In this document: in pieces, positions 1 to 64,000 of the stretch
Numbering within the stretch: the first letter of the stretch is position 1
Layout of the letters: every line of letters begins with the position of its first letter
NCBI RefSeq assembly: GCF_023822005.2
Contig: NZ_CP098806.1
Coordinates: 3,844,001 to 3,908,000, forward strand
Direction: 5' to 3'
DNA from: Dyadobacter fanqingshengii
GTDB taxonomy: Bacteria > Bacteroidota > Bacteroidia > Cytophagales > Spirosomataceae
Length of the DNA: 64,000 nucleotides
The notes under the pieces: generated by a model
Seen by the model: the letters and a program-made list of their open reading frames with translations, nothing else
Databases searched by the model: none
Told to the model about the DNA's origin: nothing
Made by a program: the position numbers and the translations under genes

Positions 1-59
1 TGTGCATGGGCACGAAATCCAAATACAATAATTCCTAAAAGTAGAATAAATGGTCTCAT
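1..59 (-). CDS. Partial CDS, N-terminus of an exported protein
   Basis: An ATG at 57-59 on the minus strand opens a frame that runs off the left edge without a stop. The 19 visible residues (MRPFILLLGIIVFGFRAHA) form a typical Sec signal peptide: one basic residue, a hydrophobic core and a small-residue end. It starts 15 bases after the stop of the upstream protease gene on the same strand, so the two are probably co-transcribed. The mature protein lies outside the window and its function cannot be inferred. Confidence 0.55.
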   Translation of the reverse strand, partial: MRPFILLLGIIVFGFRAHA

Positions 60-74
60 AACATTTGCGTGAGT

Positions 75-2423
75 TTAATTTAACAATATTCTTACTTTCT
101 CAACTTGCTTATCTGCACCGCGTCCGGAAATTATATGCAGGAAATATATGCCCCGAGGCAAATCACCTACGGTAATTGAGATTCTGCTTTTTGAATTTTG
201 CTCCGCAAGCATCTTCTTCACAGAAACTACTCTTTCGGGCTTTTCTGAATTTTCGTTAAATAGCTGGATTTGCTCAGGAACAGATCGTCCATCTTCTGTA
301 AACCATTCCAGCGTCAAAATATCTGTTGCTGGATTGGGGTATACTTTAAACATTCCTGATAGGGAAAATACAAAATCCTCAGCATAATTGCCACAGCTAT
401 TTGTTGCTGTCAGTTTAACCTTACGATATCCATTTGTGGAATTACCTAGAACATACATTTGAGTATTCGAACTGTTTGGGCTGTAAAGATCAATAGCCAT
501 ATCCCCAGAACCAGCATAATTATTATAGTTAAATGTTGTGCTTGGACTCGTCGAAGTTGCTGCAAGATTATATAGTTCTCCTGCATTTACCGAAGTAGTG
601 CCAGTAACGACACCATTCACAGTTTTATTAATGTTAGGATTGCCTACCCAGATTGAACGCTTGATTGTTATTGGCGCGCAGGCATTTGGTATCGTCAATG
701 TTGTAAAGATTGTTCCCGCTCCGTTATAACCTGCCTGACGAGTAGCAAGGGTCCCAGCCATTTTTAGTCCGGCAGATGCAGACCAGACGGCAGACGATCC
801 TGATGGAAATGCGGTTAGTGAGTAACCACCATTAACGCAAATGAGCGCCGGCCCTGTTATCGGAGCTCCTGCTGCTTTTTCAACTGCACGTAGGGCGTTG
901 ACTCTTCCATATCCAAGATCATTGTTGTGAGATAGATCTGAAAATGTAGAACCATTGCCCACAACGTAATTATAGCCGCCTACCTTATCGCACGTTTCTG
1001 CGATGATTTTTCGTACTTGTAACTGAGTCAAGTTCGGATTTACCGAAAGCACGAGAGCTGCGATTCCTGCAACCGCCGGAGCCGCCCAAGAAGTTGCGTT
1101 TTCAGCCGGCTGATTATTATAGGCACTCAAATCTTTTGTAGTTATATAAGCGCCCGGAGCAGCCACATCAATTCGATGCGTGGGACCGTTTGAACCTTCC
1201 CAGCGCGTATCGTTGGATTTGGAGGCGCCTACAACAAACACATCTTTGACATTTCCAGGCAAAGGTGCGAGATAGTTCTGGCCTTTGTTGCCAGAGCTTG
1301 TTATGAGAACAGCTCCTTTACCTCCGCGTCCATTTACAGCGGCATTAATTAGTGCAGCTTCAATCACTGGATTTTGATTAACAGGAGATATACTTGCTAT
1401 AATGCCCCATGACATATTTAGAATGTCTGCATTCTTCTGATTAATAGCATGATTAATGGCAGATGCTACATAGGAGTCCAATGTCTCCGTTCTCAAGTTC
1501 CCGTCCGGCTTCGTACCGAACGCTCTTATTGGGATAATCTTGCTATTGTAAGCTACTCCGGCAATCCCTATTCCATTATTGCCTTTGGCAGCTGCAAAGC
1601 CAGCGCACTTAGTCCCGTGTTGCTCCTCTCCTGCAACTGTTCCTCCATTCGTCCCATATTGCGTAGCATCAAAACCAGGAAGCAAATTGGGTTGTAAATC
1701 GGGGTGATTAAGTTGTACACCGTCGTCAATGATTGCGATTTTAATGTTTGAGCAACCCGTCGTAATGTCCCAGGCCTCAGGTAATTTCATTTTAGCAAGG
1801 CCCCAATTACTGGCAAAAAGCGGATCGTTAGGATTTCCTGCCAGCTCTATAAATCGGAGATAATTGGGTTGTGTAAATTCAAACAGGCCCGTCGCGTCGA
1901 GCTTCTCGCAGGCTTCAAAGGGATTGTTACTAACAAGCCCGCCGCTCAAATAGTAGTTGATTTCTGAGTCCTTGTCTTCCTCGTCTACCATCAAATTATA
2001 TTTTCGGAACGCACTCAGAACATCTTCTGTAGGAACTTCCCTTTTAGGCCTTGCAATAACTAGATCTGTCAGTCCAGCTGTTTCCTCGCCATTTTCAGAA
2101 ACCAGCATCGGCTGAGCTGATTTGATATTTTCATCTGTTCGGAGTTTGGCAACGGCGTTCTGTAATTCGATGATTGATGTTGATGAATCGAAAACAACAT
2201 AAGCCATATCCGGAATGCTATGGATAATTTCGGTTCGCTTAATTCGATTTGAAAATAGTTCGGGATACAAGTCGTTGCTTTTTGTTCGGTCCTTAAACTT
2301 GATCAACAATTTCGTCTTACTAAACCAAATAGGGTAGTTCACACCATTTTTTAAATAATTCGCATCCTGAGCAGTTGCCACTTGCGTAGCGAGGAAAAGC
2401 ATTAAGAATAGTTTTTTCATCAT
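75..2423 (-). CDS. Secreted subtilisin-like (S8) serine peptidase with T9SS sorting domain
   Basis: This is an exported endopeptidase. I chose the ATG at 2421-2423 because it begins directly with a signal peptide (MMKKLFLMLFLATQVATAQ); a longer frame reaches 2489 but adds a non-signal extension. From that start the subtilase triad is visible as Asp233 (IIDDG), His269 (EEQHGTK) and Ser445 (ATSWAAP), with the oxyanion Asn379 (SSGN). The serine box has Trp where GTSMAAP is usual. A region before the catalytic domain resembles a prodomain. The last ~90 residues begin at FKVYPNPATD and end in basic KVRILLN, which is the type A T9SS C-terminal sorting domain. The protein should therefore cross the outer membrane through the type IX system, of which SprA is encoded in this window. 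The substrate is unknown. Confidence 0.93.
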   Translation of the reverse strand: MMKKLFLMLFLATQVATAQDANYLKNGVNYPIWFSKTKLLIKFKDRTKSNDLYPELFSNRIKRTEIIHSIPDMAYVVFDSSTSIIELQNAVAKLRTDENIKSAQPMLVSENGEETAGLTDLVIARPKREVPTEDVLSAFRKYNLMVDEEDKDSEINYYLSGGLVSNNPFEACEKLDATGLFEFTQPNYLRFIELAGNPNDPLFASNWGLAKMKLPEAWDITTGCSNIKIAIIDDGVQLNHPDLQPNLLPGFDATQYGTNGGTVAGEEQHGTKCAGFAAAKGNNGIGIAGVAYNSKIIPIRAFGTKPDGNLRTETLDSYVASAINHAINQKNADILNMSWGIIASISPVNQNPVIEAALINAAVNGRGGKGAVLITSSGNKGQNYLAPLPGNVKDVFVVGASKSNDTRWEGSNGPTHRIDVAAPGAYITTKDLSAYNNQPAENATSWAAPAVAGIAALVLSVNPNLTQLQVRKIIAETCDKVGGYNYVVGNGSTFSDLSHNNDLGYGRVNALRAVEKAAGAPITGPALICVNGGYSLTAFPSGSSAVWSASAGLKMAGTLATRQAGYNGAGTIFTTLTIPNACAPITIKRSIWVGNPNINKTVNGVVTGTTSVNAGELYNLAATSTSPSTTFNYNNYAGSGDMAIDLYSPNSSNTQMYVLGNSTNGYRKVKLTATNSCGNYAEDFVFSLSGMFKVYPNPATDILTLEWFTEDGRSVPEQIQLFNENSEKPERVVSVKKMLAEQNSKSRISITVGDLPRGIYFLHIISGRGADKQVEKVRILLN

Positions 2424-2542
2424 AGCACCGACTAATTTTAGAAGAGATTCCAGAAATAATGGTGCTATGTACTTGTATTTTTCCAACAAATAATTTCAAC
2501 TTTTCCTCCGGCGCACTTGAATGAACGAACGGTTTGTAGTGG

Positions 2543-2803
2543 TTACAACTCCCTAAATTCCCCTTTCCTAATCCCCTCAACCTTCTCAAAAAATTCAAGC
2601 AATTCCTTAAACGAAAAGTAAGTATTGCTCAAATTCTCCGAGCGGCCCATTTCGTTTTGGGCTAGCATGAAGCCGCTGAACATGGTCCAAAGTTCGTCGG
2701 TCCAGCTTTCGGCGGTGCTGCTGCTGAGCAATGCGGCTACTTCGCGTCCGTATGCGATCCATTGCGAGTCGGGCGACTCGCTAGCGTGTGTTTCTGTGTT
2801 CAT
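2543..2803 (-). CDS. Small hypothetical protein
   Basis: About 86 residues from the ATG at 2801-2803 (MNTETHASESPDSQW). The frame is open further upstream to 2899, but that part is basic, low in hydrophobics and unlikely to be translated. The protein is acidic with alternating hydrophobics and contains no signal peptide, membrane segment or motif that I recognise. It is divergent from the XRE regulator gene at 2994, and the 190-base gap between them must hold both promoters. It may be an unrelated conserved hypothetical rather than part of the toxin-antitoxin block. No function is assigned. Confidence 0.6.
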   Translation of the reverse strand: MNTETHASESPDSQWIAYGREVAALLSSSTAESWTDELWTMFSGFMLAQNEMGRSENLSNTYFSFKELLEFFEKVEGIRKGEFREL

Positions 2804-2993
2804 TTTGCCAATTTTAAATGTCTGATCGGAACCCTGATGACGATTTCCCTTTTTGTTTGGCGCCAAAGCACGGATTCCTGGAAATCGTACGTAACACATC
2901 GCACTGGTATCTTACACCGAATTGCTAGTAAATTACTCGGAAACTTACCGATAGATTTATCTAAATTGCCATTTTAACAAACCACCTTCCCGC

Positions 2994-3434
2994 ATGGCAC
3001 ATACTACATCCAACCCCAAGATTCACGAAGGCCGCAACCTAAAACGCTTCCGCGAAATGCTTGGAATGAAACAAGACGTCCTTGCCTTTGAGCTCGGAGA
3101 AGAGTGGAACCAGCAAAAGGTATCGTTACTGGAACAAAGAGAAAAGATTGATTCTGATATTTTAGAGCAGGTTTCGGCAATACTGAAAATCCCAAGTGAT
3201 GCAATTAGGAATTTTGATGAAGATCAGGCGATTAATATTATTTCAAATACATTTCACGATCAAGCATATTTGGGAAATCCACATTCGACTTTCAATGTCA
3301 ATCCGATTACAGAAATCAGAAGATTGCATGAGGAGAAGATGGAGCTTTATGAGCGGATGTTGAAGGAGAAGGATGATATGATGGGGAGATTGGAGCGGTT
3401 GATTGGGAATAGATCAAAGTCAGAATCGCTATGA
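2994..3434 (+). CDS. XRE-family helix-turn-helix regulator
   Basis: A 146-residue DNA-binding protein. Residues ~14-65 have the Cro/CI-type fold pattern (NLKRFREMLGMKQDVLAFEL, then a recognition-helix region WNQQKVSLLEQ). A linker and a C-terminal amphipathic helix (~105-140, many Glu/Lys/Arg with Met) could mediate oligomerisation. Its stop overlaps the start of the downstream nucleotidyltransferase gene by 4 bases, so the genes are almost certainly one operon. By analogy with other toxin-antitoxin modules it probably represses its own operon, but this is inference. It does not look like a fused antitoxin. Confidence 0.85.
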   Translation: MAHTTSNPKIHEGRNLKRFREMLGMKQDVLAFELGEEWNQQKVSLLEQREKIDSDILEQVSAILKIPSDAIRNFDEDQAINIISNTFHDQAYLGNPHSTFNVNPITEIRRLHEEKMELYERMLKEKDDMMGRLERLIGNRSKSESL

Positions 3435-3916
3435 CAGAAGAAGAAAAATTTCGCGATTTAGAGCAGAGGATACGTCTTGGTATGAAAAAGACTTTTGAAA
3501 GTGTTCTTGAATTTAAAAGACAGAAGAATTCTCCTTTGGTCGTAATGAGAGGCGACAAAATTGTGAAGATTATGCCGGAGGACTTTCATAAATTGAAAAG
3601 AAAAGACAATGAAATGAACATGCTGGAAAGACATAAAGAAGTTATCGTAAAACTTTGTAAAGCACACAGGGTGAAAAGCTTATATGCATTCGGTTCTGTT
3701 CTTACTGATCACTTTGACAGAGAGAGCGACATTGATCTGATCGTAGACTTTTCGCCAATGGAAGTCGAAGATTACGCGGACAATTACTTCGATTTTAAAT
3801 TTTCTTTACAAGACATCTTTAATCGTCAAGTCGATCTGCTTGAAGCAAAAGCGATCAAAAATCCCTATTTTCTGCAAAATGTAAATCAACAGAAGCAGCT
3901 TGTGTATGGACATTGA
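3431..3916 (+). CDS. MNT-type nucleotidyltransferase (MntA-like antitoxin) with extra N-terminal segment
   Basis: A minimal nucleotidyltransferase of 161 residues. The active-site pattern GSx10DxD is complete (Gly88, Ser89, Asp100, Asp102, within FGSVLTDHFDRESDIDL). In characterised MNT/HEPN pairs the MNT enzyme transfers AMP to a tyrosine of the HEPN toxin and neutralises it. The catalytic domain would be complete from Met62 (ATG at 3614). The ~60 residues before it are basic, resemble a stand-alone small hypothetical, and are not part of the usual MNT fold. The gene overlaps the regulator (ATGA, 3431) and the HEPN gene (3906), so the three are translationally coupled. Either the N-terminal segment is fused, or 3614 is a second internal start. 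Confidence 0.88.
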   Translation: MTEEEKFRDLEQRIRLGMKKTFESVLEFKRQKNSPLVVMRGDKIVKIMPEDFHKLKRKDNEMNMLERHKEVIVKLCKAHRVKSLYAFGSVLTDHFDRESDIDLIVDFSPMEVEDYADNYFDFKFSLQDIFNRQVDLLEAKAIKNPYFLQNVNQQKQLVYGH

Positions 3917-4244
3917 GATCAAAGCGTGGCTTTATAATATCCTCAATGCAATCGCAGAAATCGAAAGCTTCTTCGCTGATCGACCCATGCTATTTGCAAA
4001 CTATCAAGCTGACTTACGCACAAAACGCGCCGTTGAAAGGAACATTGAAATTATCGGCGAGGCGATGAACCGCATCATTAAAAAGGACAACAACATCCAA
4101 ATCACCAACTCGCGCAAACTCGTCGATACTCGTAATCGGATCATTCATGGTTATGATTCGGTTTCTGATGATGTTATTTGGGGTATTGTTGTTAGGCATT
4201 TGCCGGTTTTGAAAACGGATGTTGAAAATTTGCTGAAAATATGA
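3906..4244 (+). CDS. HEPN-domain (DUF86, HepT-like) RNase toxin
   Basis: A 112-residue all-helical protein from the ATG at 3906; an earlier start at 3900 adds only two residues. It carries the HEPN RNase signature R-x4-H-x-Y as Arg76, His81 and Tyr83 (TRNRIIHGYD). The central EIIGEAMNRI helix is typical of DUF86. HepT proteins cut RNA and are silenced by the partner MNT enzyme, which AMPylates the motif tyrosine. The gene overlaps the MNT gene by 11 bases, which fits a toxin-antitoxin pair with the unusual order antitoxin first under a regulator. Function in cells (plasmid maintenance, phage defence) cannot be told from sequence. Confidence 0.9.
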   Translation: MDIEIKAWLYNILNAIAEIESFFADRPMLFANYQADLRTKRAVERNIEIIGEAMNRIIKKDNNIQITNSRKLVDTRNRIIHGYDSVSDDVIWGIVVRHLPVLKTDVENLLKI

Positions 4245-4380
4245 CAATTGTTTAGGACTTATAATGCTGGCTAAGCAGTAATCTTTAAAGAATGTAAGAA
4301 TAGCATAATAAGTAGATATTTATTTATATTTACAATATTTAAAAATATAAATGAGCTGATAGCCCTCACCTATTTGTTTC

Positions 4381-6444
4381 ATGAAGGAAAACAAAGCTAT
4401 AACTTATAGCCTACTCGCACATATAAGAAATACCGGAACTTTAATGAAAGGGCCAATCGACGCTTTCGTACCCCTTATTAAACGTGCGCTACACCAATTA
4501 AATGAACAAGGTATATCTAAAGGGCAATCCATCTTGGAAATTCAGCGATACGCATCAGAAATATACTCTATTGATTTTCCGCTGCCCGTATTAAAGTCGA
4601 TCCTAAAAAAAATAGAATCGGAGGTCAATGAGGGAGGAGTGATAAATTTTCAGTTATTTAATGACAATTCATTCCTTTTAAAAGAGTTTTATTTTGTGGA
4701 TTACGAAGAAAGTTTGCAAGAAAGCAAAAGAGATGTAACCACAATAGAGAAACTATTCTTAGACTTTCTAAAAATCAATAATATTGAGCCCGAAGCTAAT
4801 CAGTCTGTTTTGAGGTTCATTGAAAAAAATAAGATGTCAATATCAAGATATATTTCTAACATACATGTAAGCAATGGAACTGACTATACAATAGAGGCTA
4901 AGTTTGTCGATTTTTTTAAGAAAATACCTCATGTTTACGAAATAATTAAACGCTTATATCTTGGCTCGATAATAACTGGATTTTTAGAGTTTAAGACAGA
5001 TAGTTATGCCAATAAAGTTGAATTGTTATTAGACACGAACTTTGTAGTCAGTTTATTAGACCTAAATACTCCTGAATCGACTCATACGTGCAACAAGTTG
5101 CTAGAAGTTTGCAGAAACATTGGATATAATTTCTCAATTCTATCAGACACTATTGACGAAATAAAGTTCCTTCTCAAAAAAAAGGCTGAGAATTTCTCAA
5201 ATACATTTCTAGGCAAAAGAATTAATCCAGAAGACATTTACAATGCTTGCGAAAGAAGAAGGCTTAACGGCAGTGATCTTGAGCGTATAGTTGACAATAT
5301 TGAAGATTTGGTACATGGGGAAGGAATTAATATCATACCGCACACAGAGAAATGGAAAAATATTGCAAAATTCAGTAAAGAATTTAATTATCTAAAAGAT
5401 GTAAGAAATTCAAAAGTCTCAGCATTACATGACGCAACAGCAATTTTTTATGTGAGAGAAAAGCGTGGTAAGCCTATACGCGACTTTGAAAAAGTCAATT
5501 GCTGGTTTGTCAATAACTCTTTTTCGCAGACCTCACTTAGCAATGAAGGCTACATTGAATTTCAAAACGAATCTATTCGAGCCGATGAACTATTGAATAT
5601 TCTATGGCTATCTAATCCGGGAATTAACAGAAACTCTGATAATGATGACTTTATAGACATTGGACTTACATCTATTGTAGCATTTACACTAAGTAGATCT
5701 TTGCCAAAGGCAAGCATAATAAGAGAATTAGATGATAATATCCAAAAATACCGCGATGAATCAATATCAGATAAAGACATTATATTAATATCTACACGTA
5801 TTTCGAATCGCCAGTTAAAAGACATTGAAGGGTTAAACAAGTTGGCCGAAACGAGTAAGGAAGAGTTTGTAATAAAATTAAAAGACGAAGCAAACAAACA
5901 GCTTATTGAAGAAAACAATAGGATTGAAAAATTAGATGGTTTATTACAAAAATTTCAATTACAGGTTACGAAGGTTGGCAAGGAGCGTTTAAGACTTAAA
6001 CAAAAAAATGAACATATCGACAAACAAGAGCTCAGTTATCAAGCTAAGACAAGTGAACTCGAATTAAAACTTGCTAATGAACGGAAAGAGAAGATAATCG
6101 CAAAAAATAAGCTTATAGCTATTGCTCGTAATGCATTTATTTCAAAAAAAGTAAAAAAATGGAGACTACAAATTTTAATTCCATTTCTTGCGGCAGCTGG
6201 CATCGCGCTTATTGGGATCCTAATATTATTGAGTTCCAATCAGTGGAATTTTTCTGAATTATTTAACAACATAGAGAAAATCAAGAAGGATTCACTAGGA
6301 TCTTTACTTATGGCAATGATTGGTCCAGTCATCTTTGCTTTCTTTATGCCAGTCTTTATTTTAAGATTTTTTAACGTTTCTAATATCGAAGCGTTTAAGA
6401 AAACAATTACAATTCCTTCAGAACTTATGGACGAAGAACTCTGA
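4381..6444 (+). CDS. PIN-domain protein with coiled coil and two C-terminal membrane segments
   Basis: A 687-residue protein with no close family that I recognise. Residues ~1-200 are uncharacterised and helical. Residues ~213-375 look like a PIN nuclease fold: LLLDTNFVV with Asp218, an acidic TIDEIK with Glu260, and SALHDATAIF with Asp351, followed by a CWFVNN strand. Residues ~480-590 are rich in Lys/Glu with heptad spacing and are probably coiled coil. Two hydrophobic segments follow, at ~596-618 and ~641-663. The gene is visibly more AT-rich than its neighbours, with many AAA/ATT/TTA codons, suggesting horizontal transfer. It lies 136 bases after the HEPN gene on the same strand. A membrane-tethered RNase used in defence is a plausible inference, not shown. 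Confidence 0.8.
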   Translation: MKENKAITYSLLAHIRNTGTLMKGPIDAFVPLIKRALHQLNEQGISKGQSILEIQRYASEIYSIDFPLPVLKSILKKIESEVNEGGVINFQLFNDNSFLLKEFYFVDYEESLQESKRDVTTIEKLFLDFLKINNIEPEANQSVLRFIEKNKMSISRYISNIHVSNGTDYTIEAKFVDFFKKIPHVYEIIKRLYLGSIITGFLEFKTDSYANKVELLLDTNFVVSLLDLNTPESTHTCNKLLEVCRNIGYNFSILSDTIDEIKFLLKKKAENFSNTFLGKRINPEDIYNACERRRLNGSDLERIVDNIEDLVHGEGINIIPHTEKWKNIAKFSKEFNYLKDVRNSKVSALHDATAIFYVREKRGKPIRDFEKVNCWFVNNSFSQTSLSNEGYIEFQNESIRADELLNILWLSNPGINRNSDNDDFIDIGLTSIVAFTLSRSLPKASIIRELDDNIQKYRDESISDKDIILISTRISNRQLKDIEGLNKLAETSKEEFVIKLKDEANKQLIEENNRIEKLDGLLQKFQLQVTKVGKERLRLKQKNEHIDKQELSYQAKTSELELKLANERKEKIIAKNKLIAIARNAFISKKVKKWRLQILIPFLAAAGIALIGILILLSSNQWNFSELFNNIEKIKKDSLGSLLMAMIGPVIFAFFMPVFILRFFNVSNIEAFKKTITIPSELMDEEL

Positions 6445-6496
6445 CAATTTTTTTTTGAGCTAGATAATACCCTTAGATCGTATTAAGCTCTAACCC

Positions 6497-8212
6497 TCAC
6501 CACCCCAACTCAACCCCCTCCCCCTTCAAAAACCCCTGAAACCCAATCAACAACTCCTCCCGCTCCCGCACAACCCGCGGCGCCACACCTTTCTCCCCAG
6601 CGAACTTCACCAATAATCCCACAGCCTCCCCAATGCTCCATTCAACCGGATGGAGGCGGTAACAGCCATTCGTAATGTGCGTTGTGCCAATGTTCTTATT
6701 TGCTGGAAGCAGATTTTCCATCCGCACGGGCAGCAATGCGCCTAGCGGAATCTGGAATGGCAATGATGCGAAATCAATGTAGTTATCTCCGGCGCTGCTG
6801 GGGTGCAGGTCGATGTGGTAGTAGCCTACTCCTACGCTGTCGTGGAAGTTGGAGGCTTTGTCTTTGGAGCCTGGGGCGCCGTTGGCGACTGCTATGGCGC
6901 GGTTTTCGGCTCCTACGTGTTCTTCTTTAATAGTGAAAAGGGCTTTGATGCGGCGGGATTCACGGACGTAGGGGTATTTGGCGAGGCCATCTTCGGTTCC
7001 CATAATGTCTTTGCGGAGGCGGATTTCGGGCCAGCCTTTGCCGCCGTCGGGGCGTGGGGCTTCGGTTTGTAGCCAGTATAGCAAGGATAGGCTGAGCTGC
7101 TTGGCGCGGTTGACGTGTTTTTCGAAATCTTTTTGGCTGGCTCCGATAAGATTGCCCAGAAAATAATCGTTTTGGGGCCAATTGACGATGGTAATGTCGC
7201 CTGCGTAGGTTCCGGGTTTGAAATTGTCTTTGCTGATGATCCGGCGGTAATTCCAGAGGTTCAGCATATCGCCCGTTTTGATGCCTGCCGGGTGAAATCC
7301 AAGTTGTTTCGGCTCCAATGTTTTGGGATTGGAATAGGACAGGTCCAGCAACTTTCCCGACCAGGGTTTGGTCATTTTTGGAATAAAATCCTTCCAGAAT
7401 GCGTATTCAACTGGCTTTTCGATCACATGATTTTCTCCCGGCCGGTAATCGATCGCGAAACAAACGGTGAATGCCTGGTTGTTTTCAGGATTGCCCTTTT
7501 CGGGTGCGTGGAGCTCGTTGGTTTCACTTTTGGATTCTGTGCCGGTTACGAATTCTGTTCCGGTTATTGGCAGCAGGTCGCCTAATTCTGTGGCGTCTAC
7601 AAAATAGGGTGCGGAGAGCTTGGAGCGGGTTTTTGTTTTAACATTCACCACTTCCAATGACCGGACTTTATTCCCATCGACGTCCGCCGAAATGGCTTTA
7701 TGTTCTATCAACAGTGTCAGCTTGCCCGAACTGATGTAGGGCATGAACATATCGTTGAGAACGGCAACCGCTACACGCGGCTCATGGCAGAGGCGGGAAA
7801 CAGCGCCGTCACCGGGATTTAAATGCTTACGATTCCTGGCTTCGTCGGTAAGCGGATAATGGTTGATATAATATTGGCGGATCACTGTCCTAAAATCCCG
7901 ATAAAGCTGCGTAGCGCCGTGTGTTTCAATCCATTGATGCTCGTCCGGCGGGACGCCTTGCTGGGAAAGCTGGCCGCCGAGCCAGTCGGTTTCTTCGGTC
8001 AGGATTACGGATAGGCCATTGCGTAATGCGGCCAATGCAGCTGCACAGCCGCCTAAACCGCCACCGGCAACGACCATATCGGCCTCAAAAAAAAGATTCT
8101 TTGCAGGGTCTTTCGACTGCTGCAAAGAATCCGGATTTTGTATTTTATCTTCTTTGTTCGAAAGCAAGCTGCCCCCCAGTGCAATGCTTCCCAGGAAATT
8201 TCTGCGCTTCAT
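6497..8212 (-). CDS. FAD-dependent oxidoreductase with twin-arginine signal
   Basis: A 571-residue member of the FAD_oxidored family (PF12831 type). It starts with a Tat signal (MKRRNFLGSIALGG), so it is probably folded with cofactor in the cytoplasm and exported. The Rossmann FAD-binding site follows at ~45-75 (VVAGGGLGGCAAALAA), and a second family-typical stretch is TEETDWLGGQLSQQG. C-terminal residues near GTTHITNGCYRLHP are also usual for this family. The substrate is unknown. The start lies 5 bases after the anti-sigma stop, so it is probably transcribed with the sigma/anti-sigma pair and could be a target of that sigma factor. TatA is encoded elsewhere in this window. Confidence 0.88.
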   Translation of the reverse strand: MKRRNFLGSIALGGSLLSNKEDKIQNPDSLQQSKDPAKNLFFEADMVVAGGGLGGCAAALAALRNGLSVILTEETDWLGGQLSQQGVPPDEHQWIETHGATQLYRDFRTVIRQYYINHYPLTDEARNRKHLNPGDGAVSRLCHEPRVAVAVLNDMFMPYISSGKLTLLIEHKAISADVDGNKVRSLEVVNVKTKTRSKLSAPYFVDATELGDLLPITGTEFVTGTESKSETNELHAPEKGNPENNQAFTVCFAIDYRPGENHVIEKPVEYAFWKDFIPKMTKPWSGKLLDLSYSNPKTLEPKQLGFHPAGIKTGDMLNLWNYRRIISKDNFKPGTYAGDITIVNWPQNDYFLGNLIGASQKDFEKHVNRAKQLSLSLLYWLQTEAPRPDGGKGWPEIRLRKDIMGTEDGLAKYPYVRESRRIKALFTIKEEHVGAENRAIAVANGAPGSKDKASNFHDSVGVGYYHIDLHPSSAGDNYIDFASLPFQIPLGALLPVRMENLLPANKNIGTTHITNGCYRLHPVEWSIGEAVGLLVKFAGEKGVAPRVVREREELLIGFQGFLKGEGVELGW

Positions 8213-8217
8213 TCTTT

Positions 8218-9123
8218 TTAAACTACTTTCCCCATCACATACATTTCTTCCATAGTTGGCGAAGGAACGCCTCCTTCTTTTTCAAGTGTGATAGCGAAAG
8301 CAACTGCGCCTGGTTTTGTGTTTTTCATGGTAAGGACCTTTCCGGAAAATTCCTGATCGATCATCCCGTTATCAACCGGCTTGCCGTCCACAATGCTCCA
8401 AAGCTGATACTGCTTACCAGCAGGCGCTTTCGGTAAATTTTGCACATCGAGCAGAACCTTGTTTGTAGCAATATGCCAGAATGCCGACACGGAACTTCCG
8501 GGAGATTTTGGTAAACCGGCCAGATGAACAGATTTATAACCTGGATCGCGGAAAAGATTTGCAAGCGATTGGTTATACTCAAAGCCTTGTCGCAAAGTCG
8601 CCATTTCAGTCTTCATACCACTCATTTCCGATGCCAGCTGCTCATTACTACCTTTGTATTCAGTAAGTTGGCTAGCCGACCAAGCGGCAAACAGCGCTAG
8701 CAACACGGCAGCTGCAACTGCCAGTTTTGCCCAGAATGGTGTTACCACCTTGGTTTCAACACTATTAAAGACATTATCGATCACTCTCGGTTCATCCTGT
8801 GCTACCGGACGGATTGTACTGATCACGGGAACCGGCTCGCTGTCAGCGTCTTCGGCCCTTGTTTCGTCAATGTTCGTATTTTCTATTTCCTGCGCGGAAT
8901 CAAAGTTCATTTTTGCAAAAAGCGACTCTTTCAATGATGCAGGAGGTGGTGTCTGATGTTTCAGTGCATATTCTTCCAATGCGCTCTCAGTCCGTAGCAG
9001 CTCTTCTTTTATCTCGGGATAAATATGAGACATGCACTCCACTTCCTGTTTTTCCTGAGGAGAAACAGTGCCCAATACATATTCCTCTAATATACCGGAC
9101 TCTATGTAGGCTTGGATATTCAT
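8218..9123 (-). CDS. RskA-like anti-sigma factor
   Basis: A 301-residue membrane-bound regulator. The cytoplasmic N-terminal part (residues 1-60, with ILEEYVLGTVSPQEKQEVE) is the usual sigma-binding helix pattern of Bacteroidota anti-sigma factors. An acidic linker leads to one membrane segment at ~131-152 (WAKLAVAAAVLLALFAAWSA). The extracytoplasmic part carries an anti-sigma-K (RskA) C-terminal domain with its typical core (PAGKQYQLWSIVDGKPVDNG). Its start overlaps the sigma-factor stop by 4 bases, so the two are translationally coupled. It presumably holds that sigma factor at the inner membrane until released. The signal is unknown. Confidence 0.92.
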   Translation of the reverse strand: MNIQAYIESGILEEYVLGTVSPQEKQEVECMSHIYPEIKEELLRTESALEEYALKHQTPPPASLKESLFAKMNFDSAQEIENTNIDETRAEDADSEPVPVISTIRPVAQDEPRVIDNVFNSVETKVVTPFWAKLAVAAAVLLALFAAWSASQLTEYKGSNEQLASEMSGMKTEMATLRQGFEYNQSLANLFRDPGYKSVHLAGLPKSPGSSVSAFWHIATNKVLLDVQNLPKAPAGKQYQLWSIVDGKPVDNGMIDQEFSGKVLTMKNTKPGAVAFAITLEKEGGVPSPTMEEMYVMGKVV

Positions 9124-9866
9124 ACTGCAAAGTATTGTTTTAACTCTTGTAATGCTGTCCGGATCCTTGATTTGACAGTTCCCAGCGGGATACTCAGCTC
9201 CTCGGATATTTCTTCATGCGTGTATCCCTGAAAATAGGCCATGTCAATGAGGATCTTCCTTTCGGGCCTCAGCATGTTCACAATTGCTTTCATTTCCGAA
9301 CTGGATGTCAGTGAATCTTCATACACGTCCCTTTCGTTCAGAACTGCCTTGTTTTCGATATCATCCATCGCTGGTTTTCTTCCTTCGACTCGCGCGGCGT
9401 CTATCGCACCATTCCGTGCAATATTCATGATCCAAGTAAATAATCTTCCTTTTTCCGGATTGTAAGAAGCGATATTCTTCCAGATCTTCAAGAAAGACTC
9501 TTGTAATACATCCGCGGCCCTCTCCTCGTCCCTCAATGTTTTTGAAATGATATTAAACAAAGCGCCTGAGTAATGGTCGTACAGAAATTCAAAAGCTGTT
9601 CGCTCGTTTCTTTTTAGAGCTAACACCAATTCCTCTTCCGAGTATTTTAACTTACTAGTCGCCAAGAGTTGCTTAACATTTAATTGTATGTTATGAATTG
9701 GCAATCTAACGAAATTTCTGAAGAACCGGTCACCGTTATTGTAAATTATTGCGACCGGGTTTAAGCCATCAAAAACGCTGATTACCTGCGATAAAGGAGG
9801 CCTTCCGGCATGGGTACATATTGCATTCATCATAGTGTGTTTTTTATTCATATACGAACAACACAC
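9120..9866 (-). CDS. ECF RNA polymerase sigma factor (SigK-like)
   Basis: The sigma-70 region 2 is clear (TAFEFLYDHYSGALFNII, then AADVLQESFLKIWKNI and GRLFTWIMNIARNGAID), as is region 4 (MAYFQGYTHEEISEELSIP then GTVKSRIRTALQEL). It pairs with the RskA-like anti-sigma gene, overlapping it by 4 bases. The start is uncertain. The first ATG in frame gives 248 residues, of which the first ~70 are unlike a sigma factor. No later ATG precedes region 2 in frame, and a TTG in the LLATSKLKYSEEEL stretch would give a more usual length. The regulon is unknown, but the adjacent FAD oxidoreductase gene is an obvious candidate. Confidence 0.9.
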   Translation of the reverse strand: MCCSYMNKKHTMMNAICTHAGRPPLSQVISVFDGLNPVAIIYNNGDRFFRNFVRLPIHNIQLNVKQLLATSKLKYSEEELVLALKRNERTAFEFLYDHYSGALFNIISKTLRDEERAADVLQESFLKIWKNIASYNPEKGRLFTWIMNIARNGAIDAARVEGRKPAMDDIENKAVLNERDVYEDSLTSSSEMKAIVNMLRPERKILIDMAYFQGYTHEEISEELSIPLGTVKSRIRTALQELKQYFAV

Positions 9867-9917
9867 AAGAAAAGATCAATGTAATGCCAACTCTTGCGGA
9901 AAGGCCAGAGATATGGC

Positions 9918-10646
9918 CTATTTTCTTATTTTTTCAATCCTAATGTACGCCAGGAACAAGAATAATGCCATGAGGCTCAGAAGATAAATGATGTTTCGGG
10001 AATCGACGAGCCCTTTTCCTAACGCCAGGTATTGCTGATCCAGTGCTGCCCAATTAAGCAATTCGGCAGCCAATCCTACTCCTGCAAGTTGTGCCAATGC
10101 GCCAAAACCCACATACCAAACGAAGGCAATAAAGACGCTCGCGATGAACGCTACGATCTGATTGTCGGTCAGTGAAGAGGTCCAGATCCCCATGGAAACC
10201 AGCACGCCGCAAAATAGCAACAGGCCAATGTAAGAGCCGAAAACTGCGGCAGAATCAACATTACCTTCGGGGTTCCCTAATTTGTAAACGCTATAATAAT
10301 AAATGAGTGTGGGCAAAAGCGTGATCGCTACCAAGACCCAGTTTGCCAAAAATTTGCCAAGTACAAGCTCGCTGTTACGCAACGGCTTGGTCAGCAGCAG
10401 TTCCAATGTACCGTTCCGGGCTTCCTCGGCAATGGAGCGCATCGTAATGGCCGGAATCAAAAAAAGCAGCACATACGGAGCCAGCTGGAAGAACGAGCCC
10501 AGATCGGCATAGCCATAATCGAGAATATTGGAATCAGGAAAAACCCAGACGATCAGGCCGATCGCAGTTAAAAAGGCGGCCATCACAATGTAGGCGATCA
10601 GGGAATTGAAAAAGCTCCCTATTTCCTTTTGAAAAATTGCAAACAC
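9918..10646 (-). CDS. gldF: Gliding motility ABC transporter permease GldF
   Basis: A 242-residue ABC-2 type permease with about six hydrophobic segments. Diagnostic stretches are the N-terminal KEIGSFFNSLIAYIV and the cytoplasmic-loop motif RSIAEEARNGTLELLLTKP, both typical of GldF. GldF works with GldA (ATPase) and GldG in an inner-membrane transporter linked to gliding in flavobacteria. GldG usually follows directly, but here the next gene on the strand is the ECF sigma factor, so gldG is not adjacent. Function in this organism is inferred from the family. The last codons lie in a short inverted repeat (9902-9919) that lacks a convincing T-run. Confidence 0.93.
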   Translation of the reverse strand: MFAIFQKEIGSFFNSLIAYIVMAAFLTAIGLIVWVFPDSNILDYGYADLGSFFQLAPYVLLFLIPAITMRSIAEEARNGTLELLLTKPLRNSELVLGKFLANWVLVAITLLPTLIYYYSVYKLGNPEGNVDSAAVFGSYIGLLLFCGVLVSMGIWTSSLTDNQIVAFIASVFIAFVWYVGFGALAQLAGVGLAAELLNWAALDQQYLALGKGLVDSRNIIYLLSLMALFLFLAYIRIEKIRK

Positions 10647-10683
10647 ATTTGAAAAATTTAAGCGGCAGGAATGCTTTCAGATT

Positions 10684-11199
10684 TTATTCAAAAACCGGCT
10701 TTTCGCGGCGGATAATGGCTGCTACGATCAGTGAAATTACCAGGCCGGTCAGCACATAGCCGAATACACCAATTGCAAACACGATCCCGGGCGACATGAA
10801 TTTCTGGGACAACTCCATAGCCTGGTCAATTTGCGAATCGTCCATGCCTTTCCGCTCCATATCCTCACGCACTTTGTCCATTCCTTGCGTCAGTAACGTG
10901 TTATCAATGAACTGCATATAAAACATGGTGAAGGCAGAACTCAGCAAACCCATCACCGCAGAAACCAATGTGCCCAGTCCCAATCCTTCGCCATAGGACA
11001 TGAAACCATTATTTTTTTCACGAAAATTCTTCATAGCCAAAACAATGGCTACGATCATGAAAGCAAACGCCAAAGAGGATAAGACCTTGTTCTGTGACAA
11101 TCCGGCAATGTTGATAATTGTCGTATAGATCATGATTACCACGGACGCCAGCACGCCGTATTTCAGCGCTACACGAGCAGTTGAGGCTTGTTCTTCCAT
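10684..11199 (-). CDS. DUF4199 family membrane protein
   Basis: A 171-residue integral membrane protein with four hydrophobic segments (~13-33, 36-56, 72-95 and 140-165). The central motif NGFMSYGEGLGLGTLVSAVMG is characteristic of DUF4199 proteins of Bacteroidota. The loop before the last segment is charged and Met-rich. Function is unknown. It stands between gldF and a second DUF4199 gene on the same strand, so the two DUF4199 proteins may work as a pair. No sequence evidence links them to gliding. Confidence 0.85.
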   Translation of the reverse strand: MEEQASTARVALKYGVLASVVIMIYTTIINIAGLSQNKVLSSLAFAFMIVAIVLAMKNFREKNNGFMSYGEGLGLGTLVSAVMGLLSSAFTMFYMQFIDNTLLTQGMDKVREDMERKGMDDSQIDQAMELSQKFMSPGIVFAIGVFGYVLTGLVISLIVAAIIRREKPVFE

Positions 11200-11241
11200 A
11201 TTAAAAAGTGTTTAGGTAAGGCAATTTCCTGGTAATCAAAT

Positions 11242-11802
11242 TTAAGATTTATTATGAAACACACCGTAATCCTGCTTTCTGAAAATAAGCGAAATGACCA
11301 GGATCGGGATGATGGCCATCACCGTTTTCTTGCTCACTTCGTCCATAATGATCTCCGAACGCTTCATGCTTCCTACCCCGTTATACATTTTGCTAAATTC
11401 TGCTTCACCAATGTTCTTCACCAGTTCTGCCTTTCCTTCGAGCATTAATGCTTTCATTTCGGCCAGGTAATCGGTAAAAACCGAGGGGTCGCCGTAAGTC
11501 ACAAAAAAGTACATGAGCCACCCGGCGATCAGCGCACCAATTGTATTCACCACATAACCGATCGTTAATGCTTCCCACAAATGCAGAAATCCATTGCCGA
11601 CATATTTGCGGTAATACCAGCATGCGCCGGCAATCAGGATAATGTGTATGCCAAAATCAAGGATCTTGTTATTGCCAAACGGCACAATGTCCATGGCATA
11701 AAGTCCCAGGAAAAATGCGAAAACAAGCACTCCGGTGATCAATCCAAATATCAGGGAGACTTTTAAAAGGGGTTTGTTAAAATATGCGATAATTGATTTC
11801 AT
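11242..11802 (-). CDS. DUF4199 family membrane protein
   Basis: A second, diverged DUF4199-type protein of ~186 residues with four hydrophobic segments and the family-like FLHLWEALTIGYVVNTIGAL stretch. I chose the ATG at 11800-11802 rather than the one at 11811 because it forms an ATGA overlap with the stop codon of the dihydroorotase-like gene, a common sign of translational coupling. It is therefore probably expressed with that gene. Function is unknown. The C-terminal tail (FRKQDYGVFHNKS) is short and basic. Confidence 0.82.
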   Translation of the reverse strand: MKSIIAYFNKPLLKVSLIFGLITGVLVFAFFLGLYAMDIVPFGNNKILDFGIHIILIAGACWYYRKYVGNGFLHLWEALTIGYVVNTIGALIAGWLMYFFVTYGDPSVFTDYLAEMKALMLEGKAELVKNIGEAEFSKMYNGVGSMKRSEIIMDEVSKKTVMAIIPILVISLIFRKQDYGVFHNKS

Positions 11803-13082
11803 AAATACCATTCCTGTTTTCCGTTATTGACAACGCCTCTCACTTTTCCACGCAGCTCTTGTCCCAGAAATGGTGTATTTTTTGATTTCGAAAAGCTTTT
11901 AGTAAATGTCCAGTTTGTGTCCTTTTCGAAGAAAGTCAGGTTCGCCAGCGCGCCTTCTTCCAATAAAGGATCCTGTAATCTCAAAATACGTCGCGGTCCC
12001 GAGGTGAACTTCTCGATAATGTCTTCCAAACTTAATCCACTGTACATGAATGCAAGGGAAAAAGCCGTTTCCAGGCCGGTTATACCAAAATCAGCATGAT
12101 CGAATTCCAGGTTTTTACTTTCCTCGTCATGTGGATTATGGTCCGAAACAATGGCGTCGATCGTTCCGTCCGCGAGCGCTTCCCGAATGGCCTTCACGTC
12201 TTCGGCAGAGCGGAATGGCGGGTTCACTTTCAGGTTTGTATCAAAATCAATCAGATCGCTGTCTGTAAATGCGACCTGGTGCGCCGCAATGTCACAGGAA
12301 ACGGGCAAACCATTCTTTTTTGCTTCCCTAATGAGTTCTACGGCTCTTTTTGTAGAGATTAATGAAACGTGCAATGCAGGAGAGTCAGACTTGTACATGC
12401 TTTTTTCAAGCGCATACTCGAGTAATTTGAGATCCCTGTTGAGCATCATTTCCTCGGCCAGCGAAGGAATTCCTTTCATGCCGATCAAAGTGCTTGTCAA
12501 GCCCTCATGCATTTGTCCGTAGAGTGTCAGTTGCCTGTCCTCCGGGCGGTTCATCAGCAGCGCATTGAGCGGTTGTAAATATAATATCGTTTTTAAAAAC
12601 AAATCGGCATTCTGCACGGGATGCTCGCCGTCCGTAAATGCTATGGCGCCTGCTTCATGCAGATCGATCATTTCAGTGAAGTCAACGCCTTCGGCTTTGC
12701 GCGTTACCGACGCTGCCACGTGCAGTTTCACCAGCCCGCCACTGCCCGACTGGCGAATGTAGTTCAATGTATCCTTGCTATGCACAACCGGCTCGGTGTT
12801 GGGCAGCAATACAATTTCCGTAAAGCCCCCATGCGACGCTGCGGCGCGGACCGAAGTCAAATCCTCTTTATGCTCAAAGCCGGGATCACGGGATGCCACA
12901 CGCATATCCACCCAGCCAGCAGACACGCACAAGCCATCCGCCTCTATTACTTCCGCATCTCCCGCATCGAGTTTATCCCCTATTGATTTAATGTTTTTGC
13001 CTTCAATCAAAATGTCCTTAATCTGGCCGTTAAACGGAGATTTTTTGTCAATGATCTGAGCTGAACGAATTAATAATTTCAT
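11799..13082 (-). CDS. Dihydroorotase-family protein (PyrC-like) lacking the HxH metal motif
   Basis: A 427-residue amidohydrolase of the dihydroorotase family, normally closing carbamoyl-aspartate to dihydroorotate in pyrimidine synthesis. Family landmarks remain: RDPGFEHKEDL after the first strand, CDIAAHQVAFTD, and SDHNPHDEESK near the C-terminus. The first metal-binding motif is not intact. Where active enzymes have DMHVHLREPG, residues 59-68 read DMRVASRDPG, so both histidines are replaced (Arg61, Ala63). This matches the inactive PyrC-like class that supports aspartate transcarbamoylase in some bacteria. It may be a structural partner, with a true dihydroorotase elsewhere. Its stop overlaps the downstream DUF4199 start. 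Confidence 0.88.
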   Translation of the reverse strand: MKLLIRSAQIIDKKSPFNGQIKDILIEGKNIKSIGDKLDAGDAEVIEADGLCVSAGWVDMRVASRDPGFEHKEDLTSVRAAASHGGFTEIVLLPNTEPVVHSKDTLNYIRQSGSGGLVKLHVAASVTRKAEGVDFTEMIDLHEAGAIAFTDGEHPVQNADLFLKTILYLQPLNALLMNRPEDRQLTLYGQMHEGLTSTLIGMKGIPSLAEEMMLNRDLKLLEYALEKSMYKSDSPALHVSLISTKRAVELIREAKKNGLPVSCDIAAHQVAFTDSDLIDFDTNLKVNPPFRSAEDVKAIREALADGTIDAIVSDHNPHDEESKNLEFDHADFGITGLETAFSLAFMYSGLSLEDIIEKFTSGPRRILRLQDPLLEEGALANLTFFEKDTNWTFTKSFSKSKNTPFLGQELRGKVRGVVNNGKQEWYL

Positions 13083-13096
13083 ATGCGTATTTCAAA

Positions 13097-13123
13097 ACAA
13101 AAAAAAAGCTCCAAACGGAGCTT
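13097..13123 (-). terminator. Rho-independent terminator after gcvH
   Basis: Arms AAGCTCC and GGAGCTT with a 4-base loop (13106-13123) are followed, on the minus strand, by a run of nine T (13105-13097). It starts just past the gcvH stop at 13134 and separates gcvH from the PyrC-like gene. Confidence 0.88.
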
Positions 13124-13133
13124 CAACCTAATA

Positions 13134-13514
13134 TCAGGCACCTATAAACTTTTCATATTCTTCTGCGGACATTAAACCACTCTGATCATCGGGATCTGAT
13201 AAACTGATTTTTACCATCCAGCCGCGTCCGTAAGGATCTGTATTAACCAGTTCGGGCTCGCCGTCCAGTTCCTCGTTCACTTCCAGCACAGTTCCGGCAA
13301 CAGGGATAAGCAAATCAGAAACTGTCTTTACCGCTTCAACCGACCCAAAAACCTCTCCTTTTCCAAGAGCATCTCCTACCGTATTGATATCGACATACAC
13401 AATGTCACCTAATTCGTTCTGCGCATGTTCGGTAATGCCAATGGTCGCTATATCGCCATCGAAGCGAATCCACTCGTGATCCTCTGTATATTTAAGTTCT
13501 GACGGGAAATTCAT
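13134..13514 (-). CDS. gcvH: Glycine cleavage system H protein
   Basis: A 126-residue lipoyl-carrier protein of the glycine cleavage complex, which moves the aminomethyl group from the P to the T protein. The lipoylated lysine is Lys63 in SVEAVKTVSD. The family signatures EDHEWIRFDG near the N-terminus and NTDPYGRGWMVKI near the C-terminus are complete. Length is normal. It lies downstream of sprA on the same strand, an order often seen in Bacteroidota (ruvA-sprA-gcvH), and is followed by a strong terminator. Confidence 0.97.
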   Translation of the reverse strand: MNFPSELKYTEDHEWIRFDGDIATIGITEHAQNELGDIVYVDINTVGDALGKGEVFGSVEAVKTVSDLLIPVAGTVLEVNEELDGEPELVNTDPYGRGWMVKISLSDPDDQSGLMSAEEYEKFIGA

Positions 13515-13591
13515 GGTTTGATCAGGTAAGTTGTAAACATCTTTAGTAACGCAAATTACAGGATGTCGGCCGTATTTTCCAAATCAAAAAG

Positions 13592-16500
13592 TTATTCGGC
13601 CAAATTGAATTTCAGCTGCACACCGCCGGAAGTGCTTGCGCGGTAAAAGGAATTGGAAACCAGTGGATCATTAAATGTTCTGTCGAAATAAAACTGCACA
13701 CTCAAACGGTTGTTAACCATATAATTAACCGTCGGCCGGAGCTGGAAGTTGATGTTACCGGCAATAGGAATATTTTCACCATCAAACTTCCGTTGAATCG
13801 ATCTCGTATCGCGGAAGGTAAGGCCCAGCTGCATGGTCATATCATTCTTCAACTTCTTTTTAACCCCATTGATTTTAAACGGAATGGCCACATTATTTTT
13901 GGTAAAACCAATGTTCACCGTTACATCCTGATTGAACAGTTCCGCCATTTGTGAATTGGACAAGTTCAATGCAATGGTGCGGTCGCGGTTGTACTCGATC
14001 CGCGCGGTAACCCTGCTTTGCGTCCGGAATTCCACGCCAACAAGCGGCTGGAATTTCTCAGACAATGTGATTGTGCTCATGGAGAACACCGGAATGTATT
14101 GACCCAATTCGTTCAAGCGAGAGGACAACGGATATCCCGTAACAGACAAATTCACATAAAGCGCTTCGTAATCCAGCGAAGACGTAAAGTTTCCGACACT
14201 GTATTGCGACATATATTTATGACGCAATGTAAATGAGCTGAAAAGGCGCTTAAAGCCAGCCAGCTGAGAAAGACCATTATAACTCAAATCCCAGTTGGGC
14301 ATCGGGAATTTCAGGAACGGGTTTGTCCGAACGGTCGCCGGATCTTTGCCCGTGTAAGCCGCAAAGAAAGACGAGATCAAAACGTCCTGGGAAGTCTCAT
14401 TATATTCTCCTCCGCTTTCATTCTCTGCATTCAAACGATCCCTTAAAATCGCACGGTAAGCCCTGAATTTATCAAAAACCGGCGAAGAGTTGTCCCGGTT
14501 CATTTTCGCAAAAGCGGTCCGGAAGGACATGAACGACATGCTGAACTGCCCATTGCGCAACGGACTCTGTGACACAAACTCGCCGGATGCATCGGGCCGG
14601 TAAAATTCCTGATAAGCATCCTGCCGCGTAAGCCGCGCCTCAATGATCAACCTGAAATCCTTAAACGGCTCCAAGGTGGTGTTAGCAGAAAAATTCTTTG
14701 CAATGGTCTGTTGGAAAGGCATATTCTGCTGCTCACTTTTTGTGATCCAGCCTTTTTCAGCCGCCTTAATCTGGAAATTCCGGTCCTGCTGTCCCAGGAC
14801 AAATGGCAATCCCGGCGCATTGGTGTCGTCAATTCCAAAATATTTCGGTGCACGCAGGTAACCCGGAAGCGCCGTTGTTTCCTGAATCGAATAACTCACA
14901 TTAATCCCGCGAACGGTCATTAGAGCACGCGTCACGCTTTTCAGAATGTCAGTTGTACGCATATCTATTTCCTCAATATCACCCGGGCTTCTTGCAAAAT
15001 TCTTGCGTCCCGCGGAAGGTGTGTTGGCAAATTTCAGATATCGCAGTTTGTTATAAAGCAGCACAAAATCCACCTTACCCGTAATTCCGCGCTCTTTGCT
15101 GTTACGGATAATGTCCCCAAACGGCAGGCCTAATGTGTCTTTTAGTCCAAAAGCATTGGCCTGATATTGATAGGCGACAGAATGTTTGTAATCGGCCGTC
15201 ATCCAGTCCACAAGCGGGATTTTATCGAGCGGCAAGCGGTAAGTAAGGTCAATTTTCTGGTCAAAATTCTTCATCCGGCCCAGCTTCTTGAAATTGGTCC
15301 AGAGCGAATCCTTTTTCTCAGCAGAATTAATGTCACCCATCGGCTCATCAATGATCGAGTTCGCCGTTGAGTTGTAGCTCAATGTCATGTTCCGGGTTAA
15401 ATTCCAGCTCAGATCATAATAACGGTTAAACCAGAAATATTTCTCAAACAAAGGCTGAATCCCATCTGTGGTCAGATCCGCATTCCGCAGCTGCGTTTTC
15501 AGGAACCGGCGGTCCACATCCGTCCGGACAGACACCATGTTGGGCAACAATGTAAGGTTTACATCTTTGATTATATCGGCCCAGCGACTGGTTGCTTTCC
15601 AGTTTTTGAACGGCTCCATGGGTTTCGGCTGGCTGCTATACACGTAAGAAATGCCTCCACGGTAATTGCGCTGCGCATATTCCTGCGTGAGAATGTTCCT
15701 CCGTTTATCGTCACTGAATGCGTAGGTAAAGGAGAAGTTTTCAAAATCATAAAAATGGTTTCTTGCCCCAGGCTTGGTCTTGATCTTCCTGACATTGGAA
15801 AAGTTAATCCCTCGTTTGACGGCATTTTCTTCCACCATACGCCGGTAACCGTCCCGTTCCTCATCCGATTGCAGATTCCCCAGCGACGTTTCCAGCGGTG
15901 TATCCGGGTCGAGCGGATTGAAATGCGGCTTTACATTGCGCCGGTCATAACTCAGGAATAACGGAATACTAAATCCCCAGCTTACCGGTAAAAGTTTGTC
16001 CAAAGCAATGTTTGTTGAGACACCATATTCCGTCGTGAAATTACGGGAACGCTCGCCGATGCGTTGCTGCACACTTCCAAAACCAAACGTTTCAAGTCTT
16101 CCGGAAGCGGTTAATGTTGCAAAGTCAGCCAGTTTCGCATTCAGCTGGGCAATGGCCGCAACCCCGCCCGTGTCGTCAAATCCTTCTACGTGCATTTCAT
16201 CCACCCAAATACAAAAGCTTTTCGCGCGTTCGTCCTGGGATTTCGGGTTTCGCATCCCGATCATCATCACCCGCACCGAACTTAGATCCGGGTTACCAAC
16301 AACCGTGAGTTTGTATTTCCCATCTGCGGTCGTGATTGTGTACGGCACGCTCAGATTTCGGTCAAGCTGCCGGTTGCGTTGCGCTTTGGCTTCGATCAGG
16401 TCGGCCAATGCAATGTTCAATTCATTTTCTTCCGGCCAAACATCCCTCTCATTCGCTTGATTAGGTAATGTTGACCTCAGGCTGGACAGGTCTATTTCGT

Positions 16501-19500
16501 AATAATTTTGTGTAAGGTCTGTCCCGATTCGCATAAATGCGCCCACCATACGGTCCTCATTCTGCTCGTTTTGCATATGCACATACATGCGCAGTCTCTT
16601 ACGGAACAACAGATCCAGGTTCACATTTTTAAACACGGCTCTTGAATCTCCATCGCGCAGGTCTGTCACGCACAGGCTCATGGATTGCTCGTTGAGCAAA
16701 AGAGGTGGCCGTTGCGTGTTGTCCTGATCCCGTTTCCAACCCGGAGGAATGGCGTATACATATTTATTAGTGGAACCGCTGCCCTGCTGCTGGCTGTTTT
16801 CCTCAATGCTTACCGTGCCGACAGTGAATTTCGCGTCGTAAGGCTCAGGAACTTCCTGCAAGCCAGGCGCATCCAGGTTAGACGTGTATTTTCTGTATTG
16901 CTGACCAACCATCTGCAATTGCGCAAAGCGAAGGACAACAGGCTGCTGGAAATCAGTAAGATACATCCGCATGAAACGGATCGACTTAAAGCCGTTCATA
17001 TTCCCGATGATCCCCGAAAATTCTTTAATCGGAACCCGGAAAAGATACCAGGTCTGCTGGTCGGCCGTGTTTACCGTTTTATCAACAATGTATCCGTTCC
17101 CAACCGCCAACTGGTTTGGTTTTAAATCAATTTCATATTCGTAATAAGACTCATTGTCATTGATCGTGTTGTCGACATTCATGTCCTCGCCGTCAGGAAC
17201 ATTGGTAGAAGCGGGCGTTACATCCGCATTTCTTCCCAGGCTTTCGGGAGAGTTATTCTCCATGCCAATGTAGTTTTTGTAACGTTCAAGCACTTTTTGA
17301 TCCGCACTATCAAGGCTTGCTCCCAGGAAAAACTGGAAATCATCACCGGAAGGGTCGCTCAAAATCCGCTCCCTTGCCTCGGCGGTAAGGTTAGCAGGCA
17401 AGCGATCAATGAATCTTTTGAAAAAAGTACGCTCCTCATCATTATTCAATCCATCCAAACCAACGTCCTGCCGCTCCCTCGCGCCGGATTCGTTACTGAA
17501 TGCATTGATCAGATATTGCGTTTTGGTAACATAGCCCCAGGCCGTAGAATCCACGTTCACCCCAACTTGTTTTGGAACAATAGGAAGCCCGTTTTCAAAA
17601 TTATAACGCTCGTCAGGAATCACGTCCTCTGAAATGTCGCCCAGGTTGAAAACCAGCTTACCGCCTGTGGTATTAGGTTTATCTTCGGTTCCGTCTCTAA
17701 CTGCACCTAGCTTGGGATCATTGATAAATGGATCCAGCATCCAGAATTCAATGCTTTCAATGTTCGCGTTATCAAAGTCATTATCAGAAGTAATCGCGCG
17801 GCTGATCGCACCGAAATTTTGTCGCGGGTTCTTCAAACGGCCATCCGCAGCCAGGTCAACATTATAGTTGTACATTCCGCGTTCGCTCGGATAGTATGCA
17901 ATGTCCAGGACATTCTGCGGATAGGAAACAAGCCCGGCAATGGGGCGGTTTGGGAAAATTTCATTGGGTAAATAAAGGCGTTCGTAATAATATTTACGGT
18001 CGTCGTCATCAAAATTTCCCGGCGGATCATAACCGCCGCCGCCAAGCCCCTGCGCACCACCGAAAATGTTGTCAACCGTGTAAGCAGAAATCTTGGCCCT
18101 CCTATACGCATAATCCAGCGTCTTACCGTCCGTGCTCTGCCTGAATTTTGGCGGAACGCCCGCTAGGCGCCACTTTTGAGGCTGCCTGGAAAGATCATAT
18201 ATGGTTCTCGTCGCCTCAAAATCATCCACCAACGAACGATTGTTAACGTCTTTTGAAACGCCCGGAAGCAATTTTGCAAATTCACCTTTGAACTGAATGC
18301 TTGACATTTCCTTAGTCTGTATCAAAGGCAATGCATCCAGCCATTTGGTCAGGAAAGGAACATCTTTTCTGAAATTGATATCAAAACCGAGCATTGTGTT
18401 GTTAACCGGCTCATTTCCAATAGAAACCCTGGACAGAAACCCAGCCGGGCGCTCCCTGTATTTCATTATGGTGGCACCAATGCTCATGTCACGGCTTACC
18501 ATGTAATCTAACCTCGTTCCGAGCAGGGAACGGATCTGATTTTGGAACATATCTGGACGTTCGTACTCAATCACAATCTCCCGGCCAGAGTTCATCACGC
18601 TGCTGTTCAGTATCCTGACACGCCCAATTTGCGCTTCGACAATGTAATCGGAACCTGGTGAAAGCGGCACGCCTCCGGAAGTAACGGTAACGGATGTTTC
18701 CAACACGCCGAATGGCAGCTGAACTTCTGCCCCACCGCTCGACTGGTAAGATCCCTTGATGAAGAATTTGTTGCGCTCAGAGATCTGCTGCGCATCGATC
18801 ATGGTTGTTGAATAAAGCTCCTGGAACACATATTTATTCCTGAACTGCTCTTCGCCAGCGCCAAATTTCCTCGAAAGATTGCTGCCGAATGGTTCAAGGA
18901 CAGGAAAAATGATACGCCCCGACCTGCTATCGACCGTTATTCCATCCACAAAATCGAAGTTCCCATCGGGTTGCAGGTCATTTACCGGGTTTAACCGATC
19001 CAGGCCCGCTAAACGGATTAAGGGAATGTTGGCAATGCTGCTTTCCTGCAAATTCGGGTTATCGATTCCCGTTTGATCATCCTTATAAATAATGCGTAAT
19101 TGAAAACCTTGCTTATCCATCTGGCTGGTACCCAATGAATAAACGTTTTTCATCATCAGGTTCCACATCGGAAGTTTCGTGTTATTTCGGATGGTCGATG
19201 ATTTCAGCAATTTCAATGCGATCACTTCATTATCCCTGCGCGCCTGGTAATCTTCTGTAAGCTCTCCAACTTTAAATGACCGTCCATTCAATGTGTATTC
19301 GTAAGAAACGGCCAGCACTTCATCATTCCGCAATGCATTGGTTAAGGAAATATAGCCCAGCTGCGGATGAAACGAATAATCACGGTCGGCGATCAGTCTT
19401 TTCGCGCCACGAAGCAGTTCATAATCAACCGTCCTTTCCAATCCGAGGCTGGTGATTGCACTGTTCGTATTATCAACCTGACGGAAAGATTCGTTAGATG

Positions 19501-20761
19501 TCAGCGATTTATATAAACCATTGGCAGCATTATCAGCGGGCGAAGTCGCACGAATGGGCTGTAAACTTGGATTAGCGGATTTATAAGGAGCCGGTTCGCC
19601 CAGATCGGCGAAACCCACAACGTTCCTGAGCGATTCTGTTGTGGTTGTGCGGTTTGTAACATACACCTCCATACGCGTGACCGTCACACCCGAGGTGATC
19701 GTGGGCGTATTTTGTAACGACTTTTCGTAAATATTCCTGAAATATTGGGATAAGAAAAAGTTGCGGTTTTCGTCATAAGTGTCAGCGCGCAATTCAAAGT
19801 CCCTGCTTTGTGCGCCGCCTCTCAGAACGATCCTTTCCTTACTTGATTTTTGCTGTGAGGCAACAAATGTGGCGCTTAGTCTCCCGAACTGAAAATCGGT
19901 TTTTAAACCGAATAAATTCTGAACACCTGGAATCAACTGGCTATTAATGGCCCAGTTAATGTTCCCTGCTTCAATTTTCCGAATGAAACTCTCTTCCGGA
20001 TTTTTATAATTTAGCTTAATAGCATTTTCAAAGTTGAAGTTAGCCTTGGTATCAAAGTTGGTCTGAAAACCCAGCTGATCACCCAGCCGGGCATCAAAAT
20101 TGATGCTAATCTGCTCATTAAAAATAAATTGTGTATTTCTCCTCTGCCTGATCGGTATGGCGGGATTGTCCAAAAACTGGTGCATCAAGCCGAGGTCCAG
20201 CGATACAAAGCCGGTTGGTTTGAAATTGATAAAATCGTCTCCCAGCAACTTGGAAAGGCCTGGCGGAATGTCCAGTTTCGGTAAGAGTCCTCTCGAACCC
20301 ATTGCGCTTTTCCCATCTTGTCTGCCTGCATATTCGCGAAGCAAACTTTTGAATGCCCTATCCTCCTGAATTTTGTCATAAGTCGAAAGATCCATCCGTT
20401 CGGGCGCACGGTAATTGAAGTTACCAGCCGGTGTTTGAATGCTTTCGGAAACGGCTACTTTGCCCGCACTATCCAGTTGAATGGAAATATTTGCAGGGTC
20501 ACGCAGGTAGAATGGGGAACGGGGCCTCGGCTCAGCAACGCGGTTGGAATAAAAATCTTTCCAACGCATAATAAGCTGGCTACCAGACCTATCGATTTTC
20601 TTTTTGGAAGTATCTTCTCTTACAGTGTCGGCAATCATTGCCCACTCCTGCGCCTGCCCGGAATAAGGTTCGTTCATATCAACGGATACGTTGGCTAACA
20701 GAACAGCGCCTGTTGATATGCTTATCGCCTTAAAAAGAAAGGAGTAAATCGTTGATGACAA
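13592..20761 (-). CDS. sprA: T9SS outer-membrane translocon / gliding protein SprA
   Basis: A 2389-residue giant outer-membrane beta-barrel, the size expected for SprA (SprA/Sov). SprA forms the protein-conducting pore of the type IX secretion system and is needed for gliding in flavobacteria. The N-terminus has a hydrophobic export signal (FLFKAISISTGAVLLANVSV). Recognisable SprA stretches include FINFKPTGFVSLDLGL and, near the C-terminus, repeated aromatic-ended beta strands closing with GGVQLKFNLAE. The reading frame is unbroken over more than 7 kb. It lies between ruvA and gcvH, the conserved setting. The secreted subtilase at 75-2423 with a T9SS tail is a natural client. Confidence 0.97.
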   Translation of the reverse strand: MSSTIYSFLFKAISISTGAVLLANVSVDMNEPYSGQAQEWAMIADTVREDTSKKKIDRSGSQLIMRWKDFYSNRVAEPRPRSPFYLRDPANISIQLDSAGKVAVSESIQTPAGNFNYRAPERMDLSTYDKIQEDRAFKSLLREYAGRQDGKSAMGSRGLLPKLDIPPGLSKLLGDDFINFKPTGFVSLDLGLMHQFLDNPAIPIRQRRNTQFIFNEQISINFDARLGDQLGFQTNFDTKANFNFENAIKLNYKNPEESFIRKIEAGNINWAINSQLIPGVQNLFGLKTDFQFGRLSATFVASQQKSSKERIVLRGGAQSRDFELRADTYDENRNFFLSQYFRNIYEKSLQNTPTITSGVTVTRMEVYVTNRTTTTESLRNVVGFADLGEPAPYKSANPSLQPIRATSPADNAANGLYKSLTSNESFRQVDNTNSAITSLGLERTVDYELLRGAKRLIADRDYSFHPQLGYISLTNALRNDEVLAVSYEYTLNGRSFKVGELTEDYQARRDNEVIALKLLKSSTIRNNTKLPMWNLMMKNVYSLGTSQMDKQGFQLRIIYKDDQTGIDNPNLQESSIANIPLIRLAGLDRLNPVNDLQPDGNFDFVDGITVDSRSGRIIFPVLEPFGSNLSRKFGAGEEQFRNKYVFQELYSTTMIDAQQISERNKFFIKGSYQSSGGAEVQLPFGVLETSVTVTSGGVPLSPGSDYIVEAQIGRVRILNSSVMNSGREIVIEYERPDMFQNQIRSLLGTRLDYMVSRDMSIGATIMKYRERPAGFLSRVSIGNEPVNNTMLGFDINFRKDVPFLTKWLDALPLIQTKEMSSIQFKGEFAKLLPGVSKDVNNRSLVDDFEATRTIYDLSRQPQKWRLAGVPPKFRQSTDGKTLDYAYRRAKISAYTVDNIFGGAQGLGGGGYDPPGNFDDDDRKYYYERLYLPNEIFPNRPIAGLVSYPQNVLDIAYYPSERGMYNYNVDLAADGRLKNPRQNFGAISRAITSDNDFDNANIESIEFWMLDPFINDPKLGAVRDGTEDKPNTTGGKLVFNLGDISEDVIPDERYNFENGLPIVPKQVGVNVDSTAWGYVTKTQYLINAFSNESGARERQDVGLDGLNNDEERTFFKRFIDRLPANLTAEARERILSDPSGDDFQFFLGASLDSADQKVLERYKNYIGMENNSPESLGRNADVTPASTNVPDGEDMNVDNTINDNESYYEYEIDLKPNQLAVGNGYIVDKTVNTADQQTWYLFRVPIKEFSGIIGNMNGFKSIRFMRMYLTDFQQPVVLRFAQLQMVGQQYRKYTSNLDAPGLQEVPEPYDAKFTVGTVSIEENSQQQGSGSTNKYVYAIPPGWKRDQDNTQRPPLLLNEQSMSLCVTDLRDGDSRAVFKNVNLDLLFRKRLRMYVHMQNEQNEDRMVGAFMRIGTDLTQNYYEIDLSSLRSTLPNQANERDVWPEENELNIALADLIEAKAQRNRQLDRNLSVPYTITTADGKYKLTVVGNPDLSSVRVMMIGMRNPKSQDERAKSFCIWVDEMHVEGFDDTGGVAAIAQLNAKLADFATLTASGRLETFGFGSVQQRIGERSRNFTTEYGVSTNIALDKLLPVSWGFSIPLFLSYDRRNVKPHFNPLDPDTPLETSLGNLQSDEERDGYRRMVEENAVKRGINFSNVRKIKTKPGARNHFYDFENFSFTYAFSDDKRRNILTQEYAQRNYRGGISYVYSSQPKPMEPFKNWKATSRWADIIKDVNLTLLPNMVSVRTDVDRRFLKTQLRNADLTTDGIQPLFEKYFWFNRYYDLSWNLTRNMTLSYNSTANSIIDEPMGDINSAEKKDSLWTNFKKLGRMKNFDQKIDLTYRLPLDKIPLVDWMTADYKHSVAYQYQANAFGLKDTLGLPFGDIIRNSKERGITGKVDFVLLYNKLRYLKFANTPSAGRKNFARSPGDIEEIDMRTTDILKSVTRALMTVRGINVSYSIQETTALPGYLRAPKYFGIDDTNAPGLPFVLGQQDRNFQIKAAEKGWITKSEQQNMPFQQTIAKNFSANTTLEPFKDFRLIIEARLTRQDAYQEFYRPDASGEFVSQSPLRNGQFSMSFMSFRTAFAKMNRDNSSPVFDKFRAYRAILRDRLNAENESGGEYNETSQDVLISSFFAAYTGKDPATVRTNPFLKFPMPNWDLSYNGLSQLAGFKRLFSSFTLRHKYMSQYSVGNFTSSLDYEALYVNLSVTGYPLSSRLNELGQYIPVFSMSTITLSEKFQPLVGVEFRTQSRVTARIEYNRDRTIALNLSNSQMAELFNQDVTVNIGFTKNNVAIPFKINGVKKKLKNDMTMQLGLTFRDTRSIQRKFDGENIPIAGNINFQLRPTVNYMVNNRLSVQFYFDRTFNDPLVSNSFYRASTSGGVQLKFNLAE

Positions 20762-20859
20762 GGTAATATACTTATTTAGAGAAGGTTGCAGCTACAATCA
20801 AATCCATCAGAACGACTTTGCTATCGTAAATTTTTTCACCAAATATCATTACAGTTCCG

Positions 20860-21450
20860 TTATCGAAGTGCCAGTTTTATCAGATTCTCAACGGTGATCT
20901 CATGCCCTTCGCGCTTGATGATTAAGTCAAGGCTTTTTTCTGCAGTGGCTTTGGGGATTCCCAGTGTAACCAGTGCAGCCAACGCCTCACTTTTCAAAGT
21001 GCCGGAAGGGCTGTCTATGGTTCTTGGGCCGGTAGACACCAGATCTTCCTTGCGAATCTTATCCCTTAATTCAAGTATTACGCGTTGAGCAGTTTTGGAA
21101 CCGATGCCTTTGATGGATTGGATCAATCGCAGGTCTTCATCAATAATTCCTTGCCGTATTTCTGATGAAGAAAGCGACGACAGCATGACCAGGGCTGTTG
21201 ACGGGCCTACGCCCGATATGCCGATCAAGTCCAGGAAGAGCTTTTTTTCATCATTTCCCCAAAAACCGTATAGTATGTGGGCGTCTTCCCGTATATTCAG
21301 GAACGTTACAAGCTTGCAGCGTTCGCCCAGTTCGGGCAGTGAAGTATAGGTTTGTAAAGAAATCCGAACTTCATAGCCTAATCCGTTTACATCAATAATG
21401 GCATAAGCCGGATCTTTGTAGACTACAGTTCCGTTAACGTAGGCAATCAT
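20860..21450 (-). CDS. ruvA: Holliday junction branch migration protein RuvA
   Basis: A 196-residue DNA-binding subunit of the RuvAB complex. It binds four-way junctions and loads the RuvB motor. The N-terminal OB-fold (MIAYVNGTVVYKDPAYAIID), two helix-hairpin-helix motifs (LIGISGVGPSTALVMLSSLS and IQSIKGIGSKTAQRVILEL) and the C-terminal RuvB-binding domain (EALAALVTLGIPKATAEKSL) are all present in order. Length is normal. It sits 98 bases upstream of sprA on the same strand. Confidence 0.97.
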   Translation of the reverse strand: MIAYVNGTVVYKDPAYAIIDVNGLGYEVRISLQTYTSLPELGERCKLVTFLNIREDAHILYGFWGNDEKKLFLDLIGISGVGPSTALVMLSSLSSSEIRQGIIDEDLRLIQSIKGIGSKTAQRVILELRDKIRKEDLVSTGPRTIDSPSGTLKSEALAALVTLGIPKATAEKSLDLIIKREGHEITVENLIKLALR

Positions 21451-21481
21451 ATAAATAGTATGTGTAATTGACTCTTGTTCA

Positions 21482-23053
21482 CTAGCTGGAAATAATCAAT
21501 TTTTGGCCAGGCTTGATCGCATTTCCTCTGATCCTGTTTTTCTTTTTTAACTGTCCGATTTCCAGTCCGTAACGTTGTGATATGATCCAAAGCGTATCTC
21601 CTTTTTGAACTGTGTGGTAACGCTTTTTAGTATGTCTGTCGTTTCTAACAACTTCTTTCTTAACAGCCGGAGTTGAATTTGCTGCAACTCTTGATCCGCG
21701 AACAGGCACTTTAACCTCTTTCAGAATAACCAGGCGCTGACCTCTGTTAATATTATTGCGGCGCAGGTGATTCCATCTTTTCAGCTCAGAAACCGACACC
21801 CTGTATTTTTTTGAAATCGAATTTAAATTCTCTCCTCTTCTAACGGTGTGTGTAGCTCTTTTTGTACGTGTCTTTTGTAAAACTATTTCGTCACGCCCCT
21901 CGTCAAGATCTTCATCATATTCAGACGTCGATTCCTGGCTCACCATTGCGTAAGGAAATGCAGGATTTTTGCCCATAGAATCCAAGGCAGCACTGTCCAG
22001 TTTCGCAACCAAAACATTGGGTTGCAAAAGCAGTCTGCGGGTGCAGGAATCCATAATGGAGTTTCGGTTGCTTACCAGATAAGTGTACTGCATGCTTGGC
22101 ACTTTGAGTACAAAATCGCGGGTCTGGTCAGGTAAAGAAGTCTTGGTAATTTGTGGATTTAACTTTTTAATGTCCTCAAAATCAATGCTACTGTTTTTGC
22201 AGAATGCCAGCAGGTCAATGTAGCCATTGATATGAATGGTGTCGTTCGGGATCTGGAACTCGGCCTGTGCAGGGTAGATGCCGTGGTCATTGCCGTAGTT
22301 CATCATGTAGTTCATCGCCACATATTGCGGCACATACGAGCGGGTTTCGCGCGGAAGAACATTATAAATAGTCCAGAAAGTTGTTCCGTGCGAGCGGCGC
22401 ATGGCGCGTTTCACATTGCCCGGGCCTGTGTTGTAAGAAGCCAGTGCAAGCTCCCAGTCACCAAAAATATTGTATAGTTGTTTTAAATAACGGCAGGCAG
22501 CTTCGGTTGCTTTTACCGGCTCGAAGCGTTCGTCAATGTATTTGTCCTGATATAGTCCGAACTCACGGCCGGTCGCTGGCATAAACTGCCATAAACCACC
22601 CGCTCTTGCATGCGAAATGACCGTCGGGTTTAAGCCTGATTCGATCATGGACAGATATTTCAGCTCTGTCGGCAAGCCGTGCTTAGCCAGTGTTTTTTCA
22701 AAAATGGGGAAGTAGAGTGGCATCTTCTCCATCATTGTCTGAGTGAATTCTGCCTTTCTATAAATAAAATATTCTACAAACTCGTGAGAAGTTTTGTGAT
22801 AGGTAAGGGGAATTGATTTTTCGAGCTTGGCGAAACGCTCTTTCAAAAGCTCTCCGGAAATAGCCGGTGTGTTGCCAAATTCTTCAACAGCAGGCAAGGC
22901 GGGGATCGCCATTTCTTCTGCTGCTATAATTTTCTCCAGTGTATCCTGCTCGAATGCTAACTTCTCTTGTGGAATAATTGCCATAGCTGGCACAGTTCCT
23001 AGTCCTACACACACGGCTCCGAGCCACAATACTTTTTTCGAAATCCTCATCAA
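21482..23053 (-). CDS. Lytic transglycosylase with two LysM domains (MltD-like)
   Basis: A 523-residue peptidoglycan-cleaving enzyme. A signal peptide (MRISKKVLWLGAVCVGLGTVPAMA) is followed by an SLT domain at ~115-260, with the catalytic glutamate in SMIESGLNP, the motif GLWQFMPATGREFGL, and SYNTGPGNVKRAM. Two C-terminal LysM domains bind glycan: HTVRRGENLNSISKKYRVSV and HTVQKGDTLWIISQRYGLEI. The linker between catalytic and LysM parts is rich in acidic residues. Two adjacent ATG codons (23051-23053 and the next) could each be the start. It probably remodels the wall in the periplasm. It is followed by ruvA on the same strand. Confidence 0.95.
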   Translation of the reverse strand: MMRISKKVLWLGAVCVGLGTVPAMAIIPQEKLAFEQDTLEKIIAAEEMAIPALPAVEEFGNTPAISGELLKERFAKLEKSIPLTYHKTSHEFVEYFIYRKAEFTQTMMEKMPLYFPIFEKTLAKHGLPTELKYLSMIESGLNPTVISHARAGGLWQFMPATGREFGLYQDKYIDERFEPVKATEAACRYLKQLYNIFGDWELALASYNTGPGNVKRAMRRSHGTTFWTIYNVLPRETRSYVPQYVAMNYMMNYGNDHGIYPAQAEFQIPNDTIHINGYIDLLAFCKNSSIDFEDIKKLNPQITKTSLPDQTRDFVLKVPSMQYTYLVSNRNSIMDSCTRRLLLQPNVLVAKLDSAALDSMGKNPAFPYAMVSQESTSEYDEDLDEGRDEIVLQKTRTKRATHTVRRGENLNSISKKYRVSVSELKRWNHLRRNNINRGQRLVILKEVKVPVRGSRVAANSTPAVKKEVVRNDRHTKKRYHTVQKGDTLWIISQRYGLEIGQLKKKNRIRGNAIKPGQKLIISS

Positions 23054-23348
23054 TAAATGTTTTTTGAAGGTTAATCAATTCCCGGTTTTCAATGGCTACT
23101 ACTTGTAAATGAACTCTTTACAAATAAAATTTCCTTGTTAAGATTTTCATCGTTCTGAAAATCTGCCTGATGAACTAGAATAATCTCTAATACATTTTAC
23201 GCTAAACTTAAAAAATTTCGCTGCGGAACGACTCTGAAACTTGCCTGTCATTCCGGCACGATTATTTACTATGTAACCTGAGGGTAAATACAAACATCGT
23301 TTAAAAACGCCGGAAGAAAAAGAATGCATTCATGTTTCTCTTTGATCC

Positions 23349-24848
23349 TCAATGATTTGTATCCAAAACTGCTGCCGACTTTCGATTCAATTCTGTAAGA
23401 TACTGAGCAAAAGCAAGCATTTTCAATTCACCAAAATAAGGAGCCATTATCTGAATTCCAATAGGCATCCCATTTTCGTCTGATCCATTTGGCACTGCAA
23501 CAGCCGGATTTCCCACCACATTTGCCTGCACTGTGAAAATATCAGCCAGATACATTTGCAACGGATCTTCCATTTTTTCACCGATTGTAAACGCGGTTGT
23601 TGGCGTTACCGGTGAAATAAGAAAGTCGAACTGATCAAAAAATCTGTTTGTTTCCTCCTGCACCAATCTTCTAACGCGTTGCGCTTTGGTATAGTATGCG
23701 TCATAATAATTTGCGCTCAGAACAAAAGTACCCAGCAGTATCCTTCTCCTCACCTCTTCACCAAAAGCTTCTGTGCGTGTCTTTTTGTATAAACTTTCCA
23801 AATCCGTCGCTTCGGCACTTCTGTGGCCATAGCGGACACCATCAAAGCGGGACAAATTGGAACTGGCCTCGGCCGTTGTCAATATATAATAAGTAGGAAG
23901 TAGCGAATCAACCAATGGAATTTCTACCGGCGTCACTTCATGGCCCTCAGCGCGCAAGCGGTTGAGCATATCCAGAGTCTGCTGACGAATTTCAGGTGCT
24001 ATTGCTTCACTTTCAACGCTTTCACGGATATAACCAATCTTCGCCTTGCCTGACCATTCCAAATTTTGCGAATAAGCCGGCACTTCCTTCGTAGAAACCG
24101 TGCTGTCGAAATTATCCGCTCCGGCCATGATTTCAATGAGTAGTGCTGCGTCCGCAACGCTCTTCGTAATCGGGCCAATGCAGTCAAATGATGATGCATA
24201 GGCAATCAGGCCATATCTGGAAATCCTGCCATAAGAAGGTTTTACACCTATAACCCCGCAAAATGCGGCAGGCTGACGCACGGAACCGCCCGTATCGCTG
24301 CCCAATGACGCATGGCATAAACCAGCTTGAACCGCAACTGCGGAACCTCCGGAAGATCCGCCCGGCACTTTGGTAGGATCAGCCGCATTCAGTACAGGAC
24401 CAAATGATGAATTTTCATTGGACGAGCCCATTGCGAATTCATCACAATTCTGACGTCCGATTACAATGGCATCTTCATCCAACAACCGTTGAACGGCTGT
24501 GGCCGTGTAGGGAGCGATGTATGTATTGAGAATTTGACTTCCGGCTTGTAAACCGTGTCCTTTGTGCGAAAGCACATCTTTGAGTCCGATTACTAATCCG
24601 GCAAGCCTTCCTGCGGTTCCGTTGGCTATTTTCTCATCAACGGCGATGGCTGCTTGCCTGGCTTCGTCGGCATAGACTTCAACGAAAGCGTTCAGGTGTT
24701 GATTGGACTCGATATTTTGCAAATAATGACTTACTAACTTGACGCATGTCAAATCGCCTCCACGCAAATCTTCCTGAATCTCGGCCAGCGTCAGATACTC
24801 TTTCAATGTAATTTCTTTGTGGGGTTGTAAATAAAGAATCAGAGCCAT
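23349..24848 (-). CDS. gatA: Glutamyl-tRNA(Gln) amidotransferase subunit A
   Basis: A 499-residue amidase-signature enzyme that releases ammonia from glutamine to convert Glu-tRNA(Gln) to Gln-tRNA(Gln) with GatB and GatC. The Ser-cisSer-Lys triad is visible: Lys90 (GLKDVLSHKG), Ser165 (PGGSSGGSA) and Ser189 (SDTGGSVRQP). The spacing matches characterised GatA. The first ~15 residues (MALILYLQPHKEITL) are longer than usual, and a TTG at LKEYLTL could be the true start. The 295 bases after its start of transcription side, between it and the transglycosylase (23054-23348), hold no convincing gene. Confidence 0.96.
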   Translation of the reverse strand: MALILYLQPHKEITLKEYLTLAEIQEDLRGGDLTCVKLVSHYLQNIESNQHLNAFVEVYADEARQAAIAVDEKIANGTAGRLAGLVIGLKDVLSHKGHGLQAGSQILNTYIAPYTATAVQRLLDEDAIVIGRQNCDEFAMGSSNENSSFGPVLNAADPTKVPGGSSGGSAVAVQAGLCHASLGSDTGGSVRQPAAFCGVIGVKPSYGRISRYGLIAYASSFDCIGPITKSVADAALLIEIMAGADNFDSTVSTKEVPAYSQNLEWSGKAKIGYIRESVESEAIAPEIRQQTLDMLNRLRAEGHEVTPVEIPLVDSLLPTYYILTTAEASSNLSRFDGVRYGHRSAEATDLESLYKKTRTEAFGEEVRRRILLGTFVLSANYYDAYYTKAQRVRRLVQEETNRFFDQFDFLISPVTPTTAFTIGEKMEDPLQMYLADIFTVQANVVGNPAVAVPNGSDENGMPIGIQIMAPYFGELKMLAFAQYLTELNRKSAAVLDTNH

Positions 24849-24896
24849 TAAGTATACCCTTAAAGGCTCTGTTATAACTTCGATAAGATGGAAGCG

Positions 24897-25097
24897 CTAT
24901 TTGGGGTCTTCCATACTTTTTTCAATATTTTCCTTAACGTCTTTAGTAGCGTTCTTGAACTCATTGATACCTTGCCCCAAACCGCGCATCAACTCAGGAA
25001 TTTTCTTCGCACCGAAGAATAGTAAAACGAACAAGGCAACCAAAAAGATCTCTTGTCCACCTAATCCCATAAATGCCAAAACGGTTACTGATTCCAT
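24897..25097 (-). CDS. tatA: Twin-arginine translocase subunit TatA
   Basis: A 66-residue Tat pore subunit. One membrane helix ([20 protein letters not shown]), then the conserved [16 protein letters not shown] amphipathic helix and a short charged tail ([12 protein letters not shown]). The start may instead be the ATG giving MGLGGQEIF, ten codons in. It lies 48 bases upstream of gatA on the same strand. The FAD oxidoreductase at 6497-8212 carries a Tat signal and is a possible substrate. TatC is not in the window. Confidence 0.95.
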
Positions 25098-25166
25098 ATC
25101 TGTTTCTTTTTTAATGTTTACAAAAATAAAAATTCTTTTCTACAGAAACTACTAAACGGTTCTGTT

Positions 25167-25598
25167 TTATCCTATGTTAATCGTTTTTTCACTCTTTTCC
25201 CACTGGCTGAATTTTGCAATATCACCGCCCATTGTCTTGATCAGCCAAACAATCAATGCGACGTCATCTGCGATCCCGATCACGGGCAGAAAGTCCGGAA
25301 TCAGGTCAATTGGTGAAACAAAATAAATCAAAACCGCAACAATTGAAATAAGACTTTTCCATGGTAATCCCTTATATTCTCCTGCCGCATAAGCTCTCAC
25401 CATCCTGATCAGCAGCTGCACGCTCGATGCCACTTCCGACAAATTTTCCTTGAACCCCACCCGGTTCATTTTGCCCATTACATCTTTGGCGAGCTCAAAC
25501 AACCGTGCTGAACTCTGCACATAACGGCCAGCCTTTCCGGTTGCCGTCTTGAAAAAAATTGACTTTAAAATCCTTGATATCATTGACCCGTTGTCCAT
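25167..25598 (-). CDS. YkvA family (DUF1232) membrane protein
   Basis: About 143 residues from the ATG at 25596-25598 (MDNGSMISRIL). The frame continues upstream to 25694, but that extension is less basic and atypical. The DUF1232 core is clear: PWKSLISIVAVLIYFVSPID then LIPDFLPVIGIADDVALIVWL, including the family motif SPIDLIPDFLPVIGxxDD. It is predicted to have one or two membrane segments. Function is unknown. It precedes tatA on the same strand and is divergent from mdh. Confidence 0.88.
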   Translation of the reverse strand: MDNGSMISRILKSIFFKTATGKAGRYVQSSARLFELAKDVMGKMNRVGFKENLSEVASSVQLLIRMVRAYAAGEYKGLPWKSLISIVAVLIYFVSPIDLIPDFLPVIGIADDVALIVWLIKTMGGDIAKFSQWEKSEKTINIG

Positions 25599-25791
25599 TG
25601 TATACAGCAAGAAAAAGTGGTTTATAATGCCGATATAACTATTAAGATACGCAAAAAATTGCATTTCGGATTGAGCCCAAGACTTTTCAGGCAAAAAATT
25701 TCATTCCGCTTGGTTTAAACAAATTATGTGTCCTACTTTTAGGAGAAAATTTAAAAAGCATTAATTTCTATACAATTAACCATATTTCTTT

Positions 25792-26718
25792 ATGAAGATT
25801 ACTGTTGTGGGAGCAGGCGCCGTTGGTGCAACTACTGCCGATAATATTATTCGTCGTGAGTTGGCTGAGGAAGTCGTTTTACTGGATATAAAAGAAGGCG
25901 TTAGCGAGGGAAAATCGCTGGATATGTATCAAACAGCCGCATTATTGGGCTTCAATACAAAACCTGTCGGCTCAACCAATGATTATGAAAAAACCAAGGG
26001 TTCTGATGTGGTTGTGATTACTTCCGGCTTGCCGCGCAAGCCTGGTATGACCCGCGAGGAACTGATCGGGATCAATGCAGGAATCGTAAAGGGAGTTACT
26101 GAAAATATTCTTAAATATTCGCCAGACGCCATCATTATCGTGGTTTCCAACCCAATGGATACGATGACTTACCTGGCGCTGAAAGAATCGGGCATCGCGA
26201 AAGAAAAACTGATCGGAATGGGTGGCGCTTTGGATAGTGCGCGTTTCAAAACGTATCTGGCACTGGCTATGAACGCTTCTCCGCTGGATATCCACGGAAT
26301 GGTGATCGGTGGTCACGGTGACACAACCATGATCCCATTGACAAGACTGGCGACTTATAATGGTCTTCCGGTTAGCAATTTCCTTTCCACAGATGAACTG
26401 GAAAAAGTGGCGGCGGATACCATGGTCGGCGGCGCAACTTTGACCAAACTCATCGGAACTTCGGCATGGTATGCACCGGGTGCGGCCACATTGCTTTTAG
26501 TTGAAAGCATCGTCCGTGATCAAAAACGCATTGTTCCCTGCAGCGTTTATCTGGAAGGTGAATATGGGCAGAATGACATCTGTATGGGTGTTCCGGTTGT
26601 GCTGGGTAGAAAAGGCTGGGAAAAGATCATTAAGCTTGAACTGACAGACTCTGAAAAAGCTGCTTTTGAAAAATCGGCCGAGGCTGTAAGATCCATGAAT
26701 GGCGCATTAAACTTATAA
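25792..26718 (+). CDS. mdh: Malate dehydrogenase (LDH-like type)
   Basis: A 308-residue NAD-dependent enzyme interconverting malate and oxaloacetate in the TCA cycle. The Rossmann motif is MKITVVGAGAVGATTA with the NAD-selecting acid at Asp32. The substrate loop RKPGMTR supplies Arg82 and Arg88, which specify malate rather than lactate. Arg151 (SARFKTYLA) and the catalytic His175 (IGGHGDTTM) complete the site. Length is normal. It is a single gene, convergent with the porin gene, and followed by hairpins at 26727-26812. Confidence 0.97.
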   Translation: MKITVVGAGAVGATTADNIIRRELAEEVVLLDIKEGVSEGKSLDMYQTAALLGFNTKPVGSTNDYEKTKGSDVVVITSGLPRKPGMTREELIGINAGIVKGVTENILKYSPDAIIIVVSNPMDTMTYLALKESGIAKEKLIGMGGALDSARFKTYLALAMNASPLDIHGMVIGGHGDTTMIPLTRLATYNGLPVSNFLSTDELEKVAADTMVGGATLTKLIGTSAWYAPGAATLLLVESIVRDQKRIVPCSVYLEGEYGQNDICMGVPVVLGRKGWEKIIKLELTDSEKAAFEKSAEAVRSMNGALNL

Positions 26719-26726
26719 TATGTGAA

Positions 26727-26753
26727 TTTCCGTCATCTTAAAGATGACGGAAA
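26727..26753 (+). other. Perfect inverted repeat after mdh
   Basis: TTTCCGTCATCTT and AAGATGACGGAAA are separated by one base, giving a long stem of ~11 usable pairs in either strand. There is no T-run directly after it. It shares the GTCATC/GATGAC core with the next hairpin (26760-26806), so alternative pairings are possible. It lies between convergent genes and may help stop both transcripts or protect 3' ends. Confidence 0.7.
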
Positions 26754-26759
26754 TTGCTT

Positions 26760-26812
26760 AAATGTCATCAATATAGAAATTCGTTTTTTCTGTAGTGATG
26801 ACATTTTTTATT
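26760..26812 (+). terminator. Terminator hairpin after mdh
   Basis: AAATGTCATCA (26760-26770) pairs with TGATGACATTT (26796-26806). The interior pairs further as TAGAAA with TTTCTG around a small loop. The right arm runs into a T-rich tract (TTTTTTATTT) on the plus strand, as expected for a rho-independent terminator of mdh. Confidence 0.7.
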
Positions 26813-26821
26813 TGAAATGTA

Positions 26822-28198
26822 TTAAATCGAAATTTGATATTGTAGCACGAATGTTCCCCGGCGCGTGTATACATCGAGCTCGTTGGCAATCGCGCCGGCG
26901 CGATAAACCGGTCGGTTCTCGTAGTTGAGAGAGATCTTGCCGTTGTGGCCTTTGATAAGCCAGTTTACACCAACATTATACACGTTCAAAGCATCATTTA
27001 GGCGTACATAATCAGCTCGTTGTAAGGATGCGTAAGGCATTAGCGTGCCTTGGCTTCCCAGCAAACCATCCTTAAATTTGTAACCGGCCTGCGCATATAC
27101 AACGCTTCCTGTTCCAAACATAGGATACGCATTCCCTTGCGTCGCACCCACGCCCGGGATCGGTTGCGTCGTTCCAGTCGCCGGATTCATAATGCCATTA
27201 TAGCGCAGGTAACCTTTGCCATAATCCGTGTTAAAATACCCCAGATATGCCGAAACGGCAGTCCCTTTGTCCTTATTCAAAGGCATATCCATAAATGCCG
27301 CCACAGACCAAAGCGTCATGTTATTGTAGACCGTGTCCGTATTAACCCTCCGCCAGGTCGCGTTTTGCTGGGAAATGATCCCGGCTTCAATGTTCAGGAC
27401 TTTGCGTTTGCCTAAATAGGTTCCCGTCATATAACCCGGCGTAGTGTTGTCTTCTGTGTCGAAAACATTATAGATCAGCAAACCCTGAAATTGCTTGTGA
27501 TTTTTTCGTTGCGCAAAAACGGAATTCAAGCCAAGAGCAGGTGGGACAGCGCCATTGGTTTCAACTGGAAAAGGGTCGGCAACGTCAATGCGGTAATTGA
27601 ATTTACCGATCTGCCCGCGGCTGTAAACACTTAACTTTCTCGAAAACTGATCCGTCTGGTCAACGGTGGCCTGTGCAAAAACCGGAACGTCCATTGTCAT
27701 AATGGTTCCTATGCTTGGTTGGGAAAACCGGGAAAGACCATTCACCACCGTAAGCCCGCCCCCAAAACGGATGAAGTTGGTGCCTTTTCGCTGCACTTCA
27801 TATTCTCCCAGCGCATCATGAAAAAAGGCGGCAACTTTGCGGTTACTAGGCGTTCCTGCATTGTTATAGGCTGGAAATGCGCTCACTTTATTGAAATTGT
27901 TCATCCCAAACTGCGTGTAGAAAAAGATCCGGTCGGTAATCTGCCCAAATAACTGCACGCGGGTCCGGCGCAGACCAATGTCAAACGTATTGGATCTAGG
28001 ATCACCCAAAACCGTGGTTCCGGGATTACTTTCATCGAAGCGCAGCCAGGTTTGATTGGTAAATGTGAATTTCACATAATGTGAGCCGGAATCGTTAAGA
28101 TTGTAGCGGATATCATTCTTAGTATTATCGTCGGATGGCTTGACTTGCGCGAAGGCAACAGACGAGGAAAGCAGAATCAGAGAAAGTACTTTTTTCAT
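26822..28198 (-). CDS. Outer-membrane porin, OprO/OprP-like
   Basis: A 458-residue beta-barrel protein with a signal peptide (MKKVLSLILLSSSVAFAQ). The N-terminal part (FTFTNQTWLRFDESNPGTT, then GLRRTRVQLFGQITDRIFF and YTQFGMNNFN) is typical of phosphate-selective-porin-like proteins of Bacteroidota. Alternating aromatic strands run to the end (GTFVLQYQISI), which closes with an aromatic-containing strand as barrels do. The solute is unknown; phosphate selectivity should not be assumed. It is divergent from the propeller regulator (46 bases between starts), which is a shared promoter region. Confidence 0.88.
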   Translation of the reverse strand: MKKVLSLILLSSSVAFAQVKPSDDNTKNDIRYNLNDSGSHYVKFTFTNQTWLRFDESNPGTTVLGDPRSNTFDIGLRRTRVQLFGQITDRIFFYTQFGMNNFNKVSAFPAYNNAGTPSNRKVAAFFHDALGEYEVQRKGTNFIRFGGGLTVVNGLSRFSQPSIGTIMTMDVPVFAQATVDQTDQFSRKLSVYSRGQIGKFNYRIDVADPFPVETNGAVPPALGLNSVFAQRKNHKQFQGLLIYNVFDTEDNTTPGYMTGTYLGKRKVLNIEAGIISQQNATWRRVNTDTVYNNMTLWSVAAFMDMPLNKDKGTAVSAYLGYFNTDYGKGYLRYNGIMNPATGTTQPIPGVGATQGNAYPMFGTGSVVYAQAGYKFKDGLLGSQGTLMPYASLQRADYVRLNDALNVYNVGVNWLIKGHNGKISLNYENRPVYRAGAIANELDVYTRRGTFVLQYQISI

Positions 28199-28243
28199 TT
28201 ATTGACGTTATAGTTTTCAATAGCGGATAGCGCATTAAAACAT

Positions 28244-31120
28244 ATGACACACTACCCTTTTTTTCATTTAACTAAAAAATATAAGGCTGACTTATGTACG
28301 GCTTTACTCCTTTTTCTTGTAATCATATTTGCGGCGAAGGCCCAGGAAACCCCTCCGCTGATCAATTATTCGTCTTCACTTTACAAAGCGCACAACCAGA
28401 ACTGGGCTGTTGACCAAACTTCCGACCAGATCATTTACGCCGCAAATTCCGACGGCCTCATGGAATATGACGGAGCTGCCTGGAAGCTTTATCCCCTGCC
28501 CGACAGGCAGATAGTAAGGACAGTTCTTTGCGATGAAACCGTTCCCAATGCGCTTATGGGAAAGGTTCTGAAACAAAATGTCACCAGAGAGCAGCGCATT
28601 TATGTGGGCGGCTTTTCCGAGTTTGGTTATTGGAAAAAAGAATTGGACGGACAGCTGAAATATTACTCCCTCAGCAAGCGTGCCAACTTCGCCAGTCTGA
28701 AAACAGAGGAGATCTGGCACATTACCAAAACTCCCGCGCACATTTACTTTCAATCCTTCTCCCGAATTTATCGATACGACGGCCAAAACCTCACTGAGCT
28801 GAAAACACCGGGAAATTTCATGTTTTTGAGATATGTGCAAAACCGCCTTTTCCTGCCAACCATCGGAAAAGGCATTTATGAGCTCAAAGGCGGCAAATTT
28901 GAAAAGCTGGCTGGCACGCAGCCGCTTTCGTCCGTGATTGTATCAGCGATTTTGCCCTTTTCTGATGGCCAAATTCTGATAACTACATTCAAACATGGCC
29001 TGTTTTTATGGAAAAACGGCGTGCTTCTTCCCTGGAAAATCCCCCTTTCCGAAGAGCTGAAGACGAACATTATTAACAGGGCAATCATGCTCAGGCAGGA
29101 CAGCAGCCTGGTTTTCGGGACCATTCAATCGGGCGTGTACGTGATTGAAAAGAGCGGAAAGCTCAAATATCATTTCAATAAGGAAACCGGATTGCAGAAT
29201 AACACCGTGCTGGCGCTGACCGAAGACCGGCGCAAACAGCTCTGGATTGGACTGGACCAGGGAATAGATATGATTAAAATGTCGTCCCCCGTCATTTCTT
29301 ATCAAACCAATGATAATCCGCTAGGCTCCACGTACGCCGCTGCTATCTGGCGGGGTAAATTGTATGTGGGATCAAACAAAGGGGTTTTTGTAAAAAAATG
29401 GCTTTCCACGGAGCCTTTTCAGCCTGTTCCCGGCTTGGAAGGACAAACCTGGAATTTGCAAGTATTTGATGATCAGCTAATCTGCGGGCATAATGATGCT
29501 ACTTACCGCATTGATGAAAAAGGCATTACAAAATTATCCAGCATTACAGGGGGATGGGTCATGTTACCGATTCAGTCGGGGAATGAGTCGCTTCTTTTAC
29601 AGGGCTCTTATAATGGTTTGCACGTTTATAAAAAGAACAATCAGCAGCAATGGGCTTACGCTTATCCGGTTAAGGGCATCCCGCCTATTCCGGTGAGGCA
29701 GATAGTCCGGGATCAAAAAGGCGCTTTCTGGCTCGGGCACGCATACAGAGGCTTATTTGTGGCCAAACTCACGCCTGCGCTGGACTCTGCTTATCACTGG
29801 AAAGAATTTAAGGCGCCTGCCGATCTGCCCGGGGAATTTGCGGTAGAGATTATGGAATGGAAAAACCGCTTATATGTACGCTCCGGCTCTGTTTTTCTGG
29901 AACCTGATGCCAATAACAAGTTGAAAACGTCAGCCAGTTTTGCCCAAACAGATGAAGATGAAGCTTTCAAAGTCCGGACGGGTGTAAATGGTGACTGGTT
30001 CAAAGTTTTTATCAATCGGATAACTTATTATGCGTCCGACAATCAGATCCATAACCTGCCACTGCCGCTTGTTCGAAATAGCGAAACCATTATCCCTGTG
30101 TCTGAGAACTATTATTTTTTCTGCCTGGACAATGGTTATGCGCTTTATAACCGCTCGTCCGGTGCCAAAAACATTGAACCGCCTGCACCGCCCATTGTTA
30201 GAAAGGTGGCTAATCTTCGGAATTTGTCTCAATCCTTCAGTATTTCGGGGAAACCGGCGCTCCCGTCGAGCGTGCGATCATTGCGGATTAATTTCGCGTT
30301 ACCAGTTTACGGACAGAGCACGCAATACAAATACAGGCTTCGTGGTCTTTCAGATCAATGGTCGGAATGGACAGATCAGAACTTTGTTGAATTTACCAAT
30401 CTGGAATCGACGAAATATGTCTTCGAAGTCAGGAGCAGTCTGAATGATCGCATTACGGCTTACCATTTCAGCGTGCAGCCTTATTGGCGTGAAACGTTGT
30501 TTGCCAAAATCCTCTTCACCGTATTGATAGGTCTCGTTTTTCTTGGATTGATATTTTACCAGGAAAAGCGTCTTCGCAGACATCGGAACAGGCTTATGCA
30601 GGAGCAGGAGGAAAAGCTTCGCCAGCAGCGACTCGCCAGCGAACGCCAAATTATGCAGATCCAGAATGAAAAGTTGCAAAGCGACATCCAAAGCAAAAGC
30701 CAGCAACTCAGCAACATTGCGATTAATGTTGTGCGTAAAAACGAGATTCTGGAAGAAATCCGCGACGAACTGAAACAAGTGAAAGCAGAAATGGGCCAGC
30801 AATTGCCTAACATACATTACCAGAAACTGCTGCATAGCATTGAGCGGAATGTGGCCGGCAAGGACGACTGGATGCTTTTTGAACAAAACTTCGACGAGGT
30901 GCACGAGCAGTTCTTCAAACGGCTCCGGCAACTCGCACCCACAATCTCCCCTTCGGAACTGCGCCTGGCAGCATGCCTGCGCATGAACCTTTCCACAAAA
31001 GAAATGGCCCCGGTTCTGGGAATCTCGATCCGGGGTGTAGAAATAAAGCGCTACCGACTGCGGAAAAAGCTGGGATTGGGCATGGATGGGAATCTTGCCC
31101 AGTTCATGATGGATATTTAG
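28244..31120 (+). CDS. Membrane one-component regulator: beta-propeller, Y_Y_Y and LuxR-type HTH
   Basis: A 958-residue regulator. The signal or anchor segment is ALLLFLVIIFAAKAQ. Residues ~40-640 consist of propeller-like repeats (HNQNWAVDQTSDQIIYAANS, LALTEDRRKQLWIGLDQGID, VRQIVRDQKGAFWLGHAYRG). A Y_Y_Y domain lies at ~680-745, then one membrane helix at ~753-773, a Gln/Glu-rich coiled coil at ~775-850, and a LuxR-type HTH at ~902-950 (SPSELRLAACLRMNLSTKEM, then SIRGVEIKRYRLRKKLGL). There is no histidine-kinase or receiver domain, so it resembles SusR-type single-protein sensing, with a periplasmic sensor linked directly to DNA binding. It is immediately upstream of the SusCD operon and is presumably its activator. 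Confidence 0.92.
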   Translation: MTHYPFFHLTKKYKADLCTALLLFLVIIFAAKAQETPPLINYSSSLYKAHNQNWAVDQTSDQIIYAANSDGLMEYDGAAWKLYPLPDRQIVRTVLCDETVPNALMGKVLKQNVTREQRIYVGGFSEFGYWKKELDGQLKYYSLSKRANFASLKTEEIWHITKTPAHIYFQSFSRIYRYDGQNLTELKTPGNFMFLRYVQNRLFLPTIGKGIYELKGGKFEKLAGTQPLSSVIVSAILPFSDGQILITTFKHGLFLWKNGVLLPWKIPLSEELKTNIINRAIMLRQDSSLVFGTIQSGVYVIEKSGKLKYHFNKETGLQNNTVLALTEDRRKQLWIGLDQGIDMIKMSSPVISYQTNDNPLGSTYAAAIWRGKLYVGSNKGVFVKKWLSTEPFQPVPGLEGQTWNLQVFDDQLICGHNDATYRIDEKGITKLSSITGGWVMLPIQSGNESLLLQGSYNGLHVYKKNNQQQWAYAYPVKGIPPIPVRQIVRDQKGAFWLGHAYRGLFVAKLTPALDSAYHWKEFKAPADLPGEFAVEIMEWKNRLYVRSGSVFLEPDANNKLKTSASFAQTDEDEAFKVRTGVNGDWFKVFINRITYYASDNQIHNLPLPLVRNSETIIPVSENYYFFCLDNGYALYNRSSGAKNIEPPAPPIVRKVANLRNLSQSFSISGKPALPSSVRSLRINFALPVYGQSTQYKYRLRGLSDQWSEWTDQNFVEFTNLESTKYVFEVRSSLNDRITAYHFSVQPYWRETLFAKILFTVLIGLVFLGLIFYQEKRLRRHRNRLMQEQEEKLRQQRLASERQIMQIQNEKLQSDIQSKSQQLSNIAINVVRKNEILEEIRDELKQVKAEMGQQLPNIHYQKLLHSIERNVAGKDDWMLFEQNFDEVHEQFFKRLRQLAPTISPSELRLAACLRMNLSTKEMAPVLGISIRGVEIKRYRLRKKLGLGMDGNLAQFMMDI

Positions 31121-31208
31121 CCCCATTGTACTAATCCCTTATAAACCTTATTTTATACTAAATTTCCTTGCATTATTCTCATTGATGTAATGGTGATGTA
31201 GTCGTTTT

Positions 31209-31241
31209 TTTGATAAGTGGTTGTCTTGGAACTTAAATTTG
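31209..31241 (+). promoter_or_regulatory. Predicted Bacteroidota promoter for the SusC operon
   Basis: TTTG at 31209-31212, a 21-base spacer and TAAATTTG at 31234-31241 match the Bacteroidota -33/-7 pattern (TTTG, about 19-21 bases, TAnnTTTG). Transcription would begin near 31248, leaving a leader of ~40 bases before the SusC ATG. Confidence 0.65.
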
Positions 31242-31288
31242 AAGACAATTAAATCTTATAATAATTCAATCAACCAAATTATAACCTA

Positions 31289-34200
31289 ATGAAAACTATT
31301 GTACGATTACTGTACATGTTCGTTTTCCTGTCTGCTAGCTTCATTAGCTATGGACAGGAAATTAGTGTGTCAGGAAAAGTCACCTCAGGTTCTGACGGCT
31401 CGATACTTCCCGGGGCCAGCGTGCTCATAAAAGGAACAACCACAGGAGTTCCGACCGATGCGGAAGGAAATTACACGATCAAAGTGCCATCGCCACAAGC
31501 CGTTCTGGTATTTTCGATGATTGGTATGACCGCGCAGGAAGTACCGGTTGGCACACAGACGGCCATTAATGTGGCTTTGGTGGAAGATGCGAAAGCACTC
31601 GGTGAAGTTGTTGTGATTGGATATGGTACGGCCAGCAAAAGAGACCTTACCGGTTCCATTGTAACCATTAAAGGTGCCGAAATCGCGGATAAGCCTTCTG
31701 CTAACCCCATTACATCATTGCAAGGAAAAGTGGCAGGTTTATCTGTTGTAAACTCAGGCCGCCCGGGTGAAGAACCAGACGTGCGTATCCGGGGAACCAA
31801 CTCTATTAATGGTGTCAAGCCTGTTTACATTGTCGACGGGATTTTGAATGATAACATCAACTTCATTAACCCCGCCGATATCGAGTCGATTGAGGTTTTG
31901 AAAGATCCTTCTTCACTGGCCATTTTCGGGGTAAGAGGCGCTAATGGTGCCATTGCCGTAACTACCAAGAAAGCAAAGTCAGGTCAGTTGAATGTGAATT
32001 TCAATTCATCCGTGGGTATCAAGCAGGTTTCGGATCGCATCAGCATGACCAATGCGGCCCAGTTCAAAGAGCTCTATAACGAACAGCTTGCCAATCAGGC
32101 GAGTGCGCCATACAACTACACCAACTGGACAGGCGACACAGACTGGCAGGATCAGATTTTCCAGAGCGGCTTTCTGAATTATAACAACATCAGCATTTCG
32201 GGCGCAACGGAGAAAAACCGCTTCTATATGGGTGTAGGAACTGTGCAGGAAGAGGGATTAATCAAGCACGAGAAATACGGAAAACTGACACTGAACATTA
32301 ACGACGAACTTCAGGTGAACAAAAATCTGAAATTCGGGGTGACATTCAGCGGTTACCGGGCAACACCTTTTGGCGATAAAAAGAAAAATGTGGGCGGTGC
32401 CATTCTGGCTGCTCCTATTGCTCCGGTTTTCAATGATCAGTACGGCCTTTATCACACATTGCCTGATTTTCAGCGCGCACAGGTGAATAACCCGCTTGTG
32501 GACGTAGAACTGCAAAAGCGCACTGAAATTTTAAGAGAATATCGGGCTGTTGGAAGCATTTACGGAGAACTGACATTTCTTAAAGACTTCACTTTCAGAG
32601 CATCATTATATGCGGATTTCGGATTTAACACCATTCGCAATTACCAGCCTCTTGTAAATACATATAATCCTGAGATCGTTGGTGAGGATAAGACGGATGA
32701 GGTTGTCAGACAAACCGTTGTCAATCAGAAACAAAACATTTTCCCCAAACTGCAGCAAGACTATTTGCTGACCTATAAAAAAGCTTTTGGTGATCATGAT
32801 CTGACCGTTTTAGGTGGTATAACCACTTATTACAGAGGTTTTGAAGAAACCTCGTCAACAGTAAGACAAGGAAGCAGTTTCCCGATCCCGAATGATCCCC
32901 GTTTTTGGTATACAGACAATGTGGGAGATGCCGCAACCAGAACGGGCGCAGGATCAGCCTGGGAATCAGCAACATTATCCTACCTGGGACGTATCCTTTA
33001 CAATTACCAAGGCAAATATCTTGTCAATGCATCCTATCGCAGAGACGGCAGTTCGGCTTTCCTTGGCAGCGGCAGATGGCAGGATTTTGGTGCGGTGGGT
33101 TTAGGCTGGGTTGTTAGTGAAGAGGGTTTTTTCAAAAACCAGAGCGTTTTCGATTATCTGAAGGTTAAAGGATCTTATGGTATTCTGGGTAACCAAAATA
33201 TTGATGATAAATATCGCTATCCTGCTTACCCAACCCTTACAGCTGCTAATTCAGGCGTTTTTGGCGAAAATATCGTTGCCGGCCTTCAAAACGAATACAT
33301 TGCTGACCCTAACCTGCATTGGGAAAAGGTGCTGGCCTATGAAGGAGGCGTTGAATTCAATATGCTTAAGAACCGGTTGACGGTTGAGGCGAATTACTAC
33401 AACAAACTGACCAAGGACATTCTGGTGCTTGTGCCTGGGATTGCCGGTACAATTCCGGGATTGAGCAATCTTGGTGAGGTTCGCAACCATGGATTTGAAT
33501 TTGCGGCAACCTGGAACCAGGATGTGACAGACGACTTCTCCTACGCTATCAGTGGTAATTTTACCACGATCAATAACAAAGTTCAGAAGCTCTCTACCAA
33601 AGGTTATGACATTATCAATGGTGCTTCTCGTACGACAGAAGGCTTCCCGATCGGTTATTTCTGGGGTTATGTGCATGACGGGATTTACCAGTCGGAGGCG
33701 GAATTCATCAAATCTCCTGTAAGCTCGATCGGTGAAGTTTCACCCGGCGACATTAAATATAAGGATGTGAATGAGGATGGATTTATCACGGAGGCGGACA
33801 GAACATTGATTGGAAATCCGACACCGGACTTCACTTACGGCGCCTCGGTTTCAGCAAAATACAAGGGTTTTGACGTAGGCGTTGATTTGAATGGTGTTTT
33901 TGGAAACGAGATTTTCCGCCAGTGGAACCGCAGCACATTCGCACAGTTCAACTATCAAACCGAAAGATTGGACCGCTGGAACGGGCCGGGCACCTCTAAC
34001 TGGGAGCCTGTTCTCAACACTTCACGGGCTAACAATTATTTGCCTTCCTCTTACTGGATCGAGGACGGAAGCTTCTTCCGGATCAGGAATGTGCAGCTCG
34101 GGTACAATTTCACGTCGCAGACGCTTAAAAGTCTACGCATGAAATCTTTACGCCTTTATGTAAATGCTCAAAACTTGAAAACCTTTACAAACAGCACTGG

Positions 34201-34303
34201 ATTTACACCGGAAATCGGAGGTAACACAACTGCTTTTGGTGTGGACAATGGAACATATCCTGTCCCGGTCATTTACACATTCGGTATCAATCTGAATTTC
34301 TAA
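31289..34303 (+). CDS. SusC/RagA family TonB-dependent transporter
   Basis: A 1004-residue outer-membrane transporter. After the signal peptide (LLYMFVFLSASFISYGQ) comes a CarboxypepD_reg-like domain at ~25-105 (SVSGKVTSGSDGSILPGASV). The linker ALGEVVVIGYGTASKRDLTG is the SusC signature at the TonB box and plug boundary. The plug includes VYIVDGILNDNINFINPADI and SIEVLKDPSSLAIFG. The barrel ends in an aromatic strand (YTFGINLNF). It imports oligosaccharides with the downstream SusD as lid. No STN domain is present, so it is regulated by the one-component sensor upstream and not by sigma/FecR. It is the first gene of the glucanase operon. Confidence 0.96.
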   Translation: MKTIVRLLYMFVFLSASFISYGQEISVSGKVTSGSDGSILPGASVLIKGTTTGVPTDAEGNYTIKVPSPQAVLVFSMIGMTAQEVPVGTQTAINVALVEDAKALGEVVVIGYGTASKRDLTGSIVTIKGAEIADKPSANPITSLQGKVAGLSVVNSGRPGEEPDVRIRGTNSINGVKPVYIVDGILNDNINFINPADIESIEVLKDPSSLAIFGVRGANGAIAVTTKKAKSGQLNVNFNSSVGIKQVSDRISMTNAAQFKELYNEQLANQASAPYNYTNWTGDTDWQDQIFQSGFLNYNNISISGATEKNRFYMGVGTVQEEGLIKHEKYGKLTLNINDELQVNKNLKFGVTFSGYRATPFGDKKKNVGGAILAAPIAPVFNDQYGLYHTLPDFQRAQVNNPLVDVELQKRTEILREYRAVGSIYGELTFLKDFTFRASLYADFGFNTIRNYQPLVNTYNPEIVGEDKTDEVVRQTVVNQKQNIFPKLQQDYLLTYKKAFGDHDLTVLGGITTYYRGFEETSSTVRQGSSFPIPNDPRFWYTDNVGDAATRTGAGSAWESATLSYLGRILYNYQGKYLVNASYRRDGSSAFLGSGRWQDFGAVGLGWVVSEEGFFKNQSVFDYLKVKGSYGILGNQNIDDKYRYPAYPTLTAANSGVFGENIVAGLQNEYIADPNLHWEKVLAYEGGVEFNMLKNRLTVEANYYNKLTKDILVLVPGIAGTIPGLSNLGEVRNHGFEFAATWNQDVTDDFSYAISGNFTTINNKVQKLSTKGYDIINGASRTTEGFPIGYFWGYVHDGIYQSEAEFIKSPVSSIGEVSPGDIKYKDVNEDGFITEADRTLIGNPTPDFTYGASVSAKYKGFDVGVDLNGVFGNEIFRQWNRSTFAQFNYQTERLDRWNGPGTSNWEPVLNTSRANNYLPSSYWIEDGSFFRIRNVQLGYNFTSQTLKSLRMKSLRLYVNAQNLKTFTNSTGFTPEIGGNTTAFGVDNGTYPVPVIYTFGINLNF

Positions 34304-34322
34304 AATCTTATCTCTTTGGAAT

Positions 34323-35825
34323 ATGAAAAGTAAATTAATAAATAAATTCTCCATCCTGACGGTTTTCAGCCTGCTGGTTCTGTCCGGTTGCAGCGACTTC
34401 CTGGATCGCGAGCCTCTGGGAAGATATGTTGAAAAGGACATTCCCGCAGGTTCATTTGACAGTCAGGTTTTTGGTGTGTATGCCAAAATGCGAAGCTTTG
34501 GTGTTTCCTCCATGCCCTATCTGGCCATCCACAATTTTCGCTCCGACGATGCGGATAAAGGCAGCTCAACCACAGACGGCGTTGCACAGGAAAGTTTCTA
34601 CGATAATTTCCAGTATACACAAGATGAATGGCTGCTAAACAGCTACTGGTCTGACCATTATGCATTAATCATTGCCGCTAATGCAGTTATCGCCGACATT
34701 GATTCGGTGGGCGCAACGGATGCGGGAACATTGGTTAATAAGGCAGAAGCGAAGTTTATGCGTGCATATGCCTACTTCAATCTGGCCAGGACTTACGGCG
34801 ACATTCCAAAAATTGATTTTAAAGTCATAGAATCTTCCCAGGCAAACATTCCAAAATCTCCTGTCGGTGAAATATTTGCATTGATTGATACCGATTTGAC
34901 AGAAGCTTCCACCCTTCTTCCTGTTTCCTGGGATGCCAAATACATTGGCAGGCTTACCAGCGGTGCAGCTTATGCATTGCATGCCAAGACGCACTTGTGG
35001 CGTAAAAACTGGCCCGCCGCATTGGCAGCCGCGAAACAGGTGATCTCATCGGCTAAATATTCGCTGGTGAGTGATTATGCAGGCATTTTCCGGGAAACCG
35101 GCGAAAACAATTCCGAATCTGTTTTTGAGTTACAAGCATTCTATTCGATTACACAAACTTCTCTGGGCATTGAAAATGCGATGCACCAGGGCGTGAGAGG
35201 CTCAGGAGCCTGGGATTTGGGCTGGGGTTGGAATACGCCGAATAAGTCACTGGCCGACGCTTTTGAGAAAGGTGACCCAAGAAAAGATGCAACGCTGCTT
35301 TACTCAGGACAGGTGAACACGCCTTATAACGAGAGTGTGCCGCCTGCGTCGACAAGCATTCCAAGAGCTTATTGGAACAAAAAAGCATACACTAATCCGG
35401 CAACCCGGGAAGCGACAGCAAGCCGTTTCGGACAATGGATGAATGTGCGCATCATCCGCTATGCCGATGTGTTATTAATGGCCGCTGAGGCTGCCAATGA
35501 AGTAGGTGGCGAACAGAATATCACCGATGCACTTGCATGGCTTGAAATGGTACGCGGCCGGGCACGAGGCACCAATGCGGCTGTTTTGCCAAAAATTGTT
35601 ACCAGAAATCAAGCGCAGCTGAGAGAGGCGATCCGTAAAGAAAGACGCGTGGAGCTGGGAATGGAAAACGAACGGTTTTTCGACATTGTTCGCTGGGGAA
35701 TTGCAGCAGATGTGTTGCGCGCTGCGGGAAAAAATCTTTACCAAAACCGCAACCGCTATCTGCCGATCCCACGTCCTGAAATAGACAAATCCGGCGGTGT
35801 GCTGGTGCAAAATCCGGAATATTGA
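34323..35825 (+). CDS. SusD/RagB family surface glycan-binding lipoprotein
   Basis: A 500-residue lipoprotein with the lipobox VLSGCSD in its signal peptide, so it is anchored at the cell surface. The N-terminal FLDREPLGRY is typical of SusD. TPR-like helices follow (AKFMRAYAYFNLARTYGDIP, then AAYALHAKTHLWRKNWPAAL). The C-terminus has the family ending RKERRVELGMENERFFDIVR and YLPIPRPEIDKSGGVLVQN. It forms the substrate-capturing lid of the SusC transporter encoded 19 bases upstream. Confidence 0.96.
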   Translation: MKSKLINKFSILTVFSLLVLSGCSDFLDREPLGRYVEKDIPAGSFDSQVFGVYAKMRSFGVSSMPYLAIHNFRSDDADKGSSTTDGVAQESFYDNFQYTQDEWLLNSYWSDHYALIIAANAVIADIDSVGATDAGTLVNKAEAKFMRAYAYFNLARTYGDIPKIDFKVIESSQANIPKSPVGEIFALIDTDLTEASTLLPVSWDAKYIGRLTSGAAYALHAKTHLWRKNWPAALAAAKQVISSAKYSLVSDYAGIFRETGENNSESVFELQAFYSITQTSLGIENAMHQGVRGSGAWDLGWGWNTPNKSLADAFEKGDPRKDATLLYSGQVNTPYNESVPPASTSIPRAYWNKKAYTNPATREATASRFGQWMNVRIIRYADVLLMAAEAANEVGGEQNITDALAWLEMVRGRARGTNAAVLPKIVTRNQAQLREAIRKERRVELGMENERFFDIVRWGIAADVLRAAGKNLYQNRNRYLPIPRPEIDKSGGVLVQNPEY

Positions 35826-35870
35826 TAGTCAGGTAACCGCATTTTTTTGATCAACATTAATCGCATTGAA

Positions 35871-36698
35871 ATGAAAAATATAACATCCCGGCTATGGATC
35901 ATCGGTTTAGCCATCTCGATTTTTTCGTGCCAAAATTTTGACAGACCCGAACTGGTCCTGGTGTCTGACGATGACCCGTCCTTCAACGGACCATTACAAC
36001 GTCTCTGGGCTTTTGAAGGCGTCGCTACCGACAGCATCTGGGGTAGTCGCGGAGTAGCAACCGGCGTATCTTATGTGGACGGAATAAGCGGAAAAGCCTA
36101 TCAAGGTTCGCCAACCGGACAAATCGAATATGCTTCTGCCGGCAAGCTAGCTACCATGGAAAGTTTCACCATCGCATTTTGGATGAATACGGAAAAACAT
36201 GATGGCGGAGCGCAAAGTGTGTTTATGCTGCCGAACACAGACGACTTCTGGGGCAACACCTTCATGATTATTGAGGGAAATAACACCAAAAGTGACTCCA
36301 TGCTTGTCAAATTCAATTTCGCAGGAAACTGGATCACTTTTGACGGGACGAAGAATGCCAATGGTTTAAACAAATGGCCTAATGCTTACGGAAAATGGAA
36401 GCACGTTGCGTATACATATGATGGCACAACTTCCAAATTCGCCGCTTATGTGGATGGAAAGAAACTGGCACTTGCCGAGTCGGTGACTAACATTATGAAG
36501 GACAAAGCACCATTTGGCCCATTGAAAATGACCAATGCATCTAAATTTGTCCTTGGCGGATTTCAACAGCACATTGGCATAAAAGCACCTGCGGACGCAT
36601 GGATGTTGCATTATACCGGCAAGCTCGATCAGTTCCGTGTTTATACCAAAGCGCTCACAGACGCTGAGGTAGCGGAAATTTTTACCAAGAAAATGTAA
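35871..36698 (+). CDS. LamG/concanavalin-like domain lipoprotein
   Basis: About 275 residues from the ATG at 35871; an in-frame TTG upstream at 35847 is less likely, because the ATG opens directly on a lipoprotein signal (RLWIIGLAISIFSCQNF). Residues ~60-270 look like a LamG jelly-roll fold: MESFTIAFWMNTEKHDGG, WKHVAYTYDGTTSKFAAYVD and LDQFRVYTKALTDAEVAEIF are characteristic. The latter motif is usual at the end of LamG domains. It has no catalytic residues that I can point to. As a third gene after SusC/SusD it is probably a surface glycan-binding protein (SGBP-like) of the locus. An enzymatic role is less likely but not excluded. Confidence 0.85.
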   Translation: MKNITSRLWIIGLAISIFSCQNFDRPELVLVSDDDPSFNGPLQRLWAFEGVATDSIWGSRGVATGVSYVDGISGKAYQGSPTGQIEYASAGKLATMESFTIAFWMNTEKHDGGAQSVFMLPNTDDFWGNTFMIIEGNNTKSDSMLVKFNFAGNWITFDGTKNANGLNKWPNAYGKWKHVAYTYDGTTSKFAAYVDGKKLALAESVTNIMKDKAPFGPLKMTNASKFVLGGFQQHIGIKAPADAWMLHYTGKLDQFRVYTKALTDAEVAEIFTKKM

Positions 36699-36704
36699 TG
36701 TGGG

Positions 36705-36741
36705 CGGGAGAGAAGCTTACAAACTTCCCTCCCGTTTTTAT
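36705..36741 (+). terminator. Terminator-like hairpin inside the polysaccharide locus
   Basis: CGGGAGaGAAG (36705-36715) pairs with CTTCcCTCCCG (36724-36734) across an 8-base loop with one mismatch, followed by TTTTTAT. It sits between the LamG gene and the first glucanase gene. It would cut enzyme expression relative to the transport genes unless readthrough occurs. Confidence 0.75.
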
Positions 36742-36761
36742 GTATTTCAACCCATTTTGTC

Positions 36762-38105
36762 ATGACGAGAGGCTTCATTAAGCACGGGCTTTTATTGCTT
36801 ATACTTTTTTTGTCCGGTTGCGATAAAAAGAATTCCGGCTCGGTAACGGAGCCTGAAACGGTCGACTCAACAGACAAATTTCCGATTATATCTGACGATG
36901 AGCTCCTTACCCTCGTCCAAAAACAAACATTCAGGTATTTCTGGGATTTTGCACATCCGGTAAGCGGGCTGGCGCGGGAGCGGAATTCATCGGGCGATGT
37001 GGTAACCTCCGGCGGAAGCGGTTTTGGCATTATGACCATTCCGATTGCTATTGAACGCAAATTCATCACGCGAGAACAGGGTTTGGAAAGAATGCAGAAA
37101 ATGGTAACATTTTTGAAAGACAAATCGCAAAAATTTCATGGCGCTTTTCCGCATTGGCTCAATGGTGCAACCGGCGTTGCCATGCCTTTCAGTCAAAAAG
37201 ACAATGGGGCTGATTTGGTTGAAACGGCATATTTGGTTCAGGGCTTGCTAACAGCCCGGCAGTATTTTTCCGCCACAAACCCTGCCGAAACAACATTAAG
37301 AAAGGACATTAATATTATTTGGGAAGGTGTTGAGTGGGATTGGTTTAGAAAAGGCTCCGAAAATGTGCTTTACTGGCATTGGAGCCCGGACTATAACTGG
37401 GAAATGAACCATCCGGTCAAAGGCTGGAACGAATGCCTCATCACTTACGCGCTCGCAGCCTCGTCGCCAACACATTCCATTCCTAAAATAGTTTACGACA
37501 AAGGCTGGACGAGTGATGGCAGTTTTGTGAACGGAAGCTCCTATTACGGGCTTACGCTGCCGTTAGGCGAACCGTCCGGAGGCCCGCTTTTCTTTTCACA
37601 ATATTCTTTTTTGGGCTTAAACCCTACCGGGCTTACAGATCAATACACCAATTATTTTACCCAAAACAAGGCGCATGCCCTGATTAACTTCAATTACTGT
37701 AAAGCCGATCCTAAGAATTATGGATACAGCGATCGCTGCTGGGGATTAACGGCTTGCGACATTCCAAATGGTTATAATGCCAATTCCCCAACCAATGATA
37801 AAAGCGTCATTGCGCCTACCGCTGCACTTTCGTCATTCCCCTACACGCCAGACGAGTCGATGCAAGCATTGAAATACTTTTACTACAAACTCGGCGATCA
37901 GCTTTGGGGTGAATATGGCTTTTACGATTCGTTTTCCATTCAGGAACAATGGGTTGCCGACTCCTATCTTGCGATTGATCAGGGGCCTATTATCATTATG
38001 ATCGAAAATCATCGGAGTGGCCTTCCGTGGAAGCTTTTTATGAGTGCGCCGGAAATTAAATCTGGGATGAAAAAACTGGGGTTTAGCAGTCCTAACCTCA
38101 ATTAA
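36762..38105 (+). CDS. GH144-type (glucoamylase family, PF10091) glycoside hydrolase, lipoprotein
   Basis: A 447-residue glycan hydrolase. It has a lipoprotein signal (LLLLILFLSGCDKK), so it is likely on the outer membrane. The family core is very clear: LVQKQTFRYFWDFAHPVSGL, FGIMTIPIAIE, HGAFPHWLNGATG, DNGADLVETAYLVQGLLTAR, YWHWSPDYNWEMN, WNECLITYALAASSPTH and the closing AIDQGPIIIMIENHRSG. PF10091 includes GH144 endo-beta-1,2-glucanases such as that of Chitinophaga, so the likely substrate is beta-1,2-glucan. Its paralogue follows 26 bases later. Substrate specificity is inferred from the family and is not proven. Confidence 0.92.
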   Translation: MTRGFIKHGLLLLILFLSGCDKKNSGSVTEPETVDSTDKFPIISDDELLTLVQKQTFRYFWDFAHPVSGLARERNSSGDVVTSGGSGFGIMTIPIAIERKFITREQGLERMQKMVTFLKDKSQKFHGAFPHWLNGATGVAMPFSQKDNGADLVETAYLVQGLLTARQYFSATNPAETTLRKDINIIWEGVEWDWFRKGSENVLYWHWSPDYNWEMNHPVKGWNECLITYALAASSPTHSIPKIVYDKGWTSDGSFVNGSSYYGLTLPLGEPSGGPLFFSQYSFLGLNPTGLTDQYTNYFTQNKAHALINFNYCKADPKNYGYSDRCWGLTACDIPNGYNANSPTNDKSVIAPTAALSSFPYTPDESMQALKYFYYKLGDQLWGEYGFYDSFSIQEQWVADSYLAIDQGPIIIMIENHRSGLPWKLFMSAPEIKSGMKKLGFSSPNLN

Positions 38106-38131
38106 GAAGCAGTTACTTAATCAACGAAATC

Positions 38132-39511
38132 ATGAAGATATCCTACTTTTGCCTTACCTGCCTGTTTTTCTTAATCTCTCATGTTAACGACGGTTTTGCG
38201 CAAAAAAAGAAAATCGCCGTCAGCAAACCAGCCGTTTTCAATCCGGCAGACAGACCCAAAAACCTCTCGGACACAGCATTACTGGAATTGGTCCAAAAGC
38301 AAACATTCCGTTATTTCTGGGAATTCGGGCATCCTGTTAGCGGCATGTCACGCGAGCGAAGCAACATTGCATACGATTACGGCGACGAAGTTGTCACCAC
38401 GGGCGGCACGGGTTTTGGCATTATGGCCATGATCGTGGCGGCCGAAAGAGGCTGGCAGCCAAGAGATTCCGTTGCAGCCCGGCTTTTAAAAATGATGAAA
38501 TTTTTATCGAAAGCTGATCATTACCACGGCATTTTTCCACATTGGCTCAATGGCGCAACCGGCAAAATCGTTCCGTTCGGGCGCAAAGACGATGGCGGGG
38601 ACTTGGTGGAAAGCTCTTTTCTTTTTCAGGGAATGTTGGCCGCCCGGCAGTATTTTGACCGGGATAATAATGTGGAAAGAGACCTGAGAAACCGCATTCA
38701 GTGGATCTGGAGTGAAGCTGAATGGGATTGGTATACAAGGGGAAATCCGAACCAGCTTTACTGGCATTGGAGCCCGAATAACGGCTGGGCGATGAATTTT
38801 GAGCTGAGAGGCTATAACGAAACATTGATCACCTACATCATGGCCGCTTCTTCGCCGCGCTACCCAATTACAGCGCAAGTTTACAATAAATGCTGGGCAC
38901 AAAGTGATCATTTCAAGAATGGCAAGGAATATTATGGTGTGAAGCTTCCGTTGGGTTTTGAGTTTGGCGGGCCGCTTTTTTTCGCACATTATTCGTTCCT
39001 GGGCTTGGATCCAAGAAAATTGAAAGATCAGTATGCCGATTACTGGGAGCAGAATGTGAATCATTCACTCATCAATTACAAACATTGCGTTGCTAACCCC
39101 GGCAAATTCAAAGGTTATGGAGAAGATAGTTGGGGATTGACGGCCAGCGACACGTACAACGGCTATAACGCACATTCCCCGACGAACGATTTTGGCACTA
39201 TAACGCCAACTGCGGCCCTTTCTTCATTTCCCTACACACCGGAACAGTCCATGAAAGCGCTGCGGTATTTCTATGAGAATTTGGGTGACAAAATTTGGAG
39301 TGAATATGGATTTACGGACGCGTTTAATGAAAGCCAGAACTGGTATGCCAAATCGCATCTCGCAATAGATCAGGGACCGATCATTGTAATGATTGAAAAT
39401 TACAGAACAGGACTAATCTGGAAGTTGTTTATGAAAGATCCTGATGTGCAAACCGGGCTCAAAAAACTGGGCTTTGAAAGTCCTGCGCTTGAAATAAGCA
39501 GCAAAAATTAA
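38132..39511 (+). CDS. GH144-type (glucoamylase family, PF10091) glycoside hydrolase, periplasmic
   Basis: A 459-residue paralogue of the preceding enzyme, sharing nearly every motif (LVQKQTFRYFWEFGHPVSGM, HGIFPHWLNGATG, DDGGDLVESSFLFQGMLAAR, YWHWSPNNGWAMN, YNETLITYIMAASSP, AIDQGPIIVMIENYRTG). Unlike it, the signal (CLTCLFFLISHVNDGFAQ) has no lipobox cysteine before the mature start, so it is probably a soluble periplasmic enzyme. A division of labour is likely: surface cleavage by the lipoprotein, and trimming of imported oligosaccharides by this one, as known for GH144 sophorose-releasing enzymes. A beta-glucosidase to finish the job is not in the window. Confidence 0.92.
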   Translation: MKISYFCLTCLFFLISHVNDGFAQKKKIAVSKPAVFNPADRPKNLSDTALLELVQKQTFRYFWEFGHPVSGMSRERSNIAYDYGDEVVTTGGTGFGIMAMIVAAERGWQPRDSVAARLLKMMKFLSKADHYHGIFPHWLNGATGKIVPFGRKDDGGDLVESSFLFQGMLAARQYFDRDNNVERDLRNRIQWIWSEAEWDWYTRGNPNQLYWHWSPNNGWAMNFELRGYNETLITYIMAASSPRYPITAQVYNKCWAQSDHFKNGKEYYGVKLPLGFEFGGPLFFAHYSFLGLDPRKLKDQYADYWEQNVNHSLINYKHCVANPGKFKGYGEDSWGLTASDTYNGYNAHSPTNDFGTITPTAALSSFPYTPEQSMKALRYFYENLGDKIWSEYGFTDAFNESQNWYAKSHLAIDQGPIIVMIENYRTGLIWKLFMKDPDVQTGLKKLGFESPALEISSKN

Positions 39512-39532
39512 CCCTTTATTTGCAGAAATTGA

Positions 39533-39569
39533 CAGAAAGACCGGCATAGCGCTGGTCTTTCTGTTTTAT
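39533..39569 (+). terminator. Strong terminator ending the glucanase operon
   Basis: CAGAAAGACC (39533-39542) and GGTCTTTCTG (39554-39563) form a 10-pair stem that extends inward by GGC/GCT, then TTTTATAA follows. It marks the end of the locus, so the kelch gene downstream is a separate unit. Confidence 0.9.
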
Positions 39570-39593
39570 AAAATATGTTTGTACCTTAATGCA

Positions 39594-39601
39594 TATTTTT
39601 G
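39594..39601 (+). promoter_or_regulatory. Possible -7 box for the kelch gene
   Basis: TATTTTTG matches TAnnTTTG and lies ~50 bases before the ATG at 39653. The nearest upstream TTTG (39578) is too close for a standard -33 spacing, so support is weak. Confidence 0.35.
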
Positions 39602-39652
39602 GCCTGTATTTGCTCAAAAAATACTTCCCTAACCCACATCAAACGTAAAAAA

Positions 39653-40633
39653 ATGAATGCAAATCTAAAAACCTCTATATTTCTGATTGCCCTTAACTTC
39701 CTGGTTTTGTATGCTAATGCGCAAATCTGGGAAGTTTCAGAACCGGAAAATCTTCCTGAAAAGCGGCACGAAAATGCAATGGCGACGGCAAATGGAAAGC
39801 TCTATCTTCTGGGCGGTCGCGGCGTAAAACCCGTTGACGAATATGATTTTAAGAAAGACACGTGGTCGCATCTGAAAGAAACCCCGCTGGAAATGAGCCA
39901 CTTCCAGGCAATTACTTACAAGAACGAAATTTACGTTTTAGGCGCATTTACAGGCGGTTACCCCCACGAAACACCAATTCCTAACATCTACATTTTTAAT
40001 CCGATCAAAAACGAGTGGCGCAAAGGCGATGCCATTCCGGAAAACCGTTTGCGTGGTGCGGCAGGTGCATTCGTTTTGAATGATAAAATATATCTGGTGT
40101 GCGGTATTCAGGACGGACATTGGGACGGACAAGTTACCTGGTTCGATGAATTTGACCCGGCTACAAATACCTGGAAAACACTCCCGGACGCGCCAAGACC
40201 GAGGGATCACGTTCAGGTTGCTGTTTTAAACAACAAATTATACGTGGCCGGCGGCCGCTTGTCGACTGCGAGAATTAATCAGGTTTTGAACACGGTTATC
40301 AAGGAAGTGGATGTTTATGATTTCAAAACAGGCAAATGGTCGACGCTGGACGCTGCCAACAATCTTCCAACATTACGCGCTGGCAACACAACGGTGGCTT
40401 ATGGCAACAAAATCCTGATCATTGGTGGAGAAAGCGACGCGCATGTAGAAGCGCACAATGAAGTCGAAGCCTTTAATACCCAGACACAAAAATGGGAAAA
40501 ACTGCCTTCATTGCATCAGGGACGTCACGGAACGCAGGCAGTTTCGTTAAATAAGAAGATATACATTGCTGCCGGATCGGCCAACAGAGGCGGCGGCCCT
40601 GAGCTAAATGATATGGAAATTCTGGATAAATAG
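39653..40633 (+). CDS. Secreted kelch-repeat beta-propeller protein
   Basis: About 326 residues from the ATG at 39653; an in-frame TTG at 39599 would add a non-signal extension. A signal peptide (FLIALNFLVLYANAQ) is followed by five or six kelch blades, each with GG and a W about six residues after a conserved Y: GKLYLLGGRGVKPVDEYDFK, NEIYVLGAFTGGYPHE, DKIYLVCGIQDGHWDG, NKLYVAGGRLSTAR, NKILIIGGESDAH, KKIYIAAGSANRGG. Bacterial proteins of this kind include galactose oxidase-like and sialate mutarotase-like folds. No copper-site residues are evident. It is probably periplasmic or exported with unknown ligand. Confidence 0.88.
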   Translation: MNANLKTSIFLIALNFLVLYANAQIWEVSEPENLPEKRHENAMATANGKLYLLGGRGVKPVDEYDFKKDTWSHLKETPLEMSHFQAITYKNEIYVLGAFTGGYPHETPIPNIYIFNPIKNEWRKGDAIPENRLRGAAGAFVLNDKIYLVCGIQDGHWDGQVTWFDEFDPATNTWKTLPDAPRPRDHVQVAVLNNKLYVAGGRLSTARINQVLNTVIKEVDVYDFKTGKWSTLDAANNLPTLRAGNTTVAYGNKILIIGGESDAHVEAHNEVEAFNTQTQKWEKLPSLHQGRHGTQAVSLNKKIYIAAGSANRGGGPELNDMEILDK

Positions 40634-40669
40634 AGTTTGAAATAACCTCATTACGAAAATACATTTTAA

Positions 40670-42307
40670 ATGCGGAAAACATTCGTTTGCCTTTTGCTCT
40701 TGGCCTCATGCGCAACGTGGGCACAAAAACCTAAATTCACTCACGCCGACACGCTAAGAGGCTCCATAACGCCGGAGCGCGCGTGGTGGGATTTGACTTA
40801 TTATCATTTAAATGTGCGCCCCAATGCCCAGGATAGCACGCTAACCGGATCGACAAAAGTTGTTTATAAGGTTCTTAAACCACAGCAAACCATACAGATC
40901 GATTTGCAGGAACCGCTTCAAATTACAAAGGTCACGCAGGAGGGCGAGTCGCTCACTTACAAGCGGGATGGCAATGCATTTTTTATAGCATTAACAAAAA
41001 AACAAGAAGCGGGAAAAACGGAAGCAATCGAAGTCTTTTATTCGGGTAAGCCAAGATTGGCAAAGCGGCCGCCGTGGGACGGGGGTGTGCAATGGGTGCC
41101 GGATGGAAAGGGAAACACGATCATTTCCACATCTTGCCAGGGTTTGGGATCCAGCGTTTGGTGGCCTTGCAAGGATCATATGTATGACGAGCCAGACAGC
41201 ATGCTCATCAGCATTACCGTTCCGAAAAACATGATGGATGTTTCAAACGGTAACCTGCGGTCGGTAATCGAAAATGATGATAACACGCATACATTCAATT
41301 GGGCGGTTCAAAACCCGATCAATAATTACGGGGTAAATATGAATGTTGCCAATTATGTGAGTTGGAAGGAAACCTACAAGGGTGAAAAAGGGAATTTGGC
41401 ATTGAGTTACTACGTGCTGCCGCAAAACCTCGAAAAAGCAAAAGAGCAGTTCAAGCAGGCACCGCAAATGCTGAAAGCTTTTGAACATTGGTTTGGGCCC
41501 TATCCTTTTTATGAAGACGGTTACAAACTGGTTGAAGTGCCATATCTGGGCATGGAGCATCAGAGCTCGGTAACTTATGGGAATGGTTATAAAATGGGTT
41601 ATCTGGGTAAAGATCTGTCCAACACGGGCTGGGGTTTGAAGTGGGATTTTATCATTATTCACGAAAGTGGCCACGAATGGTTCGCCAACAACATTACTTA
41701 TAAAGATGTGGCGGATATGTGGGTGCATGAAGGTTTTACCAATTATTCAGAAAATCTGTACACTGAATTTTATTTTGGCAAAGAGGCTGGCTCTGACTAT
41801 GTGGTTGGAACGCGGGCTTTGATTGCTAATGACAGTCCGATTATTGGCACTCACGGTGTGAATCAGGAAGGTTCCAGGGATATGTATTACAAAGGCGGCA
41901 ATATGCTCCATACAATCCGTCAGGTCGTTAATGACGACGAAAAGTGGAGAGAAATCCTTCGCGGCCTGAACAAGACTTTTTATCACCAGACTGTTGACGG
42001 ATCACAAATTGAAGCTTATGTGAGTGACCATGCGGGAAGGAACATTACAAAAGTTTTCGATCAATATTTACGCGATGTGCGCATTCCGGTTTTTGAGTAT
42101 TCATTTGGCAACAAAGGCCTTCAATATCGCTGGGCGAATGTTGTGGAAGGATTTGATATGCCCGTCAAAGTGAAAATAGGAGACAACGACGAATTTCTTT
42201 ACCCGACAGCCAGCTGGCAAAGCCTGAAAACAAAGGGCATCAAGACGTTAACTGTTGATAAGAATTTTTATGTAGAATCAAAAGAAACAAAGCAGGCATC
42301 AATGTAG
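40670..42307 (+). CDS. M1 family zinc metallopeptidase
   Basis: A 545-residue exported aminopeptidase-type enzyme. A short signal peptide (FVCLLLLASCATWAQ) precedes an N-terminal beta-sandwich. The zinc site is HEXXH-x18-E: His331, Glu332, His335 and Glu354 (IIHESGHEWFANN and VHEGFTNYSE). The substrate-recognition motif that is GAMEN in many M1 enzymes reads LGMEHQS here, as in M1 peptidases of Bacteroidota. The C-terminal helical domain is shorter than in cytosolic aminopeptidase N. It removes or cleaves peptides in the periplasm. Its stop overlaps the convergent thiamine pyrophosphokinase gene by 9 bases. Confidence 0.95.
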   Translation: MRKTFVCLLLLASCATWAQKPKFTHADTLRGSITPERAWWDLTYYHLNVRPNAQDSTLTGSTKVVYKVLKPQQTIQIDLQEPLQITKVTQEGESLTYKRDGNAFFIALTKKQEAGKTEAIEVFYSGKPRLAKRPPWDGGVQWVPDGKGNTIISTSCQGLGSSVWWPCKDHMYDEPDSMLISITVPKNMMDVSNGNLRSVIENDDNTHTFNWAVQNPINNYGVNMNVANYVSWKETYKGEKGNLALSYYVLPQNLEKAKEQFKQAPQMLKAFEHWFGPYPFYEDGYKLVEVPYLGMEHQSSVTYGNGYKMGYLGKDLSNTGWGLKWDFIIIHESGHEWFANNITYKDVADMWVHEGFTNYSENLYTEFYFGKEAGSDYVVGTRALIANDSPIIGTHGVNQEGSRDMYYKGGNMLHTIRQVVNDDEKWREILRGLNKTFYHQTVDGSQIEAYVSDHAGRNITKVFDQYLRDVRIPVFEYSFGNKGLQYRWANVVEGFDMPVKVKIGDNDEFLYPTASWQSLKTKGIKTLTVDKNFYVESKETKQASM

Positions 42308-42967
42308 ATCCCAGCATTCCATAATCAAAAGATCTCCTTTTTTAGCCGAAACCCTGACCATTCCATCCACCTCAGCCTCGTTGCTGTTCCCGGTGCGATG
42401 GCCCAGAGTCAGGGTTTCGTCATACAAATTGTATTTTAACCCACTGGTTTCAATGCCTTCGACCACCCCAATCGGAATCAGTGAGATAGGTGTCCCTGCC
42501 ACATACCATTTTTCAAATGTGCCGGACAAGGGAAATATCTTAGAATAATCATCGAACATGACCAGTCTGATACGATCCTTGTAACGCACCATGTTAGTAA
42601 TGTTTGTGATCGCATGATCGGCCCGACGGCCTGTTGCCCATACAATGTTAGCAGCTGGAAAACCTCTTTCTATCAGAAAATCAATTGCCTTTTCTAGGTC
42701 AGTCTTTTCCTGATCCGGCGTGCTAATAATCTCAATCGGATCTTGCCTTTCGGATATTGCGTCAAAATCATGCTGCTGGTCGAAGTCGCCCATCCACACA
42801 TCCACTTTGATGCCCAGATCGAGCACCCGATAAATCGCGTGATCCAGGACTACGATCAATGGACTCCATTCGAGAAGTTGTCCCAAAAGTTCTTCACTGC
42901 AAGCTTCTCCGTTAGCAATAATCAGCGCCGGTTCTTGTTTTTCTTTGACAATGTGATGGGAAGACAT
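42299..42967 (-). CDS. Thiamine pyrophosphokinase
   Basis: A 222-residue enzyme that transfers pyrophosphate from ATP to thiamine. Diagnostic motifs are VDVWMGDFDQQHDF (the GDFDS-like site), STPDQEKTDLEKAIDFLIER (the DKxxTDxxxA motif) and ATGRRADHAITNI. The C-terminal thiamine-binding beta domain is present (TSGLKYNLYDETLTLG, GNSNEAEVDG). Length is normal. It is convergent with the M1 peptidase gene and precedes nothing on its own strand for ~0.1 kb. No TPP riboswitch was found near it. Confidence 0.9.
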   Translation of the reverse strand: MSSHHIVKEKQEPALIIANGEACSEELLGQLLEWSPLIVVLDHAIYRVLDLGIKVDVWMGDFDQQHDFDAISERQDPIEIISTPDQEKTDLEKAIDFLIERGFPAANIVWATGRRADHAITNITNMVRYKDRIRLVMFDDYSKIFPLSGTFEKWYVAGTPISLIPIGVVEGIETSGLKYNLYDETLTLGHRTGNSNEAEVDGMVRVSAKKGDLLIMECWDLH

Positions 42968-42975
42968 TAATGTTA

Positions 42976-43410
42976 TTATTCTCGTTTGATATGGGTGACC
43001 AACTCACCGATTTGCTGTTTCATCTCGTGGAATTGTTGGCCCATTGCATCGAAGCGTTGATCCATGACATCGAAGCGTTGACCCATTGCATCGAAGCGTT
43101 GGTCCATTTTCCTTTCAAGATTATCAACTTTCGTTTCAAGTTTGTCTAATCTTATTTCAACTCGTCCAATGCGAATATCCAGCCGATCCACTTTTGAATC
43201 AAGCTGAGCAACATTTGAACCAAGATTGTCGACTTTTGAGTCCAGTCTGTCGAAACGCTGTTCATGCTCAGCAAATTTCTTCTTCGTGTAAGCGAAGCCG
43301 TCCTTTACTTCCGTAGTGAGCGCTCCAAGTCCGTTTGCGATGATTTCAATTTGCTTGCCTTGATCCACAGCTAAATGCTCTAATTGTTCAACTCGTTCTT
43401 CCAAAAACAT
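42976..43410 (-). CDS. Coiled-coil protein with heptad repeats
   Basis: A 144-residue protein made almost entirely of heptads with Leu/Val/Met at a and d positions (for example DSKVDNLGSNVAQLDSKVDR and EIRLDKLETKVDNLERK). The C-terminal third has near-identical 7-residue repeats (MDQRFDA MGQRFDV MDQRFDA MGQQFHE). It has no signal peptide or membrane segment. The protein is probably a long rod or oligomerising coil. Its function cannot be derived. It lies 9 bases upstream of the thiamine pyrophosphokinase gene on the same strand, so the two may be co-transcribed. Confidence 0.8.
   Translation of the reverse strand: MFLEERVEQLEHLAVDQGKQIEIIANGLGALTTEVKDGFAYTKKKFAEHEQRFDRLDSKVDNLGSNVAQLDSKVDRLDIRIGRVEIRLDKLETKVDNLERKMDQRFDAMGQRFDVMDQRFDAMGQQFHEMKQQIGELVTHIKRE
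43040..43102. repeat. 21-bp tandem repeat, three copies
   Basis: Three 21-base units (43040-43060, 43061-43081, 43082-43102) share catcgaagcgttg and encode the repeated heptads of the coiled-coil protein. Copy number could vary by slippage without breaking frame, because 21 is divisible by three. Confidence 0.85.
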
Positions 43411-43557
43411 TTTAGTGACTTTATTTGGTGAATACTAAACTAAAAGTTGCCGTCTTCACAAAATCCTGATCAATATCGAAAAGAATCCGGTGGTTCACAA
43501 CAACCATAGGTTTAGACGTAGACTTTTAGAAATAGTCACTGAAATAAAAGATATTTT

Positions 43558-44388
43558 TTACACGCCCAACGTCTTTGCCTTATTCCAATAAGCATCCATT
43601 TCCGTTAACGTCATGTCCGACAGGGCCTTACCGTCAGCATTCGAAGCTTCCTCAAGATATTGAAAACGTCTGATAAATTTCTTGTTCGTGCGTTCCAAGG
43701 CCGTTTCGGGGTTAATGTCGACGAATCTTGAATAATTGACCAACGAAAACAACAGATCTCCAAATTCCCCTTCCGCCTCCTTCTGATCGATTACTTCGTG
43801 TTTTTCAATATCAAAATTCTCTTTAAATTCTTGGAGTTCTTCTTCAACTTTATTCCAGACCTGCTGCTTTTCATCCCAGTCGAAACCAACGCCACGTGCC
43901 TTTTCCTGAATGCGCATGGCCTTAACCAACGCTGGCAAAGACGCGGGCACACCTCCTAAAACAGATTTATTGCCTTCTTTCAGTTTCAGTTTTTCCCAAT
44001 TCTGCTTGACGGCTTCTTCATCCTCCGCCACAAAATCTCCATATATATGCGGATGACGGGAGATCAGCTTTTCACTGATTCCATTAAGCACATCCTTAAT
44101 ATCGAAACGAACGGCATCATCTGCCTGCTCAGAACCGATTTTGGCATAAAAAACAATATGCAGCAAGACATCGCCAAGCTCCTTTTTGATCTCAGGCAGG
44201 TCATTTTCCAGAATCGCGTCGGACAGTTCATAGGTTTCTTCGATCGTCAAATGTCGGAGCGTATCCATTGTTTGCTTCCGGTCCCACGGACATTGTTCCC
44301 GAAGCTCGTCCATGATGGTCAACAGCCTGTCAAAGGCCATTAGCTGTTCCTGGCGTCGCCCGGGCAAATCATTAAATTGCTTTTCCAT
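43558..44388 (-). CDS. mazG: Nucleoside triphosphate pyrophosphohydrolase MazG
   Basis: A 276-residue enzyme that hydrolyses NTPs to NMP and pyrophosphate. It has two MazG domains. The first contains CPWDRKQTMDTLRHLTIEET and ELSDAI with the metal-binding acids (EETYE, then KKELGDVLLHIVFYAKIG). The second contains EFGDLLFSLVNYSRF. The spacing and length are those of E. coli-type MazG. It is upstream of the coiled-coil gene on the same strand, with 147 bases between that contain no visible gene. Confidence 0.95.
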   Translation of the reverse strand: MEKQFNDLPGRRQEQLMAFDRLLTIMDELREQCPWDRKQTMDTLRHLTIEETYELSDAILENDLPEIKKELGDVLLHIVFYAKIGSEQADDAVRFDIKDVLNGISEKLISRHPHIYGDFVAEDEEAVKQNWEKLKLKEGNKSVLGGVPASLPALVKAMRIQEKARGVGFDWDEKQQVWNKVEEELQEFKENFDIEKHEVIDQKEAEGEFGDLLFSLVNYSRFVDINPETALERTNKKFIRRFQYLEEASNADGKALSDMTLTEMDAYWNKAKTLGV

Positions 44389-44413
44389 AACACAAAGATA
44401 TGCCGTGCCTACA

Positions 44414-44896
44414 TTAGTCGGCGGACGGGGCTGGAATTTTAAAACTTGTCTGGATCATATTGCTCGTGCATTTGGCCACGATTCGTCCGTCCGCCTTATA
44501 AATCTGGCCTTCCACATGGATAATGTTCTTGCCCGTCCGAATCACTTTTGATTTGGCAGTAAGCACTTCCCCTGGCAATGCCGGATTAAGAAAATCACAA
44601 TTCAGGTTTACGGAAGTGAAAGCAAACTCCCTCCCAAGCGCATAGACCATTGTTCCGACAATGTCATCCAAAATCGTCGACGCTATTCCGCCATGCAAGG
44701 TGCCCATTGGGTTACACATATCTTCACGGACCTCATACTCGATCTCCATGGCTCCTTCGGAAACATCGATGAGTCGACCATTTAGCCAACTGGCGACGGG
44801 GGAAAAGTTACCGACCATATGTTTCCCTTTTAATTGCAGCAATAATTCAATCCGGCTGTTTGGCGGTAAGTAGGACGGATTAGCTTGTGGATCCAT
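44414..44896 (-). CDS. PaaI-family hotdog thioesterase
   Basis: About 160 residues from the ATG at 44894-44896 (MDPQANPSYLPPNSRIELLL); the frame extends to 44965 but that stretch is AT-rich and lies in the intergenic region. The hotdog thioesterase signature is MGTLHGGIASTILDDIVGTM, with the HGG motif. Later strands (VNLNCDFLNPALPGEVLTAK) are typical. The enzyme should hydrolyse an acyl-CoA of unknown type. It is divergent from comA, and the pair share a palindromic region at 45004-45024. Confidence 0.88.
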   Translation of the reverse strand: MDPQANPSYLPPNSRIELLLQLKGKHMVGNFSPVASWLNGRLIDVSEGAMEIEYEVREDMCNPMGTLHGGIASTILDDIVGTMVYALGREFAFTSVNLNCDFLNPALPGEVLTAKSKVIRTGKNIIHVEGQIYKADGRIVAKCTSNMIQTSFKIPAPSAD

Positions 44897-44991
44897 TCGA
44901 AAATTATTAGTTGATAGTTTGGAATGACATATTCTAAAAATAGTAATTATCGTAGAAAGATACATCTAAAAGAGTCGATGATATGGATTTT

Positions 44992-45024
44992 ATTGCGACG
45001 TATCAAAGGTAATTGCTACCTTTG
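44992..45024 (+). promoter_or_regulatory. Promoter for the phosphosulfolactate synthase gene
   Basis: ATTG at 44992-44995, a 21-base spacer and TACCTTTG at 45017-45024 fit the Bacteroidota promoter pattern. Transcription would begin near 45031, 30 bases before the ATG at 45061. The -7 box is one arm of a perfect inverted repeat. Confidence 0.65.
45004..45024. repeat. Palindrome made of two facing -7 boxes
   Basis: CAAAGGTA (45004-45011) and TACCTTTG (45017-45024) are perfect inverted arms around ATTGC. Each arm is a TAnnTTTG box on its own strand, so they could serve the divergent thioesterase and comA genes, or the palindrome could be an operator. Confidence 0.6.
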
Positions 45025-45060
45025 CCGAAGTTTTTGCCAGAGATAAAAGCATACCCATAT

Positions 45061-45855
45061 ATGAATTTTACGTTATCGCAAGTTCCTGCCCGTTCTGAAA
45101 AACCCCGAAAAAAAGGGATCACCATGGTAATGGATAAAGGCCTCAGTGTCAGGGAAACGGAAGATATGCTTTCCATTGCATCTCCTTATATTGATATCGT
45201 AAAACTGGGCTGGGCAACCTCTTTCGTAAGCCCGAATCTCAATGAAAAACTTGCTGTTTACAAAAATGCGAACATTCCGGTGTATTTCGGCGGGACGCTT
45301 TTTGAAGCTTTTGTGGTAAGAAACCAGTTTGAGGATTACCGGAAGTTACTTGACAAGTATGATCTCAAATTTGCGGAAGTTTCGGATGGTTCGATCGAAA
45401 TGAACCAGGACGTGAAATGTGAATACATTCGCACGCTGGCCCAGCAGGTTACCGTTCTTTCGGAAGTGGGCTCCAAGGATGAAAATAAGATCATTCCACC
45501 TTATAAATGGATCCAGCTGATCAAATCGGAATTGCAGGCGGGTGCCTGGAAAGTGATTGGTGAAGCCCGTGAATCGGGAAATGTTGGTCTGTTTCGGGCC
45601 AGCGGAGAAGTTCGCCAGGGTTTGGTCGAAGAAATCCTGACCGAGATCGCGTTCGAAGATATGCTTTGGGAAGCGCCCCAAAAATCGCAGCAGGTCTGGT
45701 TCGTTAAGCTTTTAGGAGCTAACGTAAATTTGGGAAACATTGCTCCAAGCGAGCTTATCCCTCTTGAGACGATCCGTCTCGGATTGCGCGGCGATACATT
45801 CAATCACTTCCTGAATGCGAAAACCAAACAGAAGTGGAAAATAGATTCCAAGTAG
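45061..45855 (+). CDS. comA: Phosphosulfolactate synthase (ComA-like)
   Basis: About 264 residues from the ATG at 45061 (MNFTLSQVPARSEKPRKKGI); a frame opening at 45013 lies over the promoter. The family core is clear: ITMVMDKGLSVRETEDML, YIDIVKLGWATSFVSP, IPVYFGGTLFEAF, FAEVSDGSIEM, and the C-terminal ETIRLGLRGDTF. ComA adds sulfite to phosphoenolpyruvate, the first step to coenzyme M in methanogens. In Bacteroidota, which lack coenzyme M, the product probably feeds sulfolactate, sulfopyruvate or cysteate, and from there perhaps sulfonolipids; that role is inference. DedA follows 43 bases later. Confidence 0.9.
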   Translation: MNFTLSQVPARSEKPRKKGITMVMDKGLSVRETEDMLSIASPYIDIVKLGWATSFVSPNLNEKLAVYKNANIPVYFGGTLFEAFVVRNQFEDYRKLLDKYDLKFAEVSDGSIEMNQDVKCEYIRTLAQQVTVLSEVGSKDENKIIPPYKWIQLIKSELQAGAWKVIGEARESGNVGLFRASGEVRQGLVEEILTEIAFEDMLWEAPQKSQQVWFVKLLGANVNLGNIAPSELIPLETIRLGLRGDTFNHFLNAKTKQKWKIDSK

Positions 45856-45898
45856 TTTCAGGGCCTTTCAAAATATTTAGTTCACAAAAAACTTTGCT

Positions 45899-46555
45899 AT
45901 GGAATTTTTAACGCAATTCGTCGATTTTTTCCTTCATCTCGACAAGCATTTGTTCAATATCGTTGAGCAATACGGCACATTGACTTACGTGATCCTGTTC
46001 CTGATTGTTTTCACAGAAACCGGTCTTGTTATTATGCCACTGCTCCCGGGCGACTCGCTTTTATTTGCTGCGGGTGCCATTGCTGCCAATGAAGGAACTG
46101 GCCTGAATGTTTGGCTGATCATCCTTATCCTGATCATTGCTGCTCTTTTGGGCGACAATGTCAATTATTTTATGGGTAAAAAATTTGGAGGGGAAATTAA
46201 GAAAAGGGAGCGAATATTGTTTTTGAAGAGAGAATATCTCGAAAAAACAGAGGCTTTCTACGAAAAACATGGCGGTAGCACAGTAATTATGGCTCGTTTC
46301 ATCCCGATCGTTCGTACCGTTGCGCCTTTTGTTGCAGGTGCAGGAAGTATGAATTACTCTAAATACATTGTGTACTGTGTAATTGGCGCGATCCTTTGGG
46401 TGCCTTCTTTAACACTTCTTGGCTATTTCTTCGGGAATATGGAAATTGTTAAAAAGAACTTTGAACTTGTAATTTTCGGAATCATTGGGTTATCAATTCT
46501 GCCGATGATTTTCCAATATCTGAAAAGCCGATTCGCTAAGCCTTCTGCGGCCTGA
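45899..46555 (+). CDS. DedA family membrane protein
   Basis: A 218-residue VTT-domain protein. Hydrophobic segments occur at ~25-45, 55-80, 145-165 and 180-200. DedA motifs include ETGLVIMPLLPGDSLLFAAG, LGDNVNYFMGKKFG (the acidic/aromatic re-entrant loop), FYEKHGGSTVIMARFIPIVR and APFVAGAGSMNYSKYIVY. The family affects membrane lipid and cation homeostasis, with undecaprenyl-phosphate transport shown for some members. It is downstream of comA and followed by a bidirectional terminator. Confidence 0.94.
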   Translation: MEFLTQFVDFFLHLDKHLFNIVEQYGTLTYVILFLIVFTETGLVIMPLLPGDSLLFAAGAIAANEGTGLNVWLIILILIIAALLGDNVNYFMGKKFGGEIKKRERILFLKREYLEKTEAFYEKHGGSTVIMARFIPIVRTVAPFVAGAGSMNYSKYIVYCVIGAILWVPSLTLLGYFFGNMEIVKKNFELVIFGIIGLSILPMIFQYLKSRFAKPSAA

Positions 46556-46587
46556 TTGATCATCCGGCTTTAAATATAATATCATAA

Positions 46588-46623
46588 AAAGCGCCTCGTA
46601 ACTTGATGTCACGAGGCGCTTTT
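46588..46623. terminator. Bidirectional terminator between dedA and guaB
   Basis: AAAGCGCCTCGT (46588-46599) and ACGAGGCGCTTT (46611-46622) form a 12-pair stem around an 11-base loop, with A-rich flank on the left and T-rich on the right. It lies between convergent genes, so it can stop both. Confidence 0.9.
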
Positions 46624-46646
46624 GCTATACAGCAACCTGTTATCCG

Positions 46647-48122
46647 TTATGATTTCGAAGAATAGTTAGGTGCTTCTTTCTGGATCATTACATCGTGTGG
46701 ATGGCTTTCTCTTACTCCGGCTGATGTAATTTTCACGAACTGCGCTTTTTGCAATGATGCAATGTCACCTGCTCCGCAATAACCCATTCCCGCTTTCAGG
46801 CCTCCTACCATTTGGTAAACGATCTCGGAAACCTTTCCTTTGAATGGCACACGCCCCACAATTCCTTCCGGAACCAGTTTTTTCACATCGTCCTCAGCAT
46901 CCTGGAAATAACGGTCTTTTGATCCGTCTTCCATGGCTTCTACTGAACCCATTCCGCGATAAGCTTTGAATTTCCGGCCTTCGTAAATCACGATCTCACC
47001 AGGAGCTTCATCACTTCCTGCAAGCATGGAACCGATCATGATTGTGCTCGCGCCGCCAGCCAGTGCTTTTGTCATATCACCGGAGAAGCGAATTCCGCCA
47101 TCGGCAATTACAGGAACGTCTGTATCTTTCAATGCCTCAGCTGCCCACATCACCGCGGTAAGCTGCGGAACACCAATTCCGGCAATGATACGCGTTGTAC
47201 AAATACTGCCAGGCCCTACGCCTACTTTCACCGCATCCGCGCCGGCATCTGCAAGCGCCTTTGCTCCTGCACCTGTTGCCACGTTTCCAGCGATTACATC
47301 CAATTTAGGGAATTGCTTTTTAACAGATTTCAATGCTTCAATCACGCCCAGTGAATGTCCGTGCGCTGTATCCAGACTGATCACGTCTACGCCAGCCTTT
47401 ACCAATGCCTCCACTCTTTTCAAAAGATCGGCAGTAACGCCAACCGCCGCGCCTACACGCAAACGGCCGTATTCATCTTTACAAGCATTCGGGTGCGATT
47501 TGCGTTTCAGGATATCCTTATACGTGATCAAACCCGTCAGTCTGTATTCCGAATCTACGATGGGGAGTTTTTCAATTTTGTACTCTTGAAGGATTTTTTC
47601 AGCGTCGTCAAGAGATAAACCATCAGAAGCAGTGATCAGCTTATCCTTCGTCATAATGTCCGTCACAGGTTTTGCCATTTCTCTTTCGAAACGCAAGTCC
47701 CTGTTGGTCAGGATGCCGATAAGCTTGTGATCTTTATCGATGACGGGAATTCCGCCGATTTTGAACTCACGCATGATCTGGTGCGCATCGCCTAATGTAG
47801 CCGTGTCAGAAAGCGTGATCGGGTCGAGGATCATGCCGCTTTCGGAGCGTTTTACTTTCCTAACCTGCTCAGCCTGAGCTTCCAGGCTCATATTTTTGTG
47901 AATAATCCCGATCCCTCCTTCCTGTGCCATGGCAATCGCCAGGTCGAATTCAGTAACGGTATCCATTGCAGCAGAAACAAGTGGAATGTTCAGCTCAATG
48001 TTACGGGTTAGCTTGGTTTTTGTTGTTGTGTTGCGAGGCAGAATTTCTGAATAACCAGGTATTAGAAGAACGTCGTCGTACGTTAGCGCCTCGAAGAGGA
48101 CTTTGGATGGGTCTGTGCTCAT
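46647..48122 (-). CDS. guaB: IMP dehydrogenase
   Basis: A 491-residue enzyme that oxidises IMP to XMP with NAD, the committed step to guanine nucleotides. The catalytic cysteine is in [13 protein letters not shown], the IMP-binding loop is [20 protein letters not shown], and the flap region contains [18 protein letters not shown] pair of CBS domains is inserted at ~95-205 ([18 protein letters not shown] and [17 protein letters not shown]). The N-terminal [17 protein letters not shown] is standard. A clear promoter lies just upstream (48151-48182). Confidence 0.97.
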
Positions 48123-48150
48123 AGCAAATAAACTATTGTTATTTGCCGGG

Positions 48151-48182
48151 CAAAATTAAGAAAATGTTTGCTGCCTACCAAA
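48151..48182 (-). promoter_or_regulatory. guaB promoter
   Basis: On the minus strand TTTG (48182-48179), a 20-base spacer and TAATTTTG (48158-48151) match the Bacteroidota consensus exactly. The start of transcription would fall near 48144, giving a leader of ~20 bases. Confidence 0.75.
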
Positions 48183-48366
48183 CATTTTGTCAAATGCCAA
48201 ATATTAATTTTTTAAGAATCCAAATTCCTCTATCGTCCACAGCGCTTTCCATTCCCGCAATCGCTGAATCATCCATGTAACTAAAACGATCTGTGAAATG
48301 TGTATTTTTAAAAATTATTAAAAATATGATAAAATGGTTTAGGGGTTATTGCCGGTTCCTTGACTA

Positions 48367-48374
48367 TAACTTTG
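48367..48374 (+). promoter_or_regulatory. -7 box of the ECF sigma gene
   Basis: TAACTTTG matches TAnnTTTG and is followed by C, as common in Cytophagales. It sits 21 bases before the ATG at 48395. This rules out the upstream in-frame start at 48293 as the translated one. The -33 box is not clear. Confidence 0.55.
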
Positions 48375-48394
48375 CAAGCCATATTAAGGATCAG

Positions 48395-48949
48395 ATGAAG
48401 CCAACATTTACCGATGAACAACTGGTCGTTCAACTCTCCGAAAGCAACAAACGCGCTTTTGAGGAGATCTATGACCGTTATTGGTATAAGTTGTTCTGCA
48501 TCTCATTTCACCAGACCGGATCCAGGGAAGAGGCGGAGGAATTGGTGCATGATTTGTTTGAAAGTCTCTGGAAAAGAAGGCTGGAAAGCAAGATCAATCA
48601 TTTGAGTTCTTACCTCGTCATTGCATTGAAATACCTGATTGTCAATCACATCAAATCGCAGATTACCTGGCGCAAATATCAGGAATATGTGCTTTTGAAT
48701 AAGATGCATGAGATTTCGACGACTGAGGAAAACATTGAATTCAATGATCTTTCAGAAGCCATTGATAAGGCGATGAAAAAATTGCCTGAGAAAACGAGCC
48801 GTGTGTTTCAGCTCAGTCGCTTTGAAAATCAGTCGGTTAAGAGCATTGCCAAAGAACTCCACATTTCCGAAAAAGCCGTGGAATATCACATTACCAAGTC
48901 CCTGAAAGTCCTGAAAGACAATCTTTGGATTTATCAGACAGACAATTGA
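48395..48949 (+). CDS. ECF RNA polymerase sigma factor (FecI-like)
   Basis: A 184-residue sigma factor from the ATG at 48395. Region 2 is FEEIYDRYWYKLFCISFHQT with AEELVHDLFESLWKRR, and region 4 is QLSRFENQSVKSIAKELHIS with EKAVEYHITKSLKVLKD. It is typical of the Bacteroidota sigma-70 group paired with FecR proteins. The FecR gene follows 17 bases later, then an STN-bearing SusC. The expected circuit is: the transporter senses substrate, FecR is released or cleaved, and the sigma factor transcribes the SusCD genes. Confidence 0.95.
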   Translation: MKPTFTDEQLVVQLSESNKRAFEEIYDRYWYKLFCISFHQTGSREEAEELVHDLFESLWKRRLESKINHLSSYLVIALKYLIVNHIKSQITWRKYQEYVLLNKMHEISTTEENIEFNDLSEAIDKAMKKLPEKTSRVFQLSRFENQSVKSIAKELHISEKAVEYHITKSLKVLKDNLWIYQTDN

Positions 48950-48966
48950 GACCTTACCACACGCCA

Positions 48967-49968
48967 ATGAACCAATACGATTTTCAGAAAACCTTGAAAA
49001 AATATCTTGCCGGGCAGCATACGCAGGAGGAAGAGGACTTTATTCTGGATCATTTCAAAAATAATCCAATGCAGGAAATGCCCGTTTTCGAAGATGAAAA
49101 AGCGGTTATTGGAAAGCGCATTAAGAAAAAGCTTGTGGCTAACACAATCGGCGAACCGCTTTTGATCCGACTAAGGCCTTACCTGGCTGCCGCAGCGTCT
49201 ATACTCGTTGTGCTTGGGTTTTGGTATTTTTTGGTAAAGAAAAATGCGCCCGAAACGATTGCGGAAATGGATTTCTCACCGAATGACAGCGTGATCGAAA
49301 TCAAAAACACATCAGGCAAATCCCAAAATATTCCGATGGAAGACGGCAGCATTGTGATCTTGCAAAAGAACAGCAGCATCAGCTACCCGGAGCATTTCGG
49401 CAAAAAAAACCGGCTCGTTTATTTGCATGGGGAAGCGTTTTTTCAAATCAAACGAAATCCGGCGAAACCCTTTATCGTATCTACGGGCACATTGGTAACG
49501 AAAGTGTTGGGAACGAGTTTTACAATCAAGTCTTATGATGAATCGGCGTCTGTGGAAGTGCAGGTTAAAACGGGTCGGGTGTCCGTTTACGAAGGAGCGG
49601 CTAACAATGTTGTGAACCGCAACGGCGTGATTTTGACACCCAACCAGAAAATTGTGTTTGACAAAAAATCCAAAAAAATAGAGCTGTCCATCATTGAAAA
49701 TCCAATGCTGGTCATCCCTGTGAGCGAAACTGAACACGGCTTTACTTTCTCAGAAGTCCCGGTTAAGCATGTTTTCTCAGCCCTTGAAAAATCTTACGGA
49801 ATAGATATCGTGCTCGAAAACGATTCAACCGATTCGTGCCTTTTTACGGGTGATTTGAATGGATTAAGCCTGTTTCAGCAGCTTGATTTGATTTGTCAGT
49901 CGGCCAACATTACCTACGAAAGACGCGGAACGGCCTTGTTTGTACAGGGTGCTGGATGCGGCGATTAG
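48967..49968 (+). CDS. FecR-family anti-sigma factor
   Basis: About 333 residues from the ATG at 48967; an in-frame TTG at 48925 overlaps the sigma gene and is less likely. The N-terminal helical part is sigma-binding (FQKTLKKYLAGQHTQEEEDF). One membrane helix is at ~75-95 (AAAASILVVLGFWYFLV). The periplasmic FecR domain contains MEDGSIVILQKNSSISYPEH, RLVYLHGEAFFQIKRNPAKP and VLGTSFTIKSYDESASVEVQ. A DUF4974 domain ends the protein (TFSEVPVKHVFSALEKSYGI), which contacts the STN domain of the transporter. It couples the outer-membrane signal to the sigma factor. Confidence 0.96.
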   Translation: MNQYDFQKTLKKYLAGQHTQEEEDFILDHFKNNPMQEMPVFEDEKAVIGKRIKKKLVANTIGEPLLIRLRPYLAAAASILVVLGFWYFLVKKNAPETIAEMDFSPNDSVIEIKNTSGKSQNIPMEDGSIVILQKNSSISYPEHFGKKNRLVYLHGEAFFQIKRNPAKPFIVSTGTLVTKVLGTSFTIKSYDESASVEVQVKTGRVSVYEGAANNVVNRNGVILTPNQKIVFDKKSKKIELSIIENPMLVIPVSETEHGFTFSEVPVKHVFSALEKSYGIDIVLENDSTDSCLFTGDLNGLSLFQQLDLICQSANITYERRGTALFVQGAGCGD

Positions 49969-50076
49969 TAAATAAAATGGCGATGATGCTCGAACATCAC
50001 CGCCACCATTACGCTGTTGTTACCAACAGTTTCATTGTTTGTCTTTGCGTTTGCGTCCACAAAAACCTTTAAAAAT

Positions 50077-53000
50077 ATGCATAAAAAAATACCCCTCAAA
50101 AGGGTTGTTTACAAGGTCATGAGTACTACGGCTAAACAACTGATTATTGCCATCTTATGCTGCGGCATTTCGTTCGCGCATACACTGCATGGGCAGGAAC
50201 TGCTTAATAAGGACATTTCACTGAAAGTGGAATCGCTGGAAGTAAAAAGGGTGCTTCAAATGATAGAAAAGCAGGCGGACGTCAAGTTCGTATACAGCAC
50301 TTCGAGCATTCAAGGTTCTCAAAATACAAATCTGAAAGAGGTTAAGGGATCATTGGACAAGGTTTTGGATCAATTGCTCACGCCTTTGAATGTGTCTTAC
50401 GAAGTGGTTGGAAACTCGCGGATCTTGCTCAGAAAAAAGCCCCAAGCTCCGACCGGGAACGAACAAACATTGCAAAACCAGGGAATCACAGCGGAGCGTA
50501 ACATTACGGGTAAAGTGCTTGACGAAAAAGGCGCAGGCCTTCCGGGTGTCAACATCCTGCTCGTAGGCAGTCAGCAGGGAACTTCAACCAATGAAAATGG
50601 CGATTACCGCATTGCTGTTCCCGATCAGAATGCAACATTAAAATTCTCCTTCATCGGTTATGTGAGCCAGGAAGTGGTTGTGGATAAAGAGGTTATCAAT
50701 GTAACGCTCGCTCCCGACGTAAGTGCGTTGAAAGAAGTGGTTGTAGTGGGTTATGGAACGCAGGAAAAGAAGGACGTTACGGGCGCGGTTTCATCGGTAA
50801 AGGGTGCTGATTTTCAAAATCTGCCTTCCGGTGGTGCGCAGCAAGCATTGCAGGGTCGTGCTGCGGGTGTGAACATTGTCCGTAATGGGGGCGCTCCTGG
50901 TGACGCCGGTTCTATCCAGATCCGCGGTTTTGGAACGGTTAACAACTCTTCACCATTGGTTGTCATTGATGGGATCCCGTCCGGCAACATGAATGATGTG
51001 AACCCGAACGACATTGAATCCATTGAAATCCTGAAAGATGCTTCTGCATCAGCCATTTATGGAACCAGGGCAGCAAACGGCGTTATCCTCGTTACAACCA
51101 AACGTGGAAAGTTCGACGCTCCTTTATCGGTTACTGTGAATGCTTATCTGGGTGTGACCAATCGAATCAAATCCCTGGATGTGCTTACAGCGCCTCAGTT
51201 GGCTGAAATGAAGCAAAAGGCATACACAAATGACGACTTAGATATTCCGGCAATTTGGGAAGACAAACAATATCAGAACCAACTGACCAACTGGCAGGAA
51301 GAACTTTTAAAGCAGGGCGTTACCCGCAATTACGACGCATCACTGCGCGGTGGCGGAAAATATTCAACTTTTGCGATTTCCGGAGGTTATTACAATGAGG
51401 ACGGAATAATCGGAAAATCAAACTATACGCGGTATACATTTAGGATCAATTCAGACCATAAAGTGGGTTCGCGGATTAAAATCGGTCAGAATTTCCAGTA
51501 TACCAACACGCATAATTCAGGTCCCGACACGCAATCTTCACAAACCGGCCTACTGTTCACCGCTATCCGCTTCCATCCTGGTTTGCCGGTCCGTAATGCC
51601 AATGGTTCCTATGGATCAACGGACGGATTGGGTGCTTTCGGAGACTTGAACAATCCCATTTTTACTGTTGATACGCAGGACAAAAACAATATACGAAACC
51701 GTTTTCTCGGCAATCTGACTGGTGAACTTGAAATTGTAAACGGATTGAAATTGCGTACAAACCTGGCCATGGACGCTACGTTTTCAGACAGCCAGACATT
51801 TGATATCAAGGTTAACGATCAGTTCCGCAAGAATTCTTACAATCAGTTGAGCGTTGGCCGTGACAAAACGTGGTCCTTCTTGCAGGAATATTTCCTTTCT
51901 TACGACAAGGCGTTTGGAAAAAATTCGCTCAGTGTGGTGGGCGGTTATACTTCGCAGACATTCAAAAGCATTTATGCCAATCAGTGGGGACGTGAGTTTG
52001 CCAGTGAAGACCCTTCGTTGCGTTACATGCAGTATGCGGGGATCATCGTTTCGGTTCCTTTGGCGAATGGAGGCAACGGCGGCCGCAGTTATGATGCGCT
52101 TGGATCGTGGTTTGGAAGGGTGAATTATTCTTTCAATGATCGCTATCTTTTCACGGCAACCATGCGTAGCGACGGGTCTTCCAAGTTTGCTCCCGGCAAT
52201 CAGTGGGGTGTTTTTCCTGCATTCTCGTTGGGTTGGAGGCTTTCAGAGGAAGACTTTTTCAAAAATGCATTGCCTATATTCAGCAATTTCAAGCTGACGG
52301 GCGGCTGGGGACAATTGGGTAACCAGAATGTAGCTTCCCTGCAATATCTGGCCTTGATCAACTCCACTTTCCGTTATGCATTTGGCAACGGCGGTGTGCA
52401 AAATCAGGTTTCGGGCGCTGCGCAAAGCAGGCTGGCCAACTTGAACATTGGTTGGGAAACGGCGGAAATGAGCAACTTCGGGCTGGAAGCAGGTTTATTT
52501 AAAAACAGCCTTTATTTGTCTGCAAACTACTTTATTAAGGATACCAAGAAAATGCTGCTTGCGCCACCATCTGTCGGCACAATCGGAAGCGCGACTATTC
52601 CGGATCAGAATGTTGGACAGCTTAGAAATCAGGGTTTGGAACTGGAAGCCTCTTACAAACATACAATTGGTGACGTAACATTCAACGTAAGCGGTAACGC
52701 GACTTTTATCAAAAACAAAATCACCAAACTGGCAACGCCTGGCGGCTTTCTGGCAACACAACTTTACGGAAGAGGTCAGCAAGAGATCGTGAGGACGTAT
52801 GAAGGACAGCCATATGGCACTTTTTATGGCTATCAAACTGACGGTATTTACCAAAATGCAAGTGAAATTGATGACGACGCCAACATTGCAAATGATCCGC
52901 GCCGGACAGACGGGCAGATTGTGCCGGGTGATGTGCGTTTCGTGGATTTGAACAATGACGGCATTGTGGATGATGAAGACAGAACGATCATTGGCAGCCC

Positions 53001-53511
53001 GCAACCAAAAATTAACTACGGGTTTTCTGCGGGAGCCAATTATAAAGGTTTTGACTTCACATTATTTTTTATTGGCGTAGGTGGTGTTAACATTTACAAT
53101 GCAGACCGTATGCAAGGTCTGGACGCAAGTTATCCGTTCAACCTGTATGCTGACGCGCTCAACAGCTGGGACGGCGAAGGTTCAAGCAACACCATTCCGC
53201 GCATGAGCATTAACAACGCGAACCGGAATTTCAGACCGTCAGATCTTTTTGTGGAAAAAGGAGATTATCTGCGTTTGAAAAACATGACCCTTGGATATGC
53301 CATCCCAAAAAATGCGATCAGCAAGCTGAAAATGTCGCAAGCTCGGGTTTATGTGACTGGTCAGAACTTGTTGACATTCACCAAATACACAGGCTTGAAT
53401 CCTGAGTTAGGATATGTTGGTAGCGGTGGCTCATACAATCAGCTAAATGTCGATTATGCGCAATATCCGCTAGCCCGCACGTGGACAATCGGTGCTACCA
53501 TTTCTTTCTAA
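50077..53511 (+). CDS. SusC/RagA family TonB-dependent transporter with STN signalling domain
   Basis: About 1144 residues from the ATG at 50077; an earlier frame start at 50017 adds a non-signal stretch. A long N-terminus (KQLIIAILCCGISFAHTLHG) is the export signal. An STN domain follows at ~40-110 (ISLKVESLEVKRVLQMIEKQ, VKFVYSTSSI, LDQLLTPLNVSYEVVGN), which talks to FecR. Next come a CarboxypepD_reg-like domain (ITGKVLDEKGAGLPGVNILL), the SusC linker LKEVVVVGYGTQEKKDVTGA and the plug. The barrel ends in an aromatic strand (WTIGATISF). Substrate is unknown. It is paired with the SusD gene at 53550. Confidence 0.96.
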   Translation: MHKKIPLKRVVYKVMSTTAKQLIIAILCCGISFAHTLHGQELLNKDISLKVESLEVKRVLQMIEKQADVKFVYSTSSIQGSQNTNLKEVKGSLDKVLDQLLTPLNVSYEVVGNSRILLRKKPQAPTGNEQTLQNQGITAERNITGKVLDEKGAGLPGVNILLVGSQQGTSTNENGDYRIAVPDQNATLKFSFIGYVSQEVVVDKEVINVTLAPDVSALKEVVVVGYGTQEKKDVTGAVSSVKGADFQNLPSGGAQQALQGRAAGVNIVRNGGAPGDAGSIQIRGFGTVNNSSPLVVIDGIPSGNMNDVNPNDIESIEILKDASASAIYGTRAANGVILVTTKRGKFDAPLSVTVNAYLGVTNRIKSLDVLTAPQLAEMKQKAYTNDDLDIPAIWEDKQYQNQLTNWQEELLKQGVTRNYDASLRGGGKYSTFAISGGYYNEDGIIGKSNYTRYTFRINSDHKVGSRIKIGQNFQYTNTHNSGPDTQSSQTGLLFTAIRFHPGLPVRNANGSYGSTDGLGAFGDLNNPIFTVDTQDKNNIRNRFLGNLTGELEIVNGLKLRTNLAMDATFSDSQTFDIKVNDQFRKNSYNQLSVGRDKTWSFLQEYFLSYDKAFGKNSLSVVGGYTSQTFKSIYANQWGREFASEDPSLRYMQYAGIIVSVPLANGGNGGRSYDALGSWFGRVNYSFNDRYLFTATMRSDGSSKFAPGNQWGVFPAFSLGWRLSEEDFFKNALPIFSNFKLTGGWGQLGNQNVASLQYLALINSTFRYAFGNGGVQNQVSGAAQSRLANLNIGWETAEMSNFGLEAGLFKNSLYLSANYFIKDTKKMLLAPPSVGTIGSATIPDQNVGQLRNQGLELEASYKHTIGDVTFNVSGNATFIKNKITKLATPGGFLATQLYGRGQQEIVRTYEGQPYGTFYGYQTDGIYQNASEIDDDANIANDPRRTDGQIVPGDVRFVDLNNDGIVDDEDRTIIGSPQPKINYGFSAGANYKGFDFTLFFIGVGGVNIYNADRMQGLDASYPFNLYADALNSWDGEGSSNTIPRMSINNANRNFRPSDLFVEKGDYLRLKNMTLGYAIPKNAISKLKMSQARVYVTGQNLLTFTKYTGLNPELGYVGSGGSYNQLNVDYAQYPLARTWTIGATISF

Positions 53512-53549
53512 AACCCTACGCTCAGACCATCACTGAAAGAATTTATCCT

Positions 53550-54989
53550 ATGAAAAAAATAACACTATTATCCGGTTATATACTTCTTGCAATGCTCACT
53601 GGTTGTGATGATTTGCTCGAAACAACGCCTTACGGCCAGGTTACCTCGCAGCAATATTGGCGTAATGGTGACGATGTGGTGGCGGCTGTGAATGCAGTTT
53701 ACGCGCCTTTGCTGGACGAAGACGGCTTTGCCCACACCGAATACACATTTGATAACTGCTCGGATGATATGAACCGTGCGGGAGACCATTCGGACGAGAC
53801 AGCTTTGGAAATGTTCACTTTCGACGCTTCCAACTCGCATATTCTGGCTACGTGGAAAACGAAGTACGAAGTGATTTCGAGAGCCAATGCCGTGCTAATC
53901 AATGCCCCAAAGGTTACTATGGACGAAACATTGCGCAACCGGAGCATGGGTGAAGCGTATTTTTTGAGAGGATTCGTTTATTGGAGACTTTCTTTGATTT
54001 ACGGCGAAGTGCCCATTTTACTGGAAGACGATGCATTGAATCTTAATTTTAATAAACCAAAATCAACATTGGCAGAAGTTCGCGCGCAAGCCGAGGCCGA
54101 CTTCATCAAAGCTGCTTCCCTGCTTCCTGTTTCCTATGCGGATGGTGAAGCTGGACGCGTTACACAAGGTTCTGCGAATGGATTTTTGACCAAATTATAT
54201 GTGTATCAAGAGCAATGGGCGAAAGCGATTGAAGCGAGCACCAAAGTGACTTCCAATGCTGCTTACAAGTTAGCTACCGGATTCAACCAGAATTTTGAAC
54301 TAGCCACCGAAAATAACCCGGAAATACTGTTTTCGCTGCAATACGAAACCGGCTGGACGGCGGACAATTCCCCCACTTTTTATCACACGCCGCAGGCATT
54401 TGGCGGATGGGGTTTCCACGAGCCGATCGCGGATCTTGTTCAGGAATTTGAAAAAGGAGATACGCGTAAAACATCTTCTATTTTCAGCCCGGGCGACAAA
54501 GTGGACCGCAATGAGGCCGGTGTGGAAACATTCGCGGGAAATATGACGCGCGTTACAGGTTATGCTTTTAAAAAATATACGCAATTCGCTGAAAACGGCG
54601 ATATGAGCCAAAGCTTGAATGCGCCATTTTTGAGAACGGCAGACGTCTATTTGTTAGCTGCCGAAGCAAAAATCCGCTCTGGGGCCAATGGCGATGCAGA
54701 ATTAAATGTGGTTAGAAAACGTGCCGGACTGGCTGCCATTACAGGTGCAACCATGAAAAACATCATGCACGAAAGACGCGTTGAACTGGCCGGCGAAAAC
54801 GAAAGGCATCAGGATCTGATGCGCTGGGACAAGGCAGGGCTCATTGACATTGTGGCTCATTACAAGATCAATCGTGGTCCGCATAAGCCTAGCAGAAACT
54901 TCATCAAGCCTAAACATTACTATTTCCCGTTGCCACAGCGCGAGGTGGATTTGAGTAACGGCGTATTAATTCAGAACAGCAATTATTGA
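53550..54989 (+). CDS. SusD/RagB family lipoprotein
   Basis: About 479 residues from the ATG at 53550, where a lipoprotein signal begins (LLSGYILLAMLTGCDD). Family features include LLETTPYGQVTSQQYWRNGD, FLRGFVYWRLSLIYGEVPIL and the ending RRVELAGENERHQDLMRWDK, then YYFPLPQREVDLSNGVLIQN. It is the surface lid of the STN-bearing SusC. The frame overlaps the SusC end by a few codons upstream of this ATG, which is why I do not start earlier. No enzyme gene follows in the locus. Confidence 0.95.
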   Translation: MKKITLLSGYILLAMLTGCDDLLETTPYGQVTSQQYWRNGDDVVAAVNAVYAPLLDEDGFAHTEYTFDNCSDDMNRAGDHSDETALEMFTFDASNSHILATWKTKYEVISRANAVLINAPKVTMDETLRNRSMGEAYFLRGFVYWRLSLIYGEVPILLEDDALNLNFNKPKSTLAEVRAQAEADFIKAASLLPVSYADGEAGRVTQGSANGFLTKLYVYQEQWAKAIEASTKVTSNAAYKLATGFNQNFELATENNPEILFSLQYETGWTADNSPTFYHTPQAFGGWGFHEPIADLVQEFEKGDTRKTSSIFSPGDKVDRNEAGVETFAGNMTRVTGYAFKKYTQFAENGDMSQSLNAPFLRTADVYLLAAEAKIRSGANGDAELNVVRKRAGLAAITGATMKNIMHERRVELAGENERHQDLMRWDKAGLIDIVAHYKINRGPHKPSRNFIKPKHYYFPLPQREVDLSNGVLIQNSNY

Positions 54990-54992
54990 GTT

Positions 54993-55412
54993 TTGATCAA
55001 CAAAGGATTTTTATTGATTTGCCTGCTTGTCTTTTTTACGGGATGTTCGTCCCGTGAAAAAGACATTGTAGGATTATGGCGGACCGATTCCATATCCAAT
55101 TATGTAAATGGATTTAGTTTCACCAATAATACAAAAGACGCACATTGGTCTTACTTTGACTATCGAGCAGACGGAACGCTTTTTCAGAGGCGAAAAGGTG
55201 AATACAGGAAGTCACGCTACAAAGTCATATCTGCGGATTCCCTCATTTACACCGATTCCACGGGGAAAGTGTTAAATGGCTATAAAATCCTGGATCTTAA
55301 TGAGCGGACATTGGTTTTAAAAAAATCCCAACAACCTTATCTCTCCGGCAAAAATCAGGAATTGTACGAGATCAGATATTTTTCCAAAGCAACGCCCATA
55401 AACACAGATTAG
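54993..55412 (+). CDS. Small lipoprotein of unknown function, TTG start
   Basis: A 139-residue protein with a lipoprotein signal (LLICLLVFFTGCSS). No ATG or GTG precedes it; the only start that keeps the signal is TTG at 54993, 3 bases after the SusD stop. The mature part (EKDIVGLWRTDSISNYVNG, FDYRADGTLFQRRKGEYRK) resembles lipocalin-like small Bacteroidota lipoproteins with a GxW near the start, but I cannot place it in a family. Its stop overlaps the convergent gldE stop by 4 bases. As the only extra gene after the second SusCD pair it may be a substrate-binding accessory. Confidence 0.72.
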   Translation: MINKGFLLICLLVFFTGCSSREKDIVGLWRTDSISNYVNGFSFTNNTKDAHWSYFDYRADGTLFQRRKGEYRKSRYKVISADSLIYTDSTGKVLNGYKILDLNERTLVLKKSQQPYLSGKNQELYEIRYFSKATPINTD

Positions 55413-56725
55413 CCAACCAGCACCCGCACCTTCTTGATACGCTTTTTATCGGCTGATTGCACTTTAAAAGTGACTTCCCTGTGCGTCGCCATTTCTCCCG
55501 GGCGTGGTAATCTTGAAAATAATTCCAGCAGAAGGCCCGCTAATGACTCATTATTGCCCCTTACTTCGTCAAAATAGTCTGTTTCGAGATTTAGCAATCT
55601 GCAAAGATCATTGATCAAAACCTTCCCTTCAAAAACGTAAGTATTGTCGTCGACCTGGGTGTAATTTACTTCATCATCCTCGTCATATTCATCATTGATA
55701 TCCCCGAAAATCTCTTCAATGATGTCTTCTAATGTGATTAAACCACTCGTTCCGCCATATTCGTCCACTACAATGGCCATATGCACGCGGCGACTCTGAA
55801 AATCCTTCATCAGATCGTCCAAATGTTTGCTTTCCGGAATAAAGTATACCGGCCTAAGCAATTTTTGCCAGTTATAATGTTCGTTCTGGTGAATGTGCGG
55901 AAGCAAGTCCTTTACATTCAAGATCCCTTCAATGTGGTCCAGATCATCGCGGTAAACCGGAACTCTTGAATAGCCCGATTTATTGATCTTATCCATCAAT
56001 TCATGGAAGTCCAGTTCAATGTCAAAGGCTGTGATATGCAATCGCGCTTGCATGGCTTTTTTCGAACTGGTCTCCCGGAAATTGGCAAGCCCGCGCAACA
56101 GATCCGTTTCTTCTTCACTTTCCGCTTTTGCTTCAAGTCTTTCGGTGGTAATTTCGGCACCTTCGGGCGTCAGCACGCCGAAAGAATATCCCAGCTTCAT
56201 AATAGGCTGCGCAAGTGGCTGGCAAACTTTTATGAGAACGCGTGTAACACCGGACATCCTGGGGATAAGTTCAAGCGCACGCCGCGCACTGTGATAGCGA
56301 ACCATCGCGTCCAGCCAGATCCATAGCAGCAGACAGCCCAGCGAAATCCATTGAAACAACTTCTCAGGGCCGTTTTGAATGTGTATCCACGCAAGCCGGG
56401 CTGCAAGAATCAACGCCAGCATTGTAATGCCGCGCTGGATTAGCGAAAGCGCAAGCTGTTGAATGCGATTGGGGAGTGTGCTTTCGACCTCGTTTTTACG
56501 TTCCCATGGGTTTTCCATCGCCCCAGAGGCAGCATATGCGGCACGGATTCCGGAAAGAAATAGGGAAATGATGAAAAGAAAAATGACCAGGATCAGGTCG
56601 TATGGCGCAAGGAAATCAGTGGGTATAAGGACTCCTGCAAATAAAGTTTGCGTACATCTTTGGGGGAGGCGAATCCCCGTACGCGTTCGGGCAAGGGGAT
56701 CGTCGCTGTCTTCTGTTTCTTTCAC
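55409..56725 (-). CDS. gldE: Gliding motility-associated protein GldE
   Basis: A 438-residue CNNM/HlyC-CorC-type membrane protein. Three hydrophobic segments occur at ~38-60, 90-110 and 120-140, a shortened DUF21-like region. Two CBS domains follow at ~245-350 (SGYSRVPVYRDDLDHIEGIL and RRVHMAIVVDEYGGTSGLIT, with ITLEDIIEEIFGDINDEYDE), then a CorC_HlyC domain (VFEGKVLINDLCRLLNL). In Bacteroidota gldE lies after ssb and before gldD. Here ssb is adjacent but gldD is not downstream; the second SusCD locus is there instead. Its start is uncertain, since the first ~35 residues are not conserved-looking. Confidence 0.9.
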   Translation of the reverse strand: MKETEDSDDPLARTRTGIRLPQRCTQTLFAGVLIPTDFLAPYDLILVIFLFIISLFLSGIRAAYAASGAMENPWERKNEVESTLPNRIQQLALSLIQRGITMLALILAARLAWIHIQNGPEKLFQWISLGCLLLWIWLDAMVRYHSARRALELIPRMSGVTRVLIKVCQPLAQPIMKLGYSFGVLTPEGAEITTERLEAKAESEEETDLLRGLANFRETSSKKAMQARLHITAFDIELDFHELMDKINKSGYSRVPVYRDDLDHIEGILNVKDLLPHIHQNEHYNWQKLLRPVYFIPESKHLDDLMKDFQSRRVHMAIVVDEYGGTSGLITLEDIIEEIFGDINDEYDEDDEVNYTQVDDNTYVFEGKVLINDLCRLLNLETDYFDEVRGNNESLAGLLLELFSRLPRPGEMATHREVTFKVQSADKKRIKKVRVLVG

Positions 56726-56860
56726 AAATGGTCTGAAAAAGTTTGCAATAAACTTTCGTTTAAATAAATGTAGCGATTCTGCTCAAAAATATTATTCCAT
56801 TGTGCTCTAAAACGCGAAATAAATACTTTTGAACAGGATCGCCGGATATATTGTAGCGTA

Positions 56861-57343
56861 TCAGAATGGCAGGTCGTCGTCATCATTGCCAGCTGCCAAT
56901 GACGGAGGAATTGGGTCTGTGGATCGTGGTGCCTGGGTGGCGCGTGGTGCTGAGGATTGCTGTTGCGCATAACCGCCATTGTTTCCTTCTCCACCACCTC
57001 CCGAGCCAGCCGGGCCGCCCAGTAAAGTCATGCTGTTGGCGCGGATTGTAACGCCGGTTTTTTGCTGACCTTCTTTATCCGTCCAGCTATCCGTGCGAAT
57101 GCGGCCTTCAATGTATACTTGATTGCCCTTTTTTAAATATTTCTCTGCGACCTTGGCCAATCCTTCCCAAAGTTCAATGCGATGCCATTCCGTATTGTCG
57201 ACACGTTCGCCGCTCTTGTTGGTGTATGATTCTGTTGTGGCAATGTTGAATTTTGCAACAGCCGAGCCGCTTTCCAGATATCTTACTTCCGGGTCGCTCC
57301 CCAGATTGCCGATCAAAATAACCTTGTTAACACTTCCTGCCAT
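56861..57343 (-). CDS. ssb: Single-stranded DNA-binding protein
   Basis: A 160-residue SSB. The OB-fold is at ~1-110 (SVNKVILIGNLGSDPEVRYL, ERVDNTEWHRIELWEGLAKV, YIEGRIRTDSWTD). A Gly/Gln-rich linker follows. The acidic tip DDDDLPF binds partner proteins of replication and repair. It lies in the conserved gldE-ssb-mutY group, although mutY is two genes further upstream here. Confidence 0.97.
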   Translation of the reverse strand: MAGSVNKVILIGNLGSDPEVRYLESGSAVAKFNIATTESYTNKSGERVDNTEWHRIELWEGLAKVAEKYLKKGNQVYIEGRIRTDSWTDKEGQQKTGVTIRANSMTLLGGPAGSGGGGEGNNGGYAQQQSSAPRATQAPRSTDPIPPSLAAGNDDDDLPF

Positions 57344-57403
57344 GATTTCTATTTGTGGATGATTTTTAGACTTAAATTTAAATATACAGATGTAAAAGCA
57401 CTT

Positions 57404-58609
57404 TTAAACATCCTGTTCACTGATTTTGCCGGTAATTTTGTGTTTGAGAATTAATTTATTCCGGCCGTCGTGCGTCATTTCCTGCTTGATAAGAAAATAT
57501 TCTTCATTGTACGACACGTAATTAGACGGCTTTGTAACACCTTCTTTTCCACGCCAAACCGGAAGCTCTACTTTCTCCCAAAGTTTGGTTTTCGCCGACT
57601 TGTAAGCGGCGTCAATCACCGCATTGACCACATAACCATCGTAAAAAGTTTCCGCTGCCTCAGTCCCGTTTTCTACTGCATTGAACATATCCGTGAACAT
57701 ATGGTTATAACCCAGATCATTCACCTCGTCGCCCACCGGAAACAGCCAACCCGTATTGCTTTCGGCCTTTTCGGCTACATAATCCTCCCCTTTCCCCTCT
57801 GCATTCTGGCCTGTTGTAAACATTTCAAAACCGGTTCTCAGGAAGTTGTTGATCCAGATTGTGCCTTCCGTTCCCATCACTTCGTCGCGCAGATCCATTC
57901 CGCCGCGGAACGTCCAGCTTACTTCAAACTGACCGATCGCACCATTTTCATATTTCACCAAAGCAATGGCATGATCCTCAGCATCAATGGGTTTTACCTG
58001 CGTATCGGCCCAGCACATTACTTCCACCGGCTTAATGTCTTTTCCAATAAAGTTGCGCGATATTTCAATGCAATGACATCCGAGATCCAGAATGCAGCCG
58101 CCACCCGCTTGCTCGATGTCCCAGAACCATTCACTATGCGGTCCGGGATGCGCTTCGCGTGATTTTGCCCAAATAATCCTTCCTAACGAGCCATTTTTCA
58201 CGCTTTCCATGGATTTCAGGAATTTGGGCGTGTAACAAAGGTCTTCCAGGTAACCCGCAAAAATCCCCGCTTCCTCCGCTGCCTTCATCATCCGCAATGC
58301 TTCTGCACCATTGCGGCCCAGCGGCTTGGTCGAAACCACCGCTTTTTTATGCTTGGCGCATAACATTACTGCTTCTTCATGAATGTTGTTAGGCAATGCA
58401 ATGCACACCATAGTTACGTCCGGATGGGCAATCACTTCCTCCATATCGGACGACCAAAAGTCGCAACCATAGTCTTTGGCAAACTTTTGAGCACTCTCAT
58501 CACGTCGCGCGTAAATTGCAACAACCCTATCCCGGCCTCGCTGCCCATGAATGGATTCAGCGTAAAAACGTCCGATAAAACCGGAACCCAACATTGCCAT
58601 TTTCTGCAT
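57404..58609 (-). CDS. Gfo/Idh/MocA family oxidoreductase
   Basis: A 401-residue NAD(P)-dependent dehydrogenase of the sugar/inositol family. The N-terminal Rossmann motif is MLGSGFIGRFYAESIHGQRG, with nucleotide-binding residues after it. The EKP-like catalytic motif reads VVSTKPLGRNGAEA, with the lysine present. A second domain carries GGGCILDLGCHCIEISRNFI with the usual D-x-x-x-H. The substrate is probably a sugar or cyclitol derivative. It is preceded by a dioxygenase gene on the same strand (46 bases), and both are inserted between ssb and mutY. Confidence 0.92.
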   Translation of the reverse strand: MQKMAMLGSGFIGRFYAESIHGQRGRDRVVAIYARRDESAQKFAKDYGCDFWSSDMEEVIAHPDVTMVCIALPNNIHEEAVMLCAKHKKAVVSTKPLGRNGAEALRMMKAAEEAGIFAGYLEDLCYTPKFLKSMESVKNGSLGRIIWAKSREAHPGPHSEWFWDIEQAGGGCILDLGCHCIEISRNFIGKDIKPVEVMCWADTQVKPIDAEDHAIALVKYENGAIGQFEVSWTFRGGMDLRDEVMGTEGTIWINNFLRTGFEMFTTGQNAEGKGEDYVAEKAESNTGWLFPVGDEVNDLGYNHMFTDMFNAVENGTEAAETFYDGYVVNAVIDAAYKSAKTKLWEKVELPVWRGKEGVTKPSNYVSYNEEYFLIKQEMTHDGRNKLILKHKITGKISEQDV

Positions 58610-58655
58610 AAATATGATTTTTAAAGTTTTAGGATAGTCTTAAAAAAGGCCCATG

Positions 58656-59513
58656 TCAAGTTGTTTTCACTTCACTTTCCCAGCCAGTCGTTTTCAAAGC
58701 CGGGTCGTCTTCTTTTTTCAAAAAGTCGACATCGCCAAATGACGCTGCGTCCCATTCCAAAAGCGCCCGGTCCGGGACAACCGACACCGGAACCCGCCAT
58801 GAGGTGGAAGTTTCGGCGTAGGCAATGTTGGATTGGGAGTTGTAACACGAGATCAGCGACCATCTCGGATGATCCGACAAATTCGCTTCGGACCTGTGCA
58901 TGAGGTTACTATGAAAAAATAATGCATCTCCCGGCTCGATCTCACAATAAACCAGTTCCATCGTTTTGAGCGCATGATTTACCATTTCCATGTCTGCACC
59001 CACTTGCTCGCCGGCAAAACCGTGGTTAACCCGGCCCATTTTGTGTGAGCCTTTAATGACTTGCAAACAACCATTCTCCTTGTTCGCATGCGTCAGAGCG
59101 ACCATTACACTCATTAATTGATCAGGGAAAATGAATTGATTTTTATACCAATAACCATAATCCTGATGCCATTCCCACGCACCACCCACTTTCGGCTCTT
59201 TCTGCATCAATTTGGTATGAAAGTGACAGACCGGACTTTCTTCAGCAAGCAGTTGCCATACAGAATTGACCATTCTTTCACTCCGGATCAAATAGCCAAA
59301 AACATCGTCTCCCGGCGTGAACCACAATGAGAGCTTGGTCTTTTTGCCGGATTGATCATTCAGGTCCATTGCGTTTTTCTGCATCACCGAATTTTCAACC
59401 GCCGTTTGATACAATTTATCCGTCTCTTCTTTTGAAAACAGCCCTTTCACAACCAGGTAACCGTCTTCATTGAATGCTTTGATGTGATTTGTATTTAAAC
59501 TAAAACTTGTCAT
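58656..59513 (-). CDS. Phytanoyl-CoA dioxygenase (PhyH) family oxygenase
   Basis: A 285-residue Fe(II)/2-oxoglutarate oxygenase. The metal facial triad is visible: His and Asp in WEWHQDYGYWYK and the distal His in FFHSNLMHRSEAN; the 2-oxoglutarate-binding Arg follows in SDHPRWSLIS. The N-terminal EDGYLVVKGLFSKEETDKLY is typical. The substrate is not known and need not be phytanoyl-CoA. It probably acts in the same small pathway as the Gfo/Idh oxidoreductase gene 46 bases downstream. Confidence 0.92.
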   Translation of the reverse strand: MTSFSLNTNHIKAFNEDGYLVVKGLFSKEETDKLYQTAVENSVMQKNAMDLNDQSGKKTKLSLWFTPGDDVFGYLIRSERMVNSVWQLLAEESPVCHFHTKLMQKEPKVGGAWEWHQDYGYWYKNQFIFPDQLMSVMVALTHANKENGCLQVIKGSHKMGRVNHGFAGEQVGADMEMVNHALKTMELVYCEIEPGDALFFHSNLMHRSEANLSDHPRWSLISCYNSQSNIAYAETSTSWRVPVSVVPDRALLEWDAASFGDVDFLKKEDDPALKTTGWESEVKTT

Positions 59514-59618
59514 AACCTGTCCGTTTTACGTGTTTAGTACAAAAATATATTACTTAAAATACAATTCCTTATGCTTGGTGAAGTTTAAAAACATTTAGAC
59601 GGAATCACTTTACTATGG

Positions 59619-60698
59619 TCACAAATATTTTTCTTCTTTCAAGACTGTATCTATCAAAATCGGCTTTGGAAGCGTTTCTACCTCGTTTTTAGAGAAAAAA
59701 TAAATATTTTCAGGAAGATCAAGATGCTCATTTTCCGGGACGGTCACCCACCAGAATTGTACGTGGAGCTTTTGATGGGTTAGTAAATGAATGTATGGTT
59801 TCGGCACTTGCCGGATGCTCCCTTGTCTTAATAATGCCAGGAGCATAACACTATCGGCCAAATCCTCCGGCGAATCGACCCGGGCGGTCGATTCCACGAG
59901 AACAAAATCGTATAATCCTTTCCAGATATCTTTCGTAGTCCTTTCCTGCATAGCCAACTTTTCGCCTTGCTGAATGATAAAATAATTCAGAAAACGGTTC
60001 TTCACTTTCATCTTTTTTGCCTTCACCGGAAGCTCGTTCTGCACATTGAATGCATAGGCATAGCAAATGTCATTAAAAGGGCAAATCGTGCAATTGGGCG
60101 ACACAGGCACACATTGAAGCGCGCCAAATTCAATCATGGCTTGATTATAAGTTGCCGGATCTTCCTGTGAAATTAATGTCTTTGCAACCTTGGCAAACTC
60201 CTTTTTCCCCTCATTACTGAGCATATCCGACTTAATTCCAAAGATGCGGGACATAACCCGATAAACATTGCCATCAATCGCCGCAACCGCCTCGTTAAAT
60301 GCAAAAGAAGCAATAGCTGCCGCAGTATAATTGCCCAAACCTTTTAATTTTGAGAGGGTTAGCGCAGTTTCCGGAAATTTCCCACCAAATTCGCTGACGA
60401 TCTGCCGGGCCGTAAAATGCATATTCCGGGCCCTGGAATAATAACCCAAGCCCTGCCACAGCCGTAGCACATCGCGCTCATCCGCATGGGCGAGATCGAA
60501 TACGGTGGGGTAATTTTCAAGGAATTTTTCATAGTAAGGCGTCCCCTGCGTGACCCGGGTTTGCTGCAAAATGATTTCGGACAACCATATTTTATAGGGG
60601 TCCGTCGTTTGTCTCCAAAGTAATGGGCGGTGGTTTTTCAGATACCAGGATTTTAGTTTTTTATTAAAATCAATTGCCTGTAAATGGTCTGATATCAT
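59619..60698 (-). CDS. mutY: A/G-specific adenine DNA glycosylase MutY
   Basis: A 359-residue base-excision repair enzyme that removes adenine opposite 8-oxoguanine. The N-terminal WYLKNHRPLLWRQTTDPYKI and the HhH-GPD motif LKGLGNYTAAAIASFAFNEA precede the catalytic Asp in AAIDGNVYRVMSRIF. The iron-sulfur loop C-x6-C-x2-C-x5-C is complete (CVPVSPNCTICPFNDIC). The C-terminal NUDIX-like domain that reads 8-oxoG is present but diverged. It is divergent from the HU gene. Confidence 0.96.
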   Translation of the reverse strand: MISDHLQAIDFNKKLKSWYLKNHRPLLWRQTTDPYKIWLSEIILQQTRVTQGTPYYEKFLENYPTVFDLAHADERDVLRLWQGLGYYSRARNMHFTARQIVSEFGGKFPETALTLSKLKGLGNYTAAAIASFAFNEAVAAIDGNVYRVMSRIFGIKSDMLSNEGKKEFAKVAKTLISQEDPATYNQAMIEFGALQCVPVSPNCTICPFNDICYAYAFNVQNELPVKAKKMKVKNRFLNYFIIQQGEKLAMQERTTKDIWKGLYDFVLVESTARVDSPEDLADSVMLLALLRQGSIRQVPKPYIHLLTHQKLHVQFWWVTVPENEHLDLPENIYFFSKNEVETLPKPILIDTVLKEEKYL

Positions 60699-60759
60699 AA
60701 TGTTTGCACTTATATACGCTGTTATTTAACCAATTAGAAAAAAAATGAAAACGCCTTCC

Positions 60760-60791
60760 TTTTAAATCTTGGTAAAATTGACGTACCTTTG
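60760..60791 (+). promoter_or_regulatory. Promoter for the HU gene
   Basis: TTTA at 60760-60763, a 20-base spacer and TACCTTTG at 60784-60791 fit the Bacteroidota pattern, with one mismatch in the -33 box. Transcription would begin near 60798, ~60 bases before the GTG start. Confidence 0.6.
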
Positions 60792-60857
60792 TGTTCCCAA
60801 AATTTAGAGGAGTAAGTAAATAAATGAAATAATATCCACTTAAAGTAAACAATCAAA

Positions 60858-61163
60858 GTGACTAAGGCAGACGTAATCGCACAGATTTCTGAGAAAACAG
60901 GTGTAGACAAGGGCGATGTTCAGCAAACGCTGGAATCGTTTTTCACCGTGGTAAAGGACTCACTTTCTGATGGTGAGAATCTTTATGTAAGAGGTTTTGG
61001 TAGTTTCATCAATAAAAAACGTGCGCGTAAAGTTGCCCGTAATATTTCGAAGGGAACTTCAATGATCATTGACGAGCACTTTGTACCAAGCTTCAAACCT
61101 GCAAAAGTATTTGTTGAGCAGGTAAAAGAAAGTGACAAATTGAAAGCTGTCGCTGAAAAGTAA
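60858..61163 (+). CDS. HU-family DNA-binding protein
   Basis: A 101-residue nucleoid protein from a GTG start (TKADVIAQISEKTGVDKGDV). The fold is complete: helices 1-2, a beta-arm beginning LYVRGFGSFINKKRARKVAR, and the conserved tail FVPSFKPAKVFVEQV. It binds and bends DNA as a dimer. It has an unusual charged C-terminal extension (KESDKLKAVAEK). It probably starts an operon with the TPR gene 31 bases later, under the promoter at 60760-60791. Confidence 0.95.
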   Translation: MTKADVIAQISEKTGVDKGDVQQTLESFFTVVKDSLSDGENLYVRGFGSFINKKRARKVARNISKGTSMIIDEHFVPSFKPAKVFVEQVKESDKLKAVAEK

Positions 61164-61193
61164 TTTACCTGAAAGGGTTTGGGTTATAACAGT

Positions 61194-62036
61194 ATGAAAA
61201 AGTCGATTCTTCTTTCTTGTGTGCTTGCAGTTGCTCTTGTAGGAACGCTCTTCAGCCTTCCCAAAGTGGTTGTGAATACCAAGGGGAAAGAAGTAGGCAA
61301 CGAAAGAAGCCAGTCCCAGGCAGCTGCTACGGCGGCTGCTCCGGACTCTTCTGTTCAATCGCATGACAAAGCCACTATTTCGCCTGATCAGCAAAAAATT
61401 GTAGATCAGTTGAAAAGTGCCTACGAGCAAGCGGGCGACAAAGACAAAGTAGCTGCGGGCTTGAAGTTGTCGGACAAATTTGCTCAACTGCAAAAGTTTG
61501 ACAGCGCGGCATTTTATGCTGAGAAGGCAGCCCTTTTGTCTCCAAGTGTTGAAAATCTTGTCAGGACCGGCGATCGTTATTACGAAGCTTACGGTTTTGC
61601 CATTGAGGATCAGAAAGCAAAAAACCTTGGAGCCAAAACCCGTGAATACTACCAGAAAGCACTTGACCAGAATCCCGGCCTGTTAGCCGCAAAAGCCAAC
61701 ATGGCAATGACTTACGTGAATACGGAAAACCCGATGCAGGGAATTCTCATGCTGCGCGAAGTGATTGACAACGATCCTACCAACGAATTGGCATTGTTCA
61801 ATTTAGGGATCTTGTCCATGAGATCTAACCAATATTCAAAAGCTGCCGACAGGTTCAGACAGATTTTGACCAATAATCCGGCCAATACAAAAGCGAAGTT
61901 CTATTTAGGATTGACGCTCGTGGAACTGGGAGACAAGGAACAGGCCCGTAAAGTCCTTTCCGAAGTTAAAAAGGAGGAGAAAGATCCTGTGATCCAGCAA
62001 GCGATTGGCGAATTGGAAGGTCGTCTGAACAATTGA
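61194..62036 (+). CDS. TPR-repeat protein, membrane-anchored or exported
   Basis: About 280 residues from the ATG at 61194; an in-frame TTG at 61179 is less likely because the ATG opens on a signal or anchor segment (SILLSCVLAVALVGTLFSLP). An Ala/Ser-rich linker is followed by several tetratricopeptide repeats, clearest in PGLLAAKANMAMTYVNTENP, ELALFNLGILSMRSNQYSKA and TKAKFYLGLTLVELGDKEQA. It is probably a periplasmic scaffold. It lies between the HU gene and the ribosome-related peptide and rng genes. Confidence 0.9.
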   Translation: MKKSILLSCVLAVALVGTLFSLPKVVVNTKGKEVGNERSQSQAAATAAAPDSSVQSHDKATISPDQQKIVDQLKSAYEQAGDKDKVAAGLKLSDKFAQLQKFDSAAFYAEKAALLSPSVENLVRTGDRYYEAYGFAIEDQKAKNLGAKTREYYQKALDQNPGLLAAKANMAMTYVNTENPMQGILMLREVIDNDPTNELALFNLGILSMRSNQYSKAADRFRQILTNNPANTKAKFYLGLTLVELGDKEQARKVLSEVKKEEKDPVIQQAIGELEGRLNN

Positions 62037-62079
62037 TAAGCAAAAAGAAAATCAATTTTTATTTTAAACGACATAAAAC

Positions 62080-62169
62080 ATGCCTTGCGGAAAAAAGAGA
62101 AAAAGACATAAGATCTCCACTCACAAGAGAAAGAAAAGACTTAGAAAAAACAGACATAAGAAGAAATAA
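62080..62169 (+). CDS. AURKAIP1/COX24-like small basic protein
   Basis: A 29-residue, extremely basic peptide from the ATG at 62080 (MPCGKKRKRHKISTHKRKKR, then LRKNRHKKK). It matches the short COX24/AURKAIP1 C-terminal motif found in Bacteroidota genomes, related to mitochondrial ribosomal mS38. Ribosome association is a reasonable inference from the family. It is too short for automated gene callers in many cases. It lies just upstream of rng, a common neighbourhood. Confidence 0.88.
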   Translation: MPCGKKRKRHKISTHKRKKRLRKNRHKKK

Positions 62170-62175
62170 TATATC

Positions 62176-62206
62176 ATGACCGGATTTTACAAAAAAGTCC
62201 GGTCAT
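62176..62206 (+). other. Stem-loop between the COX24-like gene and rng
   Basis: ATGACCGGA (62176-62184) and TCCGGTCAT (62198-62206) form a perfect 9-pair stem around a 13-base loop. No T-run follows, so it is more likely a processing or regulatory structure than a terminator. Its left arm includes the ATG of the small ORF at 62176. Confidence 0.6.
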
Positions 62207-62298
62207 GCCTTCTTCCCCTCGTATGTATTGCCCCTTTCAGTCTGAAAGCGGAGGTTAAGTATCAACATTATATAGCCATTCAGTTGGTTGAACATTGA
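62176..62298 (+). CDS. Possible 40-residue leader peptide overlapping rng
   Basis: An ATG at 62176 opens 40 codons ending in TGA at 62296-62298. The product starts like a signal peptide (MTGFYKKVRSCLLPLVCIAP then FSLKA). Its stop overlaps the TTG start of rng by three bases (TTGA), the arrangement used for translational coupling. Its start codon is inside the stem-loop above, so folding could control translation. It may be chance; no homologue is known to me. Confidence 0.4.
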   Translation: MTGFYKKVRSCLLPLVCIAPFSLKAEVKYQHYIAIQLVEH

Positions 62299-63857
62299 GT
62301 AACGAATTATTAATCAATTCTACTCAAAAGGGAGAACGTATAGCCCTTTTGCAGGATAAACGTCTTTTAGAATATCACGTCGAAACACCGGATCAAAGCT
62401 TTACCGTTGGGGATATTTACCTCGGTACGGTTCGAAAGCTGGTAGCGGGGCTTAATGCCGCGTTTGTTGATGTCGGTTTTGAGAAAGACGCGTTTCTGCA
62501 TTATCTCGATCTTGGGCCAAATATTAACTCTCTCAACAAACTGACTAAGGATGTAATATCCAAGCGGAACAATGCAGGCAAGTTGAGTAATTTCAAAATG
62601 GAGCCTGAAATTGAGAAGCTTGGCAAGATTGATAAAGTCCTCTCCAAAAATCAACCTATTCTTGTCCAGATCGTTAAGGAGCCTATTTCTACGAAAGGCC
62701 CGAGACTTTCCTGCGACATTTCGATTGCCGGCCGTTACATTGTACTGGTCCCTTTTTCCAATTCTGTAAACCTTTCTAAAAAGATCACCGACAAGCAGGA
62801 GAGAAATCGTCTGCAACGTCTGATGTCGTCCATTAAGCCCGCAAATTTTGGTGTAATTATTCGCACCGTTGCAACTGGGAAGGATGTGGATGAGCTGAAT
62901 AAGGATCTGCAAGACTGTCTGGAAAAGTGGGAAAATGGCATCAAAACATTGCGCGACGCCAAACCGCGTGACCGTGTGATAGGTGAAATGAACCGCGCAT
63001 CCTCGATCATCCGCGACATGCTGAATGAATCATTCGACAGCATTACAGTTGATTCCAAAGAGGTTTACGACGACATTAAGGCTTACATTCACAACATTGC
63101 GCCGGATAGGGAGAACATTCTGAAGCTGCACAATGGCAAAAATAAGCTCTTCGAACAATTCGGTCTTGAAAAGCAGATCAAGTCGTTATTTGGCCGCTCT
63201 GTAAGCTTGCCAAATGGCGGTTACCTGATCATTGAACACACTGAGGCGTTGCATGTTATCGACGTTAACAGTGGCAACAAGTCCAATTCAGAAGAAGATC
63301 AGGAAGCGACTGCATTGAGCGTGAACCTCGAAGCAGCCAAAGAAATTGCCCGTCAGTTGCGTTTACGCGATATGGGTGGAATTATCGTCGTCGATTTTAT
63401 CGATATGAAGAAAGCGGATAATAAACGCGTTCTTTTCGATACCATGCGCGACGAAATGAAAGGCGACCGGTCGAAATATACGATCCTGCCACTTTCAAAA
63501 TTTGGTCTGCTGCAAATTACCCGCCAGCGCGTAAGACCTGAAATGAACATTGTAACCCGCGAAACTTGCCCCACTTGCGGCGGAACGGGCACAATTCAGG
63601 CGAGTATTTTGGTATCTGATGTAATTTCAAATAATTTGGATTACATTCTTACCAAACAAAATGAACGTGGAATCACTATTTCACTTCATCCATTCCTGCA
63701 TTCTTATTTCACGAAAGGGTTAATTTCCGAGCAAATAAAGTGGCTTTTCCATTACAAAACGTGGGTGAAGCTGATCAAGGATACTTCGCTGGGTGTGGTT
63801 GATTTCAAATTCCACAACCGTTATGGTGAGGAAATTGAGATTGTTCCAGGTAATTAA
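62295..63857 (+). CDS. rng: Ribonuclease E/G
   Basis: A 520-residue RNase G-type endonuclease. It starts at TTG (SNELLINSTQKGERIALLQD), which is the usual N-terminus in this phylum. An S1 RNA-binding domain is at ~35-125 (VGDIYLGTVRKLVAGLNAAF). The catalytic core has GGIIVVDFIDMKKADNKRVL with the metal-binding Asp, and the zinc-link motif CPTCGG is present (ETCPTCGGTGTI). The length is that of RNase G, without an RNase E scaffold tail. It processes rRNA and decays mRNA. It may be coupled to the upstream leader ORF. Confidence 0.96.
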   Translation: MSNELLINSTQKGERIALLQDKRLLEYHVETPDQSFTVGDIYLGTVRKLVAGLNAAFVDVGFEKDAFLHYLDLGPNINSLNKLTKDVISKRNNAGKLSNFKMEPEIEKLGKIDKVLSKNQPILVQIVKEPISTKGPRLSCDISIAGRYIVLVPFSNSVNLSKKITDKQERNRLQRLMSSIKPANFGVIIRTVATGKDVDELNKDLQDCLEKWENGIKTLRDAKPRDRVIGEMNRASSIIRDMLNESFDSITVDSKEVYDDIKAYIHNIAPDRENILKLHNGKNKLFEQFGLEKQIKSLFGRSVSLPNGGYLIIEHTEALHVIDVNSGNKSNSEEDQEATALSVNLEAAKEIARQLRLRDMGGIIVVDFIDMKKADNKRVLFDTMRDEMKGDRSKYTILPLSKFGLLQITRQRVRPEMNIVTRETCPTCGGTGTIQASILVSDVISNNLDYILTKQNERGITISLHPFLHSYFTKGLISEQIKWLFHYKTWVKLIKDTSLGVVDFKFHNRYGEEIEIVPGN

Positions 63858-63881
63858 GCCGATTCAAAACCGCATTAATCA

Positions 63882-64000
63882 TTATTTCCCTTTCCAGTTC
63901 GGGCTTCTTTTCTCTTTGAAAGCCTGCATTCCTTCTTTTGCATCCTCGGATCGCAGAATCTGATCTAATTGTGCTTTGAGGAAGCTGTGCTGCTCATTCC
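63882..64000 (-). CDS. Partial CDS, C-terminus of an enoyl-CoA hydratase/isomerase
   Basis: The minus-strand frame enters from the right edge and stops at TAA (63882-63884). The last ~39 residues (KAQLDQILRSEDAKEGMQAF then KEKRSPNWKGK) are the typical C-terminus of enoyl-CoA hydratase family proteins, which end in EGxxAFxEKRxPxWKGK. The active-site loop lies outside the window. It is convergent with rng, 24 bases apart. Confidence 0.85.
   Translation of the reverse strand, partial: NEQHSFLKAQLDQILRSEDAKEGMQAFKEKRSPNWKGK

Follow-up and report, generated by a model that had tools for sequence, protein, structure and literature searches.

Genes and features of the locus

We analysed a window of 64,000 nucleotides of Dyadobacter fanqingshengii (contig NZ_CP098806.1, positions 3,844,001 to 3,908,000 of the forward strand). 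The genes and features discussed here are listed by their positions within this window.

2543..2899, minus strand: small gene sm118, divergent from the XRE gene; left edge of the hotspot
2907..2969, plus strand: conserved element upstream of the XRE gene; candidate operator or promoter
2994..3434, plus strand: XRE-family HTH protein; invariant header of the slot
3431..3916, plus strand: MNT adenylyltransferase-like protein (HepT antitoxin); PF18765 at 7.1e-13, PF01909 at 1.6e-12
3906..4244, plus strand: HepT-like HEPN ribonuclease; PF01934 at 4.9e-20; R-x4-H-x-Y
4381..6444, plus strand: wHTH-PIN-coiled coil-2TM protein of 687 aa; the strain's swappable cargo
4450..4704, plus strand: winged-helix-like domain of that protein (residues 24-108)
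5017..5586, plus strand: PIN domain (residues 213-402), with D218, E260 and D351
5857..6150, plus strand: long helix, presumed coiled coil (residues 493-590; helix 493-619 in the structure model)
6160..6387, plus strand: two membrane helices (residues 594-621 and 637-669)
6497..8212, minus strand: gene for what we take to be a FAD-dependent oxidoreductase-like protein (FAD); its 3' end closes the slot on the right
8218..9123, minus strand: anchor gene, presumably anti-sigma-like, which served to locate the site in other genomes

The XRE protein matches the PADLOC model HTH_VI at 4e-7 and Pfam HTH_3 merely at 0.031. In the MNT protein, the MNT domain occupies residues 61-161, with GSX10DXD at residues 88-102; residues 1-57 form a small piece, encoded in some relatives by a gene of its own. 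The RX4HXY motif of HepT reads RNRIIHGY (residues 76-83), and the gene order is that of HepT/MntA pairs, PF01934 adjoining PF01909 with the MNT gene first. Against the NCBIfam equivalog models (NF047752, NF047751), MNT scores 43.2 bits with MntA and HepT 33.6 bits with HepT, each under the cut-off of 60, and our claim is therefore one of a HepT/MntA-like pair rather than of the NCBI equivalog. The two genes are most likely a resident toxin-antitoxin pair in which, judging by motif, MNT would adenylylate Tyr83 of HepT.

The 687-residue protein has no significant match in Pfam, NCBIfam or PADLOC, and a sequence search of solved structures returned none. Its PIN domain has the PIN fold and is contiguous at residues 213-402; D218, E260 and D351 are invariant across a 66-row alignment and constitute, by motif, the putative acidic set of the active site. 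The full-length structure model reached a pTM of 0.42. Hydropathy maxima of 2.82 and 2.44 coincide with the membrane helices, and relatives have similar stretches.

A prior sequence-only reading of this DNA had described the XRE, MNT and HEPN genes and, 136 bases on, a 687-residue protein with a PIN-like acidic set, two membrane helices and a coiled coil. All are borne out, as is the PIN fold: R-x4-H-x-Y and GSX10DXD are both intact, giving the pair the motifs known for adenylylation. The PIN gene, which that reading held to be AT-rich, indeed proved low in GC.

A slot with fixed edges and variable contents

The anchor gene is present in 47 of 48 same-genus genomes, and 28 of these 47 (the window's own being included throughout) contain a slot flanked on its left by sm118 and the XRE gene and on its right by the 3' end of the oxidoreductase gene. 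Each of the 27 other slot loci has a match to sm118; XRE is found in the 28 slots, the copy in L096 being truncated. Slots measure 2.1-4.5 kb (median 3.1 kb, 28 slots) and all 28 are occupied. DNA similarity to same-genus loci drops out between HepT and the PIN gene, and the right edge is sharp, with similarity resuming at 6453-6506 in 13 of the 15 listed loci. Cargo is absent from the other gaps of these loci, which are no longer than 49 bp between nagB and idh and 328 bp between FAD and the anchor gene. Scans found no tRNA genes in the whole window and no Rfam families in positions 1-12000, and direct repeats around the PIN gene are short or imperfect only, with none at both edges. Pieces which we take to be transposase-like occur at the ends of the L072 and L074 contigs and, in L067, to the left of sm118; insertion elements may thus play a part.

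The contents are nearly all different. Twenty-seven distinct cargo sets occupy the 28 slots, and the 59 cargo ORFs form 52 clusters, 45 of them singletons. Cargo differs between the closely related L087 and L089 (DNA identity of 95.3% in idh, 92.9% in FAD and 96.8% in XRE), one of which contains SIR2-HerA and the other PDC-S06 and a nuclease. PADLOC models were matched at E<=1e-9 in 14 of the 20 scanned non-window slots, a raw match count rather than an enrichment over random genes; one slot gave a weaker match (8.7e-5) and five gave none. Several of the matches are to candidate (PDC) models, and the scan left out L062, L077, L080, L084, L090, L092 and L093, covering part of the cargo ORFs in the slots scanned. 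SIR2-HerA, AbiU, HEC-01 and restriction-modification are among the defence models matched, zeta-like genes (a label we assume) and HepT genes also occur, and no integrase was found among the 30 cargo proteins scanned. The sequence-only proposal that the locus is defence-related is supported. The block is almost certainly the interior of a chromosomal hotspot with interchangeable cargo.

Cargo would be swapped by homologous recombination within both conserved edges. L082 and L086 indicate such an edge exchange, sharing 76.7% identity in idh and 73.3% in the anchor gene but 91.8% in FAD and 96.3% in XRE, as do L076 and L086, with 77.4% in idh but 92.0% in FAD. FAD lies more than 8 points above idh in 2 of 253 pairs and XRE in 19 of 325, so that only a minority of pairs show recombination at the edges. 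An argument for transfer from shared cargo being more similar than the anchor gene was rejected, cargo DNA being at most slightly above idh and FAD; the case for exchange rests instead on unlike cargo in close relatives and on swapped edges. The sole identical cargo set, that of L076 and L080, has cargo DNA at 84.3, 83.6 and 81.8% against 80.6% in idh and 82.8% in FAD, and this similarity means that the pair is by itself no evidence of transfer; the shared cargo of L073 and L084 (72.1 and 78.4, against 78.5 and 75.1) likewise gives no sign of it.

The XRE header and its upstream element

Upstream of the XRE gene, GTAAnTTAC-like boxes lie at 2907 and 2928, 21 bp apart, followed by a conserved stretch. 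At least one box (<=1 mismatch) occurs in 35 of 38 XRE upstream regions, comprising 28/28 at the present site or a split copy of it and 7/10 at other sites. Pairs spaced 20-21 bp apart occur in 21 of the 38 (19/28 and 2/10, respectively), and the plus strand of the window contains no other pair. A 42-nt consensus, built from these same upstream sequences, is found once in the window, with none expected; a sigma-70 scan, whose model does not cover Bacteroidota promoters, returned 16 sites against 12.2 expected. At other sites, some XRE copies precede AbiH, YhcG, GmrSD and methylase genes.

We think it unlikely that the XRE gene and its upstream element form a portable regulated dock, heading slots at many chromosomal sites in Bacteroidota, into which small defence or toxin-antitoxin systems would be exchanged singly through flank recombination, with XRE controlling the tenants upon infection. 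Cargo runs entirely with XRE in 16 slots, entirely against it in eight and in mixed directions in four; given this variability, orientation offers no support for XRE control. If true, defence genes would relate to the dock much as cassettes do to an integron promoter, with no integrase involved. That the header recurs at some sites besides this one prompts the question of whether the regulator marks, and controls, the landing of small defence systems.

Distribution and neighbours of the PIN family

The PIN protein belongs to an unnamed family, of which 950 relatives were scored. Full or split copies occur in 3/395, 2/395, 2/222 and 3/294 genomes (the first three counts including its own genome), all of which are lower bounds because few candidates per genome were scored. 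In the family search of 222 genomes, the window's copy was the only full-length one among same-genus genomes, and G796 gave one weak, interrupted match. An order-level search of 46 genomes gave one weak match, and 80 genomes from the family of G148 contained no further full-length homologue. Searches by tblastn found no matches in plasmid and phage collections, and a two-pattern scan found no relatives in viral contigs.

The sequence-only reading took PIN genes lying mostly alone in housekeeping contexts as a refutation, and elsewhere the gene does mostly lack a recognised defence neighbour. HepT/MNT was found near none of the 10 other PIN loci in fetched DNA, and seven of the 10 have no recognised defence neighbour, as judged from ORF lists in which most neighbours were unscanned. 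Defence or XRE neighbours do occur at L026, where the gene lies between hsdM and hsdS inside a type I restriction operon, at L005, where it precedes DruE/DpdE-like helicase genes, and at L027, where it adjoins an XRE gene of the same family. L027 and L007 contain split or broken copies of the PIN gene. Among the slots of the genus, those with complete HepT matches (L062, L064, L065, L067 and L088) hold other cargo.

Interpretation

We consider it likely that the locus is the interior of a defence hotspot, with a resident MNT-HepT pair and the PIN protein as the strain's cargo effector. The latter is probably an interchangeable, single-gene anti-phage effector, and we lean towards its acting against phages or other mobile DNA. 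More tentatively, it may be a membrane-tethered, autoinhibited RNase, the autoinhibition being a guess. Its C-terminal helices would hold the predicted RNase at the inner membrane, its own winged-helix or coiled-coil parts would keep it silent, and a phage-induced signal would free it to cut RNA, resulting in abortive infection. Such a protein would need neither HepT nor MNT.

The sequence-only reading had joined an MNT-silenced HepT and the membrane PIN protein into one layered module, effecting a two-stage abortive infection. Their genes share a strand and are 136 bases apart, but the neighbourhood test, in which the fetched DNA of the 10 other PIN loci showed no HepT/MNT, led us to reject this module; the only full-length same-genus PIN gene found in the 222-genome search is the window's own, HepT slots of the genus contain other cargo, and DNA similarity breaks between the two genes. 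A layered module is accordingly very improbable, and the two RNA-cutting systems appear to share a location rather than a joint function. It is also improbable, though less extremely so, that the PIN protein serves as a membrane RNase in housekeeping or stress and is present in the slot by chance. The seven loci without recognised defence neighbours and the large family of conserved architecture would suit such a role, but the gene is present in about 1% or fewer of sampled genomes, is low in GC, occurs in split or broken form at L027 and L007, and sits within a restriction operon (L026) as well as within a defence hotspot.

Somewhat more doubtful still is a role as the toxin in a toxin-antitoxin or stabilising element, without anti-phage activity. 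The fold is typical of VapC toxins and slots also house HepT and presumed zeta-like genes, but no small antitoxin-like gene adjoins the PIN gene here, ORF lists reveal none common to the other loci, and the protein has 687 residues with membrane helices. We give least credence to the slot being a neutral place for insertions next to the end of a gene: the absence of PADLOC matches from five of the 20 scanned slots, and counts lacking a random-gene background, could be read that way, but the 14 of 20 slots with matches at E<=1e-9, the constant XRE header and the XRE copies that elsewhere head AbiH, YhcG, GmrSD or methylase genes all speak against it.

Our preferred reading remains a defence hotspot with exchangeable cargo. 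Hotspots of this kind are already known as such; we did not find the small, XRE-headed, one-cargo form described, the titles and abstracts listed from open-access PMC containing no description of the slot, the XRE header or the PIN family, an absence that is weak evidence. With edges fixed to tens of bases and near-unique contents, unknown cargo becomes a set of ranked defence candidates, and direct cloning and testing could be applied to the PIN family and to the contents of those five scanned slots that matched no model.

Comparison with known systems

VapC toxins are small, at about 130 aa, and are paired with VapB. The PIN protein resembles them by fold and acidic set, and differs in its 687 aa and in having no antitoxin partner, the preceding gene being HepT. 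DS-3, found with DefensePredictor, is described as a single PIN protein without a cognate antitoxin and suggested to be autoinhibited (PMC13092281). Ours is likewise a lone PIN protein with no cognate antitoxin; compared by description, the PIN domain of DS-3 is split between the termini, whereas here it is central and accompanied by a winged helix and two membrane helices.

Type VII HepT/MntA systems have RX4HXY and GSX10DXD motifs and the MNT gene first (PMC7641770). Our pair shares both motifs, the order and the Pfam families, and differs in its 161-aa MNT with an additional 57-residue N-terminal piece and in scoring under the NCBIfam equivalog cut-offs.

E. coli defence-island hotspots are usually empty in most genomes and owe their contents to mobile elements, many of which carry integrases (PMC10121019). 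Both they and our slots were mapped by flanking core genes, whereas each of the 28 slots described here is occupied and the 30 scanned cargo proteins include no integrase. The large mobile-element-borne content of the E. coli and P. aeruginosa hotspots was not found here. In P. aeruginosa, cDHS1 and cDHS2 have constant flanks, highly variable defence content and no single mobile-element type, cDHS1 ranging from 1 to 224 kb with a median of 26 kb (PMC10250203). Constant flanking genes, variable contents and a proposed recombination of flanks are common to both; unlike cDHS1, the slot described here spans 2.1-4.5 kb, holds about one system at once and carries a constant XRE gene at its edge.

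Delimitation of the slot

MNT relatives were matched in 39 of 48 same-genus genomes, and several pointed to one common chromosomal site, for which the gene at 8218-9123 (present in 47/48 genomes) was used as an anchor. In the window, this site comprises:

2543..2899 (-), small gene (left edge)
2994..3434 (+), XRE
3431..3916 (+), MNT
3906..4244 (+), HepT
4381..6444 (+), PIN gene
6497..8212 (-), oxidoreductase gene (FAD below; its 3' end is the right edge)
8218..9123 (-), anchor gene

XRE and oxidoreductase sequence lay on a single contig at 28 of the 47 anchor sites, the window included. Elsewhere, the site was divided between contigs (G780, L063/L074), interrupted by a contig end (G801, L072), or contained the oxidoreductase and no XRE (L085, L095). 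Fifteen sites (L097-L111) featured neither small gene, XRE nor oxidoreductase adjoining the anchor, with a similar oxidoreductase gene about 9 kb away in L107 and L109. XRE was truncated in L096, and the oxidoreductase reduced to fragments in L062 and L071.

Across the 28 slots, 2065 to 4512 bp (median 3100) separated XRE from the first match to the oxidoreductase; other gaps in the same loci did not exceed 49 bp (nagB-idh) and 328 bp (oxidoreductase-anchor), and the idh-to-small-gene stretch was likewise variable. Mechanically called cargo ORFs of at least 150 aa numbered 59, falling into 52 clusters and 27 distinct sets, and only one slot pair (L076 and L080) had an identical set. The XRE-less L095 10869-12343 (turned) held no cargo ORF of at least 75 aa, featuring repeated short reading frames and a remnant of the left small gene.

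Cargo content

The scan covered 30 proteins, taken from 20 of the 27 slots other than the window's and from the edge locus L072. PADLOC models were matched at E<=1e-9 in 14 of these 20 slots, a rate which concerns slot proteins alone and in which PDC models stand for candidate rather than proven systems.

PADLOC matches in scanned slots (E<=1e-9 unless given)
L064, PDC-S71 (1.5e-190)
L070, PDC-M68B
L071, PDC-S60 (NB-ARC with calcineurin domain)
L073, PDC-M30A
L075, cytosine methylase and TIR; also an HNH protein (2.2e-6)
L078, HEC-01A/B
L079, PD-DExK
L081, AriA-like ATPase and Mrr nuclease
L083, DUF2290 and helicase
L087, SIR2 and HerA
L088, HEC-04
L089, PDC-S06
L091, cytosine methylase
L096, AbiU

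The best match in L076 was weaker (8.7e-5), L072 featured DUF4062 alone, and the scanned cargo of L065, L067, L082, L086 and L094 had no PADLOC match. Unmatched cargo at L065 6817-8889 (a TPR protein), L067 7701-9080, L082 9632-11389 (turned) and L086 10539-11675 represents further candidates.

Exchange of cargo and edges

Approximately where XRE or HepT ends, DNA similarity between the window and its relatives broke off, to restart at 6453-6506 in 13 of the 15 loci listed. Cargo differed despite similar surroundings in L087/L089 (idh 95.3, FAD 92.9, XRE 96.8% DNA identity), L081/L087 (94.4, 90.3, 96.5) and L083/L092 (93.1, 87.7, 92.7). Such exchange may proceed by recombination within the edges, perhaps at times involving insertion elements; what we take to be transposase-like pieces occur to the left of the L067 small gene and where the L072 and L074 contigs end. 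No tRNA (whole window), Rfam match (1-12000) or repeat at both edges was found.

The edges themselves have been exchanged in some genomes: L082/L086 share FAD at 91.8% and XRE at 96.3%, against 76.7% for idh and 73.3% for the anchor, and L076/L086 share FAD at 92.0% against 77.4% for idh. A lead of more than 8 points over idh was seen for FAD in 2 of 253 pairs and for XRE in 19 of 325. The identical cargo of L076 and L080 is about as similar as its own flanks and therefore offers no evidence of recent transfer there. Oxidoreductase 3'-end fragments lay between cargo and full gene in L065, L078, L079, L086 and the contig-end locus L074. In L065, L074, L079 and L086 this interval also contains two small genes (77 and 82-97 aa), a pair that is alike across the four loci.

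The XRE header

The XRE family is multi-copy, with 10 matches in genome G797, 13 in G993 and 2 in that of the window. Twenty loci were fetched around copies elsewhere, and 10 proteins, hand-picked from seven of them in a choice favouring the defence view, were scanned. Matches near XRE were:

L169, AbiH
L170, DUF1016/YhcG nuclease
L177, IrrE-type peptidase with DUF4411
L181, N6 methylase with GmrSD_N

L179 gave a below-cut-off match only, the scanned proteins of L180 gave no match of note, and no obvious defence gene was seen by eye in, among others, L171, L172, L175, L176, L183, L184 and L186. L167, also one of the seven loci, is the window genome's second copy (C1:680833-681246); downstream of it come a cytosine-methylase-like gene, then a HATPase protein (HATPase_c_3, 3.7e-17) and a 393-aa protein that had no match.

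XRE is preceded by a conserved element containing GTAAnTTAC boxes, with at least one box in 28/28 copies at the slot and 7/10 at other sites. Cargo runs with XRE in 16 slots, against it in eight and both ways in four; orientation thus does not establish XRE control of cargo. The XRE proteins of L070, L071, L079, L080, L082 and L086 are 90-94% identical to the window's (71-89% for the other same-genus copies compared), a grouping at odds with the anchor gene, and XRE alleles therefore seem to move independently.

MNT-HepT

The sequence-only reading of MNT and HepT as an adenylylation pair is retained, their motifs fitting the known switch to which we would assign them. MNT matches following XRE were partial in L076, L080 and L092 and uncalled as ORFs in L089 and L096, which suggests that MNT was formerly at the site in more genomes. 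Between XRE and MNT, L067 (5738-7612) has a P-loop kinase-like gene, presumably zeta-like, and, as a small gene of its own, a homologue of residues 1-57 of the window MNT; the latter therefore looks like a fusion of this small piece with an MNT domain.

The PIN gene

HEPN/MNT and the adjacent PIN gene had also been proposed to form one module, and this is not borne out. Among 10 other PIN loci (L002-L007 and L026-L029, 8.6-22 kb each), none had HepT or MNT beside the PIN gene in an HMM search at E<=0.01, which very divergent HEPN/MNT could escape. These HMMs, trained on 8 (HepT) and 12 (MNT) same-genus sequences, recovered the positive controls L062 and L067, but copies from both were also in the training set. 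XRE was present in one locus (L027).

In L026 the PIN gene is part of a type I restriction operon (hsdM, PIN, hsdS, hsdR), and in L005 it precedes helicase genes resembling DruE and DpdE; no recognised defence neighbour was seen in the seven loci other than these two and L027, judged from ORF lists, most of them unscanned. The gene is broken into two overlapping frames in L027 (7992-9990) and in pieces in L007 (10001-12107), and therefore decays in some hosts. Two further proteins (L030 9498-11609, L031 7647-9977) resemble it in their order of PIN, coiled-coil and membrane parts and matched nothing in Pfam or PADLOC; that of L030 has 499 scored relatives, and one source labels it 'regulator of replication initiation timing' (Runella defluvii).

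The PIN protein (687 aa) would be an RNase by its fold, membrane-located by its anatomy, defence cargo by its context and a single-gene system by its isolation; autoinhibition is a guess. DS-3 is reported to be a lone PIN protein giving protection without an antitoxin (PMC13092281). This precedent makes single-gene PIN defence plausible here and does not imply DS-3 membership.
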